Shown piece by piece: positions 1 through 64,000 of a DNA stretch of 64,000 nt (position 1 is the stretch's first letter; each line of letters begins with the position of its first letter). The position numbers were made by a program, and so were the translations under genes. The notes under the pieces are model-generated. The model was given only the letters and a program-made list of their open reading frames with translations. It was not told the origin of the DNA and ran no database searches. The stretch spans positions 2,560,462 through 2,624,461 of the forward strand of contig NZ_CP017448.1 of NCBI RefSeq assembly GCF_001753165.1, given 5' to 3'. This DNA comes from Acidihalobacter aeolianus (GTDB lineage: Bacteria > Pseudomonadota > Gammaproteobacteria > DSM-5130 > Acidihalobacteraceae).

Positions 1-2
1 TG

Positions 3-347
3 GCCGGCTTCGTCCTGCTGCTCGCCCCCTACGTGACGCCGGTCGGCCCGCGTATCGGCTTTGCCATGGTCGGCTTCGTGCTGATCGTGATCGCCTGGCC
101 GATCCTGAGCGTGGCCGGCACGGGGCTGGCGGCGCGCCTCGCGCCCTTCAGCGAGGGTGCCGCGATGGGGCTGTTCAACGCCTCGCTGGCCCTGGCCACC
201 GTGATCGGTGCCTTCGCCAGCGGCCCGCTGATGGCCGCACTGGGCTTTCGCTCGATGGCGTGGATGGGCGTCGCCGGACTTGCGCTCTCGATTCTGTCGG
301 GGCTGAACCTAGCCCCTCGGCCGGTTGCGGAGCCGAGCAGCAGCTAG
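3..347 (+). CDS. MFS transporter, C-terminal fragment (5' end outside window)
   Basis: The frame is open from the first bases of the window, so this is the last ~114 residues of a gene that begins upstream. It shows three hydrophobic helices and the glycine/alanine-rich helix packing of the last part of a 12-helix major facilitator permease; the stretch GAAMGLFNASLALATVIGAF resembles helix 11 of AraJ/YdhP-type drug or sugar efflux permeases. The tail APRPVAEPSSS is a normal cytoplasmic end. It converges on the histidine kinase gene, and the two coding regions overlap by 4 bases. The substrate cannot be read from this fragment. Confidence 0.75.
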   Translation, partial: AGFVLLLAPYVTPVGPRIGFAMVGFVLIVIAWPILSVAGTGLAARLAPFSEGAAMGLFNASLALATVIGAFASGPLMAALGFRSMAWMGVAGLALSILSGLNLAPRPVAEPSSS

Positions 348-1759
348 CCGGCCGGCGCCGCGTCAGCTGCCGCAAACTGCAGCGTCACCCGCAGCCCGGG
401 AGCGTTGTCCGCCAGGCGCAGCTCCGCCTCGTGCAACGCGGCGATGGCCGCGACCAGGCTCAGCCCCAACCCGCTACCGGACGTGGAACGGCTGGACTCG
501 AGCCGATAGAAGCGCCCGGTGACCTTGTCCAGAGCCTCGGCCGGAATGCCCGGCCCGTCGTCGGCCACCGTCGCCGTCACGCCCTGCGGTCCAGTGTCCA
601 ACGCGAGCTCGATGCGGCTGCCGGCCGGCGTGTGGCGCAGCGCGTTCTCGATCAGATTGGCAAAGGCCTGCACCAGCAGCTCGCGGTCGCCGCGCACGTG
701 AATTCCCGGCGGGATGCGTGCGTGCAGGACATGGCCGGCATCCTCGGCCACCGGGAGATAGGCGTCGAGCACCGTGTCCAGCACGGCGGACAGGTCGACG
801 CGCTGGAAGCGGCTGCGACGCGCGCCGGACTCGATCTGCGCGATGCGCAGCAGCGCCGCGAAGGTCTCGAGGATCTGGTCGGTCTGCTCGAGGGCGTGAT
901 CCACGGCGAGCTGATAGTCGGCCACGCTGCCGGCGTCCCGCCGCGCGGTTTCCAGGGTCTGGCGAAGTCGCCCCAGCGGCGTGCGCAGGTCGTGGGCGAT
1001 GTCGTTGCTGACCTGACGCATGCCCTCCATCAGCTCCTGGATGCGCGCCAGCATCCGGTTCAGGTGCGTCGCCAGGGTGTCGAACTCGTCCTCGGTGCCG
1101 CGGACCGGAATCCGCCGCGCGAGGTCGCCGGCCACGATGTCGCCGGCGACGCGGTTGATCGCCTCCACCCGGCGCAGCGCGGCCGCGCCCATGAACGCGC
1201 CGCCGAGCGCGGCCAGCAGCAGGGTTGCGCCCACGCCCCAGGCCAGCGCGGAGAGCCACAGCTCGCGCATCTCGTTGAGCGCGCCGGCGTCCTGCCCCAC
1301 GAACAGGAGCAGGTCGCGGCTCAGCGCTCGACCCTCGCCCTGCACCACGCGATGCTCGCCCGACTCGCCCTCGCCGGCGTGGCCGCCGCTGCCCGGCAGC
1401 ACGAGCTGCTGCCACCCCTCGCGCGGGCGCACGCCGGGCGGCAGGTTGCCGGCGAGCCGCGTGCCCTGCCCATCCAGCAGCAGGAACCAGCCGCCGTGGC
1501 CATGCTCCCCCCGCGTGCGCGCGTCGATGGCGTGCCGCAGACCCTCCACGCCGGCATGGCGCAGCACGCTCTCCAGCGTATGGAAATCGGTTTCGGTCAC
1601 GGCGCGTAGCTGGCGCTCCATGTAGCCCGCGGTCTGCCAGTAGATCACCCCGAACAGGACGAACACCGAGGCGGCGAACAGCGCCGCATAGCCCAGTCCG
1701 GTGCGGAACCCGGTGCTGTGCAGCAGTCTATGCGGGCGCACGCAGGGAGTACCCGGCAC
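344..1759 (-). CDS. Two-component sensor histidine kinase
   Basis: Inner-membrane sensor kinase of 471 residues. Helix 1 lies near residues 20-42 and helix 2 near 185-207, with a ~140-residue periplasmic sensor region between them. A HAMP linker follows, then the HisKA box with IAHDLRTPL (phospho-acceptor His) and a C-terminal HATPase with N-box NLIENALRHT and G-boxes DDGPGIP and GSGLGLSLV. It should phosphorylate the response regulator encoded just upstream; the two reading frames overlap. The annotated ATG overlaps the regulator by 32 bases, and a GTG six codons later (at 1741) is an alternative. The layout matches the QseC/CusS/TctE group, but the ligand is unknown. Confidence 0.9.
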   Translation of the reverse strand: MPGTPCVRPHRLLHSTGFRTGLGYAALFAASVFVLFGVIYWQTAGYMERQLRAVTETDFHTLESVLRHAGVEGLRHAIDARTRGEHGHGGWFLLLDGQGTRLAGNLPPGVRPREGWQQLVLPGSGGHAGEGESGEHRVVQGEGRALSRDLLLFVGQDAGALNEMRELWLSALAWGVGATLLLAALGGAFMGAAALRRVEAINRVAGDIVAGDLARRIPVRGTEDEFDTLATHLNRMLARIQELMEGMRQVSNDIAHDLRTPLGRLRQTLETARRDAGSVADYQLAVDHALEQTDQILETFAALLRIAQIESGARRSRFQRVDLSAVLDTVLDAYLPVAEDAGHVLHARIPPGIHVRGDRELLVQAFANLIENALRHTPAGSRIELALDTGPQGVTATVADDGPGIPAEALDKVTGRFYRLESSRSTSGSGLGLSLVAAIAALHEAELRLADNAPGLRVTLQFAAADAAPAG

Positions 1760-2405
1760 CGCGCACGGTGTGGATCAGTGGCGGGTCGAAATCGCGGTCG
1801 ATCTTCTGCCGCAGACGGCTGATGTGGGTCTCGACCACGCTGGTCCTTGGGTCGAAATGGAAGTCCCAGACCTGTTCCAGCAGCATGGTGCGGGTCACCA
1901 CCTCGCCGGCGTGGCGCAGCAGGTATTCGAGCAGGCGGAATTCGCGCGGCTGCAGTTCGATCGTCGTACCCCGCCGACTGACCCGACGCTTGACCAGATC
2001 CATTTCCAGGTCGGCGACGCGCAGCACGGTGGGTGCCTCACTGATCGGTGGCCGGCGCCCGAGCGCGTGCACGCGGGCGGCCAGTTCGGAAAACGCAAAG
2101 GGCTTGACCAGATAATCGTCGCCGCCGGCCTCCAGCCCCTCGACCCGGTCGTCGACCCCTCCGAGGGTGGTCAGGAACAGCACCGGCGTCTTGTTGCCGG
2201 TCGCGCGGAGAGTCTTCACCAGGGTCAGACCGTCCAGCAGCGGCAGCATACGGTCCACGACCAGGAGGTCGTAGCCGCCCTCGGTGGCGTGAAACAGCCC
2301 GTCGCGCCCGTCCACCGCCATGTCCACCGCATGGCCGAGTTCCTGCAGGCCGCGGGCGATGTAGCGCGCGGTTTCGGCATCGTCCTCGACAACCAGTACC
2401 TTCAT
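1728..2405 (-). CDS. OmpR/PhoB-family response regulator
   Basis: A 225-residue DNA-binding response regulator. The receiver domain (1-115) has the acidic pair EDD at 7-9, phospho-acceptor Asp51 in LLVVDRMLPL, the Thr at ~80 and Lys101 in LVKPF. The C-terminal half is an OmpR winged helix (ELQPREFRLLEYLLRH, the wing ending HTVRGAGYSLR). Its start overlaps nothing, and its end overlaps the sensor kinase gene, so the pair is probably one transcript. The sequence is closest in feel to the CopR/CusR/QseB group. A PepSY gene with a histidine-rich tail lies directly upstream on the same strand and may belong to the regulon. Confidence 0.93.
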   Translation of the reverse strand: MKVLVVEDDAETARYIARGLQELGHAVDMAVDGRDGLFHATEGGYDLLVVDRMLPLLDGLTLVKTLRATGNKTPVLFLTTLGGVDDRVEGLEAGGDDYLVKPFAFSELAARVHALGRRPPISEAPTVLRVADLEMDLVKRRVSRRGTTIELQPREFRLLEYLLRHAGEVVTRTMLLEQVWDFHFDPRTSVVETHISRLRQKIDRDFDPPLIHTVRGAGYSLRAPA

Positions 2406-2477
2406 CGCGGGTATCTCCTATGCCGGAAGCAGTCTAGCGCAAGGCGTCCCCGTGCTGGTGTGCACCCCGCATGGGCT

Positions 2478-2509
2478 CCGGGCGGCGGCCGTCGGTGGCC
2501 GCCGCCCGG
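2478..2509. terminator. GC-rich perfect hairpin between PepSY gene and response regulator
   Basis: A perfect 13-bp inverted repeat (CCGGGCGGCGGCC / GGCCGCCGCCCGG) with a 6-base loop lies just after the stop of the minus-strand PepSY gene. It has no T-run, so it may be a weak terminator or a processing/attenuation hairpin that separates PepSY expression from the downstream two-component genes. Confidence 0.55.
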
Positions 2510-2515
2510 ATCGGT

Positions 2516-2938
2516 TCAGTCGTCCTCGCCTTCGTGCATGTTCATGCCGTCCCGCTCGTGCTCATGCTCGTGCTCACCCATGGCATTGCGGTTGGCGTAC
2601 TCATGCTCGGAACGCATTTCCACCGCCTCGGCCTTGCGGCTTTCGAAACTGTTTTCCAGCAGCTTCCCGCTGCGGGCATCGACGCCCACCTCGCGCAGGC
2701 CATGTGCGGTCTGAATATCGAACGAATAGCGCAGACCGGACCCACCGTGTTCCCTTTCCAGTTCCGCGCTGCGGATCTTGCCGGGCGCAACCTGCATGGC
2801 CTGATCCCGCGCCTGCTGCATCGTCACCTTGGCCTGATCGGCCAGATGCTCGCCCGCATAGGCGGTATACAGGGCACCCGAGCCCAGACTCAGCGCACTG
2901 GCACCGATCAACGTCAACACGACTTTTTTCATTGGCAT
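2516..2938 (-). CDS. Secreted PepSY-domain protein with His-rich tail
   Basis: A 140-residue exported protein. Residues 3-28 form a Sec signal peptide (KKVVLTLIGASALSLGSGALYTAYA) cut before GEH. The middle is a single PepSY domain: a helix beginning QAKVTMQQARDQAMQVAP, then strands with YSFDIQT and the typical VGVDARSGKLLE. The last ~25 residues are rich in His, Glu and Met (EHEHEHERDGMNMHEGEDD), which suggests metal binding in the periplasm. PepSY proteins of this size often sit beside OmpR-type two-component genes, as here. The start is supported by GAGG eight bases before the first ATG; a second ATG lies two codons on. Confidence 0.85.
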   Translation of the reverse strand: MPMKKVVLTLIGASALSLGSGALYTAYAGEHLADQAKVTMQQARDQAMQVAPGKIRSAELEREHGGSGLRYSFDIQTAHGLREVGVDARSGKLLENSFESRKAEAVEMRSEHEYANRNAMGEHEHEHERDGMNMHEGEDD

Positions 2939-3178
2939 GATTTCATCCTCGACAGTCTTGAGTTCTGCAATCCCCGGGCTTGCCGGGATGGATCCGCACC
3001 CGCGGATTCACGGTGCCCAAGATGTCACAGCGGGTCTCATGACGGCCTTGCCGGCAGCTTACCGTTCGGTAAAGTGCCCGCAACTCGGCCGATTGTCGAT
3101 TCGAGGCACTTTGGGCAAACTCGACAGCCGGACAGTCATTACGCCCAACGTCCGAACCACATCGAGGAATGCCCGACC

Positions 3179-4018
3179 ATGCGCACCCTGCCGCGTATTG
3201 CACTGATTTCGACCCTGACCCTCGCCGCCGGCCCAGCTTTCGCCGACGGCCTGCTCTTCGCCCCCGTGCCGCTGGCCATCCAGGCCGCCCGCTCCGGGAT
3301 TTCGCTGGGCGCCGCGCGACTTTCGCAGAATTTTGCCGAAACCAGCAACGGCGCGACGCTGGATACCGAAACCGGCTCCATCGGCGGCTATACGCTGGGG
3401 GTGGGCACGCAATGGAACTACCTGGGGCTACACGCGAACTATTCGGACTTCAAGGGTAACGACACCTACAACGGTGCGCTGCAAGACCTGCAGACCGGTG
3501 CCCTCACGCCCTATCAGGACGCCAGCGGCAATCGCATGCTCGACTGGTCCGTGCAGGCGGACCTGGGTTTCTCGCCAGCACCCGGACTCGCGGTCATGCC
3601 CGACGTGTTCGCCGGGCGGCATATCTGGTATCGCAGCGCCGGAGGCGTCGGCGGATACGAGGAGGATTACTACAACGACTACCAGGGCATCGGCCTGGAC
3701 ATCGCCTATACGGCCGGCAGCCTGGTACTGAGCGGGTCATATCAGAGCGGCACGACCTCGGGCGCCTACATGGACAGCTACCTCGGCAGTGGTGCTCGCT
3801 TCAATCTAGGCAGCCACAGCTGGCAACAGGCCGCCGTGTCGCTCACCTGGGTGCCGAGCCTGCGCTGGAAGGTTTTCGCCAGCTACACGGAAACGCGATT
3901 CGGCTACGGACAGTCCGCCCCGCAACCGATCCAGGTCAACGGTTCCACCTACACCTTCTTCGAGCCCGACAGCACCACCCGCGAGGGCGTGTTCAGCGTC
4001 GGCGTGCGGGTATTCTGA
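3179..4018 (+). CDS. Outer-membrane beta-barrel protein, function unknown
   Basis: A 279-residue protein with a clear signal peptide (MRTLPRIALISTLTLAAGPAFA, cut before DG). The rest is alternating polar/aromatic beta-strands (for example WNYLGLHANYSDFKG, SLVLSGSYQSG, RWKVFASYTETRFGYG) and the chain ends in VGVRVF, with the terminal Phe that marks BAM-assembled barrels. It is about the size of a 10-12-strand barrel. The open frame extends far upstream, but no hydrophobic leader exists there, so the ATG at 3179 is preferred. It is monocistronic. I do not recognise a named family. Confidence 0.75.
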   Translation: MRTLPRIALISTLTLAAGPAFADGLLFAPVPLAIQAARSGISLGAARLSQNFAETSNGATLDTETGSIGGYTLGVGTQWNYLGLHANYSDFKGNDTYNGALQDLQTGALTPYQDASGNRMLDWSVQADLGFSPAPGLAVMPDVFAGRHIWYRSAGGVGGYEEDYYNDYQGIGLDIAYTAGSLVLSGSYQSGTTSGAYMDSYLGSGARFNLGSHSWQQAAVSLTWVPSLRWKVFASYTETRFGYGQSAPQPIQVNGSTYTFFEPDSTTREGVFSVGVRVF

Positions 4019-4093
4019 GCAGGTCGCAAGACTGGGCAAGCGCCAAGGTCGCGACTATATAGAAAGGCATCCATACGGCCAGCCATAACGCTC

Positions 4094-4750
4094 ATGCGCC
4101 AAACAGGCATCATCACGAACTGGATCGATGACAAGGGCTTCGGTTTCATCACACCTAGTCAAGGCGGCGAACAGGTTTTCGTGCACGTCACAGCATTCGA
4201 GCCCGTGCGTAATCGTCCTACCGTGAATTCGCACGTGACCTACGTGCTCAAAAGCGACTCGCGTGGGCGACTGCGGGCGGAGCAGGTCCAATACGTCGAA
4301 CAAAACCCCGGCAAATCCACCACCCTGTGGCGGCGAACCGTCGCAATCGCAGTACCGCTGGCGTTCCTGGGTGGCGTTTCTGTGCTGTCCCTGACCGGGA
4401 AGCTGGCGCATGAAATCATGTGGCTATATGGGCTCGCCAGCACCGCCGCGTTCCTGCTCTATGCGAAGGACAAGGCCGCCGCACGGAAAAATCGCAGGCG
4501 CACGCCGGAAAAGAGGCTCCATTTGCTCGCCCTCGTCGGCGGCTGGCCGGGGGCCTGGGTTGCGCAGCAGTTGTTACGGCACAAATCCAGGAAACCGGAA
4601 TTCCGCGCGATTTTCTGGGTCACCGTGGTCCTCAATTGCGGCGCTTTTGCCTGGGCCTTGTCGCCCGAAGGCGCGGCGGCTCTCAAAACGACGCTGGATG
4701 CCATCGACGCCCAGTGGCTGCGCCACGCCATGATCGAACTCGCCGGGTAA
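4094..4750 (+). CDS. Cold-shock domain / DUF1294 membrane protein
   Basis: A 218-residue two-part protein. Residues 1-68 are a cold-shock OB fold (GIITNWIDDKGFGFITPS with the RNP1-like GFGFI, then QVFVHVTAF as RNP2-like). Residues ~80-205 form a DUF1294 membrane region with about four helices, including the family signature around YAKDKAAARKNRRRTPEKRLHLLALVGGWPGAW. CSD-DUF1294 fusions are common in proteobacteria, and the function is unproven. The gene is followed by a strong hairpin, so it is probably transcribed alone. Confidence 0.88.
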   Translation: MRQTGIITNWIDDKGFGFITPSQGGEQVFVHVTAFEPVRNRPTVNSHVTYVLKSDSRGRLRAEQVQYVEQNPGKSTTLWRRTVAIAVPLAFLGGVSVLSLTGKLAHEIMWLYGLASTAAFLLYAKDKAAARKNRRRTPEKRLHLLALVGGWPGAWVAQQLLRHKSRKPEFRAIFWVTVVLNCGAFAWALSPEGAAALKTTLDAIDAQWLRHAMIELAG

Positions 4751-4803
4751 ACGGGGATCGGTACGCATCCATGCCGCTAACCTGCGGATGCGTCATTCCC
4801 CGT
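4751..4803. terminator. Bidirectional hairpin between CSD/DUF1294 gene and merR remnant
   Basis: Nested inverted repeats ACGGGGA...TCCCCGT (outer) and ACGCATCC...GGATGCGT (inner) start at the base after the CSD/DUF1294 stop codon. The position between two converging genes fits a shared terminator; there is no long T-run. Confidence 0.6.
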
Positions 4804-4841
4804 CGCAACGCAGGATTCACCCGCTTCGGCAGTCCGGGCCA

Positions 4842-5241
4842 TCAGTTCTCCTGCAGGGCCGCTATCAGCGGGCAAGGACCGGCAGCGGACTGCCCGACGC
4901 AGCACTCGACCAGGCCGGCCAGCGCCGCCTCCATGCGCGCCAGATCCTGCAGCCGTTCACGCACATCGCGCAGGCGCTCGCGCGCCAGCCCTGCCGCCTC
5001 CTCACAGTGCGTGCCGTCTTCCAGACGCAACAGATGGCAGACCTCCTGCAGCGTGAAACCCAGCCGCTGCGCCGACTTGATGAACCGCGTCCTTGCGACG
5101 TCGGCCTCGCCATAGCGGCGGGCGAGGCGGTTCGCGGAGGAGCCCCTTGCGCAGGTAGAAGCGGATGGTTTCGACGCCGACGCCTGCGACCTTCGCGAAG
5201 CCGCCGATGGTCATGAATGCCTTCCCGTTCGTCATGCTCAC
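4842..5241 (-). pseudogene. merR: MerR-type (mercury) regulator, frameshifted
   Basis: Two minus-strand frames together make one MerR protein. The N-terminal frame gives [25 protein letters not shown], the MerR DNA-recognition helix-turn-helix. The C-terminal frame continues [20 protein letters not shown], then [10 protein letters not shown] and LVECC...[12 protein letters not shown]. The three cysteines that bind Hg(II) in MerR (in THC, ECC and PCPL) are all present. The frames join near 5125-5145 with a +1 shift, and about four wing residues usually found there (as in YGSI) are missing. This fits an out-of-frame deletion of about 11 bases. No mer resistance genes are nearby. It is either a recent pseudogene or a sequencing error. 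Confidence 0.8.
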
Positions 5242-5402
5242 GTCCCGATACGACTACGCCGCCGAGTCTACGCCCTCCGCCCCACCCGGCAAGCCCGCCT
5301 CCTTGACAGCCCCTCGACGGCTGGCTAGGGGTTAAGACTTGCGGAGAGCGATGTGCGGCAGCTCGCGACTCCCGACATCAATAACAAAAGGGGACTCGGC
5401 AC

Positions 5403-5783
5403 ATGGACAGAAAATACCTGTTCACCGCACTGATCTACGGCATCCTCGGCCTGGCACTGGGCATCCACATGGCCGCCTCGCACGATCACGGCCAGCTCGT
5501 CACCCATGCGCACATCATGCTGCTCGGTTTCGTGGTTTCGTTCTTCTATGCGCTCTGCCACAAGCTGTGGTTGCACGAAGCGAACTGCCGCCTGGCCAGC
5601 ATCCAGTTCTACGCCCATCAGGTCGGCACGCCGGTATTGCTCGTGTGCCTGTTTCTGCTCTATGGCCATATCGCCCCCGAGTCGATTCTCGGACCCTTGC
5701 TCGGCATCGCCTCGATCACGGTCCTGCTCGGCATGCTGGCCATGGCGGTGATGGTGGTCATGCGGCGCGCACCGGCCACCTGA
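5403..5783 (+). CDS. Small four-helix membrane protein with His-rich motif
   Basis: A 126-residue integral membrane protein with about four helices (8-25, 37-55, 72-90, 95-118). The loop and second helix carry HDHGQLVTHAHIMLLGFVVS, with five histidines, plus a later LCHKLWLHEANC. The pattern recalls small haem-copper-oxidase-associated or subunit I-like proteins in which helix histidines can bind haem or metal; this is resemblance only. RBS AGGGGA lies upstream of the ATG. It sits alone between two genes that are both frameshifted. Confidence 0.7.
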   Translation: MDRKYLFTALIYGILGLALGIHMAASHDHGQLVTHAHIMLLGFVVSFFYALCHKLWLHEANCRLASIQFYAHQVGTPVLLVCLFLLYGHIAPESILGPLLGIASITVLLGMLAMAVMVVMRRAPAT

Positions 5784-5806
5784 CCGCCTGTCGACGGGAC
5801 CCGCAC

Positions 5807-7190
5807 CTAACCCCGACCGAGCAACGCCCCGAGCACGCCGCGCATGAGCTGGCGGCCGAGCTGGCTGCCAATGCTGCGCGCGGCACTCTTGATCAGCGCT
5901 TCGCCCACCGACTGACGGCGGCTTCCGGACGGCGCACGCGTGCGGGGCGCGCCGTTCCTTCGCCGTGAGCGGTCCGATGCGCGAGCGCGGCGGCACGATC
6001 AGCACGCGCTCGACGGGTTGCGGCCGACCCTTGGCATCCAGCGAGGACACCAGTGCCTCGCCGGTGCCGAGGTCGGTCAGTACCGAGGCCACGTTCAGCG
6101 ACGGGTTGGACGGTAAATTCTCCGTCGCAGCGCGGATCGACTTGCGGTCCTTGGGCGTGAAGGCGCGCAGGGCGTGCTGCAGCTTGAGACCGAGCTGGCC
6201 GAGCACGTCGTCGGGCACGTCGGTCGGGCTCTGCGTCACGAAGTACACGCCCACGCCCTTGGAACGGATCAGGCGCACCACCTGCTCGATCTTCTCGCGC
6301 AGCGACGGTGCCGCATTCTCGAACAGCAGGTGCGCCTCGTCGAAGAAGAACACCAGCCTGGGCAGCGGCGCATCCCCGGCCTCGGGCAGTTCCACGAACA
6401 GCTCGGCGAGCAGCCACAGCAGAAAGGCCCCATACAACCGTGGCGCCTGGCTGTAGAGCCGGGTCGCGTCGAGCAGACTGATCACGCCGCGCCCGGAAAA
6501 GTCGCACTGCATCAGGTCGGTCAGAGTCAGCGCCGGCTCGCCGAAGAAGCGATCGCCGCCCTGCTCTTCCAGCACCAGCAGGCGGCGCTGAATGGTCGCG
6601 ATGCTCGACGGCGACAGCAGGCCGTACTGGCGCGAAAGCTCGGCGCGATGCTCGCCCAGCCAGACGAGCAGTGCGCGCAAGTCCTTGAGGTCGAGCAGCA
6701 GCAGACCCTGTTCGTCCGCGATGCGGAAGGCCGCGTAGAGCACGCCCTCCTGCGTCTCGTTGAGTTCGAGCAGGTTGGCCAGCAGCAGCGGGTCCATTTC
6801 CGAGATCGTGGTGCGGATCGGATGCCCGCTCTCGCCGAACAGGTCCCAGAACACCACCGGCGACGGCTCGGCGCGATAGTCGGGAACGGGAATCGACGCC
6901 ACCCGCTCCTCGATCTTCGGGTGTAGCGAGGCCGCCGCGGCCAGACCCGAGAGGTCGCCCTTGATGTCCGCCGCGAAGACCGGCACGCCGAGGCGCGAGA
7001 AGCCCTCGGCCAGAATCTGCAGGCTGACCGTCTTGCCGGTGCCGGTCGCGCCCGCGATCAGCCCGTGGCGATTGCTCATCCGCGCCGGTTGCACTACCTG
7101 ACTGCCCGATGCGCCGCCCAGCAGCACCGCTGCCCCAGAATCCATACCCCCCTCCCGCATCCATGGCGTGTCCGTCACGCCTTCCCGCAA
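5807..7190 (-). pseudogene. HerA-like DUF853 (YjgR-type) ATPase, frameshifted near C-terminus
   Basis: The main frame encodes a nearly complete DUF853 ATPase of the HerA/FtsK fold. It has Walker A in GLIAGATGTGKTVSLQ, Walker B in RLVFFFDEAHLLF and the sensor-like YFVTQSPTDVPD, and runs through RIGPLTAKERRA. There the frame breaks. The family's C-terminal tail (RRQSVGEALIKSAARSIGSQ ... LGALLGRG) is present in the +1 frame and stops at 5807. The usual linker of some 40-50 residues between these parts is missing. Without the shift the main frame runs on antisense through the neighbouring membrane-protein gene to 5325, adding a nonsense tail. The catalytic core could still be made. Confidence 0.8.
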
Positions 7191-7223
7191 GTATAGGAAG
7201 ACCGGACCTCGCCGACCGAGGGC

Positions 7224-8009
7224 TTAGAACCAGGCCGCGATCAGGCCCTTCTGCCAGACGTAGCGGACGATCATCGCAAAGCACATGAACACGATCAGCG
7301 GACGGATCAGGCGCGCGCCGCCGCGCACCACCATGTGCGAGCCGGCCCAGGCGCCGAGCACCTGCCCGAGCACCATGACGCCACCCGCCAGCCACAGCAC
7401 CTTCCCGCCCAGGGCGAACACGGCGAGCGAGGCCGCGTTGCTGGCGAAATTGAGCAGCTTGGCGCGCGCGGTCGCCGCCACCAGCGGCTGGCCGCGCAGG
7501 GCCACGCCGGCGAGCGCGAAGAACGAGCCCGTACCCGGGCCGAAGAAGCCGTCGTAGGCGCCGATCAGCGGCACCACGCCCTTGCTGTAAACCGCCTCGC
7601 CCAGGCGCGGTCGGCGCTCGACCGCCCCTGCCTGCGGGGCGAGCAGGAAGTACAGCCCGATCGCGAGCAACACCAGAGGCACGAGCACGTCTAGCACCTC
7701 GGGGTGCAGGAACTGAACGGCCACGGTACCCAGGGCTGCACCCAACAGCGCCCAGAAGAACAGCCCGCGGATTTCGCACCAGTTCACCAGATCGCGATGC
7801 AGCATGTTCAGCGACGCGGTCAGGGTACCGAAACTGCCCTGCAGCTTGTTGGTGGCGAGTGCGTGCACCGGCGGCACCTGCGCCAGCAGCAGCACCGGCA
7901 GCGTGATCAGCCCCCCGCCGCCGGCCAACGTATCGACGAAACCGGCCAGCCCGGCGGCGCCGAACAGCAGAAGCAACAGATCGGGATGCAGGGAGGGCTC
8001 GATGCCCAC
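7224..8009 (-). CDS. TSUP family (TauE/SafE/YfcA-type) membrane transporter
   Basis: A 261-residue inner-membrane protein with 7-8 helices and the two half-repeats of the TSUP family. The first repeat carries the signature GFVDTLAGGGGLITLPVLLL and the second carries GAYDGFFGPGTGSFFALAG. Family members export sulfite, sulfoacetate or related organosulfonates, or are of unknown substrate. The motif GFVDTLAGGGG is most typical of the YfcA branch. It is separated from the DUF853 gene by only ~30 bases, so the two may be co-transcribed with this gene first. Confidence 0.88.
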   Translation of the reverse strand: MGIEPSLHPDLLLLLFGAAGLAGFVDTLAGGGGLITLPVLLLAQVPPVHALATNKLQGSFGTLTASLNMLHRDLVNWCEIRGLFFWALLGAALGTVAVQFLHPEVLDVLVPLVLLAIGLYFLLAPQAGAVERRPRLGEAVYSKGVVPLIGAYDGFFGPGTGSFFALAGVALRGQPLVAATARAKLLNFASNAASLAVFALGGKVLWLAGGVMVLGQVLGAWAGSHMVVRGGARLIRPLIVFMCFAMIVRYVWQKGLIAAWF

Positions 8010-8369
8010 GGCGTATTCCTGACAAGTGCGGCCCGGCCGCGACGTTTCATTCTATCAGCCGGCACGGGGAAACGGCCCCGGCTTACAGTCGTGAATCTGC
8101 CGGGATACTCTCCGGAACCGACAGGAAATTACATAAGATTCCAAATAATCCGGAAAATTAATTAATAACACTTATTTAATATCGCGCCATCACGGTGCAC
8201 CTCGCAACACCCATTCACGCTGAAGGTGCAGACCGTAGATTTTTTCCCATAAACAACACGATCTCAGACGATATTATCCAGGATATTACCTAACTTATCT
8301 GCGCAAAAAATTAATGGCATCCTTTTTGCTGAGTATCGACATCGTTCCGACAGAAGAGGATTTCGCGAC
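8010..8369. promoter_or_regulatory. AT-rich divergent control region upstream of the first TonB receptor
   Basis: A 360-base gap between the divergent TSUP gene and the TonB-receptor gene. Bases 8125-8350 are strikingly AT-rich for this genome (for example AAAATTAATTAATAAC near 8154). The gap contains the 15-mer GCGCCATCACGGTGC (8184-8198), which has a near-identical partner upstream of exbB. No ORF of interest is visible. It likely carries the promoter of the peptide-uptake locus; exact -35/-10 boxes are not convincing. Confidence 0.5.
8184..8198. promoter_or_regulatory. Candidate operator GCGCCATCACGGTGC (copy A)
   Basis: This 15-mer differs by one base from the one at 15104-15118. Both are downstream of an AT-rich block and upstream of a TonB-system gene. 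The ends form an imperfect dyad (GCGCC-N5-GGTGC). Shared regulator binding is inference. Confidence 0.35.
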
Positions 8370-10700
8370 ATGGTCGCCACGGCAGTCCTACAAAAATACC
8401 TTACGGTAATTATCGTTACCGGAATTTTCGGCGCCAGCACCTCTCTCGCCATCGCCGACACCAATCAGCCCATTAATATCGCCAAGGTCAAGGACGAATA
8501 TTCCGGCGGGCAGAAAAAAACTCATGCGGTCGAGCTGGGCTCGACGCAAAACTCCGTGGCCGTAAGCAAAAAAACCCTGAGCAAGCTCACCCCACCCGGA
8601 GGCAGTGCCGCCGCCGCACTGACCAACGCCGTGCCCGGGTTCCAGGCGCACCCTGTCGGTTCGTACTCCGGCGCCAGCCGATACCAGATCCGCATCAACG
8701 GCACCCAGGTCGGTTTCGACGCCGTCGGCACGCCTGAAATCAACGGCCTGCAGATCCTGTTCGACGGCATCCCGCTGAACAACCCCACCGCCGGCTATCA
8801 CGGCTTCGAGAGCAACGAACTGCCGATCGCGAGTATGTTCTCCGCGATCAAGGTCATCCAGGGCCCGGGAGCAGTAGCCGACCACTGGTACGACGGTGTC
8901 GGCGGAACGGTGAATTTCATGCCCCTAGCGCCCAGCGACAAGGCTTCCGCTGAAATCGTGGCGGGAGGCGGCTCGTTCAATTCGCAATCCCTGTCGACTA
9001 ATCTGCAATCCGGCTCGATCGACGGCTGGGATACTGTGCTGTCCATGGGTTACACCGGGACCGACGGCATCCGCACCGGACCCACGCCGATTGGACGCAC
9101 CGAGGCATCGGCAATCTTCGCCGAGACGCGCAAGCACTTCTCGGCCGGCAGTTTTACCGCCGGGCTTTATTACTACGGAGCGCTCGAACACCGCGCGCAT
9201 GATCTGCCGGTCTATCCGGTCCCCGGCGTGAACGTGGGTGGTTACAACGTGCCCGGAGAATCGCTGAGCCAGCAGACCTCCGGCTGGTACTACACCCCAA
9301 GCACCGCGCTGTGGAGCAAGCGCCAGTGGTATGCGGCCATCCTCGGCTTCACCAAGCTGGCCGTCGACCTGTCGAGCAACGTACGCTTCACGGATACCAC
9401 CTGGTACAAGAACGGCCATCGTTCCAAGCGCGCCATCTTCAACTACAACACCACGCGCACCAGCGGCCCAACCGCCTTCAACTACGACCCGCACAGCCGC
9501 TATTTCGGCAATCGCTCGGCAATGCATGTGATGTTGCCCGGCAACGACGTTACGCTTGGCGCGTACTACATGCAGATGAACAGCCAGGCCCAGCTGATCG
9601 GCTACAACAGCTTCCAAGCCATCGCCAACGGTCAGGACATCTTCAGTTCGACGCCTGACTTCTACCGCAACTACACCACCCAGTGGACCGGTTCGAACGT
9701 CTTCCTGCAGGACGCGATCCACCCGATGTCGCGCCTGACCATTACGCCGGGCGTCGGTATCGAGCACTACGACGTCAAGGTCGTCAATCAGGCCCAGCAG
9801 TACTTCCAGATCATCGCACCGGGCAACACGACTGCGTACGTCAGCAACATTCCGGGGGCATCCGGCAGCTTCACCGAGCCGAATTTCAGCCTGGGACTCA
9901 ACGCCGGCCTGACGCACTCGACGCATCTGTTCGCCACCGCAGCCAATAATTACCAGACCCAGACGGACAATTCCTACGGCGTCGGCGCGTCCGAACCCGT
10001 GGTGCCGCCGTCCAAACCAGCCGAGGTCGTCAGCTATATCGGCGGCGTGAAATATCACAGCGGGAAGTGGTTCGCACAGGCCGCGCTGTTCTATACCCAC
10101 GTCAAGGATCTCACCATTCCCTACACGCAGTCCGCCACGCAGACGGTCATCGTCGAACCGGCCTCCGAGACCATCCAGGGCGTGAATTTCCTGTTGGGCT
10201 ACAAGCAGCCCGCCGGTCTGAGCGTGTACACCAGCGACAGCATTCAGGATGCGCGCGAGTGGACCTTCAACGCCGCCGGCGACCCGCTGAACGACGTGCC
10301 CATGACCGGCACGCCGAAATACAATCTGGGGTTCAATGCCGGCTATGGCTGGTACCGCGCTAATTCGTACTACGACCTGACCCTGAGCGACCGCTATCAG
10401 TCGGCGACCTACCTCGCATCCGAAATCACCTCGGCGCCGACCAGCACCCTGTTGCCGGCCTCGCAGGTCAACCTGGTGAATCTCCATTTCACCGATTCGA
10501 CCACCGCCTTCAATCCCTACGTGGGCGGACTCAAGATGGTCAAGCTCGCCCTTGTCGTCGAAAACCTGCTCAACGTGAAATACAACACCATGGGCTATAT
10601 CTCATCGGGCAGCGAATACGGTCCGGGCAGCGCGGGCGACATCCTGGCGCAGCCGGGCACGCCGCTGGGCGTGTACGGCTCGGTTTCGGCGTATTTCTGA
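8370..10700 (+). CDS. TonB-dependent outer-membrane receptor 1
   Basis: A 776-residue outer-membrane transporter. A signal peptide (residues 1-29, cut near SLAIA/DT) is followed by a plug domain: AVSKKTLSKLTPPGGSAAAALTNAVPGFQ, then YQIRING with LFDGIPLNNP, and IKVIQGPGAVADHWYDGVGGTVNF. These are the standard plug signatures. The remaining ~550 residues form the 22-strand barrel, ending VYGSVSAYF with a terminal Phe. RBS AGAGGA precedes the ATG. It heads the peptide-uptake locus and is followed after 46 bases by a gamma-glutamyl hydrolase-like gene. The ligand is unknown; nothing in it indicates a vitamin B12 or haem receptor. Confidence 0.92.
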   Translation: MVATAVLQKYLTVIIVTGIFGASTSLAIADTNQPINIAKVKDEYSGGQKKTHAVELGSTQNSVAVSKKTLSKLTPPGGSAAAALTNAVPGFQAHPVGSYSGASRYQIRINGTQVGFDAVGTPEINGLQILFDGIPLNNPTAGYHGFESNELPIASMFSAIKVIQGPGAVADHWYDGVGGTVNFMPLAPSDKASAEIVAGGGSFNSQSLSTNLQSGSIDGWDTVLSMGYTGTDGIRTGPTPIGRTEASAIFAETRKHFSAGSFTAGLYYYGALEHRAHDLPVYPVPGVNVGGYNVPGESLSQQTSGWYYTPSTALWSKRQWYAAILGFTKLAVDLSSNVRFTDTTWYKNGHRSKRAIFNYNTTRTSGPTAFNYDPHSRYFGNRSAMHVMLPGNDVTLGAYYMQMNSQAQLIGYNSFQAIANGQDIFSSTPDFYRNYTTQWTGSNVFLQDAIHPMSRLTITPGVGIEHYDVKVVNQAQQYFQIIAPGNTTAYVSNIPGASGSFTEPNFSLGLNAGLTHSTHLFATAANNYQTQTDNSYGVGASEPVVPPSKPAEVVSYIGGVKYHSGKWFAQAALFYTHVKDLTIPYTQSATQTVIVEPASETIQGVNFLLGYKQPAGLSVYTSDSIQDAREWTFNAAGDPLNDVPMTGTPKYNLGFNAGYGWYRANSYYDLTLSDRYQSATYLASEITSAPTSTLLPASQVNLVNLHFTDSTTAFNPYVGGLKMVKLALVVENLLNVKYNTMGYISSGSEYGPGSAGDILAQPGTPLGVYGSVSAYF

Positions 10701-10746
10701 TGCGGCGACCGGCAGTTTCGACAGACCACGGCGAGTTGAGTGCGGG

Positions 10747-11511
10747 ATGCGCTACGTGAACAGGCCCACGCCCACGGTCGGCATTACCACCTTCGGACTC
10801 TGCTTCGGGTCCGAAAACAACGACCGCTTCTGGCTGCCGCATCACTACGTCGATCAGGTGATCCGCGCCGGCGGCCTCCCGATCCTGTTGCCGCCGGCAC
10901 CGGACTATCCGCTGGCCGCGCTCGTCGCCACCCTCGACGGTCTGATCCTGACCGGCGGCGGCGATGTCGAGCCGGCGCGCTACGACGCGCCCTGTCACGC
11001 AGCGACCGTGTACATCGACCCGGCACGCGACGCCTTCGAGTTCGCCTTGACACGCCAGTGCATCGAGCGCGACATACCGGTCTTCGCCATCTGCCGAGGC
11101 ATGCAGGTATTCAACGTCGCGCTCGGCGGCACCCTGTGCCAGCACCTCGAACAACCGGAAGACTTAAGCCTCTGCGACACGCCGCACCGCGACCATCCGC
11201 GCGGCCCGATCGCCCACACCGTGGCCATCGACGAGGACAGCCACCTGTACACCCATGTCGGCCGCGCGCACCTCTCGGTGATGTCCAATCATCATCAGTG
11301 CGTGGACCATCTGGGCGAGGGCCTGCGCGTCTGTGCACGGGCGGACGACGGCGTGATCGAGGCGGTCGAATCCGTCAACGGACTGCGGGCCATTGCCATC
11401 CAGTGGCATCCGGAACTCGGCGGTGAGGATGCCGCGATTCAGGCTCGCCTGTTCGACGCCTTCCTCGGGATGTGCGCCGAGCCGGCGCGGCGCCAGCGGA
11501 GCCAGACATGA
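10747..11511 (+). CDS. Gamma-glutamyl hydrolase-like (PuuD-type, peptidase C26) protein
   Basis: A 254-residue class-I glutamine amidotransferase-fold hydrolase of the C26 family. It shows the oxyanion strand GLILTGGGDVEPARY, the nucleophile elbow FAICRGMQVFNVALGGTL with catalytic Cys, and the His-Glu of the triad in IAIQWHPELGG. Relatives cleave the gamma-glutamyl bond in gamma-glutamyl-GABA or similar amides in the cytoplasm. There is no signal peptide. The stop codon overlaps the next start (ATGA), so it is translationally coupled to a peptide-binding protein. That context suggests it opens a gamma-glutamyl or similar amide bond in the imported compound; the true substrate is unknown. Confidence 0.87.
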   Translation: MRYVNRPTPTVGITTFGLCFGSENNDRFWLPHHYVDQVIRAGGLPILLPPAPDYPLAALVATLDGLILTGGGDVEPARYDAPCHAATVYIDPARDAFEFALTRQCIERDIPVFAICRGMQVFNVALGGTLCQHLEQPEDLSLCDTPHRDHPRGPIAHTVAIDEDSHLYTHVGRAHLSVMSNHHQCVDHLGEGLRVCARADDGVIEAVESVNGLRAIAIQWHPELGGEDAAIQARLFDAFLGMCAEPARRQRSQT

Positions 11512-13187
11512 GCGCACCGCTTTCCTCCCGGGGCGGCCTGACGCGACGCCTGCTGACGGGTCTGCTGCTCCTGCCCGGAGCCGTGCTGGCCCAGGGCCGC
11601 CCGACCACCGTCGCCACGGCGCCCAACGTGGGCGGTTTCGGGGCGCCACAGACCGTCACCTCGTTCTCACCCGTCTACAACGACGATTCGAACACCGACA
11701 TGCAGGCCTACAGCATCCTCTACACGCCGCTGATCTGGCCCTCGCCCGTGATCACCGTCGACTGGAAGCTCGGCCTCGCCGAATCGGTGCACTACAACCG
11801 CCAGCGCACCGTCGTGACCGTCAAGCTCAAGCCGCGCCGCTGGACCGACGGCACCCCGGTCACCGCCGCCGATGTGGTCTACACCTGGAAGCTGATCGAA
11901 CAGCAGGGCAGATCCTATGGACTTTACGGCGTCGGCGGCATGCCCTACGTCATCCGGCAGGCACAGGCCATTTCGGCCGACACGGTGCGCTTCACGCTCA
12001 AGCACCCGGTGAGCGAACACTGGTTCACCCTCAACGCCCTGTCCCAGCTCTATCCGCTGCCCGCCAAGGCCTGGGGACAACACAGCAACACCTACTTCCG
12101 TAACCACGAGACCGACATGCAGCTCATGCGCGTCTCCGACGGGCCCTATCGCCTAGACCGCTTCGTCCCGGGACGCTACGCACGCTTCTCCGTCAACCCG
12201 TATTACCCGGGCAAACTGCCGGTTCGTCATTTCGAGTTGCGCTTCTTCACCGACTGGACCACCCAGTTCTCCGCGCTCAAGACCGGCGAGCTGCAGATCG
12301 GCGAGATACCCACCCCGCTGTACAGCGCCCGGCGACTCGTCGCGCACCTGCCGAGCTACGCCAACGCTCCCGGCAAGGCAGGTTTCTATCCCTACGAATT
12401 CCGCATGATCCGGCTGAATTTCCGCAATCCGAAGATCGCCTTCATGCGCGACGAAACGGTTCGCCAGGCACTGCAGATGACGATCCCGCAGCAAGCCATC
12501 ATCGACGTGGTGTTCCACGGGCTCGGCGCGGCGAGCTTCACCGCCGTCCCGCCCGTGCCCGACACCTATCTCTCGCCGTCGATGAAGGCCCTGGACGAGC
12601 ACCCGAACCGCGAGTACGACCCGGCCAAGGCCGCGCGTCTGCTCGATCAGGATGGATGGAAGGTGCACGATGGCGTGCGCGCCAAGGACGGCAAACGCCT
12701 CGAATTCACTCTGCTCTATCTCACCGGCAGCCGCGCGCAGACCGAGGAGGCCGACATGCTCAAGGCCTCCTGGCAAAAGCTCGGCGTCATGGTGCATCTC
12801 AAGCGCATGCCACAGGCCACCCTGCTCGCCACCGTGCGCAGCGGAAAATCCGAGGCGGCCATGCTGCTCTGGGCCTATGCACCCAATATGTACCCGTCCG
12901 GCGACGGCCTGTTCAACGCCAGCGGCGTACTCGCCAGCGGCTTTCACGACGCCGCACTGGACACCGCCATCAACGCCTCCATCCAGCCGCACGGCCGCGA
13001 GGCGCTATGGCACTATGAAGCGTTGCTGGCAAAGCAACTGCCGGTGCTGTTTCTGCCCGTTCCCGGCTATCAGGTCAGGCACGACGCCTGCCTGAGCGGA
13101 ATGCGCGACTACCTCAACCCCGCGGCCTACATCGCGCCGCAGGCACTCCGCTGGAAGACCTCCGGCAGCTGCATGCAACACAGCTGA
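11508..13187 (+). CDS. Family-5 (peptide) ABC substrate-binding protein, tandem copy 1
   Basis: A 559-residue SBP_bac_5 protein. Signal peptide: RRLLTGLLLLPGAVLA, cut before QG; no lipobox Cys, so it is a soluble periplasmic protein. Family features include DWKLGLAESVHYN, LKPRRWTDGTPVTAADVVYT and the SDGPYRL segment. The start ATG overlaps the preceding stop as ATGA; an in-frame upstream extension has no leader. It is nearly identical over most of its length to the next gene. The two diverge in the signal peptide and near residues 440-490 (here NASGVLASGFHDAALDTAIN). This suggests duplication followed by a change in part of the ligand cleft. Confidence 0.9.
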   Translation: MSAPLSSRGGLTRRLLTGLLLLPGAVLAQGRPTTVATAPNVGGFGAPQTVTSFSPVYNDDSNTDMQAYSILYTPLIWPSPVITVDWKLGLAESVHYNRQRTVVTVKLKPRRWTDGTPVTAADVVYTWKLIEQQGRSYGLYGVGGMPYVIRQAQAISADTVRFTLKHPVSEHWFTLNALSQLYPLPAKAWGQHSNTYFRNHETDMQLMRVSDGPYRLDRFVPGRYARFSVNPYYPGKLPVRHFELRFFTDWTTQFSALKTGELQIGEIPTPLYSARRLVAHLPSYANAPGKAGFYPYEFRMIRLNFRNPKIAFMRDETVRQALQMTIPQQAIIDVVFHGLGAASFTAVPPVPDTYLSPSMKALDEHPNREYDPAKAARLLDQDGWKVHDGVRAKDGKRLEFTLLYLTGSRAQTEEADMLKASWQKLGVMVHLKRMPQATLLATVRSGKSEAAMLLWAYAPNMYPSGDGLFNASGVLASGFHDAALDTAINASIQPHGREALWHYEALLAKQLPVLFLPVPGYQVRHDACLSGMRDYLNPAAYIAPQALRWKTSGSCMQHS

Positions 13188-13251
13188 CGCGTCTGGGTTC
13201 GTAAGCAGTGGCATGCATTCTGCTTATCGGAAACGTCCTTCAACCATCGAC

Positions 13252-13258
13252 AAGGAGG
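13252..13258 (+). promoter_or_regulatory. Strong ribosome binding site deciding the start of tandem copy 2
   Basis: AAGGAGG lies five bases before the ATG at 13264. It favours that start over an in-frame ATG at 13213, whose extra 17 residues would precede the signal peptide. Confidence 0.85.
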
Positions 13259-13263
13259 TTCAC

Positions 13264-14955
13264 ATGCCGTCGTCCCGCAGAATCCCGCGCCTCCGCCGTA
13301 CGCTGGTCGCCATCGCCTGTCTTGCCGGATTGACTACCGGCGGCGCGGCCACGGCGAACGCACCACGCACCATCGTCACCACGCCCAACGTGGGTGGTTT
13401 CGGGGCGCCGCAGACCGTCACCTCGTTTTCGCCGCTGTACAACGACGTGTCGAACACCGACATGCAGGCCTACAGCATTCTCTACACGCCGCTGATCTGG
13501 CCCTCGCCCGTGATCACCGTCGACTGGAAGCTCGGCCTCGCCGAATCGGTGCACTACAACCCCCAGCGCACCGTCGTGACCGTCAAGCTCAAGCCGCGCC
13601 GCTGGACCGACGGCACCCCGGTCACCGCCGCCGACGTGGTCTATGCCTGGAAACTGATCAAACAGCAGGGCAATAGTTATGGCCTCTACGGTGTCGGCGG
13701 CGTCCCCGAGGGCATCAAACAGGTCACTGCCGTCTCACCCGATACGGTGCGCTTCACGCTCAAGCACCCGGTCAACGAGAACTGGTTCACCCTCAACGGA
13801 CTCTCCCAGTTCTATGCTTTGCCCGCCAAGGTATGGGGCCATCACAGCAACACGTACTTCCGTAACCACGAGACCGACATGAAACTCATGCGCGTCTCCG
13901 ACGGTCCCTACCGGCTCGACAGCTTTGTCTCCGGGCGCTATGCACGCTATTCCGCCAACCCGGGCTACCCGGAGAAATTGCCCGTGCAGCGCTTCGAACT
14001 GCGCTTCTTCCCGGACTGGACCACCCAGTTCTCCGCGCTCAAGACCGGCGAATTGCAGATCGGCGAGGTGCCGACGCCGCTGTACAGCGCCCAGCACCTC
14101 GTCGCCCACCTGCATACCTTCGAAAGCGTACCCGGGAAACCCGGTTTCCTGCCCTATGAATTCCGCATGATCTGGCTGAACTTCAAGAACCCGCAGATCG
14201 CCTTCATGCGCGACGAAAAAGTTCGGCAGGCACTGCAGATGGCCATTCCGCAGCAGGCCATCATCGACGTGGTGTTCCACGGCCTCGGCGCGGCCAGCTT
14301 CACCGCCGTTCCGCCCGTACCCGACACCTATCTTTCGCCGTCGATGAAGGATATGGACGAACACCCGAACCGCGAGTACGACCCGGCCAAGGCCGCGCGC
14401 CTGCTCACAAGCGACGGCTGGAAGATGCATGACGGCGTGCGCACCAAGGAAGGCCAACTCCTCGAATTCACCTTGCTCTATCTCACCGGCAGCCGCGCGC
14501 AGACCGAGGAGGCCGACATCCTCAAGGCCTCCTGGCAGAAGCTCGGCGTCGTGGTGCATCTCAAGCGCATGCCCCAGGCCACCCTGCTCGCCACCGTACA
14601 ACCGAACGGACACTGGGAAACGGCCATGCTGCTGTGGTCCTATGCCCCGGACTTCTACCCCTCGGGCGATGGCCTGTTCAATACCGGCGGCGGTGCCAAT
14701 TTCGGGCAGTACTCGAACCCCGCACTCGATGCCGCCATCACCGGCTCGACCCAACCGCATGGACGCGATGCGCTGTGGCATTACGAAGCGCTACTGGCAA
14801 AGCAACTGCCGGTGCTGTTCCTACCTGTACCCGGCTATCTGGTCAAATCCGATGGCTGCTTCAGCAATATGCGCGAATATCTGAACCCAACTGCCTACAT
14901 CGCACCACAGGCACTTGTCTGGAAACCCGGCACCAGCTGTCAGCCGCGTAGCTGA
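13264..14955 (+). CDS. Family-5 (peptide) ABC substrate-binding protein, tandem copy 2
   Basis: A 563-residue SBP_bac_5 protein with a signal peptide (RRTLVAIACLAGLTTGGAATANA, cut before PR) and no lipobox. From NVGGFGAPQTVTSFSP onward it matches the preceding gene almost residue for residue. Differences cluster in the hinge/cleft region, where this copy reads FNTGGGANFGQYSNPALDAAIT. That reading is shared with the fourth binding protein of the locus (FDTGGGANYGNYSDPKMDALIR), so copy 2 looks ancestral-like and copy 1 looks altered. A large perfect hairpin follows the stop and closes this transcription unit. It should feed the DppBCDF-type importer encoded downstream. Confidence 0.92.
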   Translation: MPSSRRIPRLRRTLVAIACLAGLTTGGAATANAPRTIVTTPNVGGFGAPQTVTSFSPLYNDVSNTDMQAYSILYTPLIWPSPVITVDWKLGLAESVHYNPQRTVVTVKLKPRRWTDGTPVTAADVVYAWKLIKQQGNSYGLYGVGGVPEGIKQVTAVSPDTVRFTLKHPVNENWFTLNGLSQFYALPAKVWGHHSNTYFRNHETDMKLMRVSDGPYRLDSFVSGRYARYSANPGYPEKLPVQRFELRFFPDWTTQFSALKTGELQIGEVPTPLYSAQHLVAHLHTFESVPGKPGFLPYEFRMIWLNFKNPQIAFMRDEKVRQALQMAIPQQAIIDVVFHGLGAASFTAVPPVPDTYLSPSMKDMDEHPNREYDPAKAARLLTSDGWKMHDGVRTKEGQLLEFTLLYLTGSRAQTEEADILKASWQKLGVVVHLKRMPQATLLATVQPNGHWETAMLLWSYAPDFYPSGDGLFNTGGGANFGQYSNPALDAAITGSTQPHGRDALWHYEALLAKQLPVLFLPVPGYLVKSDGCFSNMREYLNPTAYIAPQALVWKPGTSCQPRS

Positions 14956-14965
14956 ATATTCCACA

Positions 14966-15011
14966 AAACCCCAATAATTCCCGGTTGTATTGTCGGGAAT
15001 TATTGGGGTTT
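14966..15011. terminator. Perfect 18-bp inverted repeat after tandem copy 2
   Basis: AAACCCCAATAATTCCCG at 14966-14983 is exactly complementary to 14994-15011, with a 10-base loop. It lies 10 bases past the stop codon. There is no clear T-run, but its stability and place fit a strong intrinsic or RNase-protected terminator at the end of the first sub-operon. Confidence 0.8.
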
Positions 15012-15345
15012 CACACATAAACATATTCATGCGCCGATGAATTTAATCGGCATTTTAATATCCAATAATTAATTACCTACAAATAAAAATATTTTTGCCC
15101 CATGCGCCATTACGGTGCCCAGCGCGTCGTTTTTGCATCCATGTTGTGCGCCACGCCCCCTCAATCCGTACAACAGCCCGGATCACTCTCGGAAAAAACC
15201 AATAATAATCATATTTATCACATAGTTAAAAAACTGGCACAGCAAATGCTATGCATCGCCCCAAATACAACATCATCCCACAAAACCCGGATTATTTATC
15301 TGGTTTAATGGGGGCCAGACACCCGAATATTTCAAGGAAAAACCC
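15012..15345. promoter_or_regulatory. AT-rich control region upstream of exbB-exbD-tonB
   Basis: A 334-base AT-rich gap without a credible gene. It contains the 15-mer GCGCCATTACGGTGC (15104-15118), shared with the region before the first receptor. It also holds an AT-rich segment at 15198-15216 that matches the 19-bp Fur consensus at only 12 positions, which could be chance. A 68-codon ORF inside it has no supporting features. Confidence 0.45.
15104..15118. promoter_or_regulatory. Candidate operator GCGCCATTACGGTGC (copy B)
   Basis: One mismatch to copy A at 8184-8198, in the same context: downstream of an AT-rich block and upstream of a TonB-system gene. It may co-regulate the two halves of the locus. 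Confidence 0.35.
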
Positions 15346-16053
15346 ATGGAATTCATCACGCATCTAATCAAGCTTTCGGGCGGGCTGCCGATCATCATGG
15401 CGCTGCTGTTGCTGGTGGCGGTGGCGGTGATTTTTGACCGGCTGTGGTTTTACTACCGGGTGCTGGGTGCGGGCAACCGGGTGGAGGCCTCGCTCAAGGG
15501 GCTTGACTACCGCGACGTGCGGGGTCTCAAGGCGCTGGGCGAGGAGTACGCGCACACCCTGCAGGGGCGCTTGATCCTGCAGGCGGTGGCGTCCAAGGCC
15601 GAGACGCCGGACGCGCTGTCGCAGCACCTCGACGAGGAAGTGCTGTGGTCGATGCCGCGGCTGGACCAGTACCTGTGGCTGCTGGACACGGCGGCGACCT
15701 TAGGTCCGCTGCTGGGCCTGTTCGGCACCATCATCGGCATGATCGACACCTTCAACGTGCTGGGCAGTTCCGGGGCGGCGGTCAAGGCCACCGGAGGCAT
15801 TGCCGATGCGCTGGTGTCGACCGGGATGGGTCTTTTCATCGCGATCATCTCGGTGCTGTTCCTGAACCTGCTGAACAAGCGCCTGCGTCTGGCGATGCAC
15901 CAGCTCGACCTGATCCGGCTGCTGCTGATCAACCGCTTCTACGGCGAAGGCGTCAAGGCGCACGGCGAGACCGGCGCGGAACACTTCGAGACGCGCAGCG
16001 CGCTGGGCGCGCACCTAGGCATGGGCGACACGCGCAAGGCCGAGGGCGTGTGA
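15346..16053 (+). CDS. exbB: ExbB-type proton channel subunit
   Basis: A 235-residue MotA/TolQ/ExbB-family inner-membrane protein with three helices: an N-terminal one (residues 12-32) and the conserved pair at ~118-145 and ~157-178. The core signatures are LLDTAATLGPLLGLFGTIIGMIDTF and GGIADALVSTGMGLFIAIISVLFLN. It forms the proton-driven channel that energises TonB. RBS AAGGA is seven bases before the ATG. exbD starts two bases after its stop. Its place between two receptor genes points to a dedicated energy module for this locus. Confidence 0.93.
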   Translation: MEFITHLIKLSGGLPIIMALLLLVAVAVIFDRLWFYYRVLGAGNRVEASLKGLDYRDVRGLKALGEEYAHTLQGRLILQAVASKAETPDALSQHLDEEVLWSMPRLDQYLWLLDTAATLGPLLGLFGTIIGMIDTFNVLGSSGAAVKATGGIADALVSTGMGLFIAIISVLFLNLLNKRLRLAMHQLDLIRLLLINRFYGEGVKAHGETGAEHFETRSALGAHLGMGDTRKAEGV

Positions 16054-16054
16054 G

Positions 16055-16543
16055 ATGGATCGCTCCCGCTACTTCGAGCATCAGGAACCGCGGCTGAACA
16101 TCATCCCGATGATCGACATCATGATGTTCCTACTGGTGTTCTTCGTGCTGATGGTGCTGCACATGATCCCCAACACCGGGGTGAAGCTGCACCTGCCGAG
16201 CGCGAGCACGGCGACCAAGCTGCCGCACAAGAGCGTGATCATCGGCGTGACCGACAAGGGTGCGGTGCGCTACCAGGACCACACGGTGACCCTGGACGCG
16301 CTCAAGCAGGCGCTGTCGGCGCTCAAGGACAAGGCCACGGTGAGCGTGATCATTGCCAGCGACGGCAAGGCCACGGTGCAGGAACTGACCGGGGTGATGA
16401 ACACCGTGCGCGAGCTGGGGATCAGCAAGATCGGCCTGGCCACGCGCGCGGGGTCCCCGGCGGGCGCCGGCAAGACCGCCGCCGGCAAGACCCCCACTGG
16501 GACACCGGCTGCCGCAGCGCCGGCCGGTAGCGCGGCGCCATGA
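16055..16543 (+). CDS. exbD: ExbD-type proton channel subunit
   Basis: A 162-residue ExbD/TolR protein. A single helix (residues 18-38) begins LNIIPMIDIMMFLLVFFVLM and contains the conserved Asp that carries protons. A periplasmic domain follows with TVSVIIASDGKATVQELTGVMNTVRELGI and its typical strand-helix layout. The tail after ~140 is an Ala/Gly/Pro/Thr-rich linker. It overlaps tonB by four bases (ATGA), so ExbB, ExbD and TonB should be made together. Confidence 0.92.
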   Translation: MDRSRYFEHQEPRLNIIPMIDIMMFLLVFFVLMVLHMIPNTGVKLHLPSASTATKLPHKSVIIGVTDKGAVRYQDHTVTLDALKQALSALKDKATVSVIIASDGKATVQELTGVMNTVRELGISKIGLATRAGSPAGAGKTAAGKTPTGTPAAAAPAGSAAP

Positions 16544-17298
16544 GCGCACTGGCGCCGCTCGGGCCGTGGTCGCCGCCACGGCTGGGTCTGCCGCGGGCGT
16601 TCGTGCTGGCGCTCGTGCTCGAAGTGCTGATCGTGGTGCTGCTGCTGTGGCCGTGGCACCACGCCCCGGCCCCGCCGCCGCCGGCGATGCCGCAGCAGGT
16701 GACCACGGTGCAGTTCGTCAAGCTGCCGCCGCCGCCCCCACCCAAACCGGTGGTGCAGCCCAGGATCGTGCCGCCGCCGCCGATCCCCAAGCCGCAGATC
16801 GTGATCCCGAAGAAGCCCAAGCCCAAGCCGATCGTGCACCACAAGCCCAAGCCGCGGCCCAAGCCCATCGTGCACCACAAGCCCAAGCCCGTGCCCAAGC
16901 CCAAGCCCGCGCCGCATCCGCACGTGGTGCCGCACCCGGCGCCGCAGGTGGTCAAGTCGCCGGTGCCGACCCCGCGGGTCGCCCCCGTGTCCGGGCCCAG
17001 CCCCTCGGCGATCGCCGCCTACAGCCAGGCGCTGCACGTGCTGATCCAGAACAACGTGGTGGTCGGCGAGATGGTGCGCCAGCTCGGCCTGTCCGGCAGC
17101 GTGCGGGTGAGCTTCGTGCTCGGCCCCCAGGGCGGCGCCGCGCAGGACGTGCGCGTGGTCTCAGGCGGGGCCAACCCCCTGATCCGCCGCGACGCCCTCA
17201 AGACCGTCGGGCAGCTCAAGTACCCCCCGTTCCCCAAGTCCTTCGGCTCCGCACCCCGCACCTTCGAGGTCGTCGTGCAGATCAACGCCAATGGCTGA
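16540..17298 (+). CDS. tonB: TonB energy transducer with Pro/Lys-rich span
   Basis: A 252-residue TonB. The N-terminal anchor helix (residues ~18-38, RAFVLALVLEVLIVVLLLWPW) is followed by ~110 residues of proline-rich linker with Lys-Pro runs and two copies of KPIVHHKPKP. The C-terminal TonB domain contains GSVRVSFVLGPQGGAAQDV and RRDALKTVGQLKYPPFP. It links the ExbB-ExbD motor to the TonB boxes of receptors. The linker is long and very His/Lys-rich, which may suit a wide or acidic periplasm; that is inference. It is third in the exbB-exbD-tonB operon and is followed by a hairpin. Confidence 0.93.
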   Translation: MSALAPLGPWSPPRLGLPRAFVLALVLEVLIVVLLLWPWHHAPAPPPPAMPQQVTTVQFVKLPPPPPPKPVVQPRIVPPPPIPKPQIVIPKKPKPKPIVHHKPKPRPKPIVHHKPKPVPKPKPAPHPHVVPHPAPQVVKSPVPTPRVAPVSGPSPSAIAAYSQALHVLIQNNVVVGEMVRQLGLSGSVRVSFVLGPQGGAAQDVRVVSGGANPLIRRDALKTVGQLKYPPFPKSFGSAPRTFEVVVQINANG

Positions 17299-17308
17299 GG
17301 GCTTAATG

Positions 17309-17328
17309 CAACGGCACCCGCTGCCGTT
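17309..17328 (+). terminator. Hairpin after tonB
   Basis: AACGGCA and TGCCGTT pair around a 5-base loop, followed by a mixed T/G stretch. It is modest and may only partly separate tonB from the second receptor gene. Confidence 0.45.
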
Positions 17329-17482
17329 TGGTTGGTTCGATTTAGCTTTACCGTGCGCTTCGGCCGGCCCTAGGGAAGGCCGTCCGGGGCGTGCGTACAC
17401 AACAATAAAAAGTCCGGGCTAGCGCTTTCAATTTGAATCGTTGGGGGTCAATGCAATGAAAGATCGATGAGGTGAAAAAATA

Positions 17483-19909
17483 ATGAAATCAGCATTTTCT
17501 CACGCCTCAGCAGTAGCCTTGCTGGGCGTATTGGGTATCGCTGGCAGCCTGTTGCCGGGCATGGCGCAAGCCGCTGATACAAGCGACAACGGAAAAACCG
17601 CGTCTACCGACGCGAAAACCATCAAGATCAAGAAGGTTACCAAGAGCTATGAAAAGCTCATCGCAGCCGAGCGCAATATCCCGTCGGTAGTGAACGCGGT
17701 TCCCGAGGACAGCATCAAGCATGCGAGCAACGCAAGCTCGATATACTCGCTGCTCAACGAAACCCCCTCGGTGAATGAATACCAGCAGAACATCGGTCCC
17801 AACACGCCGGTGCTGGTGGTCCGCGGCGTACGCATGAGCCAGCTCGCGCAGACGTTGGACGGCATCCCGCTGCAGGACATCCTCTATGGTGGCCAGGGCC
17901 CGTTCCTGAGCTTCAACGTCGGTAATTCAGTTTCCACCGGCGAGATCCAATCGATCAACGTCTATCCTGGTGTCGCGCCACCGAGTCGCGAAGGTTTCGC
18001 CACCGTCGGCGGCACCATCGCCTACACCACGCGCAAGCCCACGGCCAAGCCGTATGCCGAGTTCTCCACCAAGATCGGCTCCTTCGGCACGAACGAGATA
18101 TCGACCGACCTCAACACCGGTTCGATCGGCGGCGGCATGGACGGCACGAGAGCACTGTTCTACTACGGCCACGAGAGCAGCGATGGCTATATCCTGCACA
18201 CGCCGTCGACCTACGACAACTTCATGCTGAGCCTGCTCAAGCCCTATGACGAGGGTATGTCCCAGGTTTCTGCGGTTCTGCTGGCGAGTCGCGGCAAATC
18301 CGTGGTTCAGACCGCCCCTACGCCGACGGCATGGCTGCAGGAATACGGCCTGTACTATAACCCGCCATCCTCCGATACCTATTCCGAGCAGATCAACAAG
18401 TACTACGCCCTGATCCTCGGCGACCGCACCTACATCAATTCGCACCTAATGTTCCAGGGACACATGTTCGACATCTACCGGACCGGGTATTTCAATTCCT
18501 GGACCAACCCCAAGTACATCAACGCTTCCTACCCGTATCAGGTCAACTTCCAGGCGCCTTACTTCGGCTATGGTCCCATGGGTCAGGCAAACGGGATATA
18601 CAACCCGAATCACTTCACCTATGACCCCGCTGCCGTCTTCGGTACCGCACAGGCCGGCGAGGCCGCCGTCGTTGGCAACAACGCCAACAACACCTTCGGC
18701 ATCAAGGGTTCGACCCTATTACTGCTACCGCACAACGCGGTCAAAGTCGGCCTGATGGGCGTGCGCGAACGCGGCTGGGGCAGCCAGTATGTCTATGGCA
18801 ATCTGCAAATGCCGCAGATCAACGGCTATAACTCGATGTCCGACAACAGCGCCTACGCGCTACGCAGCGTCTACAGCGGCTACATCCAGGACAAGATCAC
18901 CCTGATGGGCGGCAAGCTGCACATCGAACCTGGTTACACTTACTCCGGTGTGAACACCGTGGTCGATCAGCCATGGAGTATCTACGACACCACCGGCACT
19001 GCACCGCCCTACATCCTGAACAGCTGGTATACCGTCAGCACCCCCTACCTAGGTCTGGCCTACGACCTGCGCAAGGACCTGATCGCCTACGCGAGCTACG
19101 GCAAGGGTGCCCGCTACTCGCCGGCAAGTGACCTGGGATACGGGAACCAAGGGCAGGCCGTGGCGCCGGCCCCTGAAATCGTCAACATGTACGAGGCGGG
19201 ACTCCGTTACGACACGGCGCGCGCCTACGCCAACTTCGACGTGTATCTGCAGGAACAGAAGGATATGTTCTCCTTCTACATCAACTACACGACCGGTGCC
19301 GCGCAGTATCAAAACGTCGGCAAGGAACGCATGCAGGGTGCCGAGCTCAGCGGCGCTTACAAGCTGACCCCGGCCGTGGAGCTGACCGCCAACACCTCGT
19401 ACACCGAAGCACGCTACGTCAACGGCTTCTGGGCGTTGATGACGCCGTTCGAGGGTCAGTACGGCTACGCCTTCGCCGGCGACCACGTGCCCTTCGTGCC
19501 GGCCTGGACGGGCAACCTCGGCATCAAGTACGACAAGAACGGCACCTACGTCAAACTGTCGACGCACTACACCGGACGTATGCACTACGTCTACACCCTT
19601 GGGCCGAACGAAACCCAGACCTATCAGGGTATCGGGCTGGCGGACGCCACGGTGTCTTCACCCAACACCTTCGGCGGGTTCTGGATCTTCGATCTGAAGG
19701 CCTCGCAGAAGCTGCCGGTGCACATGGGCTACCTGAAAGACGTCAAGCTCACGCTCAACGTCGACAACCTGTTCGACAAGAAGTACTACTCCCACTTCTA
19801 CAACATCTATAAGGAGTATGACTTCGCTGCCGTGGGTACGCCTTACGACGCGGCCTACCCGGGCATGCCCCGCTACATCAGCCTGGGCCTTTCGGCCAAG
19901 TTCTCCTGA
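17483..19909 (+). CDS. TonB-dependent outer-membrane receptor 2
   Basis: An 808-residue receptor with a signal peptide (residues 1-30, ending GMAQA/AD). A Lys-rich stretch comes before the plug. The plug shows SIYSLLNETPSVNEYQQN, VLVVRGVRMSQLAQTLDGIPLQD and IQSINVYPGVAPPSREGFATVGG. The barrel ends with NVDNLFDKKYYS ... YISLGLSAKFS, typical of TonB receptors. Its RBS is GAGGTG. It is not a copy of receptor 1, so the locus has two receptors of different ligand range or different conformers of one ligand. Directly downstream is the third peptide-binding protein and the ABC importer. The ligand cannot be read from sequence. Confidence 0.92.
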   Translation: MKSAFSHASAVALLGVLGIAGSLLPGMAQAADTSDNGKTASTDAKTIKIKKVTKSYEKLIAAERNIPSVVNAVPEDSIKHASNASSIYSLLNETPSVNEYQQNIGPNTPVLVVRGVRMSQLAQTLDGIPLQDILYGGQGPFLSFNVGNSVSTGEIQSINVYPGVAPPSREGFATVGGTIAYTTRKPTAKPYAEFSTKIGSFGTNEISTDLNTGSIGGGMDGTRALFYYGHESSDGYILHTPSTYDNFMLSLLKPYDEGMSQVSAVLLASRGKSVVQTAPTPTAWLQEYGLYYNPPSSDTYSEQINKYYALILGDRTYINSHLMFQGHMFDIYRTGYFNSWTNPKYINASYPYQVNFQAPYFGYGPMGQANGIYNPNHFTYDPAAVFGTAQAGEAAVVGNNANNTFGIKGSTLLLLPHNAVKVGLMGVRERGWGSQYVYGNLQMPQINGYNSMSDNSAYALRSVYSGYIQDKITLMGGKLHIEPGYTYSGVNTVVDQPWSIYDTTGTAPPYILNSWYTVSTPYLGLAYDLRKDLIAYASYGKGARYSPASDLGYGNQGQAVAPAPEIVNMYEAGLRYDTARAYANFDVYLQEQKDMFSFYINYTTGAAQYQNVGKERMQGAELSGAYKLTPAVELTANTSYTEARYVNGFWALMTPFEGQYGYAFAGDHVPFVPAWTGNLGIKYDKNGTYVKLSTHYTGRMHYVYTLGPNETQTYQGIGLADATVSSPNTFGGFWIFDLKASQKLPVHMGYLKDVKLTLNVDNLFDKKYYSHFYNIYKEYDFAAVGTPYDAAYPGMPRYISLGLSAKFS

Positions 19910-20018
19910 CGGGGACGTGCCGGCGCGGAGCAATCCGCGCTGGCACCATTGCGCGTTTACAGGCCCAGATGCTGGCCATAGACTCCGCACCACCTACTCT
20001 GCCTGAACGACCACGGAC

Positions 20019-21662
20019 ATGAATCCACGACAGAATTCCAGACTGCTCGCGGCCGCAGGGCTGCTGACCGCACTCGCCGCCCCTCTCGCCCATGCGGCAG
20101 ACCCCACGCCCCGGCACGGCGGCACGGTGGTCACCGTCCCAGGCGTCGGCGTCGCGCCGCCAGCGGCCGTGAACGGTCTCAATCCGCTGCTGTCCTCATC
20201 GCTGTACAATCAACAGGCCGCCGGCCTGATGTATCTCGGCCTGCTGTGGATCGACCGGCACCTCAAGATCGACTACACGCGCTCCGTCGCCAGCGGCATC
20301 CAGGTCTCGGCCGACCGAACCGTGTACACGGTCACGCTGCACAAGCGCTATCGCTGGTCGGATGGCCAGCCGGTCACCGCCGAAGACGTGGCCTACGATT
20401 ACCACATGATCGAAAAACTCGGGCCGAAGTTTCCCAACTACGGCACCGGCGGCATCCCGACCCTGGTCAAGTCCTTCGAGGTGCTCGGACCCTATCGCTT
20501 CCGCATCACCCTCAAGCGCCCGGTCAATGCGGACTGGTTCGAGCTCGACGGTCTCGGCCTGCTCATGCCCTTACCCAAGCAGGCCTGGGAACACTACAGC
20601 GTCAAGACCATGTTCAACCACATGGTCGACCCGAGCTTCTTCCAGGTCGTCGATGGGCCGTTCAAGCTGCAGTCCTTCGTGCAGGGACGCTATGTCAGCT
20701 TCGTGCCCAACCCCAAATACACTGGCCCCAACCCGCCCTACATCGACCGTCTGGTGCTGCGCTTCCTGAACACCCCGCAGGCCGTATTCGCCGCGCTGCG
20801 CACCGGCGCCATCCAGATCGGTACCCTGCCGCGCTCGCTGTATCCGGCCCGCGCCCAGCTCGCCGCCCTCGGCACCTATGAGATCAAGGGGTTGTGGGGC
20901 TTCAACTACATGGGCTTCAATTATTCCAACCCGAATCTCGGCTTCATCCACGACGTGCGCGTACGTCAGGCCATGATGCATGCCATCGACCAGCCGCTGC
21001 TGGTCAAGCTGGAAGATTTCGGCATGGGTCAGCGCGACTACGGCCCGGTGCCGGTCGATCCGCCCACCTTCCTCTCGCCCCACGCGCGCAAGATGCTGGA
21101 CTCCAAGGTCTACGACCCCGCGCTCGCCGACCGTCTGCTCGACGAGGCCGGCTGGAAGCGCGGCCCCGGCGGTATCCGCGAAAAGGACGGCCACAAGCTC
21201 GCTTTCACCATGTACGTGCAGGCTGGCCGTACCCGCGGTCCGACCATGATCGCCGGCATGCTTGCGCAGGTCGGCATCAAGCTGCGCCTGCGCGAAAAAC
21301 CCTTCAACAGCGTCATCGCCGAATATACCGACCCCAGCAACAAGCAGTGGCAGTCGATCTACCTGGGCTGGAGTCTGTCCACCTACCCCAGCGCCGGCAC
21401 CATCTTCAAAACCGGCGGAGCGCTGAATGACTACCATTACAGCGATCCCAAGCTGGACAAGCTGATCGACGAGGTCACCAAGAAATCGGGGTTGGCGCCG
21501 CTCTACGCCTTCCAGGACTACATGATCAAGACCCAGCCGGTGATCTTCCTGCCCTACTCCTACAAACTCGTCAAATACGCACGCAACATCCACGGCATAG
21601 ACAAGGCGTTCACCCCGCTCGGCGGCTTCAACCCGCAGTATCTCTGGGTTTCGGCGAAGTAG
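20019..21662 (+). CDS. Family-5 (peptide) ABC substrate-binding protein 3
   Basis: A 547-residue SBP_bac_5 protein with a signal peptide (RLLAAAGLLTALAAPLAHA, cut before AD) and no lipobox. Family marks: LHKRYRWSDGQPVTAEDVAYDY, VDGPFKLQSFVQGRYVSF and VRQAMMHAIDQPLLVKL. It starts the run of importer genes; the permease begins ten bases after its stop. It is clearly more distant from the tandem pair than those two are from each other, so the importer probably serves several binding proteins. The RBS is weak. Confidence 0.9.
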   Translation: MNPRQNSRLLAAAGLLTALAAPLAHAADPTPRHGGTVVTVPGVGVAPPAAVNGLNPLLSSSLYNQQAAGLMYLGLLWIDRHLKIDYTRSVASGIQVSADRTVYTVTLHKRYRWSDGQPVTAEDVAYDYHMIEKLGPKFPNYGTGGIPTLVKSFEVLGPYRFRITLKRPVNADWFELDGLGLLMPLPKQAWEHYSVKTMFNHMVDPSFFQVVDGPFKLQSFVQGRYVSFVPNPKYTGPNPPYIDRLVLRFLNTPQAVFAALRTGAIQIGTLPRSLYPARAQLAALGTYEIKGLWGFNYMGFNYSNPNLGFIHDVRVRQAMMHAIDQPLLVKLEDFGMGQRDYGPVPVDPPTFLSPHARKMLDSKVYDPALADRLLDEAGWKRGPGGIREKDGHKLAFTMYVQAGRTRGPTMIAGMLAQVGIKLRLREKPFNSVIAEYTDPSNKQWQSIYLGWSLSTYPSAGTIFKTGGALNDYHYSDPKLDKLIDEVTKKSGLAPLYAFQDYMIKTQPVIFLPYSYKLVKYARNIHGIDKAFTPLGGFNPQYLWVSAK

Positions 21663-21672
21663 GAGCAAGACC

Positions 21673-22623
21673 ATGTGGAGCCTGATTGCAAGACGTCTGG
21701 GCACCTCGGTGACCTCGATCGTGATTCTCGTCACCCTGGTGTTCTTCATGATCCACGCCACGCCCGGCGGCCCCGCCTACAGCATCCTGGGCATGCGCTC
21801 CTCGCCCGCCGCGGTGGCCGCGCTGAACCACCAGATGGGCCTGGACAAGCCGCTGTACGTGCAATACCTGACCTGGTGGGGGCATCTGTTCGAGGGCAAC
21901 CTCGGCTATTCCTTCACCCAGCATGCCCCGGTGTCCTCGCTGCTCGGCAGCTACCTGCGCAACACCCTGCTGCTGTACGCCTCGGCAACCCTGATCGCGA
22001 TCCTGCTGTCGGTGCTACTCGGCATGCTGCAGGGCGCGCTGGAACGCCGCGCGGCCGGACGCCTGATCGGCGCCTTCCAGCTCACCTTCTACGCCATGCC
22101 GATCTTCTTCGTCGGCGGCATGCTGATCCTGATCTTCGCCATCGACCTCGGCTGGCTGCCCTCCGGCGGCATCACCGCCAGCGACGGCAGCGGCGGCACA
22201 CTGGTCTACCTGCGCCACATGATTCTGCCGGGCACCGCGCTGGCGCTGCCGCTGACCGCCGGCCTGTCGCGCTACTTCGGCCACTCCACGCGCAACGAAT
22301 ACCGCCTGGACTACGTGCGCACCGCGCGCTCGCGCGGCCTGCCGCCGCTGCGCATCGCCATCGGCCACGTACTGCGCAACGCCGTGCGCCCGCTGGTAAC
22401 CGTAATCGGCATGATGCTGCCCTACATCTTCGTCGGAGGCGTGCTCACGGAAAGCGTGTTCAACTATCCCGGCCTCGGCTGGCTGTTGTGGCAGTCGGCG
22501 CTCAACCAGGATTACCCCACCCTTACCGCCATCGTCCTGCTGATCGGACTGCTGACCATCTTCGGCAACCTGATCGCGGACCTGGCCAACAGCATTCTTG
22601 ACGTCCGAGTCCGCTATGAGTAG
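21673..22623 (+). CDS. dppB: DppB/OppB-type ABC importer permease
   Basis: A 316-residue inner-membrane permease with six helices and the dipeptide/oligopeptide family layout. The start MWSLIARRLGTSVTSIVILVTLVFFMIHATPGGP and the later NEYRLDYVRTARSRGLPPLRI (EAA loop that contacts the ATPases) are typical. RBS GGAG lies upstream. Its stop overlaps the next start by eight bases. The gene symbol reflects family position; peptide is the usual substrate, but nickel or other conjugates are also carried by relatives. Confidence 0.9.
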   Translation: MWSLIARRLGTSVTSIVILVTLVFFMIHATPGGPAYSILGMRSSPAAVAALNHQMGLDKPLYVQYLTWWGHLFEGNLGYSFTQHAPVSSLLGSYLRNTLLLYASATLIAILLSVLLGMLQGALERRAAGRLIGAFQLTFYAMPIFFVGGMLILIFAIDLGWLPSGGITASDGSGGTLVYLRHMILPGTALALPLTAGLSRYFGHSTRNEYRLDYVRTARSRGLPPLRIAIGHVLRNAVRPLVTVIGMMLPYIFVGGVLTESVFNYPGLGWLLWQSALNQDYPTLTAIVLLIGLLTIFGNLIADLANSILDVRVRYE

Positions 22624-23526
22624 CCAAGTGACTGCCCCCGAAACCCGGTCGTCCGCCGCCGTGCGAGGCCTCTGGCCGCGCCTCGGCGAGCGCCTGCCCG
22701 CCGGGCTGCGCGACGCCCTCGCGCGCTACCACCACCCGATGACCTGGACCGGCATCGCCCTGTTCGCGGGCATGCTGGCGTTCAGCTTCCTGGGTCCGCT
22801 GGTCTACACCGCGAACCCGTTCACCATCCACGCCATGCACATCCTCTCGCCGCCCTCGCTCGCCTTCCCCTTCGGCACCGACAACCTCGGCCGCGACATG
22901 CTCGCGCGCGCCATGGCGGGCGGGCGCTCCAGCCTCACCGTGGGCGTGCTCGGCTCGCTGGTCGCCATGCTGACCGGCATCGCCTACGGCATGCTCTCGG
23001 CGCTCGGCCCGAGCTGGCTGGACAAGGCGCTGATGCGCCTGCTCGACGCCCTGCTTGCCCTGCCCACGCTGGTGCTGATGATCTTCTTCGCCGCGATCAT
23101 CCCGCTCGACGTGGTCAGCCTGACGCTGCTGCTCGGCCTGGTTTCCTGGCCCGGGCTGGCGCGCATCGTGCGCAACGAGGCTCTGGCCTATCGCGAGCGC
23201 GACTACGTCCAGGCCGCGCGCCAGTTCGGCGCCGGCACCTTCTACATCGCCCGCGTGCATCTGCTGCGCGCGATGCTGCCGATCCTGATCGTGAACACCA
23301 CCTTCATGGTCGCCGACGTCATCCTCGGACTCGCCGGGCTGTCCTTCCTCGGCCTCGGCATCCAGCCGCCGCGCGCCTCCTGGGGCGGGCTGCTCAACGA
23401 AGGCGTGCAGCAGGTGTTCCTCAACGACTGGTGGCTGATCCTATTTCCGGGCCTCCTGATCTTCGGCGCCATCCTGGCGATGAACTTCATCGGGCAGGGC
23501 CTGCTCACCCGGCTGGAGGGACGCGC

Positions 23527-23530
<4 letters not shown>
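22616..23530 (+). CDS. dppC: DppC/OppC-type ABC importer permease
   Basis: A 304-residue partner permease. After a cytoplasmic N-terminus, helix 1 is TWTGIALFAGMLAFSFLGPL. The family stretch PFGTDNLGRDMLARAMAGGR and the EAA loop around RERDYVQAARQFGAG follow. The ATG at 22616 overlaps the dppB stop; an in-frame codon six residues earlier is less likely. The stop overlaps the dppD start as ATGA. It should form the heterodimeric channel with DppB. Confidence 0.9.
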
Positions 23531-24491
<961 letters not shown>

Positions 24492-24495
<4 letters not shown>

Positions 24496-25478
24496 GCCCC
24501 CTGCTCGACGTCGAAGACTTGTCGGTCCGCTTCAATCTCGGCGAGGGCGGCCTGTTGCGCAAGACGCGCGGCACCATCCACGCCGTGTCGGACGTCAGCC
24601 TACATCTCGAACGCGGCGAATGTCTTGGCCTGGTCGGCGAATCCGGCTCCGGCAAGAGCACCCTGGGGCGCGCCATCCTGCAGATGACCCGCCCCAGCGA
24701 TGGCCGCGTATACCTCGACGGCCACGAGCTGACCAAGCTGCCCGAGCGCCAGCTGCGCCCCTACCGCCGGCGCATGCAGATGGTGTTTCAGGACCCGATG
24801 GACGCGATGAACCCGCGCATGACCGTGGAACAGGTGATCGTCGAGCCGCTGCGCCTGCAGGGCATCGGCGACCGCCGCGACCGCCGCGCGCGCGCCGCCG
24901 AACTGATGGAAACCATGGGCCTGCCGGTCTCCGGCCTGCAGCGCTACCCGGGGCAGTTCTCCGGCGGCCAGCGCCAGCGCATCGCTATCGCACGGGCGCT
25001 GGCCCCGCAGCCGGACCTGCTGGTGCTGGACGAGCCCACCTCCGGGCTCGACGTCTCGATGCAGGCGCGCATCCTCAACCTGCTCGCCGACATCCGCCAG
25101 TCGCTCGGCCTGAGCTACGTGTTCATCAGCCACGACCTCGGCGCGGTCGGCTACCTCGCCCAGCGCATCGCCGTGCTCTACCTCGGCCGCGTGGTCGAGC
25201 TGGCCCCGGCGCGCACTCTGCTCGCCGCACCGCGTCACCCCTACACCGCCTCGCTGCTGGAGGCCCTGCCGCGACTCGACCGCAAGGCCGAGGACGACTA
25301 CGCCCCCGCGCGCGGCGAGCCGCCCTCGCCGGTGAACCCGCCGAGCGGCTGCGCCTTCCACCCGCGCTGCCCCGCCGCGCAGGCCGTGTGCGCCAACGAA
25401 CGCCCGGCGCTGTCCGCCGCCGGCAGCACGCACCGCGTGGCCTGCCACTTCCCCCTGGCCCAGGAATCCGCCGCGTGA
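24492..25478 (+). CDS. dppF: DppF/OppF-type ABC importer ATPase
   Basis: A 328-residue ATPase. Walker A LVGESGSGKSTLGRA, signature FSGGQRQRIAIARAL, Walker B LLVLDEPTSGLDVS and switch FISHDLGAVG are intact. The Cys-rich tail PSGCAFHPRCPAAQAVC matches the peptide-importer group. The start overlaps dppD (ATGA) and the stop overlaps the TldD-like gene (GTGA). That direct coupling of importer and protease is unusual and argues that imported material is a substrate of the protease pair. Confidence 0.92.
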
Positions 25479-26938
25479 ACACTCCGCAAACCCGTTATGG
25501 CAACGACCTGGAAGTGATCGCCCACCGCGCCCGCGACCTGCTCGCCGGCACCGCGCGCTGGCGCGTCCTCGTTGAACAGACCGACACCCTCGGCTGCCTG
25601 GTACGCCGCGGCGTGCTGCAGCCGCCCGAACGCAGCGCGCGCCGCGCCGTACTGATCACCGTCGAAGAACAGGGCGCGCTCGGCTACGGCGCGACCACCG
25701 ATCTTAGCGCCGACGGCCTGACGCAGGCGGTCGAACGGGCGCGCCGCATGGCCGCCGTGCTGCCGGCGCGCCGCCTCGGTGCCGGCCTGCCCGCGGACGC
25801 CACGGACCCCGTGCCGGCGTTCGTCGAGCCCTGGGCGGACTACGTCGACATGACGCTCGCCGAACGCATCGAATGGCTGCACGACCTCGAGATCGCCATG
25901 GCCATCGACGACCGCATCCACAGCCGCGCCGCGCTGCTCGAAACCACGCGCCGTGAGCGCGTGCTCCTCGACCAGTCCGGGCGCGAGCAGCGACAGGTCT
26001 GGCGGCTGTGCCAGGCCGGCCTGCGGGCGGTGGCGGTCGGCGCGGACGGCAGCCAGTGGCGCAGCCACGGTCACAGCTTCCAGGGACCGGCCACGCCGGA
26101 ACATCTGGCCGCGCTCGACTTCACCCGCGAACGCGCGGCGGCCCTGTCGCGCGACGCGCTCGCACTGCTGGACGCGCCCGAGTGTCCCACCGGCACCCGC
26201 GACCTGATCCTGCTGCCCGAGCAGATGACCCTGCAGATCCACGAGAGCATCGGCCACCCGCTGGAGCTCGACCGCATCCTCGGCGACGAGCGCAACTACG
26301 CCGGCTGGAGCTTCGTCCGCCTCGAAGATTTCGGCACCCTGCAGTACGGCTCGCCGCAGCTCAACGTACTGTTCGCCCCGGACGAGCTCGGCGAATTCGC
26401 GAGCTACGCCTGCGACGACGACGGCCTGCCGGCGCGCCGCACTCACCTGATCCGCGGAGGCCTGCTGGAACGCCCCCTGGGCGGCGCCCGCTCGGCGGCG
26501 CGCGCCGGGCTGGAACCGGTCGCCTGCACACGCGCGACCAGCGCCCTGCGGCCGCCCATCGACCGCATGGCCAACCTCAACATCGCCCCCGGCGAGCAGT
26601 CGCTGGGCGAGCTGATCGGCGGCGTCGAACACGGCGTGCTGCTCGGCCAGAACCGCTCCTGGTCCATTGACCAGCGTCGCGAGAAATTTCAGTTCGGCTG
26701 CGAGTGGGGCCGGCTGATCGAGGACGGCGAGCTGCAGGGGCTGGTGCGCAATCCCAACTACCGCGGCCGCACCCTGCCGTTCTGGCACAGCCTCGACGGC
26801 GTCGGCGGCGCCGATACCTTCCAGGTGCTCGGCCTCGGCAACTGCGGCAAGGGCGAACCCAACCAGAGCATCGGCGTCGGCCACGCCTCCCCGGCCTGCC
26901 GCTTCCGCGGCATCGAGGTGTTCGGAGGTGCGGCATGA
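25475..26938 (+). CDS. tldD: TldD-like zinc metalloprotease subunit (TldD/PmbA family)
   Basis: A 487-residue TldD-family protein. The catalytic HExxxH is seen in LQIHESIGHPLELDRILGDE, and a later GNCGKGEPNQ holds the Cys that serves as third zinc ligand in E. coli TldD. TldD works with TldE as a cytoplasmic protease that trims unfolded peptides, for example RiPP leader peptides (microcin B17) and CcdA. The start is GTG, overlapping the dppF stop; much longer upstream reading in this frame is antisense-like noise within dppF. The next gene, the TldE partner, overlaps by four bases. The symbol marks the family; this is a diverged paralogue and not clearly the housekeeping copy. Confidence 0.87.
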   Translation: MNTPQTRYGNDLEVIAHRARDLLAGTARWRVLVEQTDTLGCLVRRGVLQPPERSARRAVLITVEEQGALGYGATTDLSADGLTQAVERARRMAAVLPARRLGAGLPADATDPVPAFVEPWADYVDMTLAERIEWLHDLEIAMAIDDRIHSRAALLETTRRERVLLDQSGREQRQVWRLCQAGLRAVAVGADGSQWRSHGHSFQGPATPEHLAALDFTRERAAALSRDALALLDAPECPTGTRDLILLPEQMTLQIHESIGHPLELDRILGDERNYAGWSFVRLEDFGTLQYGSPQLNVLFAPDELGEFASYACDDDGLPARRTHLIRGGLLERPLGGARSAARAGLEPVACTRATSALRPPIDRMANLNIAPGEQSLGELIGGVEHGVLLGQNRSWSIDQRREKFQFGCEWGRLIEDGELQGLVRNPNYRGRTLPFWHSLDGVGGADTFQVLGLGNCGKGEPNQSIGVGHASPACRFRGIEVFGGAA

Positions 26939-28251
26939 ACGACCTTCAGCCTCTGATCCACACCCTCGCCGAGCGCCTGCCCGCCCTCGCCAGCGACGGC
27001 GAGACCCTGTTCGCCTACGTCTACGGTGAGCAGACCGACTTCGCCCGACTCAGCCGCTCGCGCATCAACCAGCTCGGCCATATCCACCAGCGCCGGCTCA
27101 CGCTGACCCTGAGCGACGGCCGCTCCGCGGTGAAGGACACCTGGGACTTCGACGCCGGCGCCCTCGACACCCTGGCGCCGCGCATCGAGCGCCTGCGCGG
27201 CGATCTGGCCGCCTCGCCCGACGACCCCTACCTCAGCCTGGACGCCTCGCCGCGCACTGCGCACAGCGGGCAACCCTACGAAGAACGCGATCTCGAACCC
27301 TGGCTGGAGGCGCTGCTGGCAAACACCGCGGACGACGACCTCGTCGGCATCGCCCTGTCCGGCCCGCAGGGCTTCGGCTTGGCCAGCAGCCTGGGCCATG
27401 CCCTGAGCCACCGCAGCGGCGGCCTGTCGCTGGACGCCAGCCTGTTCACCCCGACGCACCAGGCGGTCAAGATCGAGTGGAGCGCCCCAGCCGACGGCCC
27501 CGCGGACCCCGCCGCGGCACTCGCGCAGGCGCGCGAGCGGCTGGCGCTGCTCGGCGGCGAACCCTACGCCCCCGCGCCGGGACGCTACCGCGCCTACCTC
27601 GCCCCCGAGGCCCTGACCGAACTGCTCGGCGTGACCGTCTGGCAGGGCTTCTCGCGGCAGGCGGTGGAAAGCGGCAACAGCCCGCTCGACCGCCTGTTCC
27701 GCGGCACCGCCGGCTTCGCCCCCAACGTGCGCCTGCGCGAGCTGCGCGAGGACTCCAACGCGCCTCCCTTCGGCGCCGCCGGGCACACCCTGCCGGGCGC
27801 CGTCGACCTCGTGATCGACGGCCGCGCAGGCGACACCCTGGTCAGCCCCCGCGCCGCGCTCGAATACGGCGGCACGATCAACTCCGACAGCGGCATGCCC
27901 ATCGCGCTGACCCTGGACGGAGGCGACCTCGCCGAGGCCGACGCCCTCGCCGCGCTGGGCACCGGGCTGTACCTCGGGCGGCTGTGGTACGCCAACCTCT
28001 CCGACCCGACGCACTGCCGCGTCACCGCGATGACCCGCTACGACTGCTTCTGGGTGGAGGACGGCCGCATCCGCGCGCCGCTCGCGCCGATGCGCATCGA
28101 CGCCAGCCTCTACAGCCTGCTCGGCCCCGATCTCATCGCCCTGAGCCGCGAACGCCATCGCCTGGAGGACACCTCCAGCTACGAGCGCCGTGCCAGCGGT
28201 CACCAGCTGCTGCCCGGCGCACTGTGCGCGGCGCTGCCCGTCACCCTGTGA
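26935..28251 (+). CDS. tldE: TldE/PmbA-like protease partner subunit
   Basis: A 438-residue TldD/PmbA-family protein without an HExxxH motif, as expected for the non-catalytic TldE half. Family signs include LSDGRSAVKDTWDFD near the N-terminus, GFAPNVRLRELREDSNAPPFG and the C-terminal YECFW-like YDCFWVEDGRIRAPL. The heterodimer with TldD forms the closed proteolytic chamber. The ATG overlaps the tldD stop (ATGA). It is followed after 56 bases by the fourth binding protein. The sequence is divergent enough that family assignment rests partly on position beside tldD. Confidence 0.82.
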   Translation: MNDLQPLIHTLAERLPALASDGETLFAYVYGEQTDFARLSRSRINQLGHIHQRRLTLTLSDGRSAVKDTWDFDAGALDTLAPRIERLRGDLAASPDDPYLSLDASPRTAHSGQPYEERDLEPWLEALLANTADDDLVGIALSGPQGFGLASSLGHALSHRSGGLSLDASLFTPTHQAVKIEWSAPADGPADPAAALAQARERLALLGGEPYAPAPGRYRAYLAPEALTELLGVTVWQGFSRQAVESGNSPLDRLFRGTAGFAPNVRLRELREDSNAPPFGAAGHTLPGAVDLVIDGRAGDTLVSPRAALEYGGTINSDSGMPIALTLDGGDLAEADALAALGTGLYLGRLWYANLSDPTHCRVTAMTRYDCFWVEDGRIRAPLAPMRIDASLYSLLGPDLIALSRERHRLEDTSSYERRASGHQLLPGALCAALPVTL

Positions 28252-28307
28252 CCCCGGCGCCGCGTTTGCAACCCGACCGCATTCCCGACAACGAACAAGG
28301 ATCTCGC

Positions 28308-29945
28308 ATGCTCCACCGCTTGCCGACGCGCGCCGTTCTCGCGGCCCTTTCCCTGATCCTCGCCTGCGGCGGCGCCGCGCGCGCCGCGACCCCGGACAGC
28401 GTTTCCACCTGCACCGGCGTCGGTCTGTCGGCACCGATGATCGTCAACTCGCTGCTGCCCGTGGTGAACAACGACTCGGTGGGCAACGAACAGGCGATCC
28501 TGCTGATGTTTCCCTATCTGCTGTGGGTGGGCAACGACCTGCGCCTGGACTACACGCACAGCATCGCCAGCGGGATCGCCGTGTCGGATCACGACACTGT
28601 GTTCACCCTCAAGCTCAAACCCTGGCGCTGGTCCGACGGCAGCCCGGTCACCGCGGACGACGTCATCTACGACTTCCAGCTGATCCGCGCCTACGGCGCG
28701 CGCTACCTCAACGCCGGGATCGGCGGCATGCCCGGGATCGTGAAGTCGATGACCGCGCCGACGCCGGACACCCTGCGCGTGGAGACCCGCCATCCGGTCA
28801 ATCCGCACTGGTTCGAGCTCAACGGCCTCACCCAGCTGCGCCCGCTGCCGCGCCACGCCTGGCACGACATGAAGGTGGACGAACTGGTCAAGCGCCAGGA
28901 CCAGACGGGGATGGTCGCGGTAACCGACGGCCCCTACCGGCTTGTGAAATATGTCCCCGGGCGCTACATGAGCTTCGTCGCCAACCCGAAGTATTCCGGG
29001 CCGCAACCGCACATCAAGCACTTCGTGCTCCACATGTACACCGACAGCCAGTCCGCCTTCGCCGCGCTCAAGACCGGCGAGCTGCAGCTCGGCCACGTGC
29101 CGCCCTCGCTGATCCCGGCCAAGCGCATGGTCGCTGACCTCAAGGGCCAGTTCTATCCGGGCGGCTTCAACGTCAGCTACATCGCGCTCAACTTCGACAA
29201 CCCGGCGGTATCCTGGTTGCGCGATCTCAAGGTACGCCAGGCTCTGCAGCTCGCCATCGACCAGCCGCTGCTGATCCAGGCCGCGCTGCACGGCCTCGGC
29301 ACGCCGAATTTCGGCCCCGTGCCGGCGGTGCCGCCGACCTATCTCTCGCCCGCGCAGCGCGCCGCCGATGCCCATCCCTCGGCCCAGTACGACCCGGCCC
29401 GCGCGCGCAAGCTGCTCGCCCAGGCCGGCTGGATGCCGGGAGCGGGCGGCATCCGGCGCAAGAACGGGCAGCGTCTGGTGCTCACCCTGCTGGTCACCAG
29501 CGGCACGCCGCACCGCATCGCCGAGGCCGAGATCATCAAGCAGACCTGGCGCGCCATCGGCGTCGACCTGCGCATTCGTCTGGTGCCCTTCAACCAGGAA
29601 CTGGCCGAGGTGCGCCCCGGCGGTCACTGGCAGGTGGCGATGATGGCCTGGATCTACGCCCCCGACTACTACCCCACCGGCGACGGCATGTTCGATACCG
29701 GCGGCGGCGCCAACTATGGCAACTACAGCGATCCCAAGATGGACGCCCTGATCCGTGCCTCGACCAGCGATCCCGGCCTCAAGGGGCTGTATCGCTACCA
29801 GGATTACGTCGCCGAACAGCTGCCGGTGCTGTTCCGGCCATCACCCGGCTATCTGGTCAAGTACGACCCGCGGCTGCACGGCGTGAAGGATTACCTCAGC
29901 CCGCTGGGCTACATCTGGCCGCAAAGCCTGTACTACGCTAAGTAA
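28308..29945 (+). CDS. Family-5 (peptide) ABC substrate-binding protein 4
   Basis: A 545-residue SBP_bac_5 protein. The signal peptide is AVLAALSLILACGGAARA, cut before AT; a Cys sits in ILACGG, so lipidation is conceivable but the lipobox is poor. Family marks: LKPWRWSDGSPVTADDVIYDF, VTDGPYRLVKYVPGRYMSF and VRQALQLAIDQPLLIQA. RBS AAGGA lies seven bases before the ATG. Its cleft segment FDTGGGANYGNYSDP matches tandem copy 2. It is the second binding protein directly tied to the importer operon. Confidence 0.9.
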   Translation: MLHRLPTRAVLAALSLILACGGAARAATPDSVSTCTGVGLSAPMIVNSLLPVVNNDSVGNEQAILLMFPYLLWVGNDLRLDYTHSIASGIAVSDHDTVFTLKLKPWRWSDGSPVTADDVIYDFQLIRAYGARYLNAGIGGMPGIVKSMTAPTPDTLRVETRHPVNPHWFELNGLTQLRPLPRHAWHDMKVDELVKRQDQTGMVAVTDGPYRLVKYVPGRYMSFVANPKYSGPQPHIKHFVLHMYTDSQSAFAALKTGELQLGHVPPSLIPAKRMVADLKGQFYPGGFNVSYIALNFDNPAVSWLRDLKVRQALQLAIDQPLLIQAALHGLGTPNFGPVPAVPPTYLSPAQRAADAHPSAQYDPARARKLLAQAGWMPGAGGIRRKNGQRLVLTLLVTSGTPHRIAEAEIIKQTWRAIGVDLRIRLVPFNQELAEVRPGGHWQVAMMAWIYAPDYYPTGDGMFDTGGGANYGNYSDPKMDALIRASTSDPGLKGLYRYQDYVAEQLPVLFRPSPGYLVKYDPRLHGVKDYLSPLGYIWPQSLYYAK

Positions 29946-29986
29946 CCGTCCGCGCACGGCGGCAGAAATGCCGCCCGCGCGGACGG
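29946..29986. terminator. Long hairpin after binding protein 4
   Basis: The outer stem CCGTCCGCGC / GCGCGGACGG and inner stem GGCGGC / GCCGCC begin at the base after the stop codon. There is no T-run. It may reduce read-through into the amidohydrolase gene. Confidence 0.55.
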
Positions 29987-30048
29987 CATGCCGCATGCAT
30001 GTCGTTTCCCGCGGCCGTCATGGCCCTCAACCGGAGCGTCTGCGATAC

Positions 30049-31218
30049 ATGACCAAGCTCTATCCGCACCCTGAATTCATCGACGCGGCGATCGGCTGGC
30101 GGCGCCACCTGCATCGCCATCCCGAACTCGCCTACCGCGAGTTCGACACCTCCGCCTACGTGCTTGAACGCCTGCACGAGCTCGGCTACGAACCGCAATT
30201 CGGCATCGGTGGCACCGGCGTCGTCGCTCTGTTACAGGGCGAACGTCCGGGGCCGACCATCGCCCTGCGCGCCGACATGGACGCCCTGCCGCTGACCGAA
30301 TGCGCGCAGCGCGAACACCGCTCCACCCGCAATGGCGTGATGCATGCCTGCGGGCACGACGGACACACCGCGATTCTGCTGGGTGCCGCCGGCGCGCTGG
30401 CCACCCGGCGCGACTTCGCCGGCACCGTGGCCTTCGTGTTCCAGCCCGCCGAGGAAGGCGAGGCCGGCGCCCGCGCCATGCTCGAAGACCCACGCTGGCC
30501 GGGTTTCGGCATCGAACGCATCTACGGCCTGCACAACTGGCCCGACCTGCCGCTGGGCGAATTCGCCATCCTCGAAGGCCCGTGCATGGCCGCCTCCGAC
30601 ATCTGGGACATCCGCCTGCGCGGCCGCGGCGGTCATGCCGGCTGGCCGCACCGCACCCAGGACACCGCCGGCGTCGTGGCCGCGCTGACCGCCGCGCTGT
30701 CCGGACTCACGCGACGCATTGCCGCGCCGACCGACCCGGCCGTGGTCACCGTCACCCAGATCCATGCCGGTACCGCGTACAACGTGATCCCCGCCGAGGC
30801 GCACATCGCCGGCACGGTGCGCACGCTGCAGCCGGACACCCAGGCAAACATCCGCGAGGCGATGGAAGAGGCTGCGCGCAGCATCGCCGCGCTCTACGGC
30901 ATGGAGGCCGAACTCGACTACCAGCCGCAGTACCCGGTGACCTTCAACCACGCCACCGAGGTCGCCGACCTGCGCCGCGCCGCCGCCCGCGTCGACGGCC
31001 TGCGCGAAAGCGACCGTCCGCCCACTCCCTCGATGGGCGCGGAGGACTTCTCCTTCTTCACCCAGCGTCTGCCCGGCGCCTACCTCTGGCTCGGCATCCG
31101 CGACGCCGAGCACGAGGCCTCGCTGCACAGCTGCGCCTACGACTTCAACGACGCCGCCATCGCCCACGGCATCGAGCTGTGGGTCGCGCTGGTCGAGAAT
31201 CTGCTCGGAGGGAAGTGA
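30049..31218 (+). CDS. M20D-family amidohydrolase (HipO/IAA-amino-acid-hydrolase type)
   Basis: A 389-residue cytoplasmic metal-dependent amidase. Metal-site motifs are seen in order: ALRADMDALPL, the MHACGHDGHTAILLGAA block, FQPAEEGEAGA with the catalytic Glu pair, and the late SMGAEDFSFF. The lid domain has RGRGGHAGWPH. M20D enzymes remove acyl or aryl groups from amino acids (hippurate, N-acyl amino acids) or act on similar amides. No signal peptide is present once the ATG at 30049 is used; the in-frame upstream extension is not hydrophobic. It ends the peptide-uptake locus and probably performs a last deacylation step (inference). Confidence 0.9.
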   Translation: MTKLYPHPEFIDAAIGWRRHLHRHPELAYREFDTSAYVLERLHELGYEPQFGIGGTGVVALLQGERPGPTIALRADMDALPLTECAQREHRSTRNGVMHACGHDGHTAILLGAAGALATRRDFAGTVAFVFQPAEEGEAGARAMLEDPRWPGFGIERIYGLHNWPDLPLGEFAILEGPCMAASDIWDIRLRGRGGHAGWPHRTQDTAGVVAALTAALSGLTRRIAAPTDPAVVTVTQIHAGTAYNVIPAEAHIAGTVRTLQPDTQANIREAMEEAARSIAALYGMEAELDYQPQYPVTFNHATEVADLRRAAARVDGLRESDRPPTPSMGAEDFSFFTQRLPGAYLWLGIRDAEHEASLHSCAYDFNDAAIAHGIELWVALVENLLGGK

Positions 31219-31247
31219 CGCTCCCGGACGGACGCCCGGGGAACGGA

Positions 31248-31303
31248 ACCGGCGCGAGACGCACGTCTCGCGCCGGTGCGGCGGGGTCAGCACGACCCCG
31301 CCG
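31248..31303. terminator. Paired hairpins between converging genes
   Basis: The first is a perfect 14-bp stem ACCGGCGCGAGACG / CGTCTCGCGCCGGT around a CA loop (31248-31277). The second is CGGCGGGGTC / GACCCCGCCG around AGCAC (31279-31303). They sit between the M20 gene and the converging small secreted-protein gene and should terminate both. Confidence 0.8.
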
Positions 31304-31311
31304 GCATAGGG

Positions 31312-31614
31312 CTAGCCCTTGGAGCACTGCGCGCTGCCGTTGGCGGCCATGCCCGACGAGCCGAACTGGCTCTGCATGCCGCCCTCGCCATACAGGCTGC
31401 GCTTGTGCTTCGTACCGCTGCTGCTGCCGGTTGCGGTCGAGCCCTGCATCGTACCTTGGCCGTGCGACGGCTTGGCGTACATATTGAAGGAGCTATGCAA
31501 ACCTGGCCCGGCACTCGCACTGCTCTGCGACCCGGCAAATGCTGCTCCGCTCACAAGCATGCCCACGGCCAGTCCGGCCCCCAAAATCAATCTTGCTGGT
31601 CGATGTCCAGACAT
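31312..31614 (-). CDS. Small secreted Gly/Ser-rich protein, function unknown
   Basis: A 100-residue protein with a signal peptide (ARLILGAGLAVGMLVSGAAFA, cut before GS). The mature part is low in hydrophobics and rich in Gly, Ser and Met (for example FNMYAKPSHGQGTMQGSTAT and LYGEGGMQSQFGSSGMAA), with one Cys near the end. The start is firm because AGGAGG lies five to six bases before this ATG; the longer open frame upstream has no meaning. No known family is recognised. It could be a periplasmic or surface-exposed small protein. Confidence 0.75.
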   Translation of the reverse strand: MSGHRPARLILGAGLAVGMLVSGAAFAGSQSSASAGPGLHSSFNMYAKPSHGQGTMQGSTATGSSSGTKHKRSLYGEGGMQSQFGSSGMAANGSAQCSKG

Positions 31615-31783
31615 GAAACCTCCTCTGTTGCAAAGCCAAAAACCAGCGCTCCCGAGGTCCGGGCGCCGGCGGGATCGCATCAAACGATGCCCGGCCTGTC
31701 GACAACGGTTAAGGCGGACGAGTTCCTGAACTTGCGAATCCGGCCGCGCGACCGGCCGATCCACGCAACCGCTCACGCGTGCC

Positions 31784-32284
31784 TCACGGGCGCGTGGTGG
31801 GCAACAGCGGATACGCGCGCTGCCCGGACCCGTCCTGCGGCGGAGAATCCGGCTGCTGCGACGGCTGATCCTTGCGCTTGCGCTCGTCCTTGCGCCGATG
31901 CCGGTCCTGCTGGCGTTGATCCTGTCGCTTGCGATTGTCCTGCTCACGCCGATCCTGACGCTGATGGCGCTCATCGCGCGGACGGTCATGAGGCGGCGGC
32001 GCATACCGATCCTGATACTGCCGCACCGGCGGAGCCGGCGGCGGCATTTGCGGCGGATAGTACCCGCGGTCGCCGGCCGGTCCCATCGGCTGAGCATATC
32101 GCCCCGGCGACGGGCCTTCGTCATGCCGCTCGGGATAACCCTCGTCGTGCCGACGCACGCCGTAGATCGGCACCACCGGATAAACCACAGGCCCCGGATA
32201 AGCGCCGCCCACCGGCACATCGCACCCGGCCAGGGTCGCGGTTGCGGCCACCAGTCCGATTATCCATACAGCCTGTCTTTTCAT
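31784..32284 (-). CDS. Predicted lipoprotein with charged low-complexity tail
   Basis: A 166-residue protein with a lipoprotein signal (VWIIGLVAATATLAGC, Cys21 lipidated). After a short Pro/Tyr/Gly-rich region (GGAYPGPVVYPVVP, GYYPPQMPPPAPPVRQYQ) comes ~60 residues made almost only of Arg, Gln, Asp, Lys and His (DRREQDNRKRQDQRQQDRHR). Similar YXGP-type lipoproteins occur in environmental gammaproteobacteria without known function. RBS GGGAGAGT lies just before the ATG. The intervening ~170 bases to the previous gene hold nothing recognisable. Confidence 0.72.
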   Translation of the reverse strand: MKRQAVWIIGLVAATATLAGCDVPVGGAYPGPVVYPVVPIYGVRRHDEGYPERHDEGPSPGRYAQPMGPAGDRGYYPPQMPPPAPPVRQYQDRYAPPPHDRPRDERHQRQDRREQDNRKRQDQRQQDRHRRKDERKRKDQPSQQPDSPPQDGSGQRAYPLLPTTRP

Positions 32285-32473
32285 TGACTCTCCCGGTCAG
32301 TGTTTTTTGATAAGTGTTGGTTGGTAAGACCATGGGGTGACGGGAAAGTTGGGGGAGAGAGGGGATGCCCACAAACGACCCCGACAAGTCATTTGTGTTG
32401 CCCTCCTAGAGCGTCAGATATGTCGCTCTTTGCTGACACCCGCATGCAAAATCCCGACTTAATTACTTGGGTA

Positions 32474-32503
32474 TTGACATGGAAGATCATGTCTGTTGAT
32501 ATG
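32474..32503 (+). promoter_or_regulatory. Candidate promoter and dyad operator upstream of persulfide dioxygenase
   Basis: TTGACA (32474-32479) is followed 18 bases later by GATATG as a possible -10. A perfect dyad GACATG-N6-CATGTC (32476-32493) overlaps the -35, as expected for a repressor site. The repressor is not in the window; sulfide/persulfide-responsive ArsR-type repressors often control such genes, which is inference here. Confidence 0.45.
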
Positions 32504-32540
32504 AGTATAAGAATTCTCTAATGTTTCGAGGCATTTCAAC

Positions 32541-33227
32541 ATGATCATTTTCCGTCAGTTGTTTGATACCGATACGTCCACTTATACCTATCTGCTCGCC
32601 GATGCACTGACTCACGAGGGGATCATCATCGATCCGGTGAAGGAACTGCATGAGCGCGATCTCAGCGCCATTCGCGAACTTGGCATTGAGCTGCGCTATA
32701 CGGTCGATACCCACGTTCACGCCGATCACGTCACCGGCTCAGGTTCGCTGCGCGAAGCGACTGGCGCCAAGGTCATCACCGGCGCCGCTACTGACCTGAT
32801 CTGCTCCGATAGGCTGATCGCTGATGGCGAAACACTGACCTTCGGCAACGAGGTTCTAACCGCCATCGCCACTCCCGGTCATACCGATGGTTGCACCAGC
32901 TACCGCTGGCGAGACCGACTGTTTACTGGTGACACTCTGTTGATCAATGCTTGTGGGCGCACCGACTTCCAGCAGGGTGATTCAGGGCGGCTGTATGACA
33001 GCATTCAACGTCTATTTGCCTTTGCCGATGAAACGCTCATCTTCCCTGGACACGACTACGCAGGCCGACGGGTGTCTAGTATCGGCCAGGAAAAAACGCT
33101 TAATCCGCGGCTGGCGGATAAGGATCGGCAGGCATTCATGGACATCATGAATAGCTTGGACCTGCCTTACCCTCGACACATCGACCGTGCCCTGCCAGCC
33201 AACCTAACCTGCGGCTTGGCCGCCTGA
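32541..33227 (+). CDS. Persulfide dioxygenase-like metallo-beta-lactamase-fold protein
   Basis: A 228-residue MBL-fold protein of the ETHE1/Blh persulfide dioxygenase group. It has the metal motif THVHADHVTGSG (HxHxDH), later ATPGHTDGCTSYRW with the third His, LFTGDTLLINACGRTDFQQGD and the final FPGHDYAGR. In ETHE1-type enzymes a single Fe(II) oxidises glutathione persulfide to sulfite. The spacing matches that group rather than glyoxalase II. Its GC is lower than that of the core genes. It may lie at the edge of a transferred segment, since an IS21-family element follows ~100 bases downstream. Confidence 0.88.
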   Translation: MIIFRQLFDTDTSTYTYLLADALTHEGIIIDPVKELHERDLSAIRELGIELRYTVDTHVHADHVTGSGSLREATGAKVITGAATDLICSDRLIADGETLTFGNEVLTAIATPGHTDGCTSYRWRDRLFTGDTLLINACGRTDFQQGDSGRLYDSIQRLFAFADETLIFPGHDYAGRRVSSIGQEKTLNPRLADKDRQAFMDIMNSLDLPYPRHIDRALPANLTCGLAA

Positions 33228-33330
33228 GCACGGATTCCGGTATTAGCTGAACATCGTTCCGGCAATTGGTGACGAGGTTACTGTGCTGACCAGAACGCAG
33301 ATTCTCAGAAATTGTTCTTTCTCTGTGGTG

Positions 33331-33335
33331 CCACA
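33331..33335. repeat. Target-site duplication CCACA (left) of the IS21-family element
   Basis: CCACA here and at 35940-35944 directly flank the matching terminal repeats of the element. Confidence 0.75.
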
Positions 33336-33423
33336 CTGCGTATTTCGGCGCAACGTGACCGGTCATTTCGCTCGAACGTGACCGCCCGTTTCGGATCAAC
33401 GTGACCGGCCATTTCGTTTGATC

Positions 33424-33462
33424 GTGACCGATTTCGGCTCTTTTTCCGAAATCGGCGGTCAC
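33424..33462. repeat. Inverted repeat upstream of istA
   Basis: GTGACCGATTTCGG pairs with CCGAAATCGGCGGTCAC around a short T-rich loop, with a small bulge. It is built from an end-repeat unit in two orientations and lies ~90 bases before the istA start, so it may regulate istA expression. Confidence 0.5.
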
Positions 33463-33549
33463 GTTCCTCCGTCATCTCATCCAAGCCACTGGAATTCTTT
33501 CACTTATTCCGGCACAACCGCGCTCCTTTGCTCACTCAAGGAGACAGCG

Positions 33550-35088
33550 GTGCCGGCAGCGAGGATTCCAATGAAGCATGTCATCGAGGTGCTGCGCCTC
33601 AAATACGCAGCCCAACTCAGCCACGCGCAGATCAGCCGCGCCTGCGGCCTGTCCAAGGGCGCGGTCAACAAGTACGTCAACCTGGCCAGGGCTCAAGGCA
33701 TCACCTGGCCGTTGCCTGCGGACATGGACGAGGCCGCCCTGGAGGCACGTCTGTTTCCCGCCAAGGCGCCCTCGAGCCGGTTCGTCGTCCCCGACGGCTT
33801 CCAGATCCATCAGGAACTCAAGCGCAAGGGCGTGACCCTGCAACTGCTCTGGGCCGAGTACTGCGCCGCGCACGGCGAGCGCGCGTACGCGTATACCCAG
33901 TTCTGTCACCATTACCGGCAGTGGCGAGAGCGGCAGAAGCGCAGCCTGCGCCAGCACCATCAGGCCGGGGAAAAGGTCTTCATCGATTACTGCGGGCCCA
34001 CGGTCGACATCGTCGACCGTCACACCGGCGAGGTGCGTACCGCACAGATCTTTGTCGGCGTGCTCGGGGCCTCCAGCTACACCTATGTCGAGGCTACCTG
34101 GACCCAGTCGCTGCCCGACTGGATCGCCTCCCACCAGCGCATGCTGGGCTTCTTCGGCGGGGTGCCGGCGCTGCTGGTGCCGGACAACCTCAAGGCGGCG
34201 GTTCAGCGCGCCGAGCGCTACGCGCCGCAGCTCAACGCCACCTATGCCGAGATGGCGGCGCACTACGGCACCGCCGTGCTGCCGGCGCGGCCCTACAAGC
34301 CCAAGGACAAGGCCAAGGTCGAAGTGGCGGTGCAGGTGGTCGAGCGCTGGATCCTGGCGCGGCTGCGCCACCACCGCTTCTTCTCGCTGGCCGAGTTGAA
34401 CCGGGCCATCGCCGCGCTGTTGCCTGAACTGAACGAGCGGCTCTTCCAGGGTCGCACCGAGAGCCGTCGCGACCTGTTCGAGAGCCTCGATCGGCCCGCG
34501 CTGCGCCCGCTGCCGGGCGAGGCTTACGTCTACGCCGAGTGGCGACGCGCCCGGCCCGGCATCGACTACCACGTCGAGGTCGACAAGCGCTGCTACAGCG
34601 TCCCGCATGCCCTGGTCGGCCAGGTGCTGGACCTGCGCATCACCGCCACCACGATCGAGGTGCTGCACCGGGGTCAGCGCGTGGCCCTGCATCCGCGCCA
34701 CCACGGCCCGGGCCGCTACGTCACCGTCACCGAGCACATGCCCAAGACCCATCAGGTGCACCGTGACTGGTCACCCAAGCGCTTCCTGCGCTGGGCGAGC
34801 CAGATCGGCCCCAGCACGGCCGAGGTGGTACGCCGCCAGCTGACCGACCGGCCTCATCCGGAGCACGGCTACCGCGCCTGCCTGGGGCTGCTCAGCCTCG
34901 CTCGGCGTTACCGCCCGGCGCGCCTGGAGGCGGCCTGCGCTCGAGCCTTGGCCATCGACTCGGCCCGTTACCAGAGCGTCAAGTCGATCCTCGCCCGCGG
35001 CCTTGACCAACAGCCCCTCGATCAGAGCCCGGCCCAGGAGGCACTGCCCCTGCACGCCAATGTCCGCGGCGCCAACTACTATCACTGA
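33550..35088 (+). CDS. istA: IS21-family transposase IstA
   Basis: A 512-residue DDE transposase. The start GTG is chosen because AAGGAGA lies six bases upstream and the N-terminus VPAARIPMKHVIEVLRLK matches the family's usual start. A helix-turn-helix (LSHAQISRACGLSKGAVNKYV) binds the end repeats. The rve catalytic core spans ~130-300, with KVFIDYCGPTVDIVD for the first Asp, LLVPDNLKAAV for the second and KAKVEVAVQVVERW for the Glu. It works with the IstB ATPase to insert the element. Confidence 0.93.
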   Translation: MPAARIPMKHVIEVLRLKYAAQLSHAQISRACGLSKGAVNKYVNLARAQGITWPLPADMDEAALEARLFPAKAPSSRFVVPDGFQIHQELKRKGVTLQLLWAEYCAAHGERAYAYTQFCHHYRQWRERQKRSLRQHHQAGEKVFIDYCGPTVDIVDRHTGEVRTAQIFVGVLGASSYTYVEATWTQSLPDWIASHQRMLGFFGGVPALLVPDNLKAAVQRAERYAPQLNATYAEMAAHYGTAVLPARPYKPKDKAKVEVAVQVVERWILARLRHHRFFSLAELNRAIAALLPELNERLFQGRTESRRDLFESLDRPALRPLPGEAYVYAEWRRARPGIDYHVEVDKRCYSVPHALVGQVLDLRITATTIEVLHRGQRVALHPRHHGPGRYVTVTEHMPKTHQVHRDWSPKRFLRWASQIGPSTAEVVRRQLTDRPHPEHGYRACLGLLSLARRYRPARLEAACARALAIDSARYQSVKSILARGLDQQPLDQSPAQEALPLHANVRGANYYH

Positions 35089-35101
35089 GGAGCTCCACGC
35101 C

Positions 35102-35845
35102 ATGCTCAATCAACAGACCCGCCAACAGCTGCGCACCCTCAACCTCACCGGCATGCTCGCCGCCCTCGAGCAACAACAGGGCCAACCCCAGACCCATGCG
35201 CTGTCCTTCGACGAGCGCCTCGCCCTGCTCATCGAGCACGAGGTGCTGCACCGCGAGAACCGACGCCTCACCCGCCTGCTCAAGGCCGCCCGCCTGCGCG
35301 TGCCGGCCTGCGTCGAGGACATCGACTACCACCACCGCCGGGGCCTGGAAAAGCCCCGCATGGCCCAACTGGCCAGCCTCGACTGGATACACCAGGCACT
35401 GAACCTGTGCCTCACCGGACCGACCGGCTGCGGCAAGACCTGGCTCGCCTGCGCACTGGGCAATCAGGCCTGCCGGCGCGGCCTGTCGGTGCGCTACCTG
35501 CGCCTGCCGGCGCTGTTCGAGCAGCTGCGCATCGCCCACGGCGACGGCTCCTACGTCCGGCTCATGGGCCAGCTCCTCAAAACCGACCTGCTGATCCTCG
35601 ACGACTGGGGCATCCAAAAGCTCAACACCGCACAGCGCAACGACCTGATGGAAGTCATCGAGGATCGCCACGGCCGACGCTCCACCCTGATCGCCAGCCA
35701 GTTGCCTATCGAACACTGGCACGACTACCTCGGTGAAGCCACCCTGGCCGACGCTATCCTCGACCGCCTCCTGCACGGCTCACACCGACTCAACCTGACC
35801 GGCGAGTCCATGCGCAAGATCCAGGCTCCGGTTGACGGATCGTGA
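35102..35845 (+). CDS. istB: IS21-family ATPase IstB
   Basis: A 247-residue DnaC-like AAA+ helper. Walker A is GPTGCGKTWLACALG, Walker B is TDLLILDDWGI and the sensor is TLIASQLPIEHWHDYL. It selects the target and controls IstA. RBS GAGGAG precedes the ATG, which lies 13 bases after the istA stop. The protein appears intact and full length for the family. Confidence 0.95.
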   Translation: MLNQQTRQQLRTLNLTGMLAALEQQQGQPQTHALSFDERLALLIEHEVLHRENRRLTRLLKAARLRVPACVEDIDYHHRRGLEKPRMAQLASLDWIHQALNLCLTGPTGCGKTWLACALGNQACRRGLSVRYLRLPALFEQLRIAHGDGSYVRLMGQLLKTDLLILDDWGIQKLNTAQRNDLMEVIEDRHGRRSTLIASQLPIEHWHDYLGEATLADAILDRLLHGSHRLNLTGESMRKIQAPVDGS

Positions 35846-35939
35846 CCGCTCAGGATAGAAAAACCACTCCAGTGCGCAACCAATGAGAGCAGCGGTCACG
35901 TTCACCGAAATCGGCGGTCACCTTCGACGAAATGCGCAG

Positions 35940-35944
35940 CCACA
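35940..35944. repeat. Target-site duplication CCACA (right) of the IS21-family element
   Basis: It matches the left copy at 33331-33335. Confidence 0.75.
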
Positions 35945-36045
35945 CTATGACCAGACGACAACATCAGACCATAACCGATCCTATGCGGCCTTCTGGGCTC
36001 TCTAATATTCCTGTCCGTTATTCGCAAATCTGCAGGCAAATCGTA

Positions 36046-37141
36046 TTACTCAGCAGTCAGAAATACAGGCAACAGAAGGATGCTCGAAGCATGACCTGAC
36101 GAGCGCGGGATTGTCAGCCATGGATTGAAGCTGAGCAGCGACCCGGCCCTTGAGTTTTTCGCCCTTGCGTAATGGATTGCGCGCCACGCCTGTTCTCTTG
36201 GCGTGGCTCCAGACCAGCTCATCCGGGTTGAGGTCTGGTGCATAGCCCGGCAAGACGTGCAGCGTCAGCGCACCTGCCGTGCTGGCCACATACTCTTTGA
36301 CGATGGCTTTTTTGTGCGCTGGCAAGCCGTCGATGATCAGATGCACCGGCCGCCCGCGCTCGGCCATCATGTTCTTGAGCAGGTGCACGAACCATTCCCC
36401 GGTGAGGGCTCCTGGGTAGGTCTCGAACCAGAAGGCGCCCTTGGCGTTGACCGCCGAGGCCGCCGAGATCGACTGACGCTGACCGGGGCGTTCCACCACG
36501 GGGGTCTGGCCTTTAGCGCCCCAGGTCTTGCCATGCACGGCATCGGTGCGAAAGCCCGACTCGTCCCAGAAAAACACCTCGGCCTTCTCGCGCTTGGCGC
36601 GCCGGGCAATAGCCGGGTACGTTTCCTTGACCCAGCGCGCGATCGCTTCGGGATCACGCTGGTAGGCGCGCTGCAGGGGTTTTTGCGGTGTCAGGCCCAC
36701 GCGGGCGAGCAAGGCCCCGATGCTCGCCCGCGACAGCGTCACCCCAAAGCGTTGGGCAACCAGCTCGCGCACGAGTTGGCGCGTCCACAGGCCAAAGTCA
36801 AAGCCGTACTGACGCGGGTTCTTGCCGTTGATCCACCGAAAGACTCGGCGCTCTTGCGCAGCAGTCAGGCGGCGCGGGCGCCCTGTGCCCTTGCGCGAGA
36901 GCAAGGCGCGTTTGCCGTGCCCACGACCGTGGGCCTTGGCCCGTACCTTGTAGGCCCACCGCGGTGCAGACCGAACGAGGTGGCCACCGCGGCTGGCGAC
37001 TCGCCTTCGTTCATTCGCTGCAGGGCCAGCAGCCGCATCTCTTGCAGCGCAGCGCGCGACACCTTGCGTCCATCTCTCTTCAGGGAACATGAAGACAACC
37101 CATATCACCACTTGTTCCCTAATTTACTGACTTGTCAGCAA
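36046..37141 (-). mobile_element. IS630-family insertion sequence (approximate ends)
   Basis: About 1.1 kb. The left end TTACTCAGCAGTCAGAAA and the right end read inward (TTGCTGACAAGTCAGTAAA) form an imperfect terminal inverted repeat, continuing into AGGCAACA / AGGGAACA. The TA duplication expected of IS630 is visible only at the left (36044-36045), so the exact right edge is uncertain. Confidence 0.65.
36050..37098 (-). pseudogene. IS630-family transposase, frameshifted near N-terminus
   Basis: The N-terminal frame (37098 to about 36957) reads KRDGRKVSRAALQEMRLLAL then GESPAAVATSFGLHR, the usual IS630 helix-turn-helix. The rest (RWAYKVRAKAHGRGHGKRAL onward to the stop at 36050) is in the -1 frame. 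The DDE core is intact, with FFWDESGFRTDAVHG, VHLIIDGLPAHKK and APDLNPDELVW. The join at a CGCGGTGGG run is not a classic slippery site. Either the element is inactive or it uses an unrecognised frameshift. The first frame also lacks an ATG, since a TTG at 37098 is the only start near its beginning. Confidence 0.78.
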
Positions 37142-37323
37142 TGGAAACAACGTCCATTTTTTTCAACATCCCTTGTTACAAGCCTCAAGCTGAAACGCCA
37201 AGTCGATAACCGCTCACAGTGGGTAAACCTGATAGGTCGTATAGATACGAAAATGGATGTTGGATATTAGCTGCTCGCGTTCGCCCAGTACTTCGCATCA
37301 ATGAGTGAGCGCACCTCAGCATT

Positions 37324-37342
37324 GCTAATGCGAATCATTCTC
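37324..37342. promoter_or_regulatory. Fur box upstream of the cupredoxin-FTR1 operon
   Basis: GCTAATGCGAATCATTCTC matches the 19-bp Fur consensus (GATAATGATAATCATTATC) at 15 positions. It lies 47 bases before the cupredoxin ATG, where Fur would block transcription when iron is plentiful. Confidence 0.75.
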
Positions 37343-37389
37343 GTTATCCTTGGTGTATTCAGACAGCCGTCACTTCCAAGGAACGTTGT

Positions 37390-37737
37390 ATGCGCATGCA
37401 ATCAACCCTCATAGTCTTAGCACTCGCATTGCTTGCCGTCACCGCCGAGGCCTCGCCGACTTTCAAAATCGCTCTAAAACCACACAGCTTTGTCCCAGAT
37501 ATTTTGATTGTTCCAGCCGGTGTGCGGATCAAGCTGTTGGTGAAGAACACCCGTAACCTACCTTCGGAATTTGAAAGCTTCGACCTCAACAGGGAACAGC
37601 TCATCCCTGCAGGCGGGACCATCACGGTATGGATCGGGCCGCTTTCATCAGGCAAGTACAAGATCTTCGACGATTTCAACCCAGATACCAGCGGTTGGAT
37701 TGAGGTTCCAAAAGATACCAAGGCCGCTCAGTCATGA
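37390..37737 (+). CDS. Periplasmic cupredoxin-like protein (iron-uptake associated)
   Basis: A 115-residue exported protein. The signal peptide is MQSTLIVLALALLAVTAEA, cut before SP. The mature part is a beta-sandwich with a cupredoxin pattern (FKIALKPHSFVPDILIVPAGVRIKLLVKN, then KYKIFDDFNPDTSGWIEV). It resembles the EfeO cupredoxin part and the stand-alone P19-partner cupredoxins found next to FTR1 permeases. The classical His-Cys-Met copper site is not complete: there is no Cys in the mature part. RBS AAGGA lies upstream. The stop overlaps the FTR1 start by four bases (ATGA). Confidence 0.8.
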   Translation: MRMQSTLIVLALALLAVTAEASPTFKIALKPHSFVPDILIVPAGVRIKLLVKNTRNLPSEFESFDLNREQLIPAGGTITVWIGPLSSGKYKIFDDFNPDTSGWIEVPKDTKAAQS

Positions 37738-39293
37738 TTGGCGCATTGATTATCGTCTTTCGGGAAGTGCTGGAAGCCGCCCTGGTGATTGGGATTGTAG
37801 GTGCCGCCGTGAAAGGGGTTCCGCGGCGCGGTGTATTGATCGGTACTGGGGTTGCCATTGGCGTCATAGTCGCCGCGCTCGTTGCCAGTGGTATCGATGT
37901 GGTATCAGGTTTCGCCCACGGTACCGGTCAGGCGCTATTCGAGGCCGGCGTGCTTACCGTCGCAGGGCTCATGCTTGCCTGGCACAACCTTTGGGTGGCA
38001 GAACACGGTCGTGAAATGGCCGCTCGGCTAAAAACCCTGGGCACCGCCGTGACCGCCGGCCAAGAACCGGCGACTATGCTGGTTGTCGTTACGGCTCTTG
38101 CCGTCATGCGGGAAGGTTCGGAAGTCTCGCTGTTTCTGTATGGCATCGCCGCCAGCGGCGTAAATGACATGCAAGTGCTTATCGGCGGTCTGTTGGGCGT
38201 CGCAGCTGGAGTCACTGTGGGCTATACGCTGTTCGCCGGACTCTCACGCATACCCATCAAGTCGTTATTCAGGGTAAGCGGCGTGATCATCCTTTTCATT
38301 GCCTCCGGCATGCTTTCACGAGGTGCGGCGTTCCTCGTGCAGGCCGGATACCTGCCCCCACTGATTCCGGGTGTTTGGAATACGTCATGGCTGGTTCCGG
38401 GAGGCAGCGTATTCGGACGCAGCCTCGAGGCGTTAGTAGGTTACACGCCTGCGCCTTCACTCATGCAGGTACTGGTGTGGATCGGCGCGCTCACGATCAT
38501 CGGTGTACCCATGCTGGTCAAAAGCGGCCGCCTCAGACTACCCGCCGCCGGCGCCGTAATGCTGGCCATCATGACCTTGGTCCTTATCGTAGGTGTGTTC
38601 GTGGGCGCCCAGGCATATGCCGCCGACTACAAGGTCTACTCGCCCACGGTGGTCAAGGGCGAGACTGAGCTTGAAATGCGCGCTTTCAATAGCTGGGGTG
38701 CTGGCCCACTGAGTGGTGCCAGACAGGCCGTCAAATTTGCTGCCGGCCATACGTTTACCCATTGGTGGGCTACGGAAGTGTATGCCGAAGCGGAAAAAGA
38801 ACCGAGCGAATCATTAAAGTTGGAAGACTTTGAATGGGAAAATCGCTTCCAACTCACCCCTCAGGGGAAATACTGGGCGGATGTCGGGCTGATCAATGAA
38901 AATGAGATTCCCCGATACGCAAACGATCCATATCGAATCAGCATCGGCCCATCCCTTGCAAAGGATTTCGGACGCATCTCTGCACGGCTGAATCTGCTAG
39001 TCGCTCATGAGTATGGAACCCATGCACGTCATGGTATTGAATTGGATTACCGAGCCCGCATCCAATACCGCTGGCGCCGCGAACTATCCCCAATAGTCGA
39101 GGCCTATGGTGAACCGGTAGGATGGACAGGGCTATATGGACCCTCCCGTCAGCAGCTGGGAATGGGCTTGGTCGGTCAGTTCACCACCGAGCCGGGCAAA
39201 GACTTGCGTTATGGGTTGGTGGCTCTGTATGGGACGACCACGGCCGCGTCCCGTGAGACCTTGGTTGCCCGTTTGGAATATGAGTTCTTCTGA
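37734..39293 (+). CDS. FTR1-family iron permease with C-terminal beta-rich domain
   Basis: A 519-residue protein. Residues 1-~295 are an FTR1/EfeU-type high-affinity iron permease of seven helices. Two REXXE iron-binding motifs are visible, REVLE (10-14) and REGSE (~123-127). The last membrane helix ends near AQAYAADYKVYSP, which itself looks like a signal-peptide cleavage region. Residues ~300-519 alternate polar and aromatic residues and end RLEYEFF, like an outer-membrane beta-barrel. The gene may be a true fusion or may encode two proteins joined by loss of a stop. It lies behind a Fur box, with a GC content below that of the core genes, between insertion sequences and the Sel1 gene. Confidence 0.8.
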   Translation: MIGALIIVFREVLEAALVIGIVGAAVKGVPRRGVLIGTGVAIGVIVAALVASGIDVVSGFAHGTGQALFEAGVLTVAGLMLAWHNLWVAEHGREMAARLKTLGTAVTAGQEPATMLVVVTALAVMREGSEVSLFLYGIAASGVNDMQVLIGGLLGVAAGVTVGYTLFAGLSRIPIKSLFRVSGVIILFIASGMLSRGAAFLVQAGYLPPLIPGVWNTSWLVPGGSVFGRSLEALVGYTPAPSLMQVLVWIGALTIIGVPMLVKSGRLRLPAAGAVMLAIMTLVLIVGVFVGAQAYAADYKVYSPTVVKGETELEMRAFNSWGAGPLSGARQAVKFAAGHTFTHWWATEVYAEAEKEPSESLKLEDFEWENRFQLTPQGKYWADVGLINENEIPRYANDPYRISIGPSLAKDFGRISARLNLLVAHEYGTHARHGIELDYRARIQYRWRRELSPIVEAYGEPVGWTGLYGPSRQQLGMGLVGQFTTEPGKDLRYGLVALYGTTTAASRETLVARLEYEFF

Positions 39294-39444
39294 TAGAAAT
39301 GTCCGCAAAATGAGCAAGCCCTGTGCACAGCGAGATCAACGCCATATCTGTCATGGGTGGCCATAATCTCATTTAACGCGAACCGCGTGTTCTCGGATTC
39401 GAAATGTATGATCAAGGTTTGGGATCAATTAATTTGTTGGAATG

Positions 39445-39897
39445 TTAATGGCTTAGATCATCACGCTGCTGTAGGTATTCATCCCGCTCGATACCCTCTT
39501 GAACAGCTTTCTTGACCCCATCAATGGCCTTCCTGTACCAATACGCAGCCTTGGTTTTGTCACGTGGTACACCAAGATCTTTGGCGTAGGCGTCTCCCAG
39601 ATGGAGTTGCGCATCGTAGTAGCCCTGATCGGCGGATTTCCCGAACCAGTACATGGCATTACGGAACAAATCGACAACCTGCCCGTTGTTCCTTGATCGC
39701 GCGGAGATTGAAAGCTTTTCTGCCTTTTCGAGATATGCCATCTCGAGTTTTTCCTGGGCAGTCGCATCTCCGTGCTCGGCTTCAGCGTGAAGTCCAACTG
39801 AGATACCGGAATCCGCCGAAGCCGCATTCGCCAGTGCAGGCCTAAACAGGCCTGCCAGGAAAATCAAAGGGCTTATTTTGCCGTGACGAAATGGCAT
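39445..39897 (-). CDS. Secreted Sel1-repeat protein
   Basis: A 150-residue protein with a signal peptide (ISPLIFLAGLFRPALANA, cut before AS). It carries about two Sel1-like TPR units, seen in AMYWFGKSADQGYYDAQLHLGDAYAKD and the partial unit before it (AEHGDATAQEKLEMAYLEKAEK). After them comes KAAYWYRKAIDGVKKAVQEG. Such proteins scaffold protein interactions in the periplasm. It stands alone, convergent with the FTR1 gene. The 150 bases between them hold nothing recognisable. Confidence 0.72.
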   Translation of the reverse strand: MPFRHGKISPLIFLAGLFRPALANAASADSGISVGLHAEAEHGDATAQEKLEMAYLEKAEKLSISARSRNNGQVVDLFRNAMYWFGKSADQGYYDAQLHLGDAYAKDLGVPRDKTKAAYWYRKAIDGVKKAVQEGIERDEYLQQRDDLSH

Positions 39898-40441
39898 CCC
39901 ATTTCCAGATTCACAAGCGAATCGTTTTCAGTTGATCATCCATGCAATTCGGTTAGCTACTCTGCCGAACCATCTTTGAATCGCCACCGGTTCCTTAGAC
40001 ATCGTCGGCATAATTGGTTGCCTTCGATATGGCCGTACTACACGAAGTTGCAGACGCTCAAATGACCTATATGATCGAAGGTTCTATGCCCGCAGCCGTA
40101 AGTGGCCAAATCTTGACCCCCACATTAATTGAGAAAAAATCGAGGCCAAGTCCCGCATTGTTTCACCTTTAATACTGATGAAGGGTTTCGGGTGCGAGTC
40201 AGTCTATTCGTGATTGAACTTGCATGGCGATGTGCCCACCCTGATTTGTTCGACGCATCCATGCAACTCACCCCTCCGGGGCTAATGCGCAAAACCGTTC
40301 CCGGCGATTTTTTCTTTGCTCGCTCAAAGAAACCGGGGAAAGAAATGTATCCGAAACGCCTTGGCCCTGCGGGCGAGGCAAAGCGTAACGGGAACTCTAA
40401 TCAAATGACTTCCTGCTTCGCGTTCGTGACGCGCTTAGCTT
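39898..40441. other. Non-coding stretch with dispersed-repeat copy, left of IS66
   Basis: About 540 bases with no credible gene; a 122-codon ORF at 40129 has no start signal or family. It contains CCAAATCTTGACCCCCA-like sequence near 40110, which resembles an IS-end remnant, and copy 1 of a dispersed repeat (40253-40350). Confidence 0.5.
40253..40350 (-). repeat. Dispersed repeat, copy 1 (reverse orientation)
   Basis: Reverse complement of this stretch (CAAAGAAAAAATCGCCGGGA then ACGGTTTT...GCCCCGGAGGGGTGAG) aligns with 42550-42643 at roughly three-quarters identity. Its orientation is opposite to copy 2. Confidence 0.7.
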
Positions 40442-40449
40442 GTCTTTAT
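40442..40449. repeat. Target-site duplication GTCTTTAT (left) of IS66 element
   Basis: An identical 8-mer lies at 42154-42161, directly outside the other end of the element; 8 bp is the usual IS66 duplication. Confidence 0.92.
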
Positions 40450-42153
40450 GTAACTACTCAGCTAATTCTCAGAGATCGCCAGAGCAAAAGCCGGTAGCTT
40501 GCGATCGAATACTAGGCGCAACGCCTCCGAAGCCGTGACCCCCTGCTTTCGGCAGGTCGATAGATATCCCCGTATGCGGCAAAACATCGCGGCACCCTCC
40601 AGGCTGCGGAAGCAGCCGGAGATCTTCTGCTGCACTTTGGTCATACGGATATCGTTCTCCGCCTGATTGTTCGTGAACGGCACATTGACGTCCACCATGA
40701 AACGCAGCACATCGTCTTCATAGGCCATCAGACGCTCCAGCAGATTGCGGGCCTTGCTCCGCTTGATCCGCCCCCGAGGCTTGTTGTCGGGTGGTTTTTC
40801 CGGCTCAGGGCATTCCAGTTGCCCCGCCTCGAGCACATCTCGGTAGCGCTGCCGGTAAGCATTGGCCTCGGTCAGCGGCAGGATGCCGCCAGCGTTCTCG
40901 ACGGCCTGATGAATCTCTCTGAGCAGCTTGCCCATCGCTTCCGCCCATTGTTGTCCGTCCTGCTCGAATGCTCGTTCCAGTTCGCGCAGGTGGTGGGCAT
41001 TGCACAGGGCATGGGTGCAGTCCCGATAACGGTAATAGGGTTTCCAATGGTCATGACACAGCACACCGCGGAACCGTGGCAGGATCCCGATCGCGTCCAT
41101 CGCCTCCTGGCCTCGCTTACTGTGGACCTGATAATGCGTCCAATCAGCATTGGACAGAGCATGCAGCCAATGGCGTTTGCCATCAATGTTGACCCCGGTC
41201 TCGTCGGCATGAGCGGACACGGCTTTGGCCAATGCCGTTTTGCTGATCGCCTCAAAGGCCGCCAGGCGGGTAAATGCCTCGCGATTGAAGTTCACCAGTG
41301 AACCATCGCTCAAAGGGATGCCCAACTGATCGGCAAAGTAATCCTGGATCCGCTTGTAGGGCAAGAGCTGATATTGGGACAGATAGACGGCATGGGCCTT
41401 GAGGCCGGAACCATACTGCACCTTCTTATCCACCCCTTCCGGGAATGAAGCCACAAAACGTTGGCCTGATTCATTCTCCAGGATCTGCGCCCGATACTCG
41501 GTCACGATCCGGCTGATGTCGATATCAAAAACCTGGCGAGTCTCGAAACCCGCCTCGGTATAGCAGCCTTTCGGCAAGCGACGACGATCGATCTTGAGGA
41601 CCTCGATCTCATCGGGATGCTCGACCGGGCGCAAGGTCTTGCCCACGTGCCCCGGCTGGCCACCGGAAGGTCGGCTTGAGCGCACACGCTGGCTGCGTGG
41701 CCGATTGGGATCCGATGCCGGCGGCTGACTGCTGTTGCGGCTATTGAGCCCGAGACGGTTGAGTAACACGACGAACAACATGAGCATCATCTCGATACTG
41801 GCGCGGAGTGCCGGAGATAGGTCTTTCTCCTGCTCCAGTTGCGCCCTGACCTGTGCCAGGGTGATCTCGATATCGACGCCGTCGATCCGCACGCAAGACT
41901 GCTCCAAAGAAGTAATGAAGCTATTATCTCACGGGTTTTGAAGTGCCAATTTTCTCGTTTGTAAGGCGATCTGGCGGCGTAAAATAATTGACTGACGGTG
42001 GGGCAGTGCCTCGCGTGATGTCGCAAGGAAGACTACGCCTCTGTCGCTTTCGGAGACCAATAATCGCACTCGTTACAGCGCCGCCATATTTTCAAAAAAA
42101 CTACCAAAAACCCTGTCAAGTACTTTTTGTAATTATTTTCACTGAGTAGTTAC
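40450..42153 (-). mobile_element. Complete IS66-family element (single-gene type)
   Basis: A 1704-bp element. The ends GTAACTACTCAG (40450-40461) and CTGAGTAGTTAC (42142-42153) are perfect 12-bp inverted repeats, flanked by the 8-bp duplication GTCTTTAT. It carries only the transposase gene and lacks the tnpA/tnpB accessory genes of classic IS66, as in the ISBst12 subgroup. The perfect duplication indicates a fairly recent insertion. Confidence 0.93.
40462..41907 (-). CDS. IS66-family transposase (TnpC-like)
   Basis: A 481-residue transposase. The N-terminus has a coiled region (VRAQLEQEKDLSPALRAS), then the typical NSRNSSQPPASDPNRPR segment and the zinc-finger-like part. The catalytic domain includes AVSAHADETGVNIDGKRHW, GVLCHDHWKPYY and PFTNNQAENDIRMTKVQQKI, which hold the DDE residues. 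It reads through without interruption, and the stop lies at the very end of the element, beside the inverted repeat. It seems capable of activity. Confidence 0.93.
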   Translation of the reverse strand: MEQSCVRIDGVDIEITLAQVRAQLEQEKDLSPALRASIEMMLMLFVVLLNRLGLNSRNSSQPPASDPNRPRSQRVRSSRPSGGQPGHVGKTLRPVEHPDEIEVLKIDRRRLPKGCYTEAGFETRQVFDIDISRIVTEYRAQILENESGQRFVASFPEGVDKKVQYGSGLKAHAVYLSQYQLLPYKRIQDYFADQLGIPLSDGSLVNFNREAFTRLAAFEAISKTALAKAVSAHADETGVNIDGKRHWLHALSNADWTHYQVHSKRGQEAMDAIGILPRFRGVLCHDHWKPYYRYRDCTHALCNAHHLRELERAFEQDGQQWAEAMGKLLREIHQAVENAGGILPLTEANAYRQRYRDVLEAGQLECPEPEKPPDNKPRGRIKRSKARNLLERLMAYEDDVLRFMVDVNVPFTNNQAENDIRMTKVQQKISGCFRSLEGAAMFCRIRGYLSTCRKQGVTASEALRLVFDRKLPAFALAISEN

Positions 42154-42161
42154 GTCTTTAT
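42154..42161. repeat. Target-site duplication GTCTTTAT (right) of IS66 element
   Basis: It matches 40442-40449. Confidence 0.92.
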
Positions 42162-42929
42162 TTCTGTCTATCCCCTTATCGCCTTGCCTCGCGGGGATGC
42201 GGCTGGACGGAGTCGGCCCGGAGGACCCGGGCCGAGCAGCCCGCGCCCGGACGGCGCTTGGCTGCGGCCCCGGCCAGACGGATTCACGCGAGGTTGCCCG
42301 TAGGGTCAAGGCGATCTGGGGCGAATTTCTTTGCTAGCCGTTCTAAAAAGGTGTTGGTCATCATTCGCGCGATCGTCCAGAAAGTGCTTGTGTGACAGCG
42401 GCTTGTGGCGATGGTTGTCGACGTGTGGCGCGAGGGAAATATTTTCCGCAGGTGAAGTTGTACGCAATTTTCAATGAAAGCTCAGGCGATTCTATTTGTT
42501 GCGACATCCGTACGTTATCAAGGACCAACACCTTTGTAGAACGTCTAGATTTCTTTGGTGACTTTCTTTATTCGTCCAAAGAAAAAATCGTCGGGAACGG
42601 TTTTTCGCGTCAGCCCCGAAGGAGTAAGGCGCAGGGATGCGCCGTACAAAGTCACTCGCACGCCCGCACCGAAACCAGTCAAGAACGCCGTCGCTCAAGG
42701 CGTGTGAAACCGTCCCACCGTTCCCACTCAATGCGCCATCAGTCACAGCGAGCCGAAGTGCACTCAAGTCACATAAAGAACGCCGCCGCCCAAAGCGCGT
42801 GAAACTGCCCCATCACAGTCGATAAACTGCCTCAGGGGTTCACAACCTCCCAAGCCAAGAGAAATACCTTATCGAACCCATGGACACACAAAGGCTCACA
42901 ACAACCTCCACGTGCCCGAGGACCACCTC
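42162..42929. other. Non-coding stretch with dispersed-repeat copy, right of IS66
   Basis: About 770 bases without a credible gene. Bases 42170-42330 are very GC-rich with short inverted repeats (for example GGCCCGGAGGACCCGGGCC). Copy 2 of the dispersed repeat is at 42550-42643. Short ORFs here show no start signals or recognisable composition. Confidence 0.5.
42550..42643 (+). repeat. Dispersed repeat, copy 2 (forward orientation)
   Basis: Begins TTTCTTTGGTGACTTTCTTT, then CCAAAGAAAAAATCGTCGGG and CGTCAGCCCCGAAGGAGTAA. It resembles widespread TTTCTTTGGTTACTTTCTTT repeats of gammaproteobacterial genomes. It pairs with copy 1 in inverted orientation around the IS66 element. Confidence 0.65.
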
Positions 42930-43151
42930 ATGCTAACCCTGTTCGGCGCCGTCGCCGTCACCCTGATGATGTTGTTCTATGCGCTGGAATCGCGCTCGCC
43001 CTGGTTCACGCTGCTGTTCGCGCTCTCTTGCTTCGCCTCATCGGCCTACGGCTGGCTAGCCGGTACCTGGCCGTTCGGCGTGATCGAGCTGATCTGGGGC
43101 GGGATCGCTGCGTACAAATGGCGCGGGCGGATGCGTGGAGCGGCGACCTGA
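42930..43151 (+). CDS. Small two-helix membrane protein, function unknown
   Basis: A 73-residue protein with helices at ~3-20 (LTLFGAVAVTLMMLFYAL) and ~26-60 (WFTLLFALSCFASSAYGWLAG, then GVIELIWGGIAAYKW), and a basic tail (RGRMRGAAT). The family WPFGVIELIWGGIAAYKWR resembles small conserved YgdD-like or DUF-type proteins often found next to housekeeping genes. The ATG at 42930 has GAGG eight bases upstream; a GTG at 42912 is the alternative start. It marks the return to core-like sequence after the repeat region. Confidence 0.65.
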   Translation: MLTLFGAVAVTLMMLFYALESRSPWFTLLFALSCFASSAYGWLAGTWPFGVIELIWGGIAAYKWRGRMRGAAT

Positions 43152-43164
43152 AGGTCTGGAGGGA

Positions 43165-43857
43165 TCAGCCGGAATAACCGCCCGGCATGGGCTCCCAGAG
43201 TTCGCGCGCCTCGAACTGGGGCAGTTCCTCGGTTTCACGGTAGGCGCCCTCGCACCATTCGCGCACGTGTTCGTCGGCTAGGCAGGTGTGCACGTACTCC
43301 GCGGCCACGCCTTCCAGCGGAGTGTTGTAGACGGAAAAGCGCAGCGCGACCGGAACGTACATCGCATCGGCGATGGTGAATCCGCCGAACAACCAGGGCC
43401 CGAGCCCACCGAAGCGGGCGCGGCAGTCGGTCCATAGGCCAGTGATGCGCGCCACCTCAGCCTCGATCTCGGGGCCTGGCGAACGCCAGCGGAAACGCCC
43501 GCGCAGGTTCATCGGCAGATAAGTGCGCACGGCCTGGAAACCGGCATGCATTTCGGCGCTCACCGATCTTGCGACGGCGCGCGCCTCGGGGTCGGCGGGC
43601 CAACCGCGGCCGTCGAGCAATTGCTCCGAAACGTATTCGCAGATGGCGAGCGAGTCCCACACCGCGAGCGGACCGTGGTGCAGCACCGGCACCTTGCCGG
43701 AGGGCGACAGCCCGGCGACCCGCTCCGCGTACTCGGGCGTGTAGAGCGGCACGCGGATTTCCTCGAAGCGCAGGCCGTGGCGGCGCAGCAGCAGCCAGGG
43801 CCGCAGCGACCAGGAGGAGTAGTTCTTGTTGCCGATCACCAGCTTGAGTTCGCTCAT
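43165..43857 (-). CDS. Glutathione S-transferase family protein
   Basis: A 230-residue GST. The thioredoxin-fold N-domain begins LKLVIGNKNYSSWSLRPWL, with Ser residues in the position that activates glutathione. It has the cis-Pro in SGKVPVLHHG and VWDSLAICEYVSE. The C-domain is helical, with FGGFTIADAMYVPVALRF (N-capping box). The ATG at 43857 with GGAGG seven bases upstream is preferred over a start overlapping the previous gene. It is third in a minus-strand operon after the GNAT/C39 and ATP-grasp genes. Confidence 0.9.
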   Translation of the reverse strand: MSELKLVIGNKNYSSWSLRPWLLLRRHGLRFEEIRVPLYTPEYAERVAGLSPSGKVPVLHHGPLAVWDSLAICEYVSEQLLDGRGWPADPEARAVARSVSAEMHAGFQAVRTYLPMNLRGRFRWRSPGPEIEAEVARITGLWTDCRARFGGLGPWLFGGFTIADAMYVPVALRFSVYNTPLEGVAAEYVHTCLADEHVREWCEGAYRETEELPQFEARELWEPMPGGYSG

Positions 43858-43877
43858 CGTCGCACCTCCGCGGCGGC

Positions 43878-45350
43878 TCATACCGCCCGCATTTCGATCC
43901 GGCGCACGAATTCCTCCATCAGGGTGCGGTACAGCGCTTCGCCCATGATGTCGTCCTCGACACCGGCGTCGATGTTGGGGTTGTCGTTAACCTCGATGAC
44001 CACGACCTTGTCGCCGGCCTGCTTGAGGTCCACCCCATAGAGCCCGTCGCCGAGCAGCTTAGCCGCACGCAACGCGGTCTTGACCACCTTGGCGGGCGCT
44101 TCATCCACCGGCCAGGTCTTGAAGCCGCCGGCCTGGGCGTTGCCGCCCTTGTCGTCGTGCTTGAGGATCTGCCAGTGCTTCTTGGACATGAAATACTGGC
44201 ACACGAACAGCGGCTTGTTGTTGAGGATGCCCACGCGCCAGTCGAACTCGGTGTACATGAATTCCTGCGCGAGGATCAGGTCCGAGTCCTTGAAGAACTG
44301 TCCGGCGAGTCGCTTGAGTTCGGCGGCGTTGTTGGCCTTGACCACGCCGCGCGAGAACGAACCGTCGGGAATCTTGAGCACCATCGGGTAGCCCAGTTCG
44401 GCCTCGAGTTCGTCGACGTTGTCGCGGCTGACGATGATCGTGCGCGGACGCGGCACGCGGTGCGCCTTGAGCAGCTCGGCAAGATACACCTTATTGGTGC
44501 AGCGCAGGATCGAGTCGGGGTCGTCGATCACCACCATGCCCTCGCTCTCGGCCTTCTTGGCGAACTGGTAGGTGTAGTGGTCGATGCTGGTGGTCTCGCG
44601 GATGAACAGCGCGTCGTACTCGGCAAGCCGGCCGTAGTCGCGCCGCGTGATCAGCTCGACATCCACGCCCACCGCCTTGCCGGCGCGCACCATGTGCGCC
44701 AGCGCGCCGCGGTTGGAGGGCGGCAGCTTTTCGTCCGGGTTGTGCAGGATGGCGAGGTCGTAGCGGTAGCGCGTGCGGCTGCGCGGCTTGCGCCAGCGGC
44801 GCGCCAGGAACACGCCGAGCGCCTCGGCGAAGGCGGCCTGCTGTTCCGCGGTGAGCGCCTGCGGGTGCAGCGCCTGGATCGCGCTGATGCGCCATTCGCC
44901 CTGACGGCGCAGCTCCACGCGCAGCACGGGGCAGCGGAAGGCGTCGAAGATCTGCCGCGCGAGGTCCTGCCACTCCGGCGAGGAGGTCTGCCCGAAATAG
45001 AGCATCAGCTCCAGGCCGTTGACGGTGACGTCCTGCCGCGTGCGGCCCACGGTCTTGCGCGCGAGGCGCTCCAGGTCCTCGGTGTCGAGGGTGTAGATCG
45101 CCTTGCGGCTGAGATCCTGGATGGTACGCACGCTCGGGATCACGCGGTGCCCGCGCGCCTCGGCGAGCAGCGAGGTGTAGTAGCCGACGCTGAGATAGCG
45201 GTAGCTGCGCGCGAGGTTGATGACCTGCAGGTCGTCGTCCATGCCCTCCGCCGCACCGCTGAGATAGTCGCGCACGGTGACGACCTTGAGTGCCGGATAG
45301 ATGTCCTTCCAGTCCGACAGATTTTCCACCACCACTAACGGTTCAGGCAT
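43878..45350 (-). CDS. RimK-type ATP-grasp amide ligase with RLAN N-terminal domain
   Basis: A 490-residue protein. The first ~160 residues match the RimK-like ATP-grasp N-terminal (RLAN) domain (LVVVENLSDWKDIYPALKVV, SYRYLSVGYYTSLLAEARGH). Residues ~200-480 are an ATP-grasp ligase (VPRPRTIIVSRDNVDELEAE, the Lys of MVLKIPDGSFSRGVVK, LILAQEFMYTEFDWRVGILN, VVVIEVNDNPNIDAGVED). RimK-type enzymes join amino acids, often glutamate, to proteins or peptides using ATP. It overlaps the upstream GNAT/C39 gene by eight bases. Such RLAN-RimK genes with GNAT and peptidase partners have been described as amidoligase systems of unknown product. Confidence 0.9.
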   Translation of the reverse strand: MPEPLVVVENLSDWKDIYPALKVVTVRDYLSGAAEGMDDDLQVINLARSYRYLSVGYYTSLLAEARGHRVIPSVRTIQDLSRKAIYTLDTEDLERLARKTVGRTRQDVTVNGLELMLYFGQTSSPEWQDLARQIFDAFRCPVLRVELRRQGEWRISAIQALHPQALTAEQQAAFAEALGVFLARRWRKPRSRTRYRYDLAILHNPDEKLPPSNRGALAHMVRAGKAVGVDVELITRRDYGRLAEYDALFIRETTSIDHYTYQFAKKAESEGMVVIDDPDSILRCTNKVYLAELLKAHRVPRPRTIIVSRDNVDELEAELGYPMVLKIPDGSFSRGVVKANNAAELKRLAGQFFKDSDLILAQEFMYTEFDWRVGILNNKPLFVCQYFMSKKHWQILKHDDKGGNAQAGGFKTWPVDEAPAKVVKTALRAAKLLGDGLYGVDLKQAGDKVVVIEVNDNPNIDAGVEDDIMGEALYRTLMEEFVRRIEMRAV

Positions 45351-46449
45351 CGGCAGCCTCCCTGCGGCTGACGATCAGCACGGCCTTGAGGCCGGCGCGT
45401 CCGTAACGGGTCATGTGTTCGAACTCCTTCTGCAAAATCGGCATGTTGATGGAATCCAGGGCCGTTTCGCCCTGTTCGTAATCGATGAAGGGATCGTGGA
45501 CGTAGACGAAGCGTTCGTCGAAACCTGTGACCACGACCCAGTGCGGAAATTTCTCGCCGTAGATCTGGTACGAGCTGATCAGCACCACCGGAATCCCGCC
45601 GGCCTCGAAGCGCGCCTTGAGATCGGCGACGCGCAGCGGCGTGAAGTGGATCGGCACGTCGTGCGCCTCAAGCTCGGCCAGGAAATCCTCCTGTACCAGG
45701 CGCATGACCTCCTTCTTGACTTCGCTGCGCACAGAATCGACCAGGAAGTTGGCCCCGTCGCTGACGAATATCTCGACGTCGAAGCCACGGTGCCAGGCCG
45801 ACAGGCCGAGCCCGAAGGGCCCGCAGCCGCCGTGCCCCGAGGTCATGAAGATGATGGTCGCCTCGCGCCAGATGCGCAGCTCCAGCGTGCGGTTCATCGG
45901 CTGCTCCGGCTGCAGCGCGCTCATCGCCATCATCAGCGAGGAAGGGCCGCAGGTGAAGTCGAGCGTCTGCTCGTAGTAGGGCACGCGAACCTGCTCCGCC
46001 CGGAGATGCGGCGCCAGCGACTTCTCGAAGCGCAGCGCCTCCATGTGGTCCTCGTAGTAGTCCGGCACCTGGTCGAACTGGCGATAGCCGAGCGAGCGGA
46101 ACAGCGCCAGAGAGGCGGTGTTGTCGCGGCGGATCTCCAGCCGCAGGGTGATGCGCCCCTCCGCCTTGGCGCGGGCCTCGGCCGCCTCCACCAGGGCGCG
46201 GCCGACGCCCTGCCCGCGCAGCGCGGCGCTGACCGCGATCGAGTAGATACGCGCCAGCGAGGTGCCGCGACTATAGAGCGTAAGCACATAGGCCTCGACC
46301 CGGCCGTCGTGCGCGTGCACCAGCACGTCCGAGTGCGCACGCGTGATCATGTAACGGAACTGGCGACGGCTCAGGCGGTCGGTCTGGAAGCAGGTTTCCT
46401 CCAGACGCAGCAGGTCGTCGACATCGTCCAGGGTGGCGGGGCGGATCAT
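45343..46449 (-). CDS. GNAT acetyltransferase fused to C39-like peptidase (DUF3335)
   Basis: A 368-residue two-domain protein. Residues 1-~140 are a GNAT acyltransferase of RimI type (IRPATLDDVDDLLRLEETCF; acyl-CoA loop AALRGQGVGRALVEAAEARA). Residues ~160-365 are a papain-fold C39-like peptidase. Its nucleophile Cys is in EQTLDFTCGPSSLMMAMS, His in KFPHWVVVTGFDE and Asp/Asn in VYVHDPFID. No signal peptide is present. It is the first gene of the operon with RimK-type ligase and GST, and the neighbouring argE gene is divergent. The pair may make and cut an amide-linked peptide, with the GNAT adding an acyl cap (inference). Confidence 0.9.
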   Translation of the reverse strand: MIRPATLDDVDDLLRLEETCFQTDRLSRRQFRYMITRAHSDVLVHAHDGRVEAYVLTLYSRGTSLARIYSIAVSAALRGQGVGRALVEAAEARAKAEGRITLRLEIRRDNTASLALFRSLGYRQFDQVPDYYEDHMEALRFEKSLAPHLRAEQVRVPYYEQTLDFTCGPSSLMMAMSALQPEQPMNRTLELRIWREATIIFMTSGHGGCGPFGLGLSAWHRGFDVEIFVSDGANFLVDSVRSEVKKEVMRLVQEDFLAELEAHDVPIHFTPLRVADLKARFEAGGIPVVLISSYQIYGEKFPHWVVVTGFDERFVYVHDPFIDYEQGETALDSINMPILQKEFEHMTRYGRAGLKAVLIVSRREAADA

Positions 46450-46560
46450 GGGGGCATCCTCGCTGTGCGGCGCATTCCGCCGTGGGTGCGCGGCAGGCTT
46501 CCGGCCGGCAGGCGCAACCGCCTATGCTATGACTTCCCGTCAGCGACTGGAATCCTTCCG

Positions 46561-47709
46561 ATGCCCGCGCCACCGCTCGAACAGATGCTCGCCGAACTCA
46601 TCGCCACCCCGTCGGTGAGCAGCGTCTCGCCCGCCTTCGACAGCGGTAACCTCGCTCTGGTGGAAAAACTCGCCGGCTGGCTGGAGGACGCCGGCTTCCG
46701 GGTCGAGATCATTCCACTGGAACATTTTCCGGACAAGGCCAACCTGATCGCCACCCTCGGCGAGGGCGAGGGCGGGCTCGTGCTCTCCGGGCACACCGAC
46801 ACCGTGCCCTTCGACGACGGCCTGTGGACCCACGATCCGTTCCGCCTGACCGCGGCCGACGGCCGCTTCTACGGCCTCGGCACCGCGGACATGAAGAGCT
46901 TTCTCGCGCTCGCCATCGAGGCCGCACGCGGGCTCGACCCGGCCCGGCTGGAGCATCCGCTGATCATCGTCGGCACCGCCGACGAGGAAAGCAGCATGGA
47001 CGGCGCACGCATGCTCACCCGCCTGGGCCGGCCGCGCGCGCGCTACTGCGTGATCGGCGAGCCGACCGACCTGCGTCCGGTGCGCATGCACAAGGGCATC
47101 ATCATGGAGGCGGTGCGCGTGACCGGGCACAGCGGCCATTCCAGCGACCCGGATCGCGGCCGCAATGCCCTCGAGGGCATGCACCACGTGATGGGCGAAC
47201 TGCTCGCTTGGCGCGACGAACTGCGCCGCCAGCACCACCCCGCCTTCGCCGTGCCCTACCCCACGCTCAACCTCGGCCATGTACACGGCGGCGACAACCC
47301 CAACCGCATCTGCGCGAGCTGCGAGCTGCATTTCGACCTGCGCCCGCTGCCCGGCATGCACATCGAGGCGCTGCGCGAGGAACTGCACCACCGCGTCGGC
47401 CGAGCGCTGGAGGGCCGTGGCCTCGGCTTCGAAACCCACCCACTGTTCTTTGGCATCGAGGCTTTCGAGACCCCCGCCGACGCCGCCCTGGTCACGACCC
47501 TGGTCGAACTCAGCGGCCACCCTGCTCAGGCTGTTGCCTTCGGCACCGAGGCGCCTTTCTTCCGCGACCTCGGCATCGAAACCGTGGTCATCGGCCCCGG
47601 CAGCATCGATCAGGCGCACCAGCCGGACGAATACATCGAACAGGCCGCGCTGGGACAGACAGTCGACATGCTGCGCGAACTGATCCGACGCCTGTGCCTC
47701 GCACACTGA
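46561..47709 (+). CDS. argE: Acetylornithine deacetylase
   Basis: A 382-residue M20 metallopeptidase-fold enzyme of arginine synthesis, removing acetate from N-acetylornithine. Motifs in order: LVLSGHTDTVPFDD (metal His and Asp), GLGTADMKSFLALA, IIVGTADEESSMDGARML (catalytic Glu pair), VIGEPTDLRPVRMHKG and the dimer-domain VTGHSGHSSDPDRG. The late GTEAPFFRDLGIETVVIGPG holds the last metal ligand. The in-frame upstream extension is not protein-like, and the ATG at 46561 begins MPAPPLEQMLAELIATPSVS, as in the family. It is followed by argA. Confidence 0.95.
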   Translation: MPAPPLEQMLAELIATPSVSSVSPAFDSGNLALVEKLAGWLEDAGFRVEIIPLEHFPDKANLIATLGEGEGGLVLSGHTDTVPFDDGLWTHDPFRLTAADGRFYGLGTADMKSFLALAIEAARGLDPARLEHPLIIVGTADEESSMDGARMLTRLGRPRARYCVIGEPTDLRPVRMHKGIIMEAVRVTGHSGHSSDPDRGRNALEGMHHVMGELLAWRDELRRQHHPAFAVPYPTLNLGHVHGGDNPNRICASCELHFDLRPLPGMHIEALREELHHRVGRALEGRGLGFETHPLFFGIEAFETPADAALVTTLVELSGHPAQAVAFGTEAPFFRDLGIETVVIGPGSIDQAHQPDEYIEQAALGQTVDMLRELIRRLCLAH

Positions 47710-47769
47710 AGGCGCCGCGCCGGCAGTCGATTTCGTTATAGTTAGGCCTCATTCACAGGATCGCCCCGC

Positions 47770-49095
47770 GTGAGCAAGACCGCAGCCCACAATCCGAACA
47801 TCGCCTGGTTCCGCCAGGCCGCGCCGTACATCCACGCACACCGTGGCCGCACCTTCGTCGTCGCCTTCGGCGGCGAGGCCATCGCGGACACAACCTTCCC
47901 CGATCTGGTGCACGACATCGCCCTGCTCGCCAGCCTGGGCGTGCGCGTGGTGCTGGTGCACGGTGCCCGCCCGCAGATCGAGGCACGACTGAAGGCGGCC
48001 GGCCGGGAACTGCATTACGCAAACGGACTGCGCATCACCGACGCGGCCGCGATGAGCTCGGTGATCGCGGGCATCGCGGACGCCCGCGCCGAGGTCGAGG
48101 CGCGCCTGTCCATGAGCATCGCCGACACGCCGATGTCCGGCATGCGCCTGACCGTGGTCGGCGGCAATCACGTGATCGCCAAGCCGGTCGGCGTGCGCGA
48201 CGGCATCGACTACCAGCACACCGGCGAGGTGCGCCGCGTCGAGACCGGCGCCATCCGCCCGCATCTCGATCTGGGCCATCTGGTGCTGATTTCCCCGCGC
48301 GGCTATTCGCCCACCGGGGAGATGTTCAACCTCAGCGCGGCCGAGGTCGCGACCGCCGTGGCCTGCGCGCTGCGCGCCGACAAGCTCATTTTCCTGGAGG
48401 AAACCACGGGTCTGCGCGACGCACGCCGGCGTCCGCTGCGCCAGATCGGCCTCGCCGAAGCACAGGCCCTGCTCGGCGGCAGGCGGCGGCTGACCGACGA
48501 GACGCGCCGGCATCTGCACGGTGCCATCGACGCCTGCCTGAACGGCGTACGGCGCGTGCATCTGGTCGACCGGCGCATCGACGGCGCGCTACTGCTCGAG
48601 CTTTACACCCGCGACGGCGTCGGCACCCTGATCAGCACCGGCGGCTACGAGCACCTGCGCCCGGCAATGATCGACGACGTCGCCGGCATCCTCTCGCTGA
48701 TCGCCCCGCTGGAGGCGGAGGGCGTGCTGGTGCGTCGCTCGCGCGAACAGCTCGAACTCGAGATCGGCCATTTCAGCGTGATCGAACGCGACGGACTCAT
48801 CATCGCGTGCGCCGCGCTCTACGGTTTCGCCGACGAAGACGTCGGCGAGCTGGCCTGCCTCGTGGTGCACCCGGACTACCGCCATCAGGGCCATGGCGAC
48901 ACCCTGCTCGCGCACATCGAGGAGCGCGCACGCCATCGGGGCCTGCAACGCCTGTTCGTGCTCACCACGCGCACCGCCCACTGGTTCCGTGAACGCGGGT
49001 TCGTGCCCGGGCAGATCGATCAGCTTCCGGTGGCCCGCCGAGCGCTCTACAACTACCAACGCAACTCGCGGATATTCCTCAAGACGCTCGACTGA
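47770..49095 (+). CDS. argA: N-acetylglutamate synthase
   Basis: A 441-residue ArgA with an amino-acid-kinase domain (RQAAPYIHAHRGRTFVVAFG; VRVVLVHGARPQIEARL; YALTP-like NGLRITDAAAMSSV) and a C-terminal GNAT domain (GELACLVVHPDYRHQGHGDTLLAHIEERA), the full length of proteobacterial ArgA. It catalyses the first committed step of arginine synthesis, from glutamate and acetyl-CoA, and is usually inhibited by arginine. The start is GTG, with AGGA ~9 bases upstream, 60 bases after argE. Confidence 0.96.
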   Translation: MSKTAAHNPNIAWFRQAAPYIHAHRGRTFVVAFGGEAIADTTFPDLVHDIALLASLGVRVVLVHGARPQIEARLKAAGRELHYANGLRITDAAAMSSVIAGIADARAEVEARLSMSIADTPMSGMRLTVVGGNHVIAKPVGVRDGIDYQHTGEVRRVETGAIRPHLDLGHLVLISPRGYSPTGEMFNLSAAEVATAVACALRADKLIFLEETTGLRDARRRPLRQIGLAEAQALLGGRRRLTDETRRHLHGAIDACLNGVRRVHLVDRRIDGALLLELYTRDGVGTLISTGGYEHLRPAMIDDVAGILSLIAPLEAEGVLVRRSREQLELEIGHFSVIERDGLIIACAALYGFADEDVGELACLVVHPDYRHQGHGDTLLAHIEERARHRGLQRLFVLTTRTAHWFRERGFVPGQIDQLPVARRALYNYQRNSRIFLKTLD

Positions 49096-49200
49096 CTGCG
49101 GCCGGGTCCGCACTGGCCACGCCGCGACGCAGTATTTACAATCGCTCCACTTGTGCGCCGGCCGCACCGGCGCCCCTCCCATCGAACTCAGGAGACTCCC

Positions 49201-49587
49201 ATGCGCATGCTTCACACCATGCTCCGCGTCGGCGATCTGGACCGTTCCATCAGCTTCTACACCGAGGTGCTCGGCATGCAGCTGCTGCGTCGCCAGGACT
49301 ACCCTGAGGGCCAGTTCACCCTCGCCTTCGTCGGCTACGGCGACGAGGACAGCAACACCGTGCTCGAACTAACCCACAACTGGGATCAGGACCGCTACGA
49401 CCTCGGCACCGGCTTCGGCCACGTCGCCATCGAGGTGGACGACGTGTATCAGGCCGGCGAGGCCATCCGCAAACGCGGCGGCAAGATCATCCGCGAACCC
49501 GGCCCGATGAATGCCGGCACCACCATCATCGCCTTCGTCGAGGACCCCGACGGCTATGCCATCGAACTGATAGGCAAGCGGCATTGA
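49201..49587 (+). CDS. gloA: Lactoylglutathione lyase (glyoxalase I)
   Basis: A 128-residue glyoxalase I. Metal ligands are visible: His5 in [18 protein letters not shown], Glu in [13 protein letters not shown], His in [17 protein letters not shown] and Glu in [11 protein letters not shown]. It converts the methylglyoxal-glutathione adduct to lactoylglutathione. RBS CAGGAGA precedes the ATG. The last bases overlap the minC start as TTGA. Confidence 0.95.
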
Positions 49588-50300
49588 GCACCGCCGCCCG
49601 GCAAACCGGCGCGCAGGCCTGCGAACTCAAAGGCAGCCGCTTTACGCTGTCCGTACTCAACCTGCTCGACACCGATCTCGCGGCGATCGACGCGAAGCTG
49701 GGCGCGCTGGTGGCCCAGGCGCCCGGCTTTCTCGAACGCGCCCCGGTGGTGCTGGACGCGGCACGGATCGCCGAGCAGGGTGCGGCCCTCGATCTCGACG
49801 GCCTGGTCGCCGTGCTGCGCAAGCACACCTTGGTTCCGGTGGCCCTGCGCGGCGGCGACGCCGCCCTGCAGGAACGCGCCATGGCGGCCGGCCTGGCGCT
49901 GATGCCCGAAACCGCGGCGCCCGTGGCGGGCAGCCGCACGACGGAGCAGGTAAGCCCTGCCGCGGCCCCGGGCGGCGGCCCGCGCATCGTCAACCGGCCG
50001 GTACGCTCCGGTCAGCAAGTCTACGCCGAGGGCGGCGACCTGATCGTGCTCGGGGCGGTCAGTGCGGGCGCCGAGATCATTGCCGACGGCAGCATCCACG
50101 TCTACGGCGCCCTGCGCGGTCGCGCCATCGCAGGCGCGCGCGGCGACGAGGCGGCCCACATCTTCTGCCAGTCGCTGGAAGCCGAGCTGATCTCCATCGC
50201 CGGCTGCTACCGCGTGTTCGAAACCGAACCCGACGAGACTCGCGGACGCCCCGTGCATGCCTCGCTCAGCGGCGAGCGCCTGTTGATCGAGATGCTCTGA
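49584..50300 (+). CDS. minC: Septum site-determining protein MinC
   Basis: A 238-residue division inhibitor. The N-terminal MinC domain (~10-110: [45 protein letters not shown]) is joined by an Ala/Pro linker to the C-terminal beta-helix ([48 protein letters not shown]), which binds MinD and FtsZ. The start is TTG overlapping the gloA stop, with no good SD, so translation is probably coupled. It is followed by minD and minE. Confidence 0.94.
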
Positions 50301-50431
50301 TATAATCTGCGACGATATGTTCTATTCTGTGACAGGCGGGTGACGGTCCCACTGCCGGCAACCACCGGCGACCGCCTGCCGGGACGGGCTTCCCACAACA
50401 TTGCATCGCCTTCGGCACACTGGAGACACGC

Positions 50432-51241
50432 GTGGCCAGGATCATCGTCGTAACCTCGGGCAAGGGCGGCGTCGGCAAGACGACCACCGCTGCGGCTTTC
50501 TCCACTGGACTCGCCCAGAAAGGGCACAAGACCGCGGTCATCGACTTCGACGTCGGTCTGCGCAACCTCGACCTGATCATGGGTTGCGAGCGCCGCGTGG
50601 TCTACGACCTGATCAACGTCACCCAAGGCGAGGCGACGCTGAACCAGGCCCTGATCCGCGACAAGCGTGTCGACAACCTGTATGTGCTGCCCGCCTCACA
50701 GACCCGCGACAAGGATGCCCTGAAACGCGACGGCGTCGCCCGTGTGCTCGACGAATTGCATGAAATGGATTTCGACTATGTGGTCTGCGATTCCCCCGCC
50801 GGTATCGAACAGGGTGCGCAGATGGCGCTTTACTTCGCCGACGAGGCGCTGATCGTGACCAATCCCGAGGTTTCCTCGGTGCGTGACTCGGACCGCATCC
50901 TCGGTATCCTGCAGAGCAAGTCCAAGCGCGCCGAAAACGGCCAGGACGCGGTGAAGGAACACCTGCTGATCACGCGCTACAACCCGGGCCGCGTTTCCAC
51001 CGGCGACATGCTCAGCATGGAGGACATCCTCGACATCCTGGCGATCCCGCTGATCGGCGTGGTACCGGAGTCTCCGGCGGTGCTCAAGGCCTCGAACGCC
51101 GGCACTCCGGTCATTCTCGAGGACAAGACCGACGCCGGCCAGGCGTATTCCGACGTGGTCGCGCGCTTCCTCGGCGACAATCGCCCGCTGCGCTTCATCA
51201 AACCGGAAAAACGCGGTCTGCTGAACCGCCTGTTCGGATAA
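50432..51241 (+). CDS. minD: Septum site-determining ATPase MinD
   Basis: A 269-residue ParA/MinD ATPase. The deviant Walker A is ARIIVVTSGKGGVGKTTTAA (both signature lysines present). It also has FDVGLRNLDLIMGCERRVVYD and the membrane-binding C-terminal amphipathic helix LRFIKPEKRGLLNRLFG. It recruits MinC to the membrane and oscillates with MinE to place the septum. The start is GTG. It is followed four bases later by minE. Confidence 0.97.
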   Translation: MARIIVVTSGKGGVGKTTTAAAFSTGLAQKGHKTAVIDFDVGLRNLDLIMGCERRVVYDLINVTQGEATLNQALIRDKRVDNLYVLPASQTRDKDALKRDGVARVLDELHEMDFDYVVCDSPAGIEQGAQMALYFADEALIVTNPEVSSVRDSDRILGILQSKSKRAENGQDAVKEHLLITRYNPGRVSTGDMLSMEDILDILAIPLIGVVPESPAVLKASNAGTPVILEDKTDAGQAYSDVVARFLGDNRPLRFIKPEKRGLLNRLFG

Positions 51242-51245
51242 CGCT

Positions 51246-51518
51246 ATGGGTCTGTTCGACATCTTTCGCAAGAACAAACCGACCAGCAGCGCGCAGATAG
51301 CCAAGGAGCGCCTGCAGATCGTCATCTCCCACGAACGCGCCGTACGTGGCAGCCCGGACTATCTGCCGCGCCTCAAGCAGGACATCCTTGAAGTGATCCG
51401 GCGCTACCACGCGATCACCGACGAACAGGTCGACCTACGCGTCGACAAGGCCGGCGGCCGCGAAATCCTCGAACTCAACGTCACCCTGGCGAGCGAAACC
51501 AAGGCCGCCGGCTCCTGA
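51246..51518 (+). CDS. minE: Division site topological specificity factor MinE
   Basis: A 90-residue MinE. The N-terminal anti-MinCD helix is FDIFRKNKPTSSAQIAKERL, with QIVISHERAVRGSPDYLPRLKQDI. The topological domain is EILELNVTLASE. Its length matches the family. It stimulates MinD ATPase and drives pole-to-pole oscillation. Confidence 0.97.
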   Translation: MGLFDIFRKNKPTSSAQIAKERLQIVISHERAVRGSPDYLPRLKQDILEVIRRYHAITDEQVDLRVDKAGGREILELNVTLASETKAAGS

Positions 51519-51553
51519 ACCGGCCTGCCCGCACCGGCTCGCCGCAAACGATT

Positions 51554-51811
51554 ATGAATACAACCTCCGACTATCAGCCCCCACTGGCGCACTATTTCAG
51601 CGAACTGGAAGCCCGTTACGGCGATGCATTCAGTTTCGACCGTCTGAACGATGAGGAACTGCTGGAACTTGAGCGCCTCGGTCGCGACGCCATCGAACGC
51701 GATCCGCGGGTCTCCGCCGTGGAGAAAGCCAATCTCAAACCGCTACTCACACTGATCGAGATGCAACGGCGAAAGCGCGGCCTCGTGGCGAGCGGCGGCA
51801 CCACCCACTGA
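51554..51811 (+). CDS. Small helical protein of unknown function
   Basis: An 85-residue soluble protein with charged helices (AHYFSELEARYGDAFSFDRL; DEELLELERLGRDAIERDPRV) and a basic tail. No family is recognised, and the RBS is weak. It lies 35 bases after minE on the same strand, so it may be a trailing member of the min operon, but nothing in it points to cell division. Confidence 0.55.
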   Translation: MNTTSDYQPPLAHYFSELEARYGDAFSFDRLNDEELLELERLGRDAIERDPRVSAVEKANLKPLLTLIEMQRRKRGLVASGGTTH

Positions 51812-51827
51812 AACAGCGGTAAAGGCC

Positions 51828-53231
51828 CTAGGACCCCAGACGTTCCTCGGTCGTGTCGCTCACTTCGACCGCATGATTGCGTCGGCGACGCGCGGCCCAC
51901 GCCTCGTCGATCACCAAGGGCAGGAAAATGACCAGATCGTAAGCACGCACCGCGATCAGCCCGACCAAATGCACGACCCAAGCCGTAACGCGTGCCAGAA
52001 TAGCTCCCAACCCCAGGATGGCGATCAGCAGGCTCATGCCCACTTGTCGACCGCTGCGCAATGCAGTCTCGAAGGGTAATTCGATCGCCATCAGCAACAG
52101 TCCAAGCAGCACGCTCAGACCGACCGCCGCGAGAACAGGCGCCGCCCCCGGTGGCAGCGGGGGCTCAACCGGGGTATCAGCACCCAGCGCCACCAGTAGC
52201 GCCTGAAACACCAGGATCAGTATCGCCAGGGCAGCCAGCCAGCTCATCGCACGCAGCCGCAATCGACTTGGGAGCCCGCCAAGTATCGGTAGCAGGCGGG
52301 TCATGCGCCCGAGCTCCAGCAGTAGCCCGCCCAGCAGCACAGGGGCACAGACCAGTGCCCACACCGCCACCGTGCCCAGTGACTGCCCGAGCACCGCAGG
52401 TTCACCTGCAAGCAGGCGGTTCAGCGGCGAATGCAGAAGGGCCAGCTGCCCGCCCGCCACGACGCCGAAACCGGCCAGCATTGCCAGTGCCAGCAAAAAA
52501 TAGGTCAGATGCCGCAGTTGCAGCGACAGACTCGGTTTCAGCGGCATCTGCCGCACCTGTTCGAAAGCTTGCCAGTGCTCGTCCGCCGCCGTCATCCTAT
52601 CGTCCAGTTCACCGACTGTGCGCTCCATCCGCTCCAGCACCCTGGTTGCCTTACGCCAGCTGGGCGCGATGCGACGCAGGCTGTTATGCCGTTTTCGGCT
52701 CGCATAGCGGTACTCCTCAAGAGCGTCGTGGCTGGCGCGGGTCAATGTGCTATGCATCGCATCCAGAATATTGGCCAGGGCCGGATCGGCTCCCCTGCCG
52801 CTGTGCGCCACTGCATCCACCGCCTCAAGCCAGTTGGGTGGCACCGGCGGTACCTCGGTGCTGGCCTCGTAATTCTGTTCCATACGCACGCACAGCTCGC
52901 CGACCTGGCGCGAGAGGTTGGGGAAATCCGATAGTTCGCCACGCACGGTACCGGTCAGGCGACGGTAGTCGCGCTTCACCGAGCGCGCTGCCGCAGCCTG
53001 CGCGGCACTGTTCAGCATTTCCGTCTGCAACGTCACAGCACGGCGACGCAGGCGCCAGATCAGCGCAGCCAGACCTCGAAGCGCACGCGCCAACGCTCGA
53101 CTGACCCCGAAGAGCAGTCGATGCGCATGGGTCCTGGCAAGATACAGCAGCACCAGCGCGAAGAACCCCCAAAGCAACGCAGATTCCCACTCGAAACCAG
53201 GCTCGAGGGTCAATATCCCGTACACGTCCAT
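51828..53231 (-). CDS. Multi-helix membrane protein of unknown function
   Basis: A 467-residue protein. There is one N-terminal helix (ALLWGFFALVLLYLA at ~18-34), then a long charged, probably coiled region (~40-235; e.g. AQAAAARSVKRDYRRLTGTVRGELSD) and five to six C-terminal helices (~240-440). The stretch ERMERTVGELDDRMTAADEHW supports a coiled coil. No named family is recognised. It lies alone on the minus strand between the min operon and a thioredoxin-like gene. Confidence 0.65.
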   Translation of the reverse strand: MDVYGILTLEPGFEWESALLWGFFALVLLYLARTHAHRLLFGVSRALARALRGLAALIWRLRRRAVTLQTEMLNSAAQAAAARSVKRDYRRLTGTVRGELSDFPNLSRQVGELCVRMEQNYEASTEVPPVPPNWLEAVDAVAHSGRGADPALANILDAMHSTLTRASHDALEEYRYASRKRHNSLRRIAPSWRKATRVLERMERTVGELDDRMTAADEHWQAFEQVRQMPLKPSLSLQLRHLTYFLLALAMLAGFGVVAGGQLALLHSPLNRLLAGEPAVLGQSLGTVAVWALVCAPVLLGGLLLELGRMTRLLPILGGLPSRLRLRAMSWLAALAILILVFQALLVALGADTPVEPPLPPGAAPVLAAVGLSVLLGLLLMAIELPFETALRSGRQVGMSLLIAILGLGAILARVTAWVVHLVGLIAVRAYDLVIFLPLVIDEAWAARRRRNHAVEVSDTTEERLGS

Positions 53232-53507
53232 GAGAGTCTCCAGTGCCTTGGACGGCTGTCTAGATTTTACAGTTTACTAGGCGATCACACGGCGTGCAGA
53301 CGCCGACTCCTGTTGTATGGCTCCAATCAGCCTCACTCGACATCGTGTCATGTCGGCAAATTGGGCGTTCAGACGTCAAGGCCGGAAGATAATTATTCGA
53401 AGTATCCTGCCCGATTACCCGTGCATTATCGACGATTTATGTCACTTCGCCACTACATGGTCTTGATACCCATGGGGCGGCACAGGTTTTCCCAAGCCGT
53501 ATAAACG
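53232..53507. other. Intergenic stretch between the membrane-protein and thioredoxin-like genes
   Basis: About 280 bases with no credible gene or clear signal apart from the terminator at its right side. Confidence 0.5.
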
Positions 53508-53533
53508 AAAAGGGCGGCCGCCGCCGCCCTCTT
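53508..53533 (-). terminator. Intrinsic terminator of the thioredoxin-like gene
   Basis: On the minus strand, an AGGGCGGC-rich stem pairs with GCCGCCCT and is followed by TTTTCG. It lies ~20 bases past the thioredoxin-like stop. Confidence 0.75.
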
Positions 53534-53552
53534 CCCTCCGCTGACAGATGCC

Positions 53553-53933
53553 TCAGGACTGTGCCTGGGCCTCCGCCTGCTGTTTGCGAACCTCTTCGTG
53601 CACCTGCGCCATGTCGATCTCGCGCACCTTGCCGATCACGTCCTCAAGCTGCGCCGGCGACAGCATGCCCGGCTGCGAGAAAAGGATCACCTGTTCGCGA
53701 AAGATCATCAGGGTCGGGATCGAGCGAATCTGGAAGGCTGCTGCCAGACCCTGCTGTTCCTCGGTATTGACCTTGGCGAAGACGATATCCGGATGATTCT
53801 CGGAGGCCGCCTCGAAGGTGGGGGCGAAGGCACGGCAAGGCGCACACCAGGATGCCCAGTAATCGATGATCACGATATCGTTGTCCTGAACGGTGGACTC
53901 GAAATCGTCCTGGGTCAATTCTCTCACTGCCAT
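53553..53933 (-). CDS. Thioredoxin-family protein
   Basis: A 126-residue thioredoxin with active site WASWCAPCRAFAP (CAPC rather than CGPC) and cis-Pro in IRSIPTLMIFREQ. No signal peptide is present. It has a longer C-terminal helix (EEVRKQQAEAQAQS) than standard thioredoxin. The start MAVRELTQDDF is preferred because AGGAG lies six bases upstream; the open frame begins six codons earlier. Likely a cytoplasmic disulfide reductant. Confidence 0.92.
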   Translation of the reverse strand: MAVRELTQDDFESTVQDNDIVIIDYWASWCAPCRAFAPTFEAASENHPDIVFAKVNTEEQQGLAAAFQIRSIPTLMIFREQVILFSQPGMLSPAQLEDVIGKVREIDMAQVHEEVRKQQAEAQAQS

Positions 53934-54022
53934 TGCCGGCTCCTCACGCATTGCGCGCCGTCGTGTATTGGCGGTTGATTATATACCAAGTCAGACGACT
54001 GTCCCAAGACAGCACCCCGCCC

Positions 54023-54601
54023 TCAGGCCCTGCTCAGGAAGGCCAGCAGTTCATCGAGTCGTCGCAGAGGGTCGTCCATTTCGAACAATTCCTGTTTGCG
54101 CGCCGACGGCAACGGCAATAGCTCACTCAGCCGAGCACCGACCCAGCCCGCGTCGTCATAAGCCGTCGCCAAACTGCTGTAGGGCCCACCGAGCTGTTCG
54201 AGCATGCGCTGCAGCAAATCCTGCAGTCGCGCGTAGTTCCCAGGGATCGGTTGGGTCGGTTCGGCGATATCCAGCAGCTCAACCTCACCGATCAGCAACC
54301 CGTTCGCTGCCACGGCGTAATCAATGATCCGCAGGCGCTGTTCGCCTTGGGCCACGATGCCAAGCAGACCGTCATCGCGCTGGTTCCAGTCGGCAATTCG
54401 CGCCAGGGTGCCCAGACGATGGATATTCGGGGCAGGCCCCACTTCCTGGCCGGATTCGATCGCGCATATGGCGAACCCAGTGTCGCTGCGCAGGCAGTCC
54501 CGCACCATATCCAAATAGCGCGTTTCGAAGATGCGTAGAGGGAGCAGCCCGCCGGGAAACAGAACGCTGTGCAAGGGGAACAGGGGCAGACGCACGGTCA
54601 C
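54023..54601 (-). CDS. LON-substrate-binding domain protein (no protease domain)
   Basis: A 192-residue stand-alone Lon N-terminal domain (RLPLFPLHSVLFPGGLLPLRIFE, GTLARIADWNQRDDGLLGIVAQGEQRL). There is no AAA+ or peptidase part. Such proteins are widespread in proteobacteria with unclear function. The start overlaps the ubiX stop by four bases, making it the last gene of mpl-ubiX-lonN. Confidence 0.9.
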   Translation of the reverse strand: MTVRLPLFPLHSVLFPGGLLPLRIFETRYLDMVRDCLRSDTGFAICAIESGQEVGPAPNIHRLGTLARIADWNQRDDGLLGIVAQGEQRLRIIDYAVAANGLLIGEVELLDIAEPTQPIPGNYARLQDLLQRMLEQLGGPYSSLATAYDDAGWVGARLSELLPLPSARKQELFEMDDPLRRLDELLAFLSRA

Positions 54602-55224
54602 GCGTCCGCGTCAGGCTCGCCCCAGGGCGGCAGCAGGGTTTGCGGTATTTCCAGATGGTCGAGAATCCGCGCCACCATGAAATCGACCAGATCCTCGACC
54701 CGAGTCGGTCGATGGTAAAAACCTGGGTTGGCCGGCATCATCACCGCACCCATGCGGGTCAGACGCAGCATGTTTTCAAGGTGAATTTCCGACAGAGGGG
54801 TCTCACGCAACACCACGATGAGCGTGCGACGTTCCTTGAGGGCGACGTCGGCTGCACGCTCGATCAGCGAACGCGAGGCGCCGACCGCAACCGCCGACAG
54901 CGTCCCGGTGGTGCAAGGGCAGATCACCATTGCCTCCGCCGCTCCGGAGCCACTGGCCACCGGCGCGGTCCACTGCTGTTCGCCGAACACGTGCAGCTGG
55001 CCGGGCGCGGCGCCATAGAGCCCGCCTAGGGCTCGTGCCAGTTCGGACTGACGGCCCGGAAGCTGCAGATCCGTTTCCATGCCGATCACGACGCGAGCCG
55101 GCTGTGAGAGCATCAGATAGACGCGCGTGCCGGAACGCAGCAGGCATTCGAGCAGGCGCAGGCCGTACTGCACGCCTGAGGCGCCGGTCAGCGCCAGGGA
55201 CACGGTACGCGGCCAGTCGCTCAT
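54598..55224 (-). CDS. ubiX: Flavin prenyltransferase UbiX
   Basis: A 208-residue UbiX. The Rossmann-like flavin site is LALTGASGVQYGLRLLECLL, followed by ICPCTTGTLSAVAVGASRSLIERAADV, the VVLRETPLSEIHLENMLRL stretch and GAVMMPANPGFYHRP. It makes the prenylated FMN used by UbiD in ubiquinone synthesis. Overlaps mpl upstream (ATGA) and the LON-domain gene downstream. Confidence 0.95.
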   Translation of the reverse strand: MSDWPRTVSLALTGASGVQYGLRLLECLLRSGTRVYLMLSQPARVVIGMETDLQLPGRQSELARALGGLYGAAPGQLHVFGEQQWTAPVASGSGAAEAMVICPCTTGTLSAVAVGASRSLIERAADVALKERRTLIVVLRETPLSEIHLENMLRLTRMGAVMMPANPGFYHRPTRVEDLVDFMVARILDHLEIPQTLLPPWGEPDADA

Positions 55225-56597
55225 GCCGTCGACTCCGCACGCTCGGCCAGCGCCGCGCGCACGCGCAGCGGCAGACCGCCGAAACTGCCGTTGCTCATGA
55301 ACACCACCTGATCGCTTGCACGCAGTTCGCCGATGAGTGCAGCTTCCAGGCCGTCTAGATCGGCGAGCACGGCCGCCCGCTCACCCAGTTCTGCGGCTAC
55401 TTCGCGCAGCGACCAGCCCAGATCCGAGGGCTGATAGAGGAATACGCGATCGGCTTGGGAGAGCGATGCACCGAGCGTCTGGCGATGAACGCCCATGCGC
55501 ATGGTGGCGGAACGCGGTTCCAACACCGCCACGATCCGCGCACGGCCGCTGCGTGCGCGCAGGCCCTGTAGGGTGGTGGCGATGGCGGTGGGATGATGCG
55601 CGAAATCGTCGTACAGGGTCACGCCGGCGACGTCGCCAACCACCTGCAGGCGACGCGCCACCCCGCCGAAGGAGGACACCGCCTCCAGGCCGCTCTCCAG
55701 AGGTACGCCGGCATGCCGCGCGGCGAGCAGCGCGCCCAGGGCGTTCGATACGTTGTGCCGCCCGAGCAGCTTCCAGGCAATCTCGCCCAGCGGCCGGTTG
55801 TCGTGGAGCACCTCGAAACGGCTGCCGTCCTCGGCGATCAGGCGCGCGCTCCAGCCATCTCCGCCATCCAGCGTGAAGGGCTCGACGGGCGTCCAGCACC
55901 CCATGGCGAGCATCTCGTCCAATGCCGCATCGTCGCCGCGGCGGACGATCAGGCCATTACCCGGCACGGTGCGCACTAGGTGGTGAAATTGCCGCTGGAT
56001 CGCGGCGAGATCGGGAAAGATGTCGGCATGATCGTATTCGAGATTATTCAGCAGCAGGGTCCGTGGTCGATAATGGACGAACTTGGAGCGCTTGTCGAAG
56101 AAGGCGGTATCGTACTCGTCCGCCTCGACCACGAAGAAGGGACTCTCGCCCAGACGCGCTGATACGCCGAAATCCGCCGGAACGCCGCCGATCAGGAAAC
56201 CGGGCTCGAGTCCCGCATGCTGCAGGATGTGCGCGAGCAGGCTGCTGGTGGTGGTCTTGCCGTGGGTCCCGGCCACCGCTAGCACCCAGCGACCGTGCAG
56301 CACGTGCTCGGCCAGCCACTGGGGCCCCGAGGTGTAGTCCAGCCCGCGATCCAGCATGGCCTCGACCGCAGGCACGCCGCGGCGCATGAAGTTGCCCACC
56401 ACGACCTGATCCGGGGCTGGGTCGAGCTGCGCCGGATCGTAGCCCTCGTGGACAGCGATGCCGGCGGCTTCGAGCTGGGTGCTCATGGGCGGGTAGAGTT
56501 GGGTATCGCTGCCGGAGACCTCATGGCCCGCTGCCTTGGCGAGTTGCGCCAAGCCGCCCATGAAGGTTCCGCCGATGCCCAGGATATGTACGTGCAT
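55221..56597 (-). CDS. mpl: UDP-N-acetylmuramate:L-alanyl-gamma-D-glutamyl-meso-DAP ligase
   Basis: A 458-residue Mur-ligase-family enzyme. The start VHILGIGGTFMGGLAQLAKA is the UDP-sugar site. ATP-site motifs are VLAVAGTHGKTTTSSLLAHI and VVEADEYDTAFFDKRSKF, and the C-domain has VTLYDDFAHHPTAIATTL. It reattaches recycled tripeptide to UDP-MurNAc in cell-wall recycling. Length and motifs are complete. It is the first gene of the minus-strand operon with ubiX. Confidence 0.96.
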   Translation of the reverse strand: MHVHILGIGGTFMGGLAQLAKAAGHEVSGSDTQLYPPMSTQLEAAGIAVHEGYDPAQLDPAPDQVVVGNFMRRGVPAVEAMLDRGLDYTSGPQWLAEHVLHGRWVLAVAGTHGKTTTSSLLAHILQHAGLEPGFLIGGVPADFGVSARLGESPFFVVEADEYDTAFFDKRSKFVHYRPRTLLLNNLEYDHADIFPDLAAIQRQFHHLVRTVPGNGLIVRRGDDAALDEMLAMGCWTPVEPFTLDGGDGWSARLIAEDGSRFEVLHDNRPLGEIAWKLLGRHNVSNALGALLAARHAGVPLESGLEAVSSFGGVARRLQVVGDVAGVTLYDDFAHHPTAIATTLQGLRARSGRARIVAVLEPRSATMRMGVHRQTLGASLSQADRVFLYQPSDLGWSLREVAAELGERAAVLADLDGLEAALIGELRASDQVVFMSNGSFGGLPLRVRAALAERAESTA

Positions 56598-56627
56598 AGG
56601 CTGCCTTTTCCTGTGACCGTCGCGGCG

Positions 56628-57170
56628 TCAGTTACCGATCGCGCCGCCGAAGAACCCGGTGATTAGCAGCGATGCCGTGAACATGAAGCCCAGCGCCGTT
56701 GCCACGCCCAGCCAGGTTTGCCGCAAATCCAGCGCGAAGCGAAAGATACGCCCGAATACCGCGATCATCCAGCCGAGCGTGATCAGATAACCCACGGCGG
56801 TAAAGGGTGCCTGCCCGCCCGTAGCTTCGGCATGGTAAAGCACCAGCAGCTGTGGCATCAGCACCAACCCCAGGACCGCCCCTGTGGAACCCAATGCGGT
56901 CAGGGTCTGCACCAGCCGCTGCGGGTGCTGGGTCAGCGCCAAGGCGCCGTATGACCAGGCCACCAGCACTGCGGTTTCCACCACTGCCTGAATCAGACCA
57001 GCCCAGAAGCCGGAAAGCGGGAGCGCGTTCAAGGTGCTCACAAGCAGATATGCGGTCAGCGACAGCACCATCCAACTGCGCGCTGCAGGCATATCCTGCG
57101 GGCCTGCCCGCATCATGCACAGATCGAATATGCGCTTGAGGAAACTGAGAATCGACACGGCGTCTGGCAT
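56628..57170 (-). CDS. Five-helix membrane protein (Yip1-like), function unknown
   Basis: A 180-residue membrane protein with about five helices (for example SWMVLSLTAYLLVSTLNALP and WLGVATALGFMFTASLLITGFFG). The start near MPDAVSILSFLKRIFDLCMMR is amphipathic. The size resembles Yip1-domain proteins, but key motifs are not decisive. It lies 30 bases before mpl on the same strand and could be its upstream partner. Confidence 0.65.
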   Translation of the reverse strand: MPDAVSILSFLKRIFDLCMMRAGPQDMPAARSWMVLSLTAYLLVSTLNALPLSGFWAGLIQAVVETAVLVAWSYGALALTQHPQRLVQTLTALGSTGAVLGLVLMPQLLVLYHAEATGGQAPFTAVGYLITLGWMIAVFGRIFRFALDLRQTWLGVATALGFMFTASLLITGFFGGAIGN

Positions 57171-57474
57171 GATACAAAGTGATTATGGCTTGTTCATACT
57201 GCTGATCGGCATGCTGTTGTGCCTAAAAAAACGCCAATCAAGGCGCGAGGAGTGCAGTTTGGTGGTTCCAAATACACGACGGGCAACCCGAGTAGCGCTA
57301 TTTCAACCGCACCTCGTAGGACCGAGTTGCTTATCTTGTCCCGCGATATTGCCGCTCGCTTATGTAGCCGGGCAACGGCACTCACCACACTTTGCGAACC
57401 ATACGAAGCGGCTCCAACAATGTCCGCTCAGCCGCATGAACAGGCCCTAGGATAGCACGCGACCCAACCTCCGA
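57171..57474. other. Intergenic stretch before the phospholipase D-like gene
   Basis: A 304-base divergent region with no credible gene. It should hold the promoters for the Yip1-like gene and the PLD gene. Several short ORFs lack features. Confidence 0.5.
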
Positions 57475-58659
57475 ATGATACGCCCCACACTCAGGCAAGC
57501 GCAGCGCACGCCGCATTTTTCAATGCGCCAGGGGCACCGCCTGGATCTCCTTGCCGACGGCAACCACTTCTTTCCAGCGATGCTCGCAGCCATCGACTCG
57601 GCTCGCCATTACGTGTTGATGGAAATGTACCTGTTCGAATCAGGCAGACTGGCCGACCGCTTCATCGCTGCACTGATCGATGCAGCGGACCGAGGCGTCC
57701 AGGTTCACCTGCTGCTGGACGATTTCGGCTCGCTGAAACTGCAGGCGCACGACCGAGTCAGGTTGCGTACCGGGGGCGTGATCCTGGCCCTCTACAACCC
57801 CCTGCGACTCGGACGATTGTCCGCCAACCTGCATCGGGATCATCGCAAGCTGCTGCTGATCGACGGACGGGTCGCATTCACCGGCGGCAGCGGCATCACC
57901 GACGACTTCGACCCGTCGATCCGCACGCGACGCTGGTGGCACGACCTTATGCTGCGTATTGAGGGTCCGGTGGTACACGACTGGCAGCGTCTGTTCGAAC
58001 GCACCTGGCGCCAATCCAGCGATGCCGCTCTGCCAGCACTGCCGACCAAACTGCCGGAACCGGCGGGACCGCATGCCACGAGGCTGGTGGTCAACGACGG
58101 CCGCCGCCGCGAAATCCAGCGGCACCTGGTCCGGCGGCTGTCCGATGCGCAACAGCGAATTGCGATCAGCGTGGCCTATTTCGTCCCACCCCCGCGTATC
58201 CGGGCGACCCTGCGCCGGGCCGCGCGGCGCGGCGTCAAGGTCGACCTAATCCTGCCCGGTCGGCACACCGATCACCAGTCGGCACGCTATGCCGGACGTC
58301 GTTTCTACACCCAGTTGCTGCGCGCCGGTGTGCGTATCCACGAGTACACGCCCCGCTTCTCACACGTGAAGCTGATGATCTGCGACGACTGGGTCAGCCT
58401 GGGCTCAGCCAACCTCGACCACTGGACGCTGCGCTGGAATCTCGAGGCCAACCTGGAATTCGAGGACACGGATTTCGCCGCCACGGCGCTAGCCCAATTC
58501 ACGGCAGATCTGGCTCAGGCCCGCGAGGTCGACCTGCCAACGTGGATGGCGCGCGGACACAGGGCCCGCGCACGCGAATGGTTCTGGAGCCTGATCAGCA
58601 GCTGGCTGGTGCGCTGGGAGGCGATACGGCCGCCGCGCGCGCCGGTGCGCCGCGGCTGA
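57475..58659 (+). CDS. Phospholipase D-superfamily phosphatidyltransferase (cardiolipin synthase-like)
   Basis: A 394-residue protein with both HKD motifs: HRDHRKLLLIDGRVAFTGGSG at ~120 and FSHVKLMICDDWVSLGSANLD at ~300. The region between carries QRLFERTWRQ typical of ClsB-like enzymes. These condense phosphatidyl groups to cardiolipin at the inner membrane. There are no N-terminal membrane helices, as in ClsB rather than ClsA. A basic C-terminal stretch (RARAREWFWSLISSWLVRW) may anchor it. Confidence 0.9.
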   Translation: MIRPTLRQAQRTPHFSMRQGHRLDLLADGNHFFPAMLAAIDSARHYVLMEMYLFESGRLADRFIAALIDAADRGVQVHLLLDDFGSLKLQAHDRVRLRTGGVILALYNPLRLGRLSANLHRDHRKLLLIDGRVAFTGGSGITDDFDPSIRTRRWWHDLMLRIEGPVVHDWQRLFERTWRQSSDAALPALPTKLPEPAGPHATRLVVNDGRRREIQRHLVRRLSDAQQRIAISVAYFVPPPRIRATLRRAARRGVKVDLILPGRHTDHQSARYAGRRFYTQLLRAGVRIHEYTPRFSHVKLMICDDWVSLGSANLDHWTLRWNLEANLEFEDTDFAATALAQFTADLAQAREVDLPTWMARGHRARAREWFWSLISSWLVRWEAIRPPRAPVRRG

Positions 58660-58671
58660 CACGGAGCCTGC

Positions 58672-59883
58672 TCAGGCCTTGCGCCCGCGCGCGGCGGCGA
58701 TGCGCAGGCGCAGCGCGTTGAGCTTGATGAAGCCCGCCGCATCCTTCTGGTCGTAGGCGCCGGCGTCGTCCTCGAAGGTCGCGATGCTGGCGTCGAACAG
58801 GCTGTCGTCGGACTTGCGCCCGGCCACGCTGATGCCGCCCTTGTAGAGCTTCAGACGCACCACGCCGTTCACCGACGTCTGCGAGGCGTCGATCATGGCC
58901 TGCAGCATGCGCCGCTCGGGGCTCCACCAGTAGCCGTTGTAGATGAGGCTGGCATAGCGCGGCATCAGCTCGTCCTTGAGATGCGCTGCCTCGCGGTCCA
59001 GGGTGATGGACTCGATCGCACGGTGCGCCTTCATCAGGATGGTGCCGCCGGGCGTCTCGTAGCAGCCGCGCGACTTCATGCCGACGTAGCGGTTCTCGAC
59101 GATGTCGAGCCGGCCGATGCCGTTGGCGCCGCCGAGCGCGTTCAGTTTGGCCAACACCGCGGCGGGGCTCATGGCCTCGCCGTCGATGGCCACCACATCG
59201 CCGCACGCAAAGGTGAGTTCGACGTAGGTCGGTGCGTCCGGCGCCTGCTCGGGCGAGACGCTCCAACGCCACATGGATTCCTCGGCCTCGGCCCAAGGAT
59301 CCTCCAGGATGCCGCCTTCGTAGGAGATGTGCAGCAGGTTGGCATCCATCGAGTACGGGGACGTGTGGCCATGGCGCTCGATCGGAATGCCGTGCTGCTC
59401 GGCGTAGGCCAGCAGCCGCTCGCGCGAGGTGAGATCCCACTCGCGCCAGGGCGCGATCACCTGAATCCCCGGCTTGAGGGCATAGGCACCCAGCTCGAAG
59501 CGCACCTGATCGTTGCCCTTGCCGGTGGCGCCGTGGGAAACGGCATCGGCGCCGGTCTGGTTGGCGATCTCCACTAGGCGCTTGGCGATCAGCGGGCGCG
59601 CGATGGAGGTGCCGAGCAGGTACTCGCCCTCGTAGATCGCGTTGGCACGGAACATGGGGAACACGAAGTCGCGCACGAACTCCTCGCGCAGATCCTCGAT
59701 GTAGATCTCCTTGACGCCCAGCTTCTGCGCCTTGGCGCGCGCCGGCTCAACCTCTTCACCCTGTCCCAGGTCGGCGGTGAAGGTCACCACCTCGCAGCCG
59801 TAGGTCTCCTGCAGCCACTTGAGGATCACCGAGGTATCGAGGCCGCCCGAATAGGCGAGCACGACCTTGTTCACGTCTGCCAT
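58672..59883 (-). CDS. argG: Argininosuccinate synthase
   Basis: A 403-residue ArgG with the ATP PP-loop [32 protein letters not shown] and [17 protein letters not shown], full length for the family. It joins citrulline and aspartate in arginine synthesis, so with argE and argA the window holds three steps of one pathway. It is convergent with the PLD gene, 12 bases apart. Confidence 0.97.
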
Positions 59884-59954
59884 GATGCTTTGCTCCGCGT
59901 TGATGCCCGCCGGTTGCCGGCGGCGACAGGGGCGCGATTATAACGCAGCGCCCC

Positions 59955-60818
59955 CTAGCGGATAAGCACGACCGTGGTACGCCGGTTAAGTGCCCGGTCT
60001 CGCGATGTGCGATTGCTGGCCACCGGACGGTATTCGCCCTGCGACGCGATCGAAATGGCCTGCGTCACCCCATGCTCGCGCAGGAAGTGCTCCACCGCCG
60101 CCGCGCGGCGCAAACCGAGGGCATAGTTGGAGGAGGCGCTGCCGACGTTGTCGGTATTGCCGATGGCTCGCACGATACGCACGGGGCCGCCGAATATGCG
60201 CAGATACTCGGCCAGACGCGCAAGGCGCGCGCGTCCCCGAGCACTAGGCTTGTCGCTGCCGGTAGCGAAATGCACCAGGGTCTTCTCGTAGTCGGCGAAC
60301 GTCACCGGCTTGAGTTTGCCCACGCAGGTCTGCAGACGCACCAGCGCCGACCTGAAGCGCAGCGAGGAGATTTGCGCACGCACTCTGGCCTGGTCGCCGA
60401 TGGTGTAGTCCAGCGTGGCGAAATGTCCGTTGCGCAAAGCAAACATCACCTCGCGCGCAGGCATCTCGCCGAAGCGGATCAAACCGTTGCGCGTATCGTT
60501 GCCGCTCTCCAGGGCATCCGCAGGCAGCGACTGGCCAGGCTGCCAGGGAGCCGGTTGCAGGCGCAGGCGAACGCGCTGCCCCTGGTATAGACCCTTGCGC
60601 ACATTCGCTTCGAATATCAGCCTACCATCAGCGCGCTGAATTAGGTTGACCTGGCCGAATTCAGGTATCGACTGTTCCAGGCGGCATTCGAACGGTCCCG
60701 AATGCAGGCGCCACTTAACATCGGCCATAGCTGCCGAAAAAGCCAACAGCGGCTGCGCGTGGCTCGTCCCGACCAACATCAGCAAGGCCGCGAAGGCTAT
60801 CCAGCGTTGCAAGTACAT
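59955..60818 (-). CDS. MotY-like OmpA-family protein
   Basis: A 287-residue exported protein. The signal peptide is RWIAFAALLMLVGTSHA, cut before QP. The N-domain matches MotY (VKWRLHSGPFECRLEQSIPEFG; FEANVRKGLYQGQRVRLRL). The C-domain is OmpA-type, binding peptidoglycan (HFATGSDKPSARGRARLARLAEYL; GNTDNVGSASSNYALGLRRA; SQGEYRPVASN). In sodium-driven motors MotY anchors the stator ring. The ATG at 60818 is chosen because it places the signal peptide at the N-terminus. No flagellar genes are nearby. Confidence 0.85.
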   Translation of the reverse strand: MYLQRWIAFAALLMLVGTSHAQPLLAFSAAMADVKWRLHSGPFECRLEQSIPEFGQVNLIQRADGRLIFEANVRKGLYQGQRVRLRLQPAPWQPGQSLPADALESGNDTRNGLIRFGEMPAREVMFALRNGHFATLDYTIGDQARVRAQISSLRFRSALVRLQTCVGKLKPVTFADYEKTLVHFATGSDKPSARGRARLARLAEYLRIFGGPVRIVRAIGNTDNVGSASSNYALGLRRAAAVEHFLREHGVTQAISIASQGEYRPVASNRTSRDRALNRRTTVVLIR

Positions 60819-60945
60819 GACAAGGCGGCTCCACTCCCGAACGTCGAGTGTATCGGCCTGCTCGGACGGACCTTTAATCTGCGCCTCCAGACAGGTGCAA
60901 CCGCTCCTCAACCCCATTGTCAAAAAAATGGCAAAATGTATGCGA

Positions 60946-60974
60946 TTGACGATGCAAGACCCATCCGATATGAC
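60946..60974 (+). promoter_or_regulatory. Sigma-70-like promoter
   Basis: TTGACG (60946-60951) and TATGAC (60969-60974) are separated by 17 bases, 53 bases before the DUF1641-like ATG. Confidence 0.6.
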
Positions 60975-61027
60975 GGACCCACTCATCCCACGACGGATGA
61001 ACTACTACACAAGCGAGGCCAAGCAAC

Positions 61028-62263
61028 ATGTCCAACGCTGCTAGAACACTGCAAGAAGCTGCATCCGGAGTCGAACTCACCCCCGAACAACTGGCCGGTC
61101 TGGGCAAGGTCGGGGATACAGCCAATCAGGTTACCGAACTGCTCGGGATGTCGCAGACCGTGCTCGCCGACCTGCGCGACGACATCGACGTCGACGCGAT
61201 CGCCGACCGGCTCGGCCCGGAGATGGAGGCACTGATCCAGACTCTCCGCGAGATCATGCGACTGGTAGATGTGGATTCCGTGCAGACGCTGCACGAACGC
61301 GTCCATGCCGGCGTGGTGAACATGGAGGAATCTCACGTCATGGAGGCGGCGCCCGAACTCCTCGCCCTAGTAGGCAGCCTGCACGAAAGCGGCCTGCTCA
61401 AGCTACTGCCGCCGATCCTGACCCAACTCAAGGGCCTGACAGTAAATATCGATGCGGAGCTGATCGGCGAGCGTCTGGCTGGCATCAACACCTCGCTGTC
61501 CTACTGGACGGAAACGGCGCGCGAGGGACTGCGCATCGCCGGCGATCAGATCTCCGAGATGGATCTTCCGGGTCAGGTCGCCAAACTCGAGGACATGGCC
61601 GATCAGTGGTGGCACATTGCGCTGCGTGCGAAGAAATTGGCGCAAGGAGATGCTGACACGCTGGGTGAGCGTGTCGAATGGCTGCTGGGCCATGCCGAAC
61701 GCCTGAGTGTCCAGATCGGCCCGGTGCTCGGAGCCCTGGCGGAGCTAGCACCAGAGGCCGTCAAATCGATCGACTTCTCCACCATCGCGGGCAAGATCAC
61801 CAGCGGCGCCATCGAGTGGATCGAGATCGGCGTGCAGGCCCAGGCCTTCGTCAAGGGCGACAGCGAATCGCTGGCAGCGCGCGTGCGCGCGATGCTTGAA
61901 GGTGCACGCGAAGCCGGCCTGGACCAGATGATTCCGGACCTGATGGGCATGCTCGGCACCGTCAACCGTACCGGATTGCTACGCAAGGTGAACCTACTGC
62001 TCGGTACCCTGGAACCGCATATCCCAGCGGATGAGGAGCTCAAGCGCTGGCTGGAGCAGGGTACGGTCCTCGCGCAGCGCTACCAGCCCCAGATCGCCGG
62101 TGCATTACCCGCTTTGGACGGGGCCCTCAAAGCGATGGAGGGTACAGAAAACAAGGGCGGCGGTATCTTTGGCCTGCTCGGTATCGTTTTCTCACGCAAA
62201 ACGCAGTACGTGCTGCGCTTCGTGATCGAATTCGCATACCGCTTCCTGCGCGGCAACAAGTAA
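61028..62263 (+). CDS. DUF1641-like helical protein
   Basis: A 411-residue, almost wholly helical protein without signal peptide. It has repeated amphipathic units, such as PELLALVGSLHESGLLKLLPPI and LMGMLGTVNRTGLLRKVNLLLG, whose L-x3-L...SGLLxxL pattern matches DUF1641 proteins. Those often accompany sulfide:quinone oxidoreductase or formate dehydrogenase genes in sulfur bacteria. The C-terminal helix TQYVLRFVIEFAYRFLRG could touch the membrane. The family call is moderate, and the function is not known. Confidence 0.55.
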   Translation: MSNAARTLQEAASGVELTPEQLAGLGKVGDTANQVTELLGMSQTVLADLRDDIDVDAIADRLGPEMEALIQTLREIMRLVDVDSVQTLHERVHAGVVNMEESHVMEAAPELLALVGSLHESGLLKLLPPILTQLKGLTVNIDAELIGERLAGINTSLSYWTETAREGLRIAGDQISEMDLPGQVAKLEDMADQWWHIALRAKKLAQGDADTLGERVEWLLGHAERLSVQIGPVLGALAELAPEAVKSIDFSTIAGKITSGAIEWIEIGVQAQAFVKGDSESLAARVRAMLEGAREAGLDQMIPDLMGMLGTVNRTGLLRKVNLLLGTLEPHIPADEELKRWLEQGTVLAQRYQPQIAGALPALDGALKAMEGTENKGGGIFGLLGIVFSRKTQYVLRFVIEFAYRFLRGNK

Positions 62264-62274
62264 GCGGAACATAT

Positions 62275-62301
62275 GCCGGGTGGGGTAATGCCCCACCCGG
62301 C
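62275..62301 (+). terminator. Terminator after the DUF1641-like gene
   Basis: Perfect 11-bp stem GCCGGGTGGGG / CCCCACCCGGC around TAATG. A short T-run lies further on. Confidence 0.8.
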
Positions 62302-62377
62302 TCCCTCAGTAGAACTTTTTATCCATTGATCAGGTCTACAAATGGCCGCCGACTGGCAGTCATTCGGAGATCCGATC

Positions 62378-62854
62378 ATGCTAAAAAAACAAACGCTCAC
62401 CCTTGCCTTCATCAGCGCAACACTCGCTGCCATGCCTGTGACCCATGCCGGCACTTTCCATGGCGCCCAAGCCAATCCACACCGCGAATACGGCGCAATC
62501 TTCCAGATCGACAACGGCGGCAATGGCGCAATCAAGAAAACCCTCAACAACATTGAGAATCTGCTGCATGACCCGCGTCTGAAGGGCCACATCAAAATCG
62601 AACTCATCGCCAACAGCAAGGGCTTCGATGTCTATGTAAAGGGCAACGGTTTTCGTCGTAAACTCAAGGAACTGCAGCATCAGGGCGTTATCCTGGCCCA
62701 ATGTGGCAACACCCTACGGGAACTGCATGTCAATCGACATGACTTGTATCCCTTCATCACCGTGGTGCCATCCGGTGTGGGTGAGATCACGATCCGAGAG
62801 AGCGAAGGTTGGGCCTATATCCATCCTGGCGCCCCTCATCATGAGGGCTTCTGA
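62378..62854 (+). CDS. Secreted DsrE-family-like protein
   Basis: A 158-residue protein with a signal peptide (TLTLAFISATLAAMPVTHA, cut before GT). The mature part has a DsrE/F fold: LNNIENLLHDPRLKGHIKIELIANSKGFDVYV, then VILAQCGNTLRELHV. The conserved Cys in AQCGNTL is at the position that carries sulfur or is typical of periplasmic DsrE-like proteins. GGAGA lies eight bases before the ATG at 62378. Sulfur transfer in the periplasm is a plausible role (inference). Confidence 0.8.
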   Translation: MLKKQTLTLAFISATLAAMPVTHAGTFHGAQANPHREYGAIFQIDNGGNGAIKKTLNNIENLLHDPRLKGHIKIELIANSKGFDVYVKGNGFRRKLKELQHQGVILAQCGNTLRELHVNRHDLYPFITVVPSGVGEITIRESEGWAYIHPGAPHHEGF

Positions 62855-62943
62855 TCTGTGCGATGCAGGGTTGTCATAACTGTGTTATTAATTGCGTGTC
62901 ACCGCTAAAGCATGCGAACTAACGACAACACTAAGGTGCACGC

Positions 62944-63828
62944 ATGAGGATCCTGAGCAAAATCGGCCGGCTACTGCTGGCCCTTGCAACATTTGCCGCT
63001 CCGGCACTTGCCATCGCTGCAAAGCCATTGATACTGACCGCCCCACCGCGCGAATCGCCGGAGGCCGCTAAACGGCTGTATGACCCTCTCGCGCAGGAAC
63101 TTAGTAAGTTGGTAGGAGAACCCGTTGTCTACCAATACCCCGGGCTCTACATGGGAGACTGGGGCACTTACACCCACCGAATGCAAATGGGTGATTTCAC
63201 CTTTGTATTCGATGGGCCCCAGTTCGTCTCTTGGCGCATGAAATACCTTCATGACATCCCCCTCGTCAGCCTACCGGGGCATCTCGGCTATGTGGTAGTG
63301 ACGACTAGCGCACAGGTCACTTCGCTCAACGACCTGATCGGCAGCCGAGTCTGCGGAATCGACTCGCCAAACCTGCTGACCATGAGTTTCCTGAGCTTGT
63401 ACAAGGATCCTCTACAGCAACCCACGCTAGTAGCCATCGACAACGGTGGAATGATGGCCATTTATAAAGCACAAATGGCTGGTAAGTGCGGCACGGCGAT
63501 TTATCGCGACTCATTTTTCAAAAGGCATCTGAATGATGCCCAGCGTTCCAAGCTAAGGGTGATCTACACCTCGAGCCGCAACATGCCCAATCAAACCCTC
63601 ACCGCCAGTCCCGACGTTCCCATAGCCGCACGTGCCCGTATCATTGCGGCGCTAACGACACCCCAAGGTGCGCAGGCAGCCACGCCGATATTCAATCGCT
63701 TTGCCAAGGGTGCCACTCACTTCATCCCCGCGAATCCAGCGGCTTTCAAAGATCTGTGGAATCTGTTGACGCCGCTCGGATGGGTTTCCGGTTGGGTTCC
63801 CAAACCGGACCCTCAACAAGCTCCCTAA
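62944..63828 (+). CDS. PhnD-like phosphate/phosphonate-type binding protein
   Basis: A 294-residue exported protein with a signal peptide (LLALATFAAPALAIA). The fold of periplasmic binding proteins of the PhnD/SsuA class is suggested by LYDPLAQELSKLVGEPVVYQY, FVFDGPQFVSWRMKY, IGSRVCGIDSPNLLTMSF and CGTAIYRDSFFKRHLND. No transporter genes are adjacent. Such orphan PhnD-like proteins often serve two-component or diguanylate cyclase sensors instead. Confidence 0.82.
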   Translation: MRILSKIGRLLLALATFAAPALAIAAKPLILTAPPRESPEAAKRLYDPLAQELSKLVGEPVVYQYPGLYMGDWGTYTHRMQMGDFTFVFDGPQFVSWRMKYLHDIPLVSLPGHLGYVVVTTSAQVTSLNDLIGSRVCGIDSPNLLTMSFLSLYKDPLQQPTLVAIDNGGMMAIYKAQMAGKCGTAIYRDSFFKRHLNDAQRSKLRVIYTSSRNMPNQTLTASPDVPIAARARIIAALTTPQGAQAATPIFNRFAKGATHFIPANPAAFKDLWNLLTPLGWVSGWVPKPDPQQAP

Positions 63829-63840
63829 AAACCCAATAGA

Positions 63841-63878
63841 AGATCTGGCCGTCTGAAGTGCTCTACTCGGCCAGATCT
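63841..63878. terminator. Terminator hairpin after PhnD-like gene
   Basis: Perfect 11-bp stem AGATCTGGCCG / CGGCCAGATCT with a 16-base loop, 12 bases after the stop codon. Confidence 0.75.
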
Positions 63879-63956
63879 GTCCATCTGCCCCCGGTCAAGT
63901 TCTCCCAGGGCAGCCGCGTCCATCTCGAATACCGCGAACGGCGTCCCAGCCGCAGC

Positions 63957-64000
63957 TCACAGGGTCTCATAGTGCCAGAGGTCGGAATCGAGCACCGTGG
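63957..64000 (-). CDS. Possible C-terminal end of a gene continuing past the window
   Basis: On the minus strand, a frame from the window edge reads VLDSDLWHYETL and stops at 63957. It is too short to identify, and another frame is also open here. Confidence 0.25.
   Translation of the reverse strand, partial: TVLDSDLWHYETL

Follow-up and report, generated by a model that had tools for sequence, protein, structure and literature searches.

Gene content of the locus

The window, meaning the whole analyzed stretch of 64,000 nucleotides from Acidihalobacter aeolianus (contig NZ_CP017448.1), had been reported in a preliminary description to carry an operon of three genes, for a GNAT/C39-peptidase fusion, a RimK-type ligase and a GST. 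All three open reading frames were present on the minus strand at the coordinates given below, and their domains were confirmed by Pfam. The first gene (45343..46449, open reading frame list) encodes a protein of 368 aa in which Acetyltransf_1 and DUF3335 ("Peptidase_C39 like") were found together. Its GNAT domain, of the N-alpha-acetyltransferase (Ard1/RimI) type, spans residues 1-150 (46000..46449, minus strand; PF00583, 1.3e-14), and the DUF3335 domain, a predicted C39-like papain-fold cysteine peptidase, residues 156-360 (45370..45984, minus strand; PF11814, 2.6e-86; PF13529, 3.4e-8).

The end of this gene overlaps by 8 bp the start of the second gene (43878..45350, minus strand, open reading frame list), which encodes a ligase of 490 aa. 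RLAN (PF14401, 3.4e-50) and RimK (PF08443, 2.5e-7) were both detected above cut-off in this one protein. The RLAN domain covers residues ~1-195 (44766..45350, minus strand), and the RimK/LysX-type pre-ATP-grasp and ATP-grasp domains, supported by the AF2 model and conserved residues, cover residues 197-487 (43890..44762, minus strand).

The third gene, encoding a GST (GST_N_2, 6e-14), was first listed as an open reading frame of 238 aa at 43881-43165 on the minus strand. An inner ATG at 43857 is preceded by a GGAGGT-like site, and the same start is used in a congener; the true start is therefore probably 43857, ~20 bp past the ligase stop, which places the gene at 43165..43857 and makes its apparent overlap with the ligase probably not real. 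An open reading frame resembling, by eye, an IS66-type transposase lies ~1.3 kb past the GST gene (40462-41907, minus strand).

Upstream of the GNAT-C39 gene, and divergent from the operon, lie argE (acetylornithine deacetylase; 46561..47709, plus strand; PRK05111, 542.7 bits, cut-off 460), placed head-to-head with it, and then argA (N-acetylglutamate synthase; 47770..49095, plus strand; 635 bits, cut-off 344). This argE is the only one in the genome that scored above the curated ArgE cut-off. Between argE and the operon, a scan for a sigma-70 promoter gave no match, and no ArgR box was seen by eye.

Co-occurrence and gene architectures

Co-occurrence was determined in 369 genomes of the window's class, with strong DUF3335 matches being counted. 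RLAN was present in 81 genomes, about a fifth of the sample, and strong DUF3335 matches in 57, of which 56 also carried RLAN (Fisher p 3e-45). The two genes were less than 4 kb apart in 53 of these 56 genomes and on different contigs in the remaining three. The RLAN ligase and the GNAT-C39 protein are therefore a near-obligate pair and a real two-gene unit. Pairwise distances of the two core proteins correlated across 62 loci with r 0.77, a value that partly reflects the common descent of the genomes. A bacterial genome scan yielded 59 loci, which their record titles place mainly in the Alpha-, Beta- and Gammaproteobacteria, and many more were obtained from genome searches.

Architectures were counted in those lineage groups, 83 in number, for which 9 kb of sequence or more was available, the grouping being our own and approximate. 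Type A, the GNAT-C39 fusion with the ligase, was found in 58 groups. In type A' (10 groups), a GNAT without C39 accompanied the ligase; since these cases were scattered over the ligase tree, the loss or separation of C39 happened repeatedly. Type B (13 groups) consisted of a stand-alone C39-like gene, the ligase, a GCS2 ligase and an N-formylglutamate amidohydrolase. It formed a single clade with support 1.0, in which the GNAT had been replaced by the last two genes. In the two remaining groups, no partner was within reach of the ligase.

Three individual loci were also recorded. In genome G003, of the same family as the window, the locus (L098, 5623-7243) was decayed: the start of the GNAT continued directly into what is left of RLAN, a C39 domain was not detected, and the RimK part was split into three open reading frames. 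The whole set seems dispensable in that genome. A Pseudomonas aeruginosa plasmid record (NZ_CP133752.1; L174, 6902-8491) carried an RLAN-RimK ligase (54% identity) in the vicinity of ggt and a glutamate/aspartate transporter; neither a GNAT nor a C39 was encoded within 7 kb of it. A type B operon with the ligase, GCS2 and N-formylglutamate amidohydrolase was found in Legionella adelaidensis (NZ_LR134436.1; L175, 41-3232), on a 9 kb record named plasmid 27 whose remaining genes (fur, dapF, bamE) look chromosomal.

The preliminary description had made conservation of the three-gene set a check on its proposal, with missing co-occurrence across genomes as grounds for rejection. Co-occurrence was seen for the core pair, which is widely linked and whose domains were found together in 56 of 57 genomes, but was lacking for GST. 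Adjacency of the GST gene to the core was limited to the window and two congeners, that is, to three species of the window's genus, where the gene lies ~20-30 bp 3' of the ligase on the same strand. It was missing from all other loci, was unlinked to the core in genomes G004 and G018, and was present without RLAN in G005. GST was accordingly dropped as a third member and is regarded as a genus-level bystander outside the RLAN/GNAT-C39 system. The close, same-strand spacing in the three congeneric species is what would be expected if GST functioned as a third component and the product were linked to glutathione; given the distribution described above, we consider this extremely improbable, and as a general feature it is already largely refuted. 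The glutathione link suggested previously was not supported, because the linkage is confined to the genus.

Active-site residues and predicted folds

Confident AlphaFold models were obtained, with a mean pLDDT of 90.6 for the GNAT-C39 protein and 85.9 for the ligase. The modeled ligase residues 197-487 matched LysX/ArgX (5k2m, Z 27.8) and RimK (7qyr, Z 27.1), and the RimK/LysX/ArgX fold was recovered overall with Z 27.8-25.9 and rmsd 2.2-3.3 over 260-272 residues. Scores against curated models of individual enzymes were all below cut-off: 32.6 versus 331 for the RimK equivalog NF007764, 82.8 versus 143.4 for TIGR00768, and 86.4 versus 275.6 bits for LysX_arch. The model of the NAGGN synthetase (TIGR03103) reached 21.8 bits against a cut-off of 569, for the GNAT part only.

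Ligase residues K326, R251, R372, D441, E453 and N455 were retained in 97% or more of the 128 sequences compared. In Pseudomonas RimK, R64, R189 and N262 contact polyglutamate (PMC10092738), and these residues align with R251, R372 and N455, respectively. In the RLAN ligase alignment, no conserved equivalents were found for the RimK polyglutamate-site residues S7, R8 and S68, so the acceptor side of the RLAN ligase probably differs from that of RimK; the N-terminal stretch aligned unreliably with the genome's own RimK, which makes the S7/R8/S14 equivalents uncertain.

The predicted C39 active site of the window protein consists of Gln161, Cys167, His303 and Asp319, the Gln/Cys/His/Asp set of C39-like cysteine peptidases. 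Q161, C167 and H303 were found in all 98 type A and all 14 type B sequences, and D319 in 96 and 14 of them, respectively (110 of 112 together). Inactive key residues, which the preliminary description had named as grounds for rejecting its proposal, were thus not encountered, the residues being intact in 98 C39-like and 128 ligase sequences. An SGHGGC motif containing His206 and Cys209 (~45823-45834) was nearly invariant in type A and missing in type B; these two residues form a possible extra catalytic or metal site. The domain is fused to a GNAT instead of the ABC transporter found in C39 bacteriocin exporters. A sequence comparison of the C39 domain with the PDB revealed no significant relative, and a phage origin was discarded, as there was no match among phage records.

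The YY-x-D motif of the GNAT domain was invariant in 24 sequences. The best PDB sequence matches included Ard1/RimI/NAA10, and the AF2 model superimposed on Ard1 (4pv6) with Z 22.8 and rmsd 1.4 over 145 residues, RimI and NAA10 also matching. By sequence and model, the domain resembles peptide N-alpha-acetyltransferases (Ard1/RimI), with a score of 70.4 bits against the RimI model, below its cut-off of 86.4.

Conserved neighbors of the core

The argE gene was head-to-head with the core, always divergent, in 13 of the 58 type A lineage groups, and argA lay within 8 kb in seven groups. By position alone, adjacency would be expected in ~0.2 groups (12 kb of ~3.3 Mb, times 58), a comparison in which the lineage groups are not fully independent, gene order being inherited. 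The argE neighborhood pointed out in the preliminary description is thus conserved and not due to chance. Besides the window's own ArgE, five neighboring M20 proteins (L144, L131, L141, L165, L164) scored as ArgE above cut-off, corresponding to four cases by group spread, while the M20 neighbor near L057 was excluded as DapE.

In nine groups, belonging to both type A and type B, a DUF155 (RMND1-like) gene was adjacent to or near the core (L163, L140, L157, L139, L128, L159, L061, L107, L108), sometimes 13-33 bp downstream. DUF155 was also enriched with RLAN, being present in 28 of 81 RLAN genomes versus 21 of 288 others (p 6e-9); it was missing from the window genome. DUF2817, related to succinylglutamate desuccinylase/aspartoacylase, stood beside the core in six groups. 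A protein of 564 aa, by eye an M14 zinc carboxypeptidase and with no NCBIfam match, was divergent beside the core in L102, L135 and L140. Core neighbors are thus often N-acyl-amino-acid or carboxypeptidase-type hydrolases (ArgE in 13 groups, DUF2817 in six, M14-like in three).

A search for conserved small open reading frames that could serve as a dedicated precursor gave only apparent shadow frames of argE and other genes, and a RiPP or small-protein substrate was accordingly rejected.

Proposed function and alternative interpretations

The interpretation we favor, tentatively and with slightly less than even confidence, is a cytoplasmic two-gene amidoligase system for a short acidic, glutamate-containing peptide. 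In it, a carboxylate would be activated by the RLAN-RimK enzyme at the expense of ATP and joined to glutamate or an amino acid resembling it, the GNAT domain would acetylate the free alpha-amino end, and the fused C39-like peptidase would re-cut the peptide as a trimmer or eraser, much as RimB acts against RimK. The divergent argE would supply or remove N-acyl-glutamate-type units, a role that DUF2817/M14 enzymes or N-formylglutamate amidohydrolase would fill in other lineages. Each enzymatic activity is predicted from family membership and conserved residues. That making, capping and cutting would act on one substrate, as previously proposed, is suggested by the families and their near-obligate linkage; this part of the earlier proposal stands at a lower strength than the set of intact ATP-grasp, GNAT and C39 domains itself. 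We likewise infer the order of the steps and that the substrate would be an acidic, glutamate-based small peptide rather than a protein tail.

This peptide reading is consistent with a ligase fold closest to the glutamate/aminoadipate ligases LysX/ArgX/RimK, with the retention of R251, R372 and N455, and with the type B swap, which brings in GCS2 and N-formylglutamate amidohydrolase, both glutamate enzymes. Further points for it are the GNAT nearest to peptide N-terminal acetyltransferases, the conserved C39 residues, the co-occurrence of the core, the hydrolase-type neighbors, the lack of a conserved precursor frame and the RimK/RimB precedent (PMC11957791). Against it, the enzymes most closely related to the ligase and the acetyltransferase work on protein termini and not on free peptides, and RimK S7/R8/S68 have no equivalent conserved residues. 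Arginine synthesis by itself would account for the genome's only true ArgE. In about ten lineage groups, the ligase has no C39 next to it, so that cutting is either not always needed or done elsewhere.

The same relatives lend themselves to an alternative in which the target is a protein: a cytoplasmic protein would receive one or more glutamates at its C terminus from the ligase, as S6 does from RimK, the GNAT would acetylate an N terminus, and C39 would remove the tag. The genome, which has a true RimI and a RimK/RimB pair, would then possess a third such system. Protein C termini are the substrates of the most closely related ligases (RimK, LysX, ArgX) and protein N termini those of the most closely related GNATs, and DUF155, related to the mitoribosome-linked RMND1/Mrx10, is enriched in RLAN genomes and often adjacent. 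This is possible but on the unlikely side, as no conserved protein partner adjoins the core, the type B replacements act on small molecules, and DUF155 is missing from the window genome. On balance, the glutamate-type neighbors and the type B swap favor a small substrate, and the nearest ligase and GNAT relatives favor a protein end. We consider it improbable that the set is a bacterial writer/eraser system for glutamylation, the third of its kind and distinct from RimK/RimB, in which a GNAT acetyl cap would gate C39 cutting and the conserved divergent argE would tie it to the arginine (N-acetylglutamate) pathway.

Two further alternatives concern the C39-like domain itself. ACTMAP, a C39-like protease, removes the acetylated residue from actin N termini; by analogy, the GNAT might acetylate an N terminus and C39 remove the acetylated residue, with the ligase acting on the other end. 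The fusion of the two domains in most lineages and the N-alpha type of the GNAT would suit this, yet each domain can do without the other, C39 occurring in type B loci that have no GNAT and GNAT in type A' loci that have no C39, and we give the idea little credence. The domain might instead be a transferase, like papain-fold acyltransferases of the BtrH type, and pass the ligated group on to an amine or thiol. A very weak match to proteins with the BtrH N-terminal domain (E 0.35) and the type-A-specific H206 and C209, which suggest extra specificity, speak for it; the match falls short of significance, the complete Gln/Cys/His/Asp set corresponds to that of C39 peptidases, there is no known acceptor, and we regard a transferase as decidedly doubtful.

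Returning to the favored peptide reading, the pattern of linkage, with its core pair, its type B swap, argE and DUF155 as neighbors and an uninvolved GST, narrows the range of candidate substrates to N-acylated peptides of the glutamate type and points to single-gene deletions for revealing the substrate. No known product of the ligase was found, though it is carried by 81 of 369 genomes of the class. The Pseudomonas gene of the system may be PA1345, for which no papers were found. A literature search for phenotypes of DUF3335 or RLAN returned a mention of the family only in PMC10318531.

Comparison with known systems

The window genome separately encodes a true RimI (133 bits) and a RimK beside a RimB-type protease, and the RLAN/GNAT-C39 set is, as judged from sequence, not a known Rim system. 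RimK/RimB, which glutamylates S6, is a ligase-protease pair in which the protease undoes the work of the ligase (PMC11957791). The window locus shares the pairing of an ATP-grasp ligase with a protease and the ligase fold (Z ~27), but its ligase carries an additional RLAN domain and stays far short of the RimK equivalog cut-off, its protease is a predicted C39-like cysteine enzyme and not a retropepsin, and a GNAT is added. LysX/ArgX, of LysW carrier-protein lysine/arginine synthesis, provide the closest ligase fold (Z 27.8) and a similar arginine-gene neighborhood, whereas the window ligase is below the LysX cut-off and the genome has the acetyl route (ArgA, ArgE). The N-acetylglutaminylglutamine amide (NAGGN) genes make an N-acetylated dipeptide with a GNAT, an ATP-grasp enzyme and a peptidase, the same set as in the window; GNAT and ATP-grasp form one protein there and are encoded by separate genes here.

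The closest counterpart is the type of RLAN/RimK-type amidoligase neighborhood predicted by Iyer et al. 2009, as cited in PMC10318531 and PMC4431377. The GNAT-DUF3335 fusion is described in PMC10318531, which cites that work, and PMC4431377 discusses the linkage of ligase genes to GNAT genes, together with capping, in other ATP-grasp families. The domains are the same, an RLAN-RimK ligase and a DUF3335 often fused to GNAT, with no difference in kind. With its RLAN-RimK fusion, adjacent GNAT-DUF3335 and intact active-site residues, the window locus is assigned by sequence to this already predicted, uncharacterized system type. To the prediction, as known through the citing papers, the present analysis adds that the core is linked to argE and DUF155, that type B is monophyletic and that GST falls outside the system.
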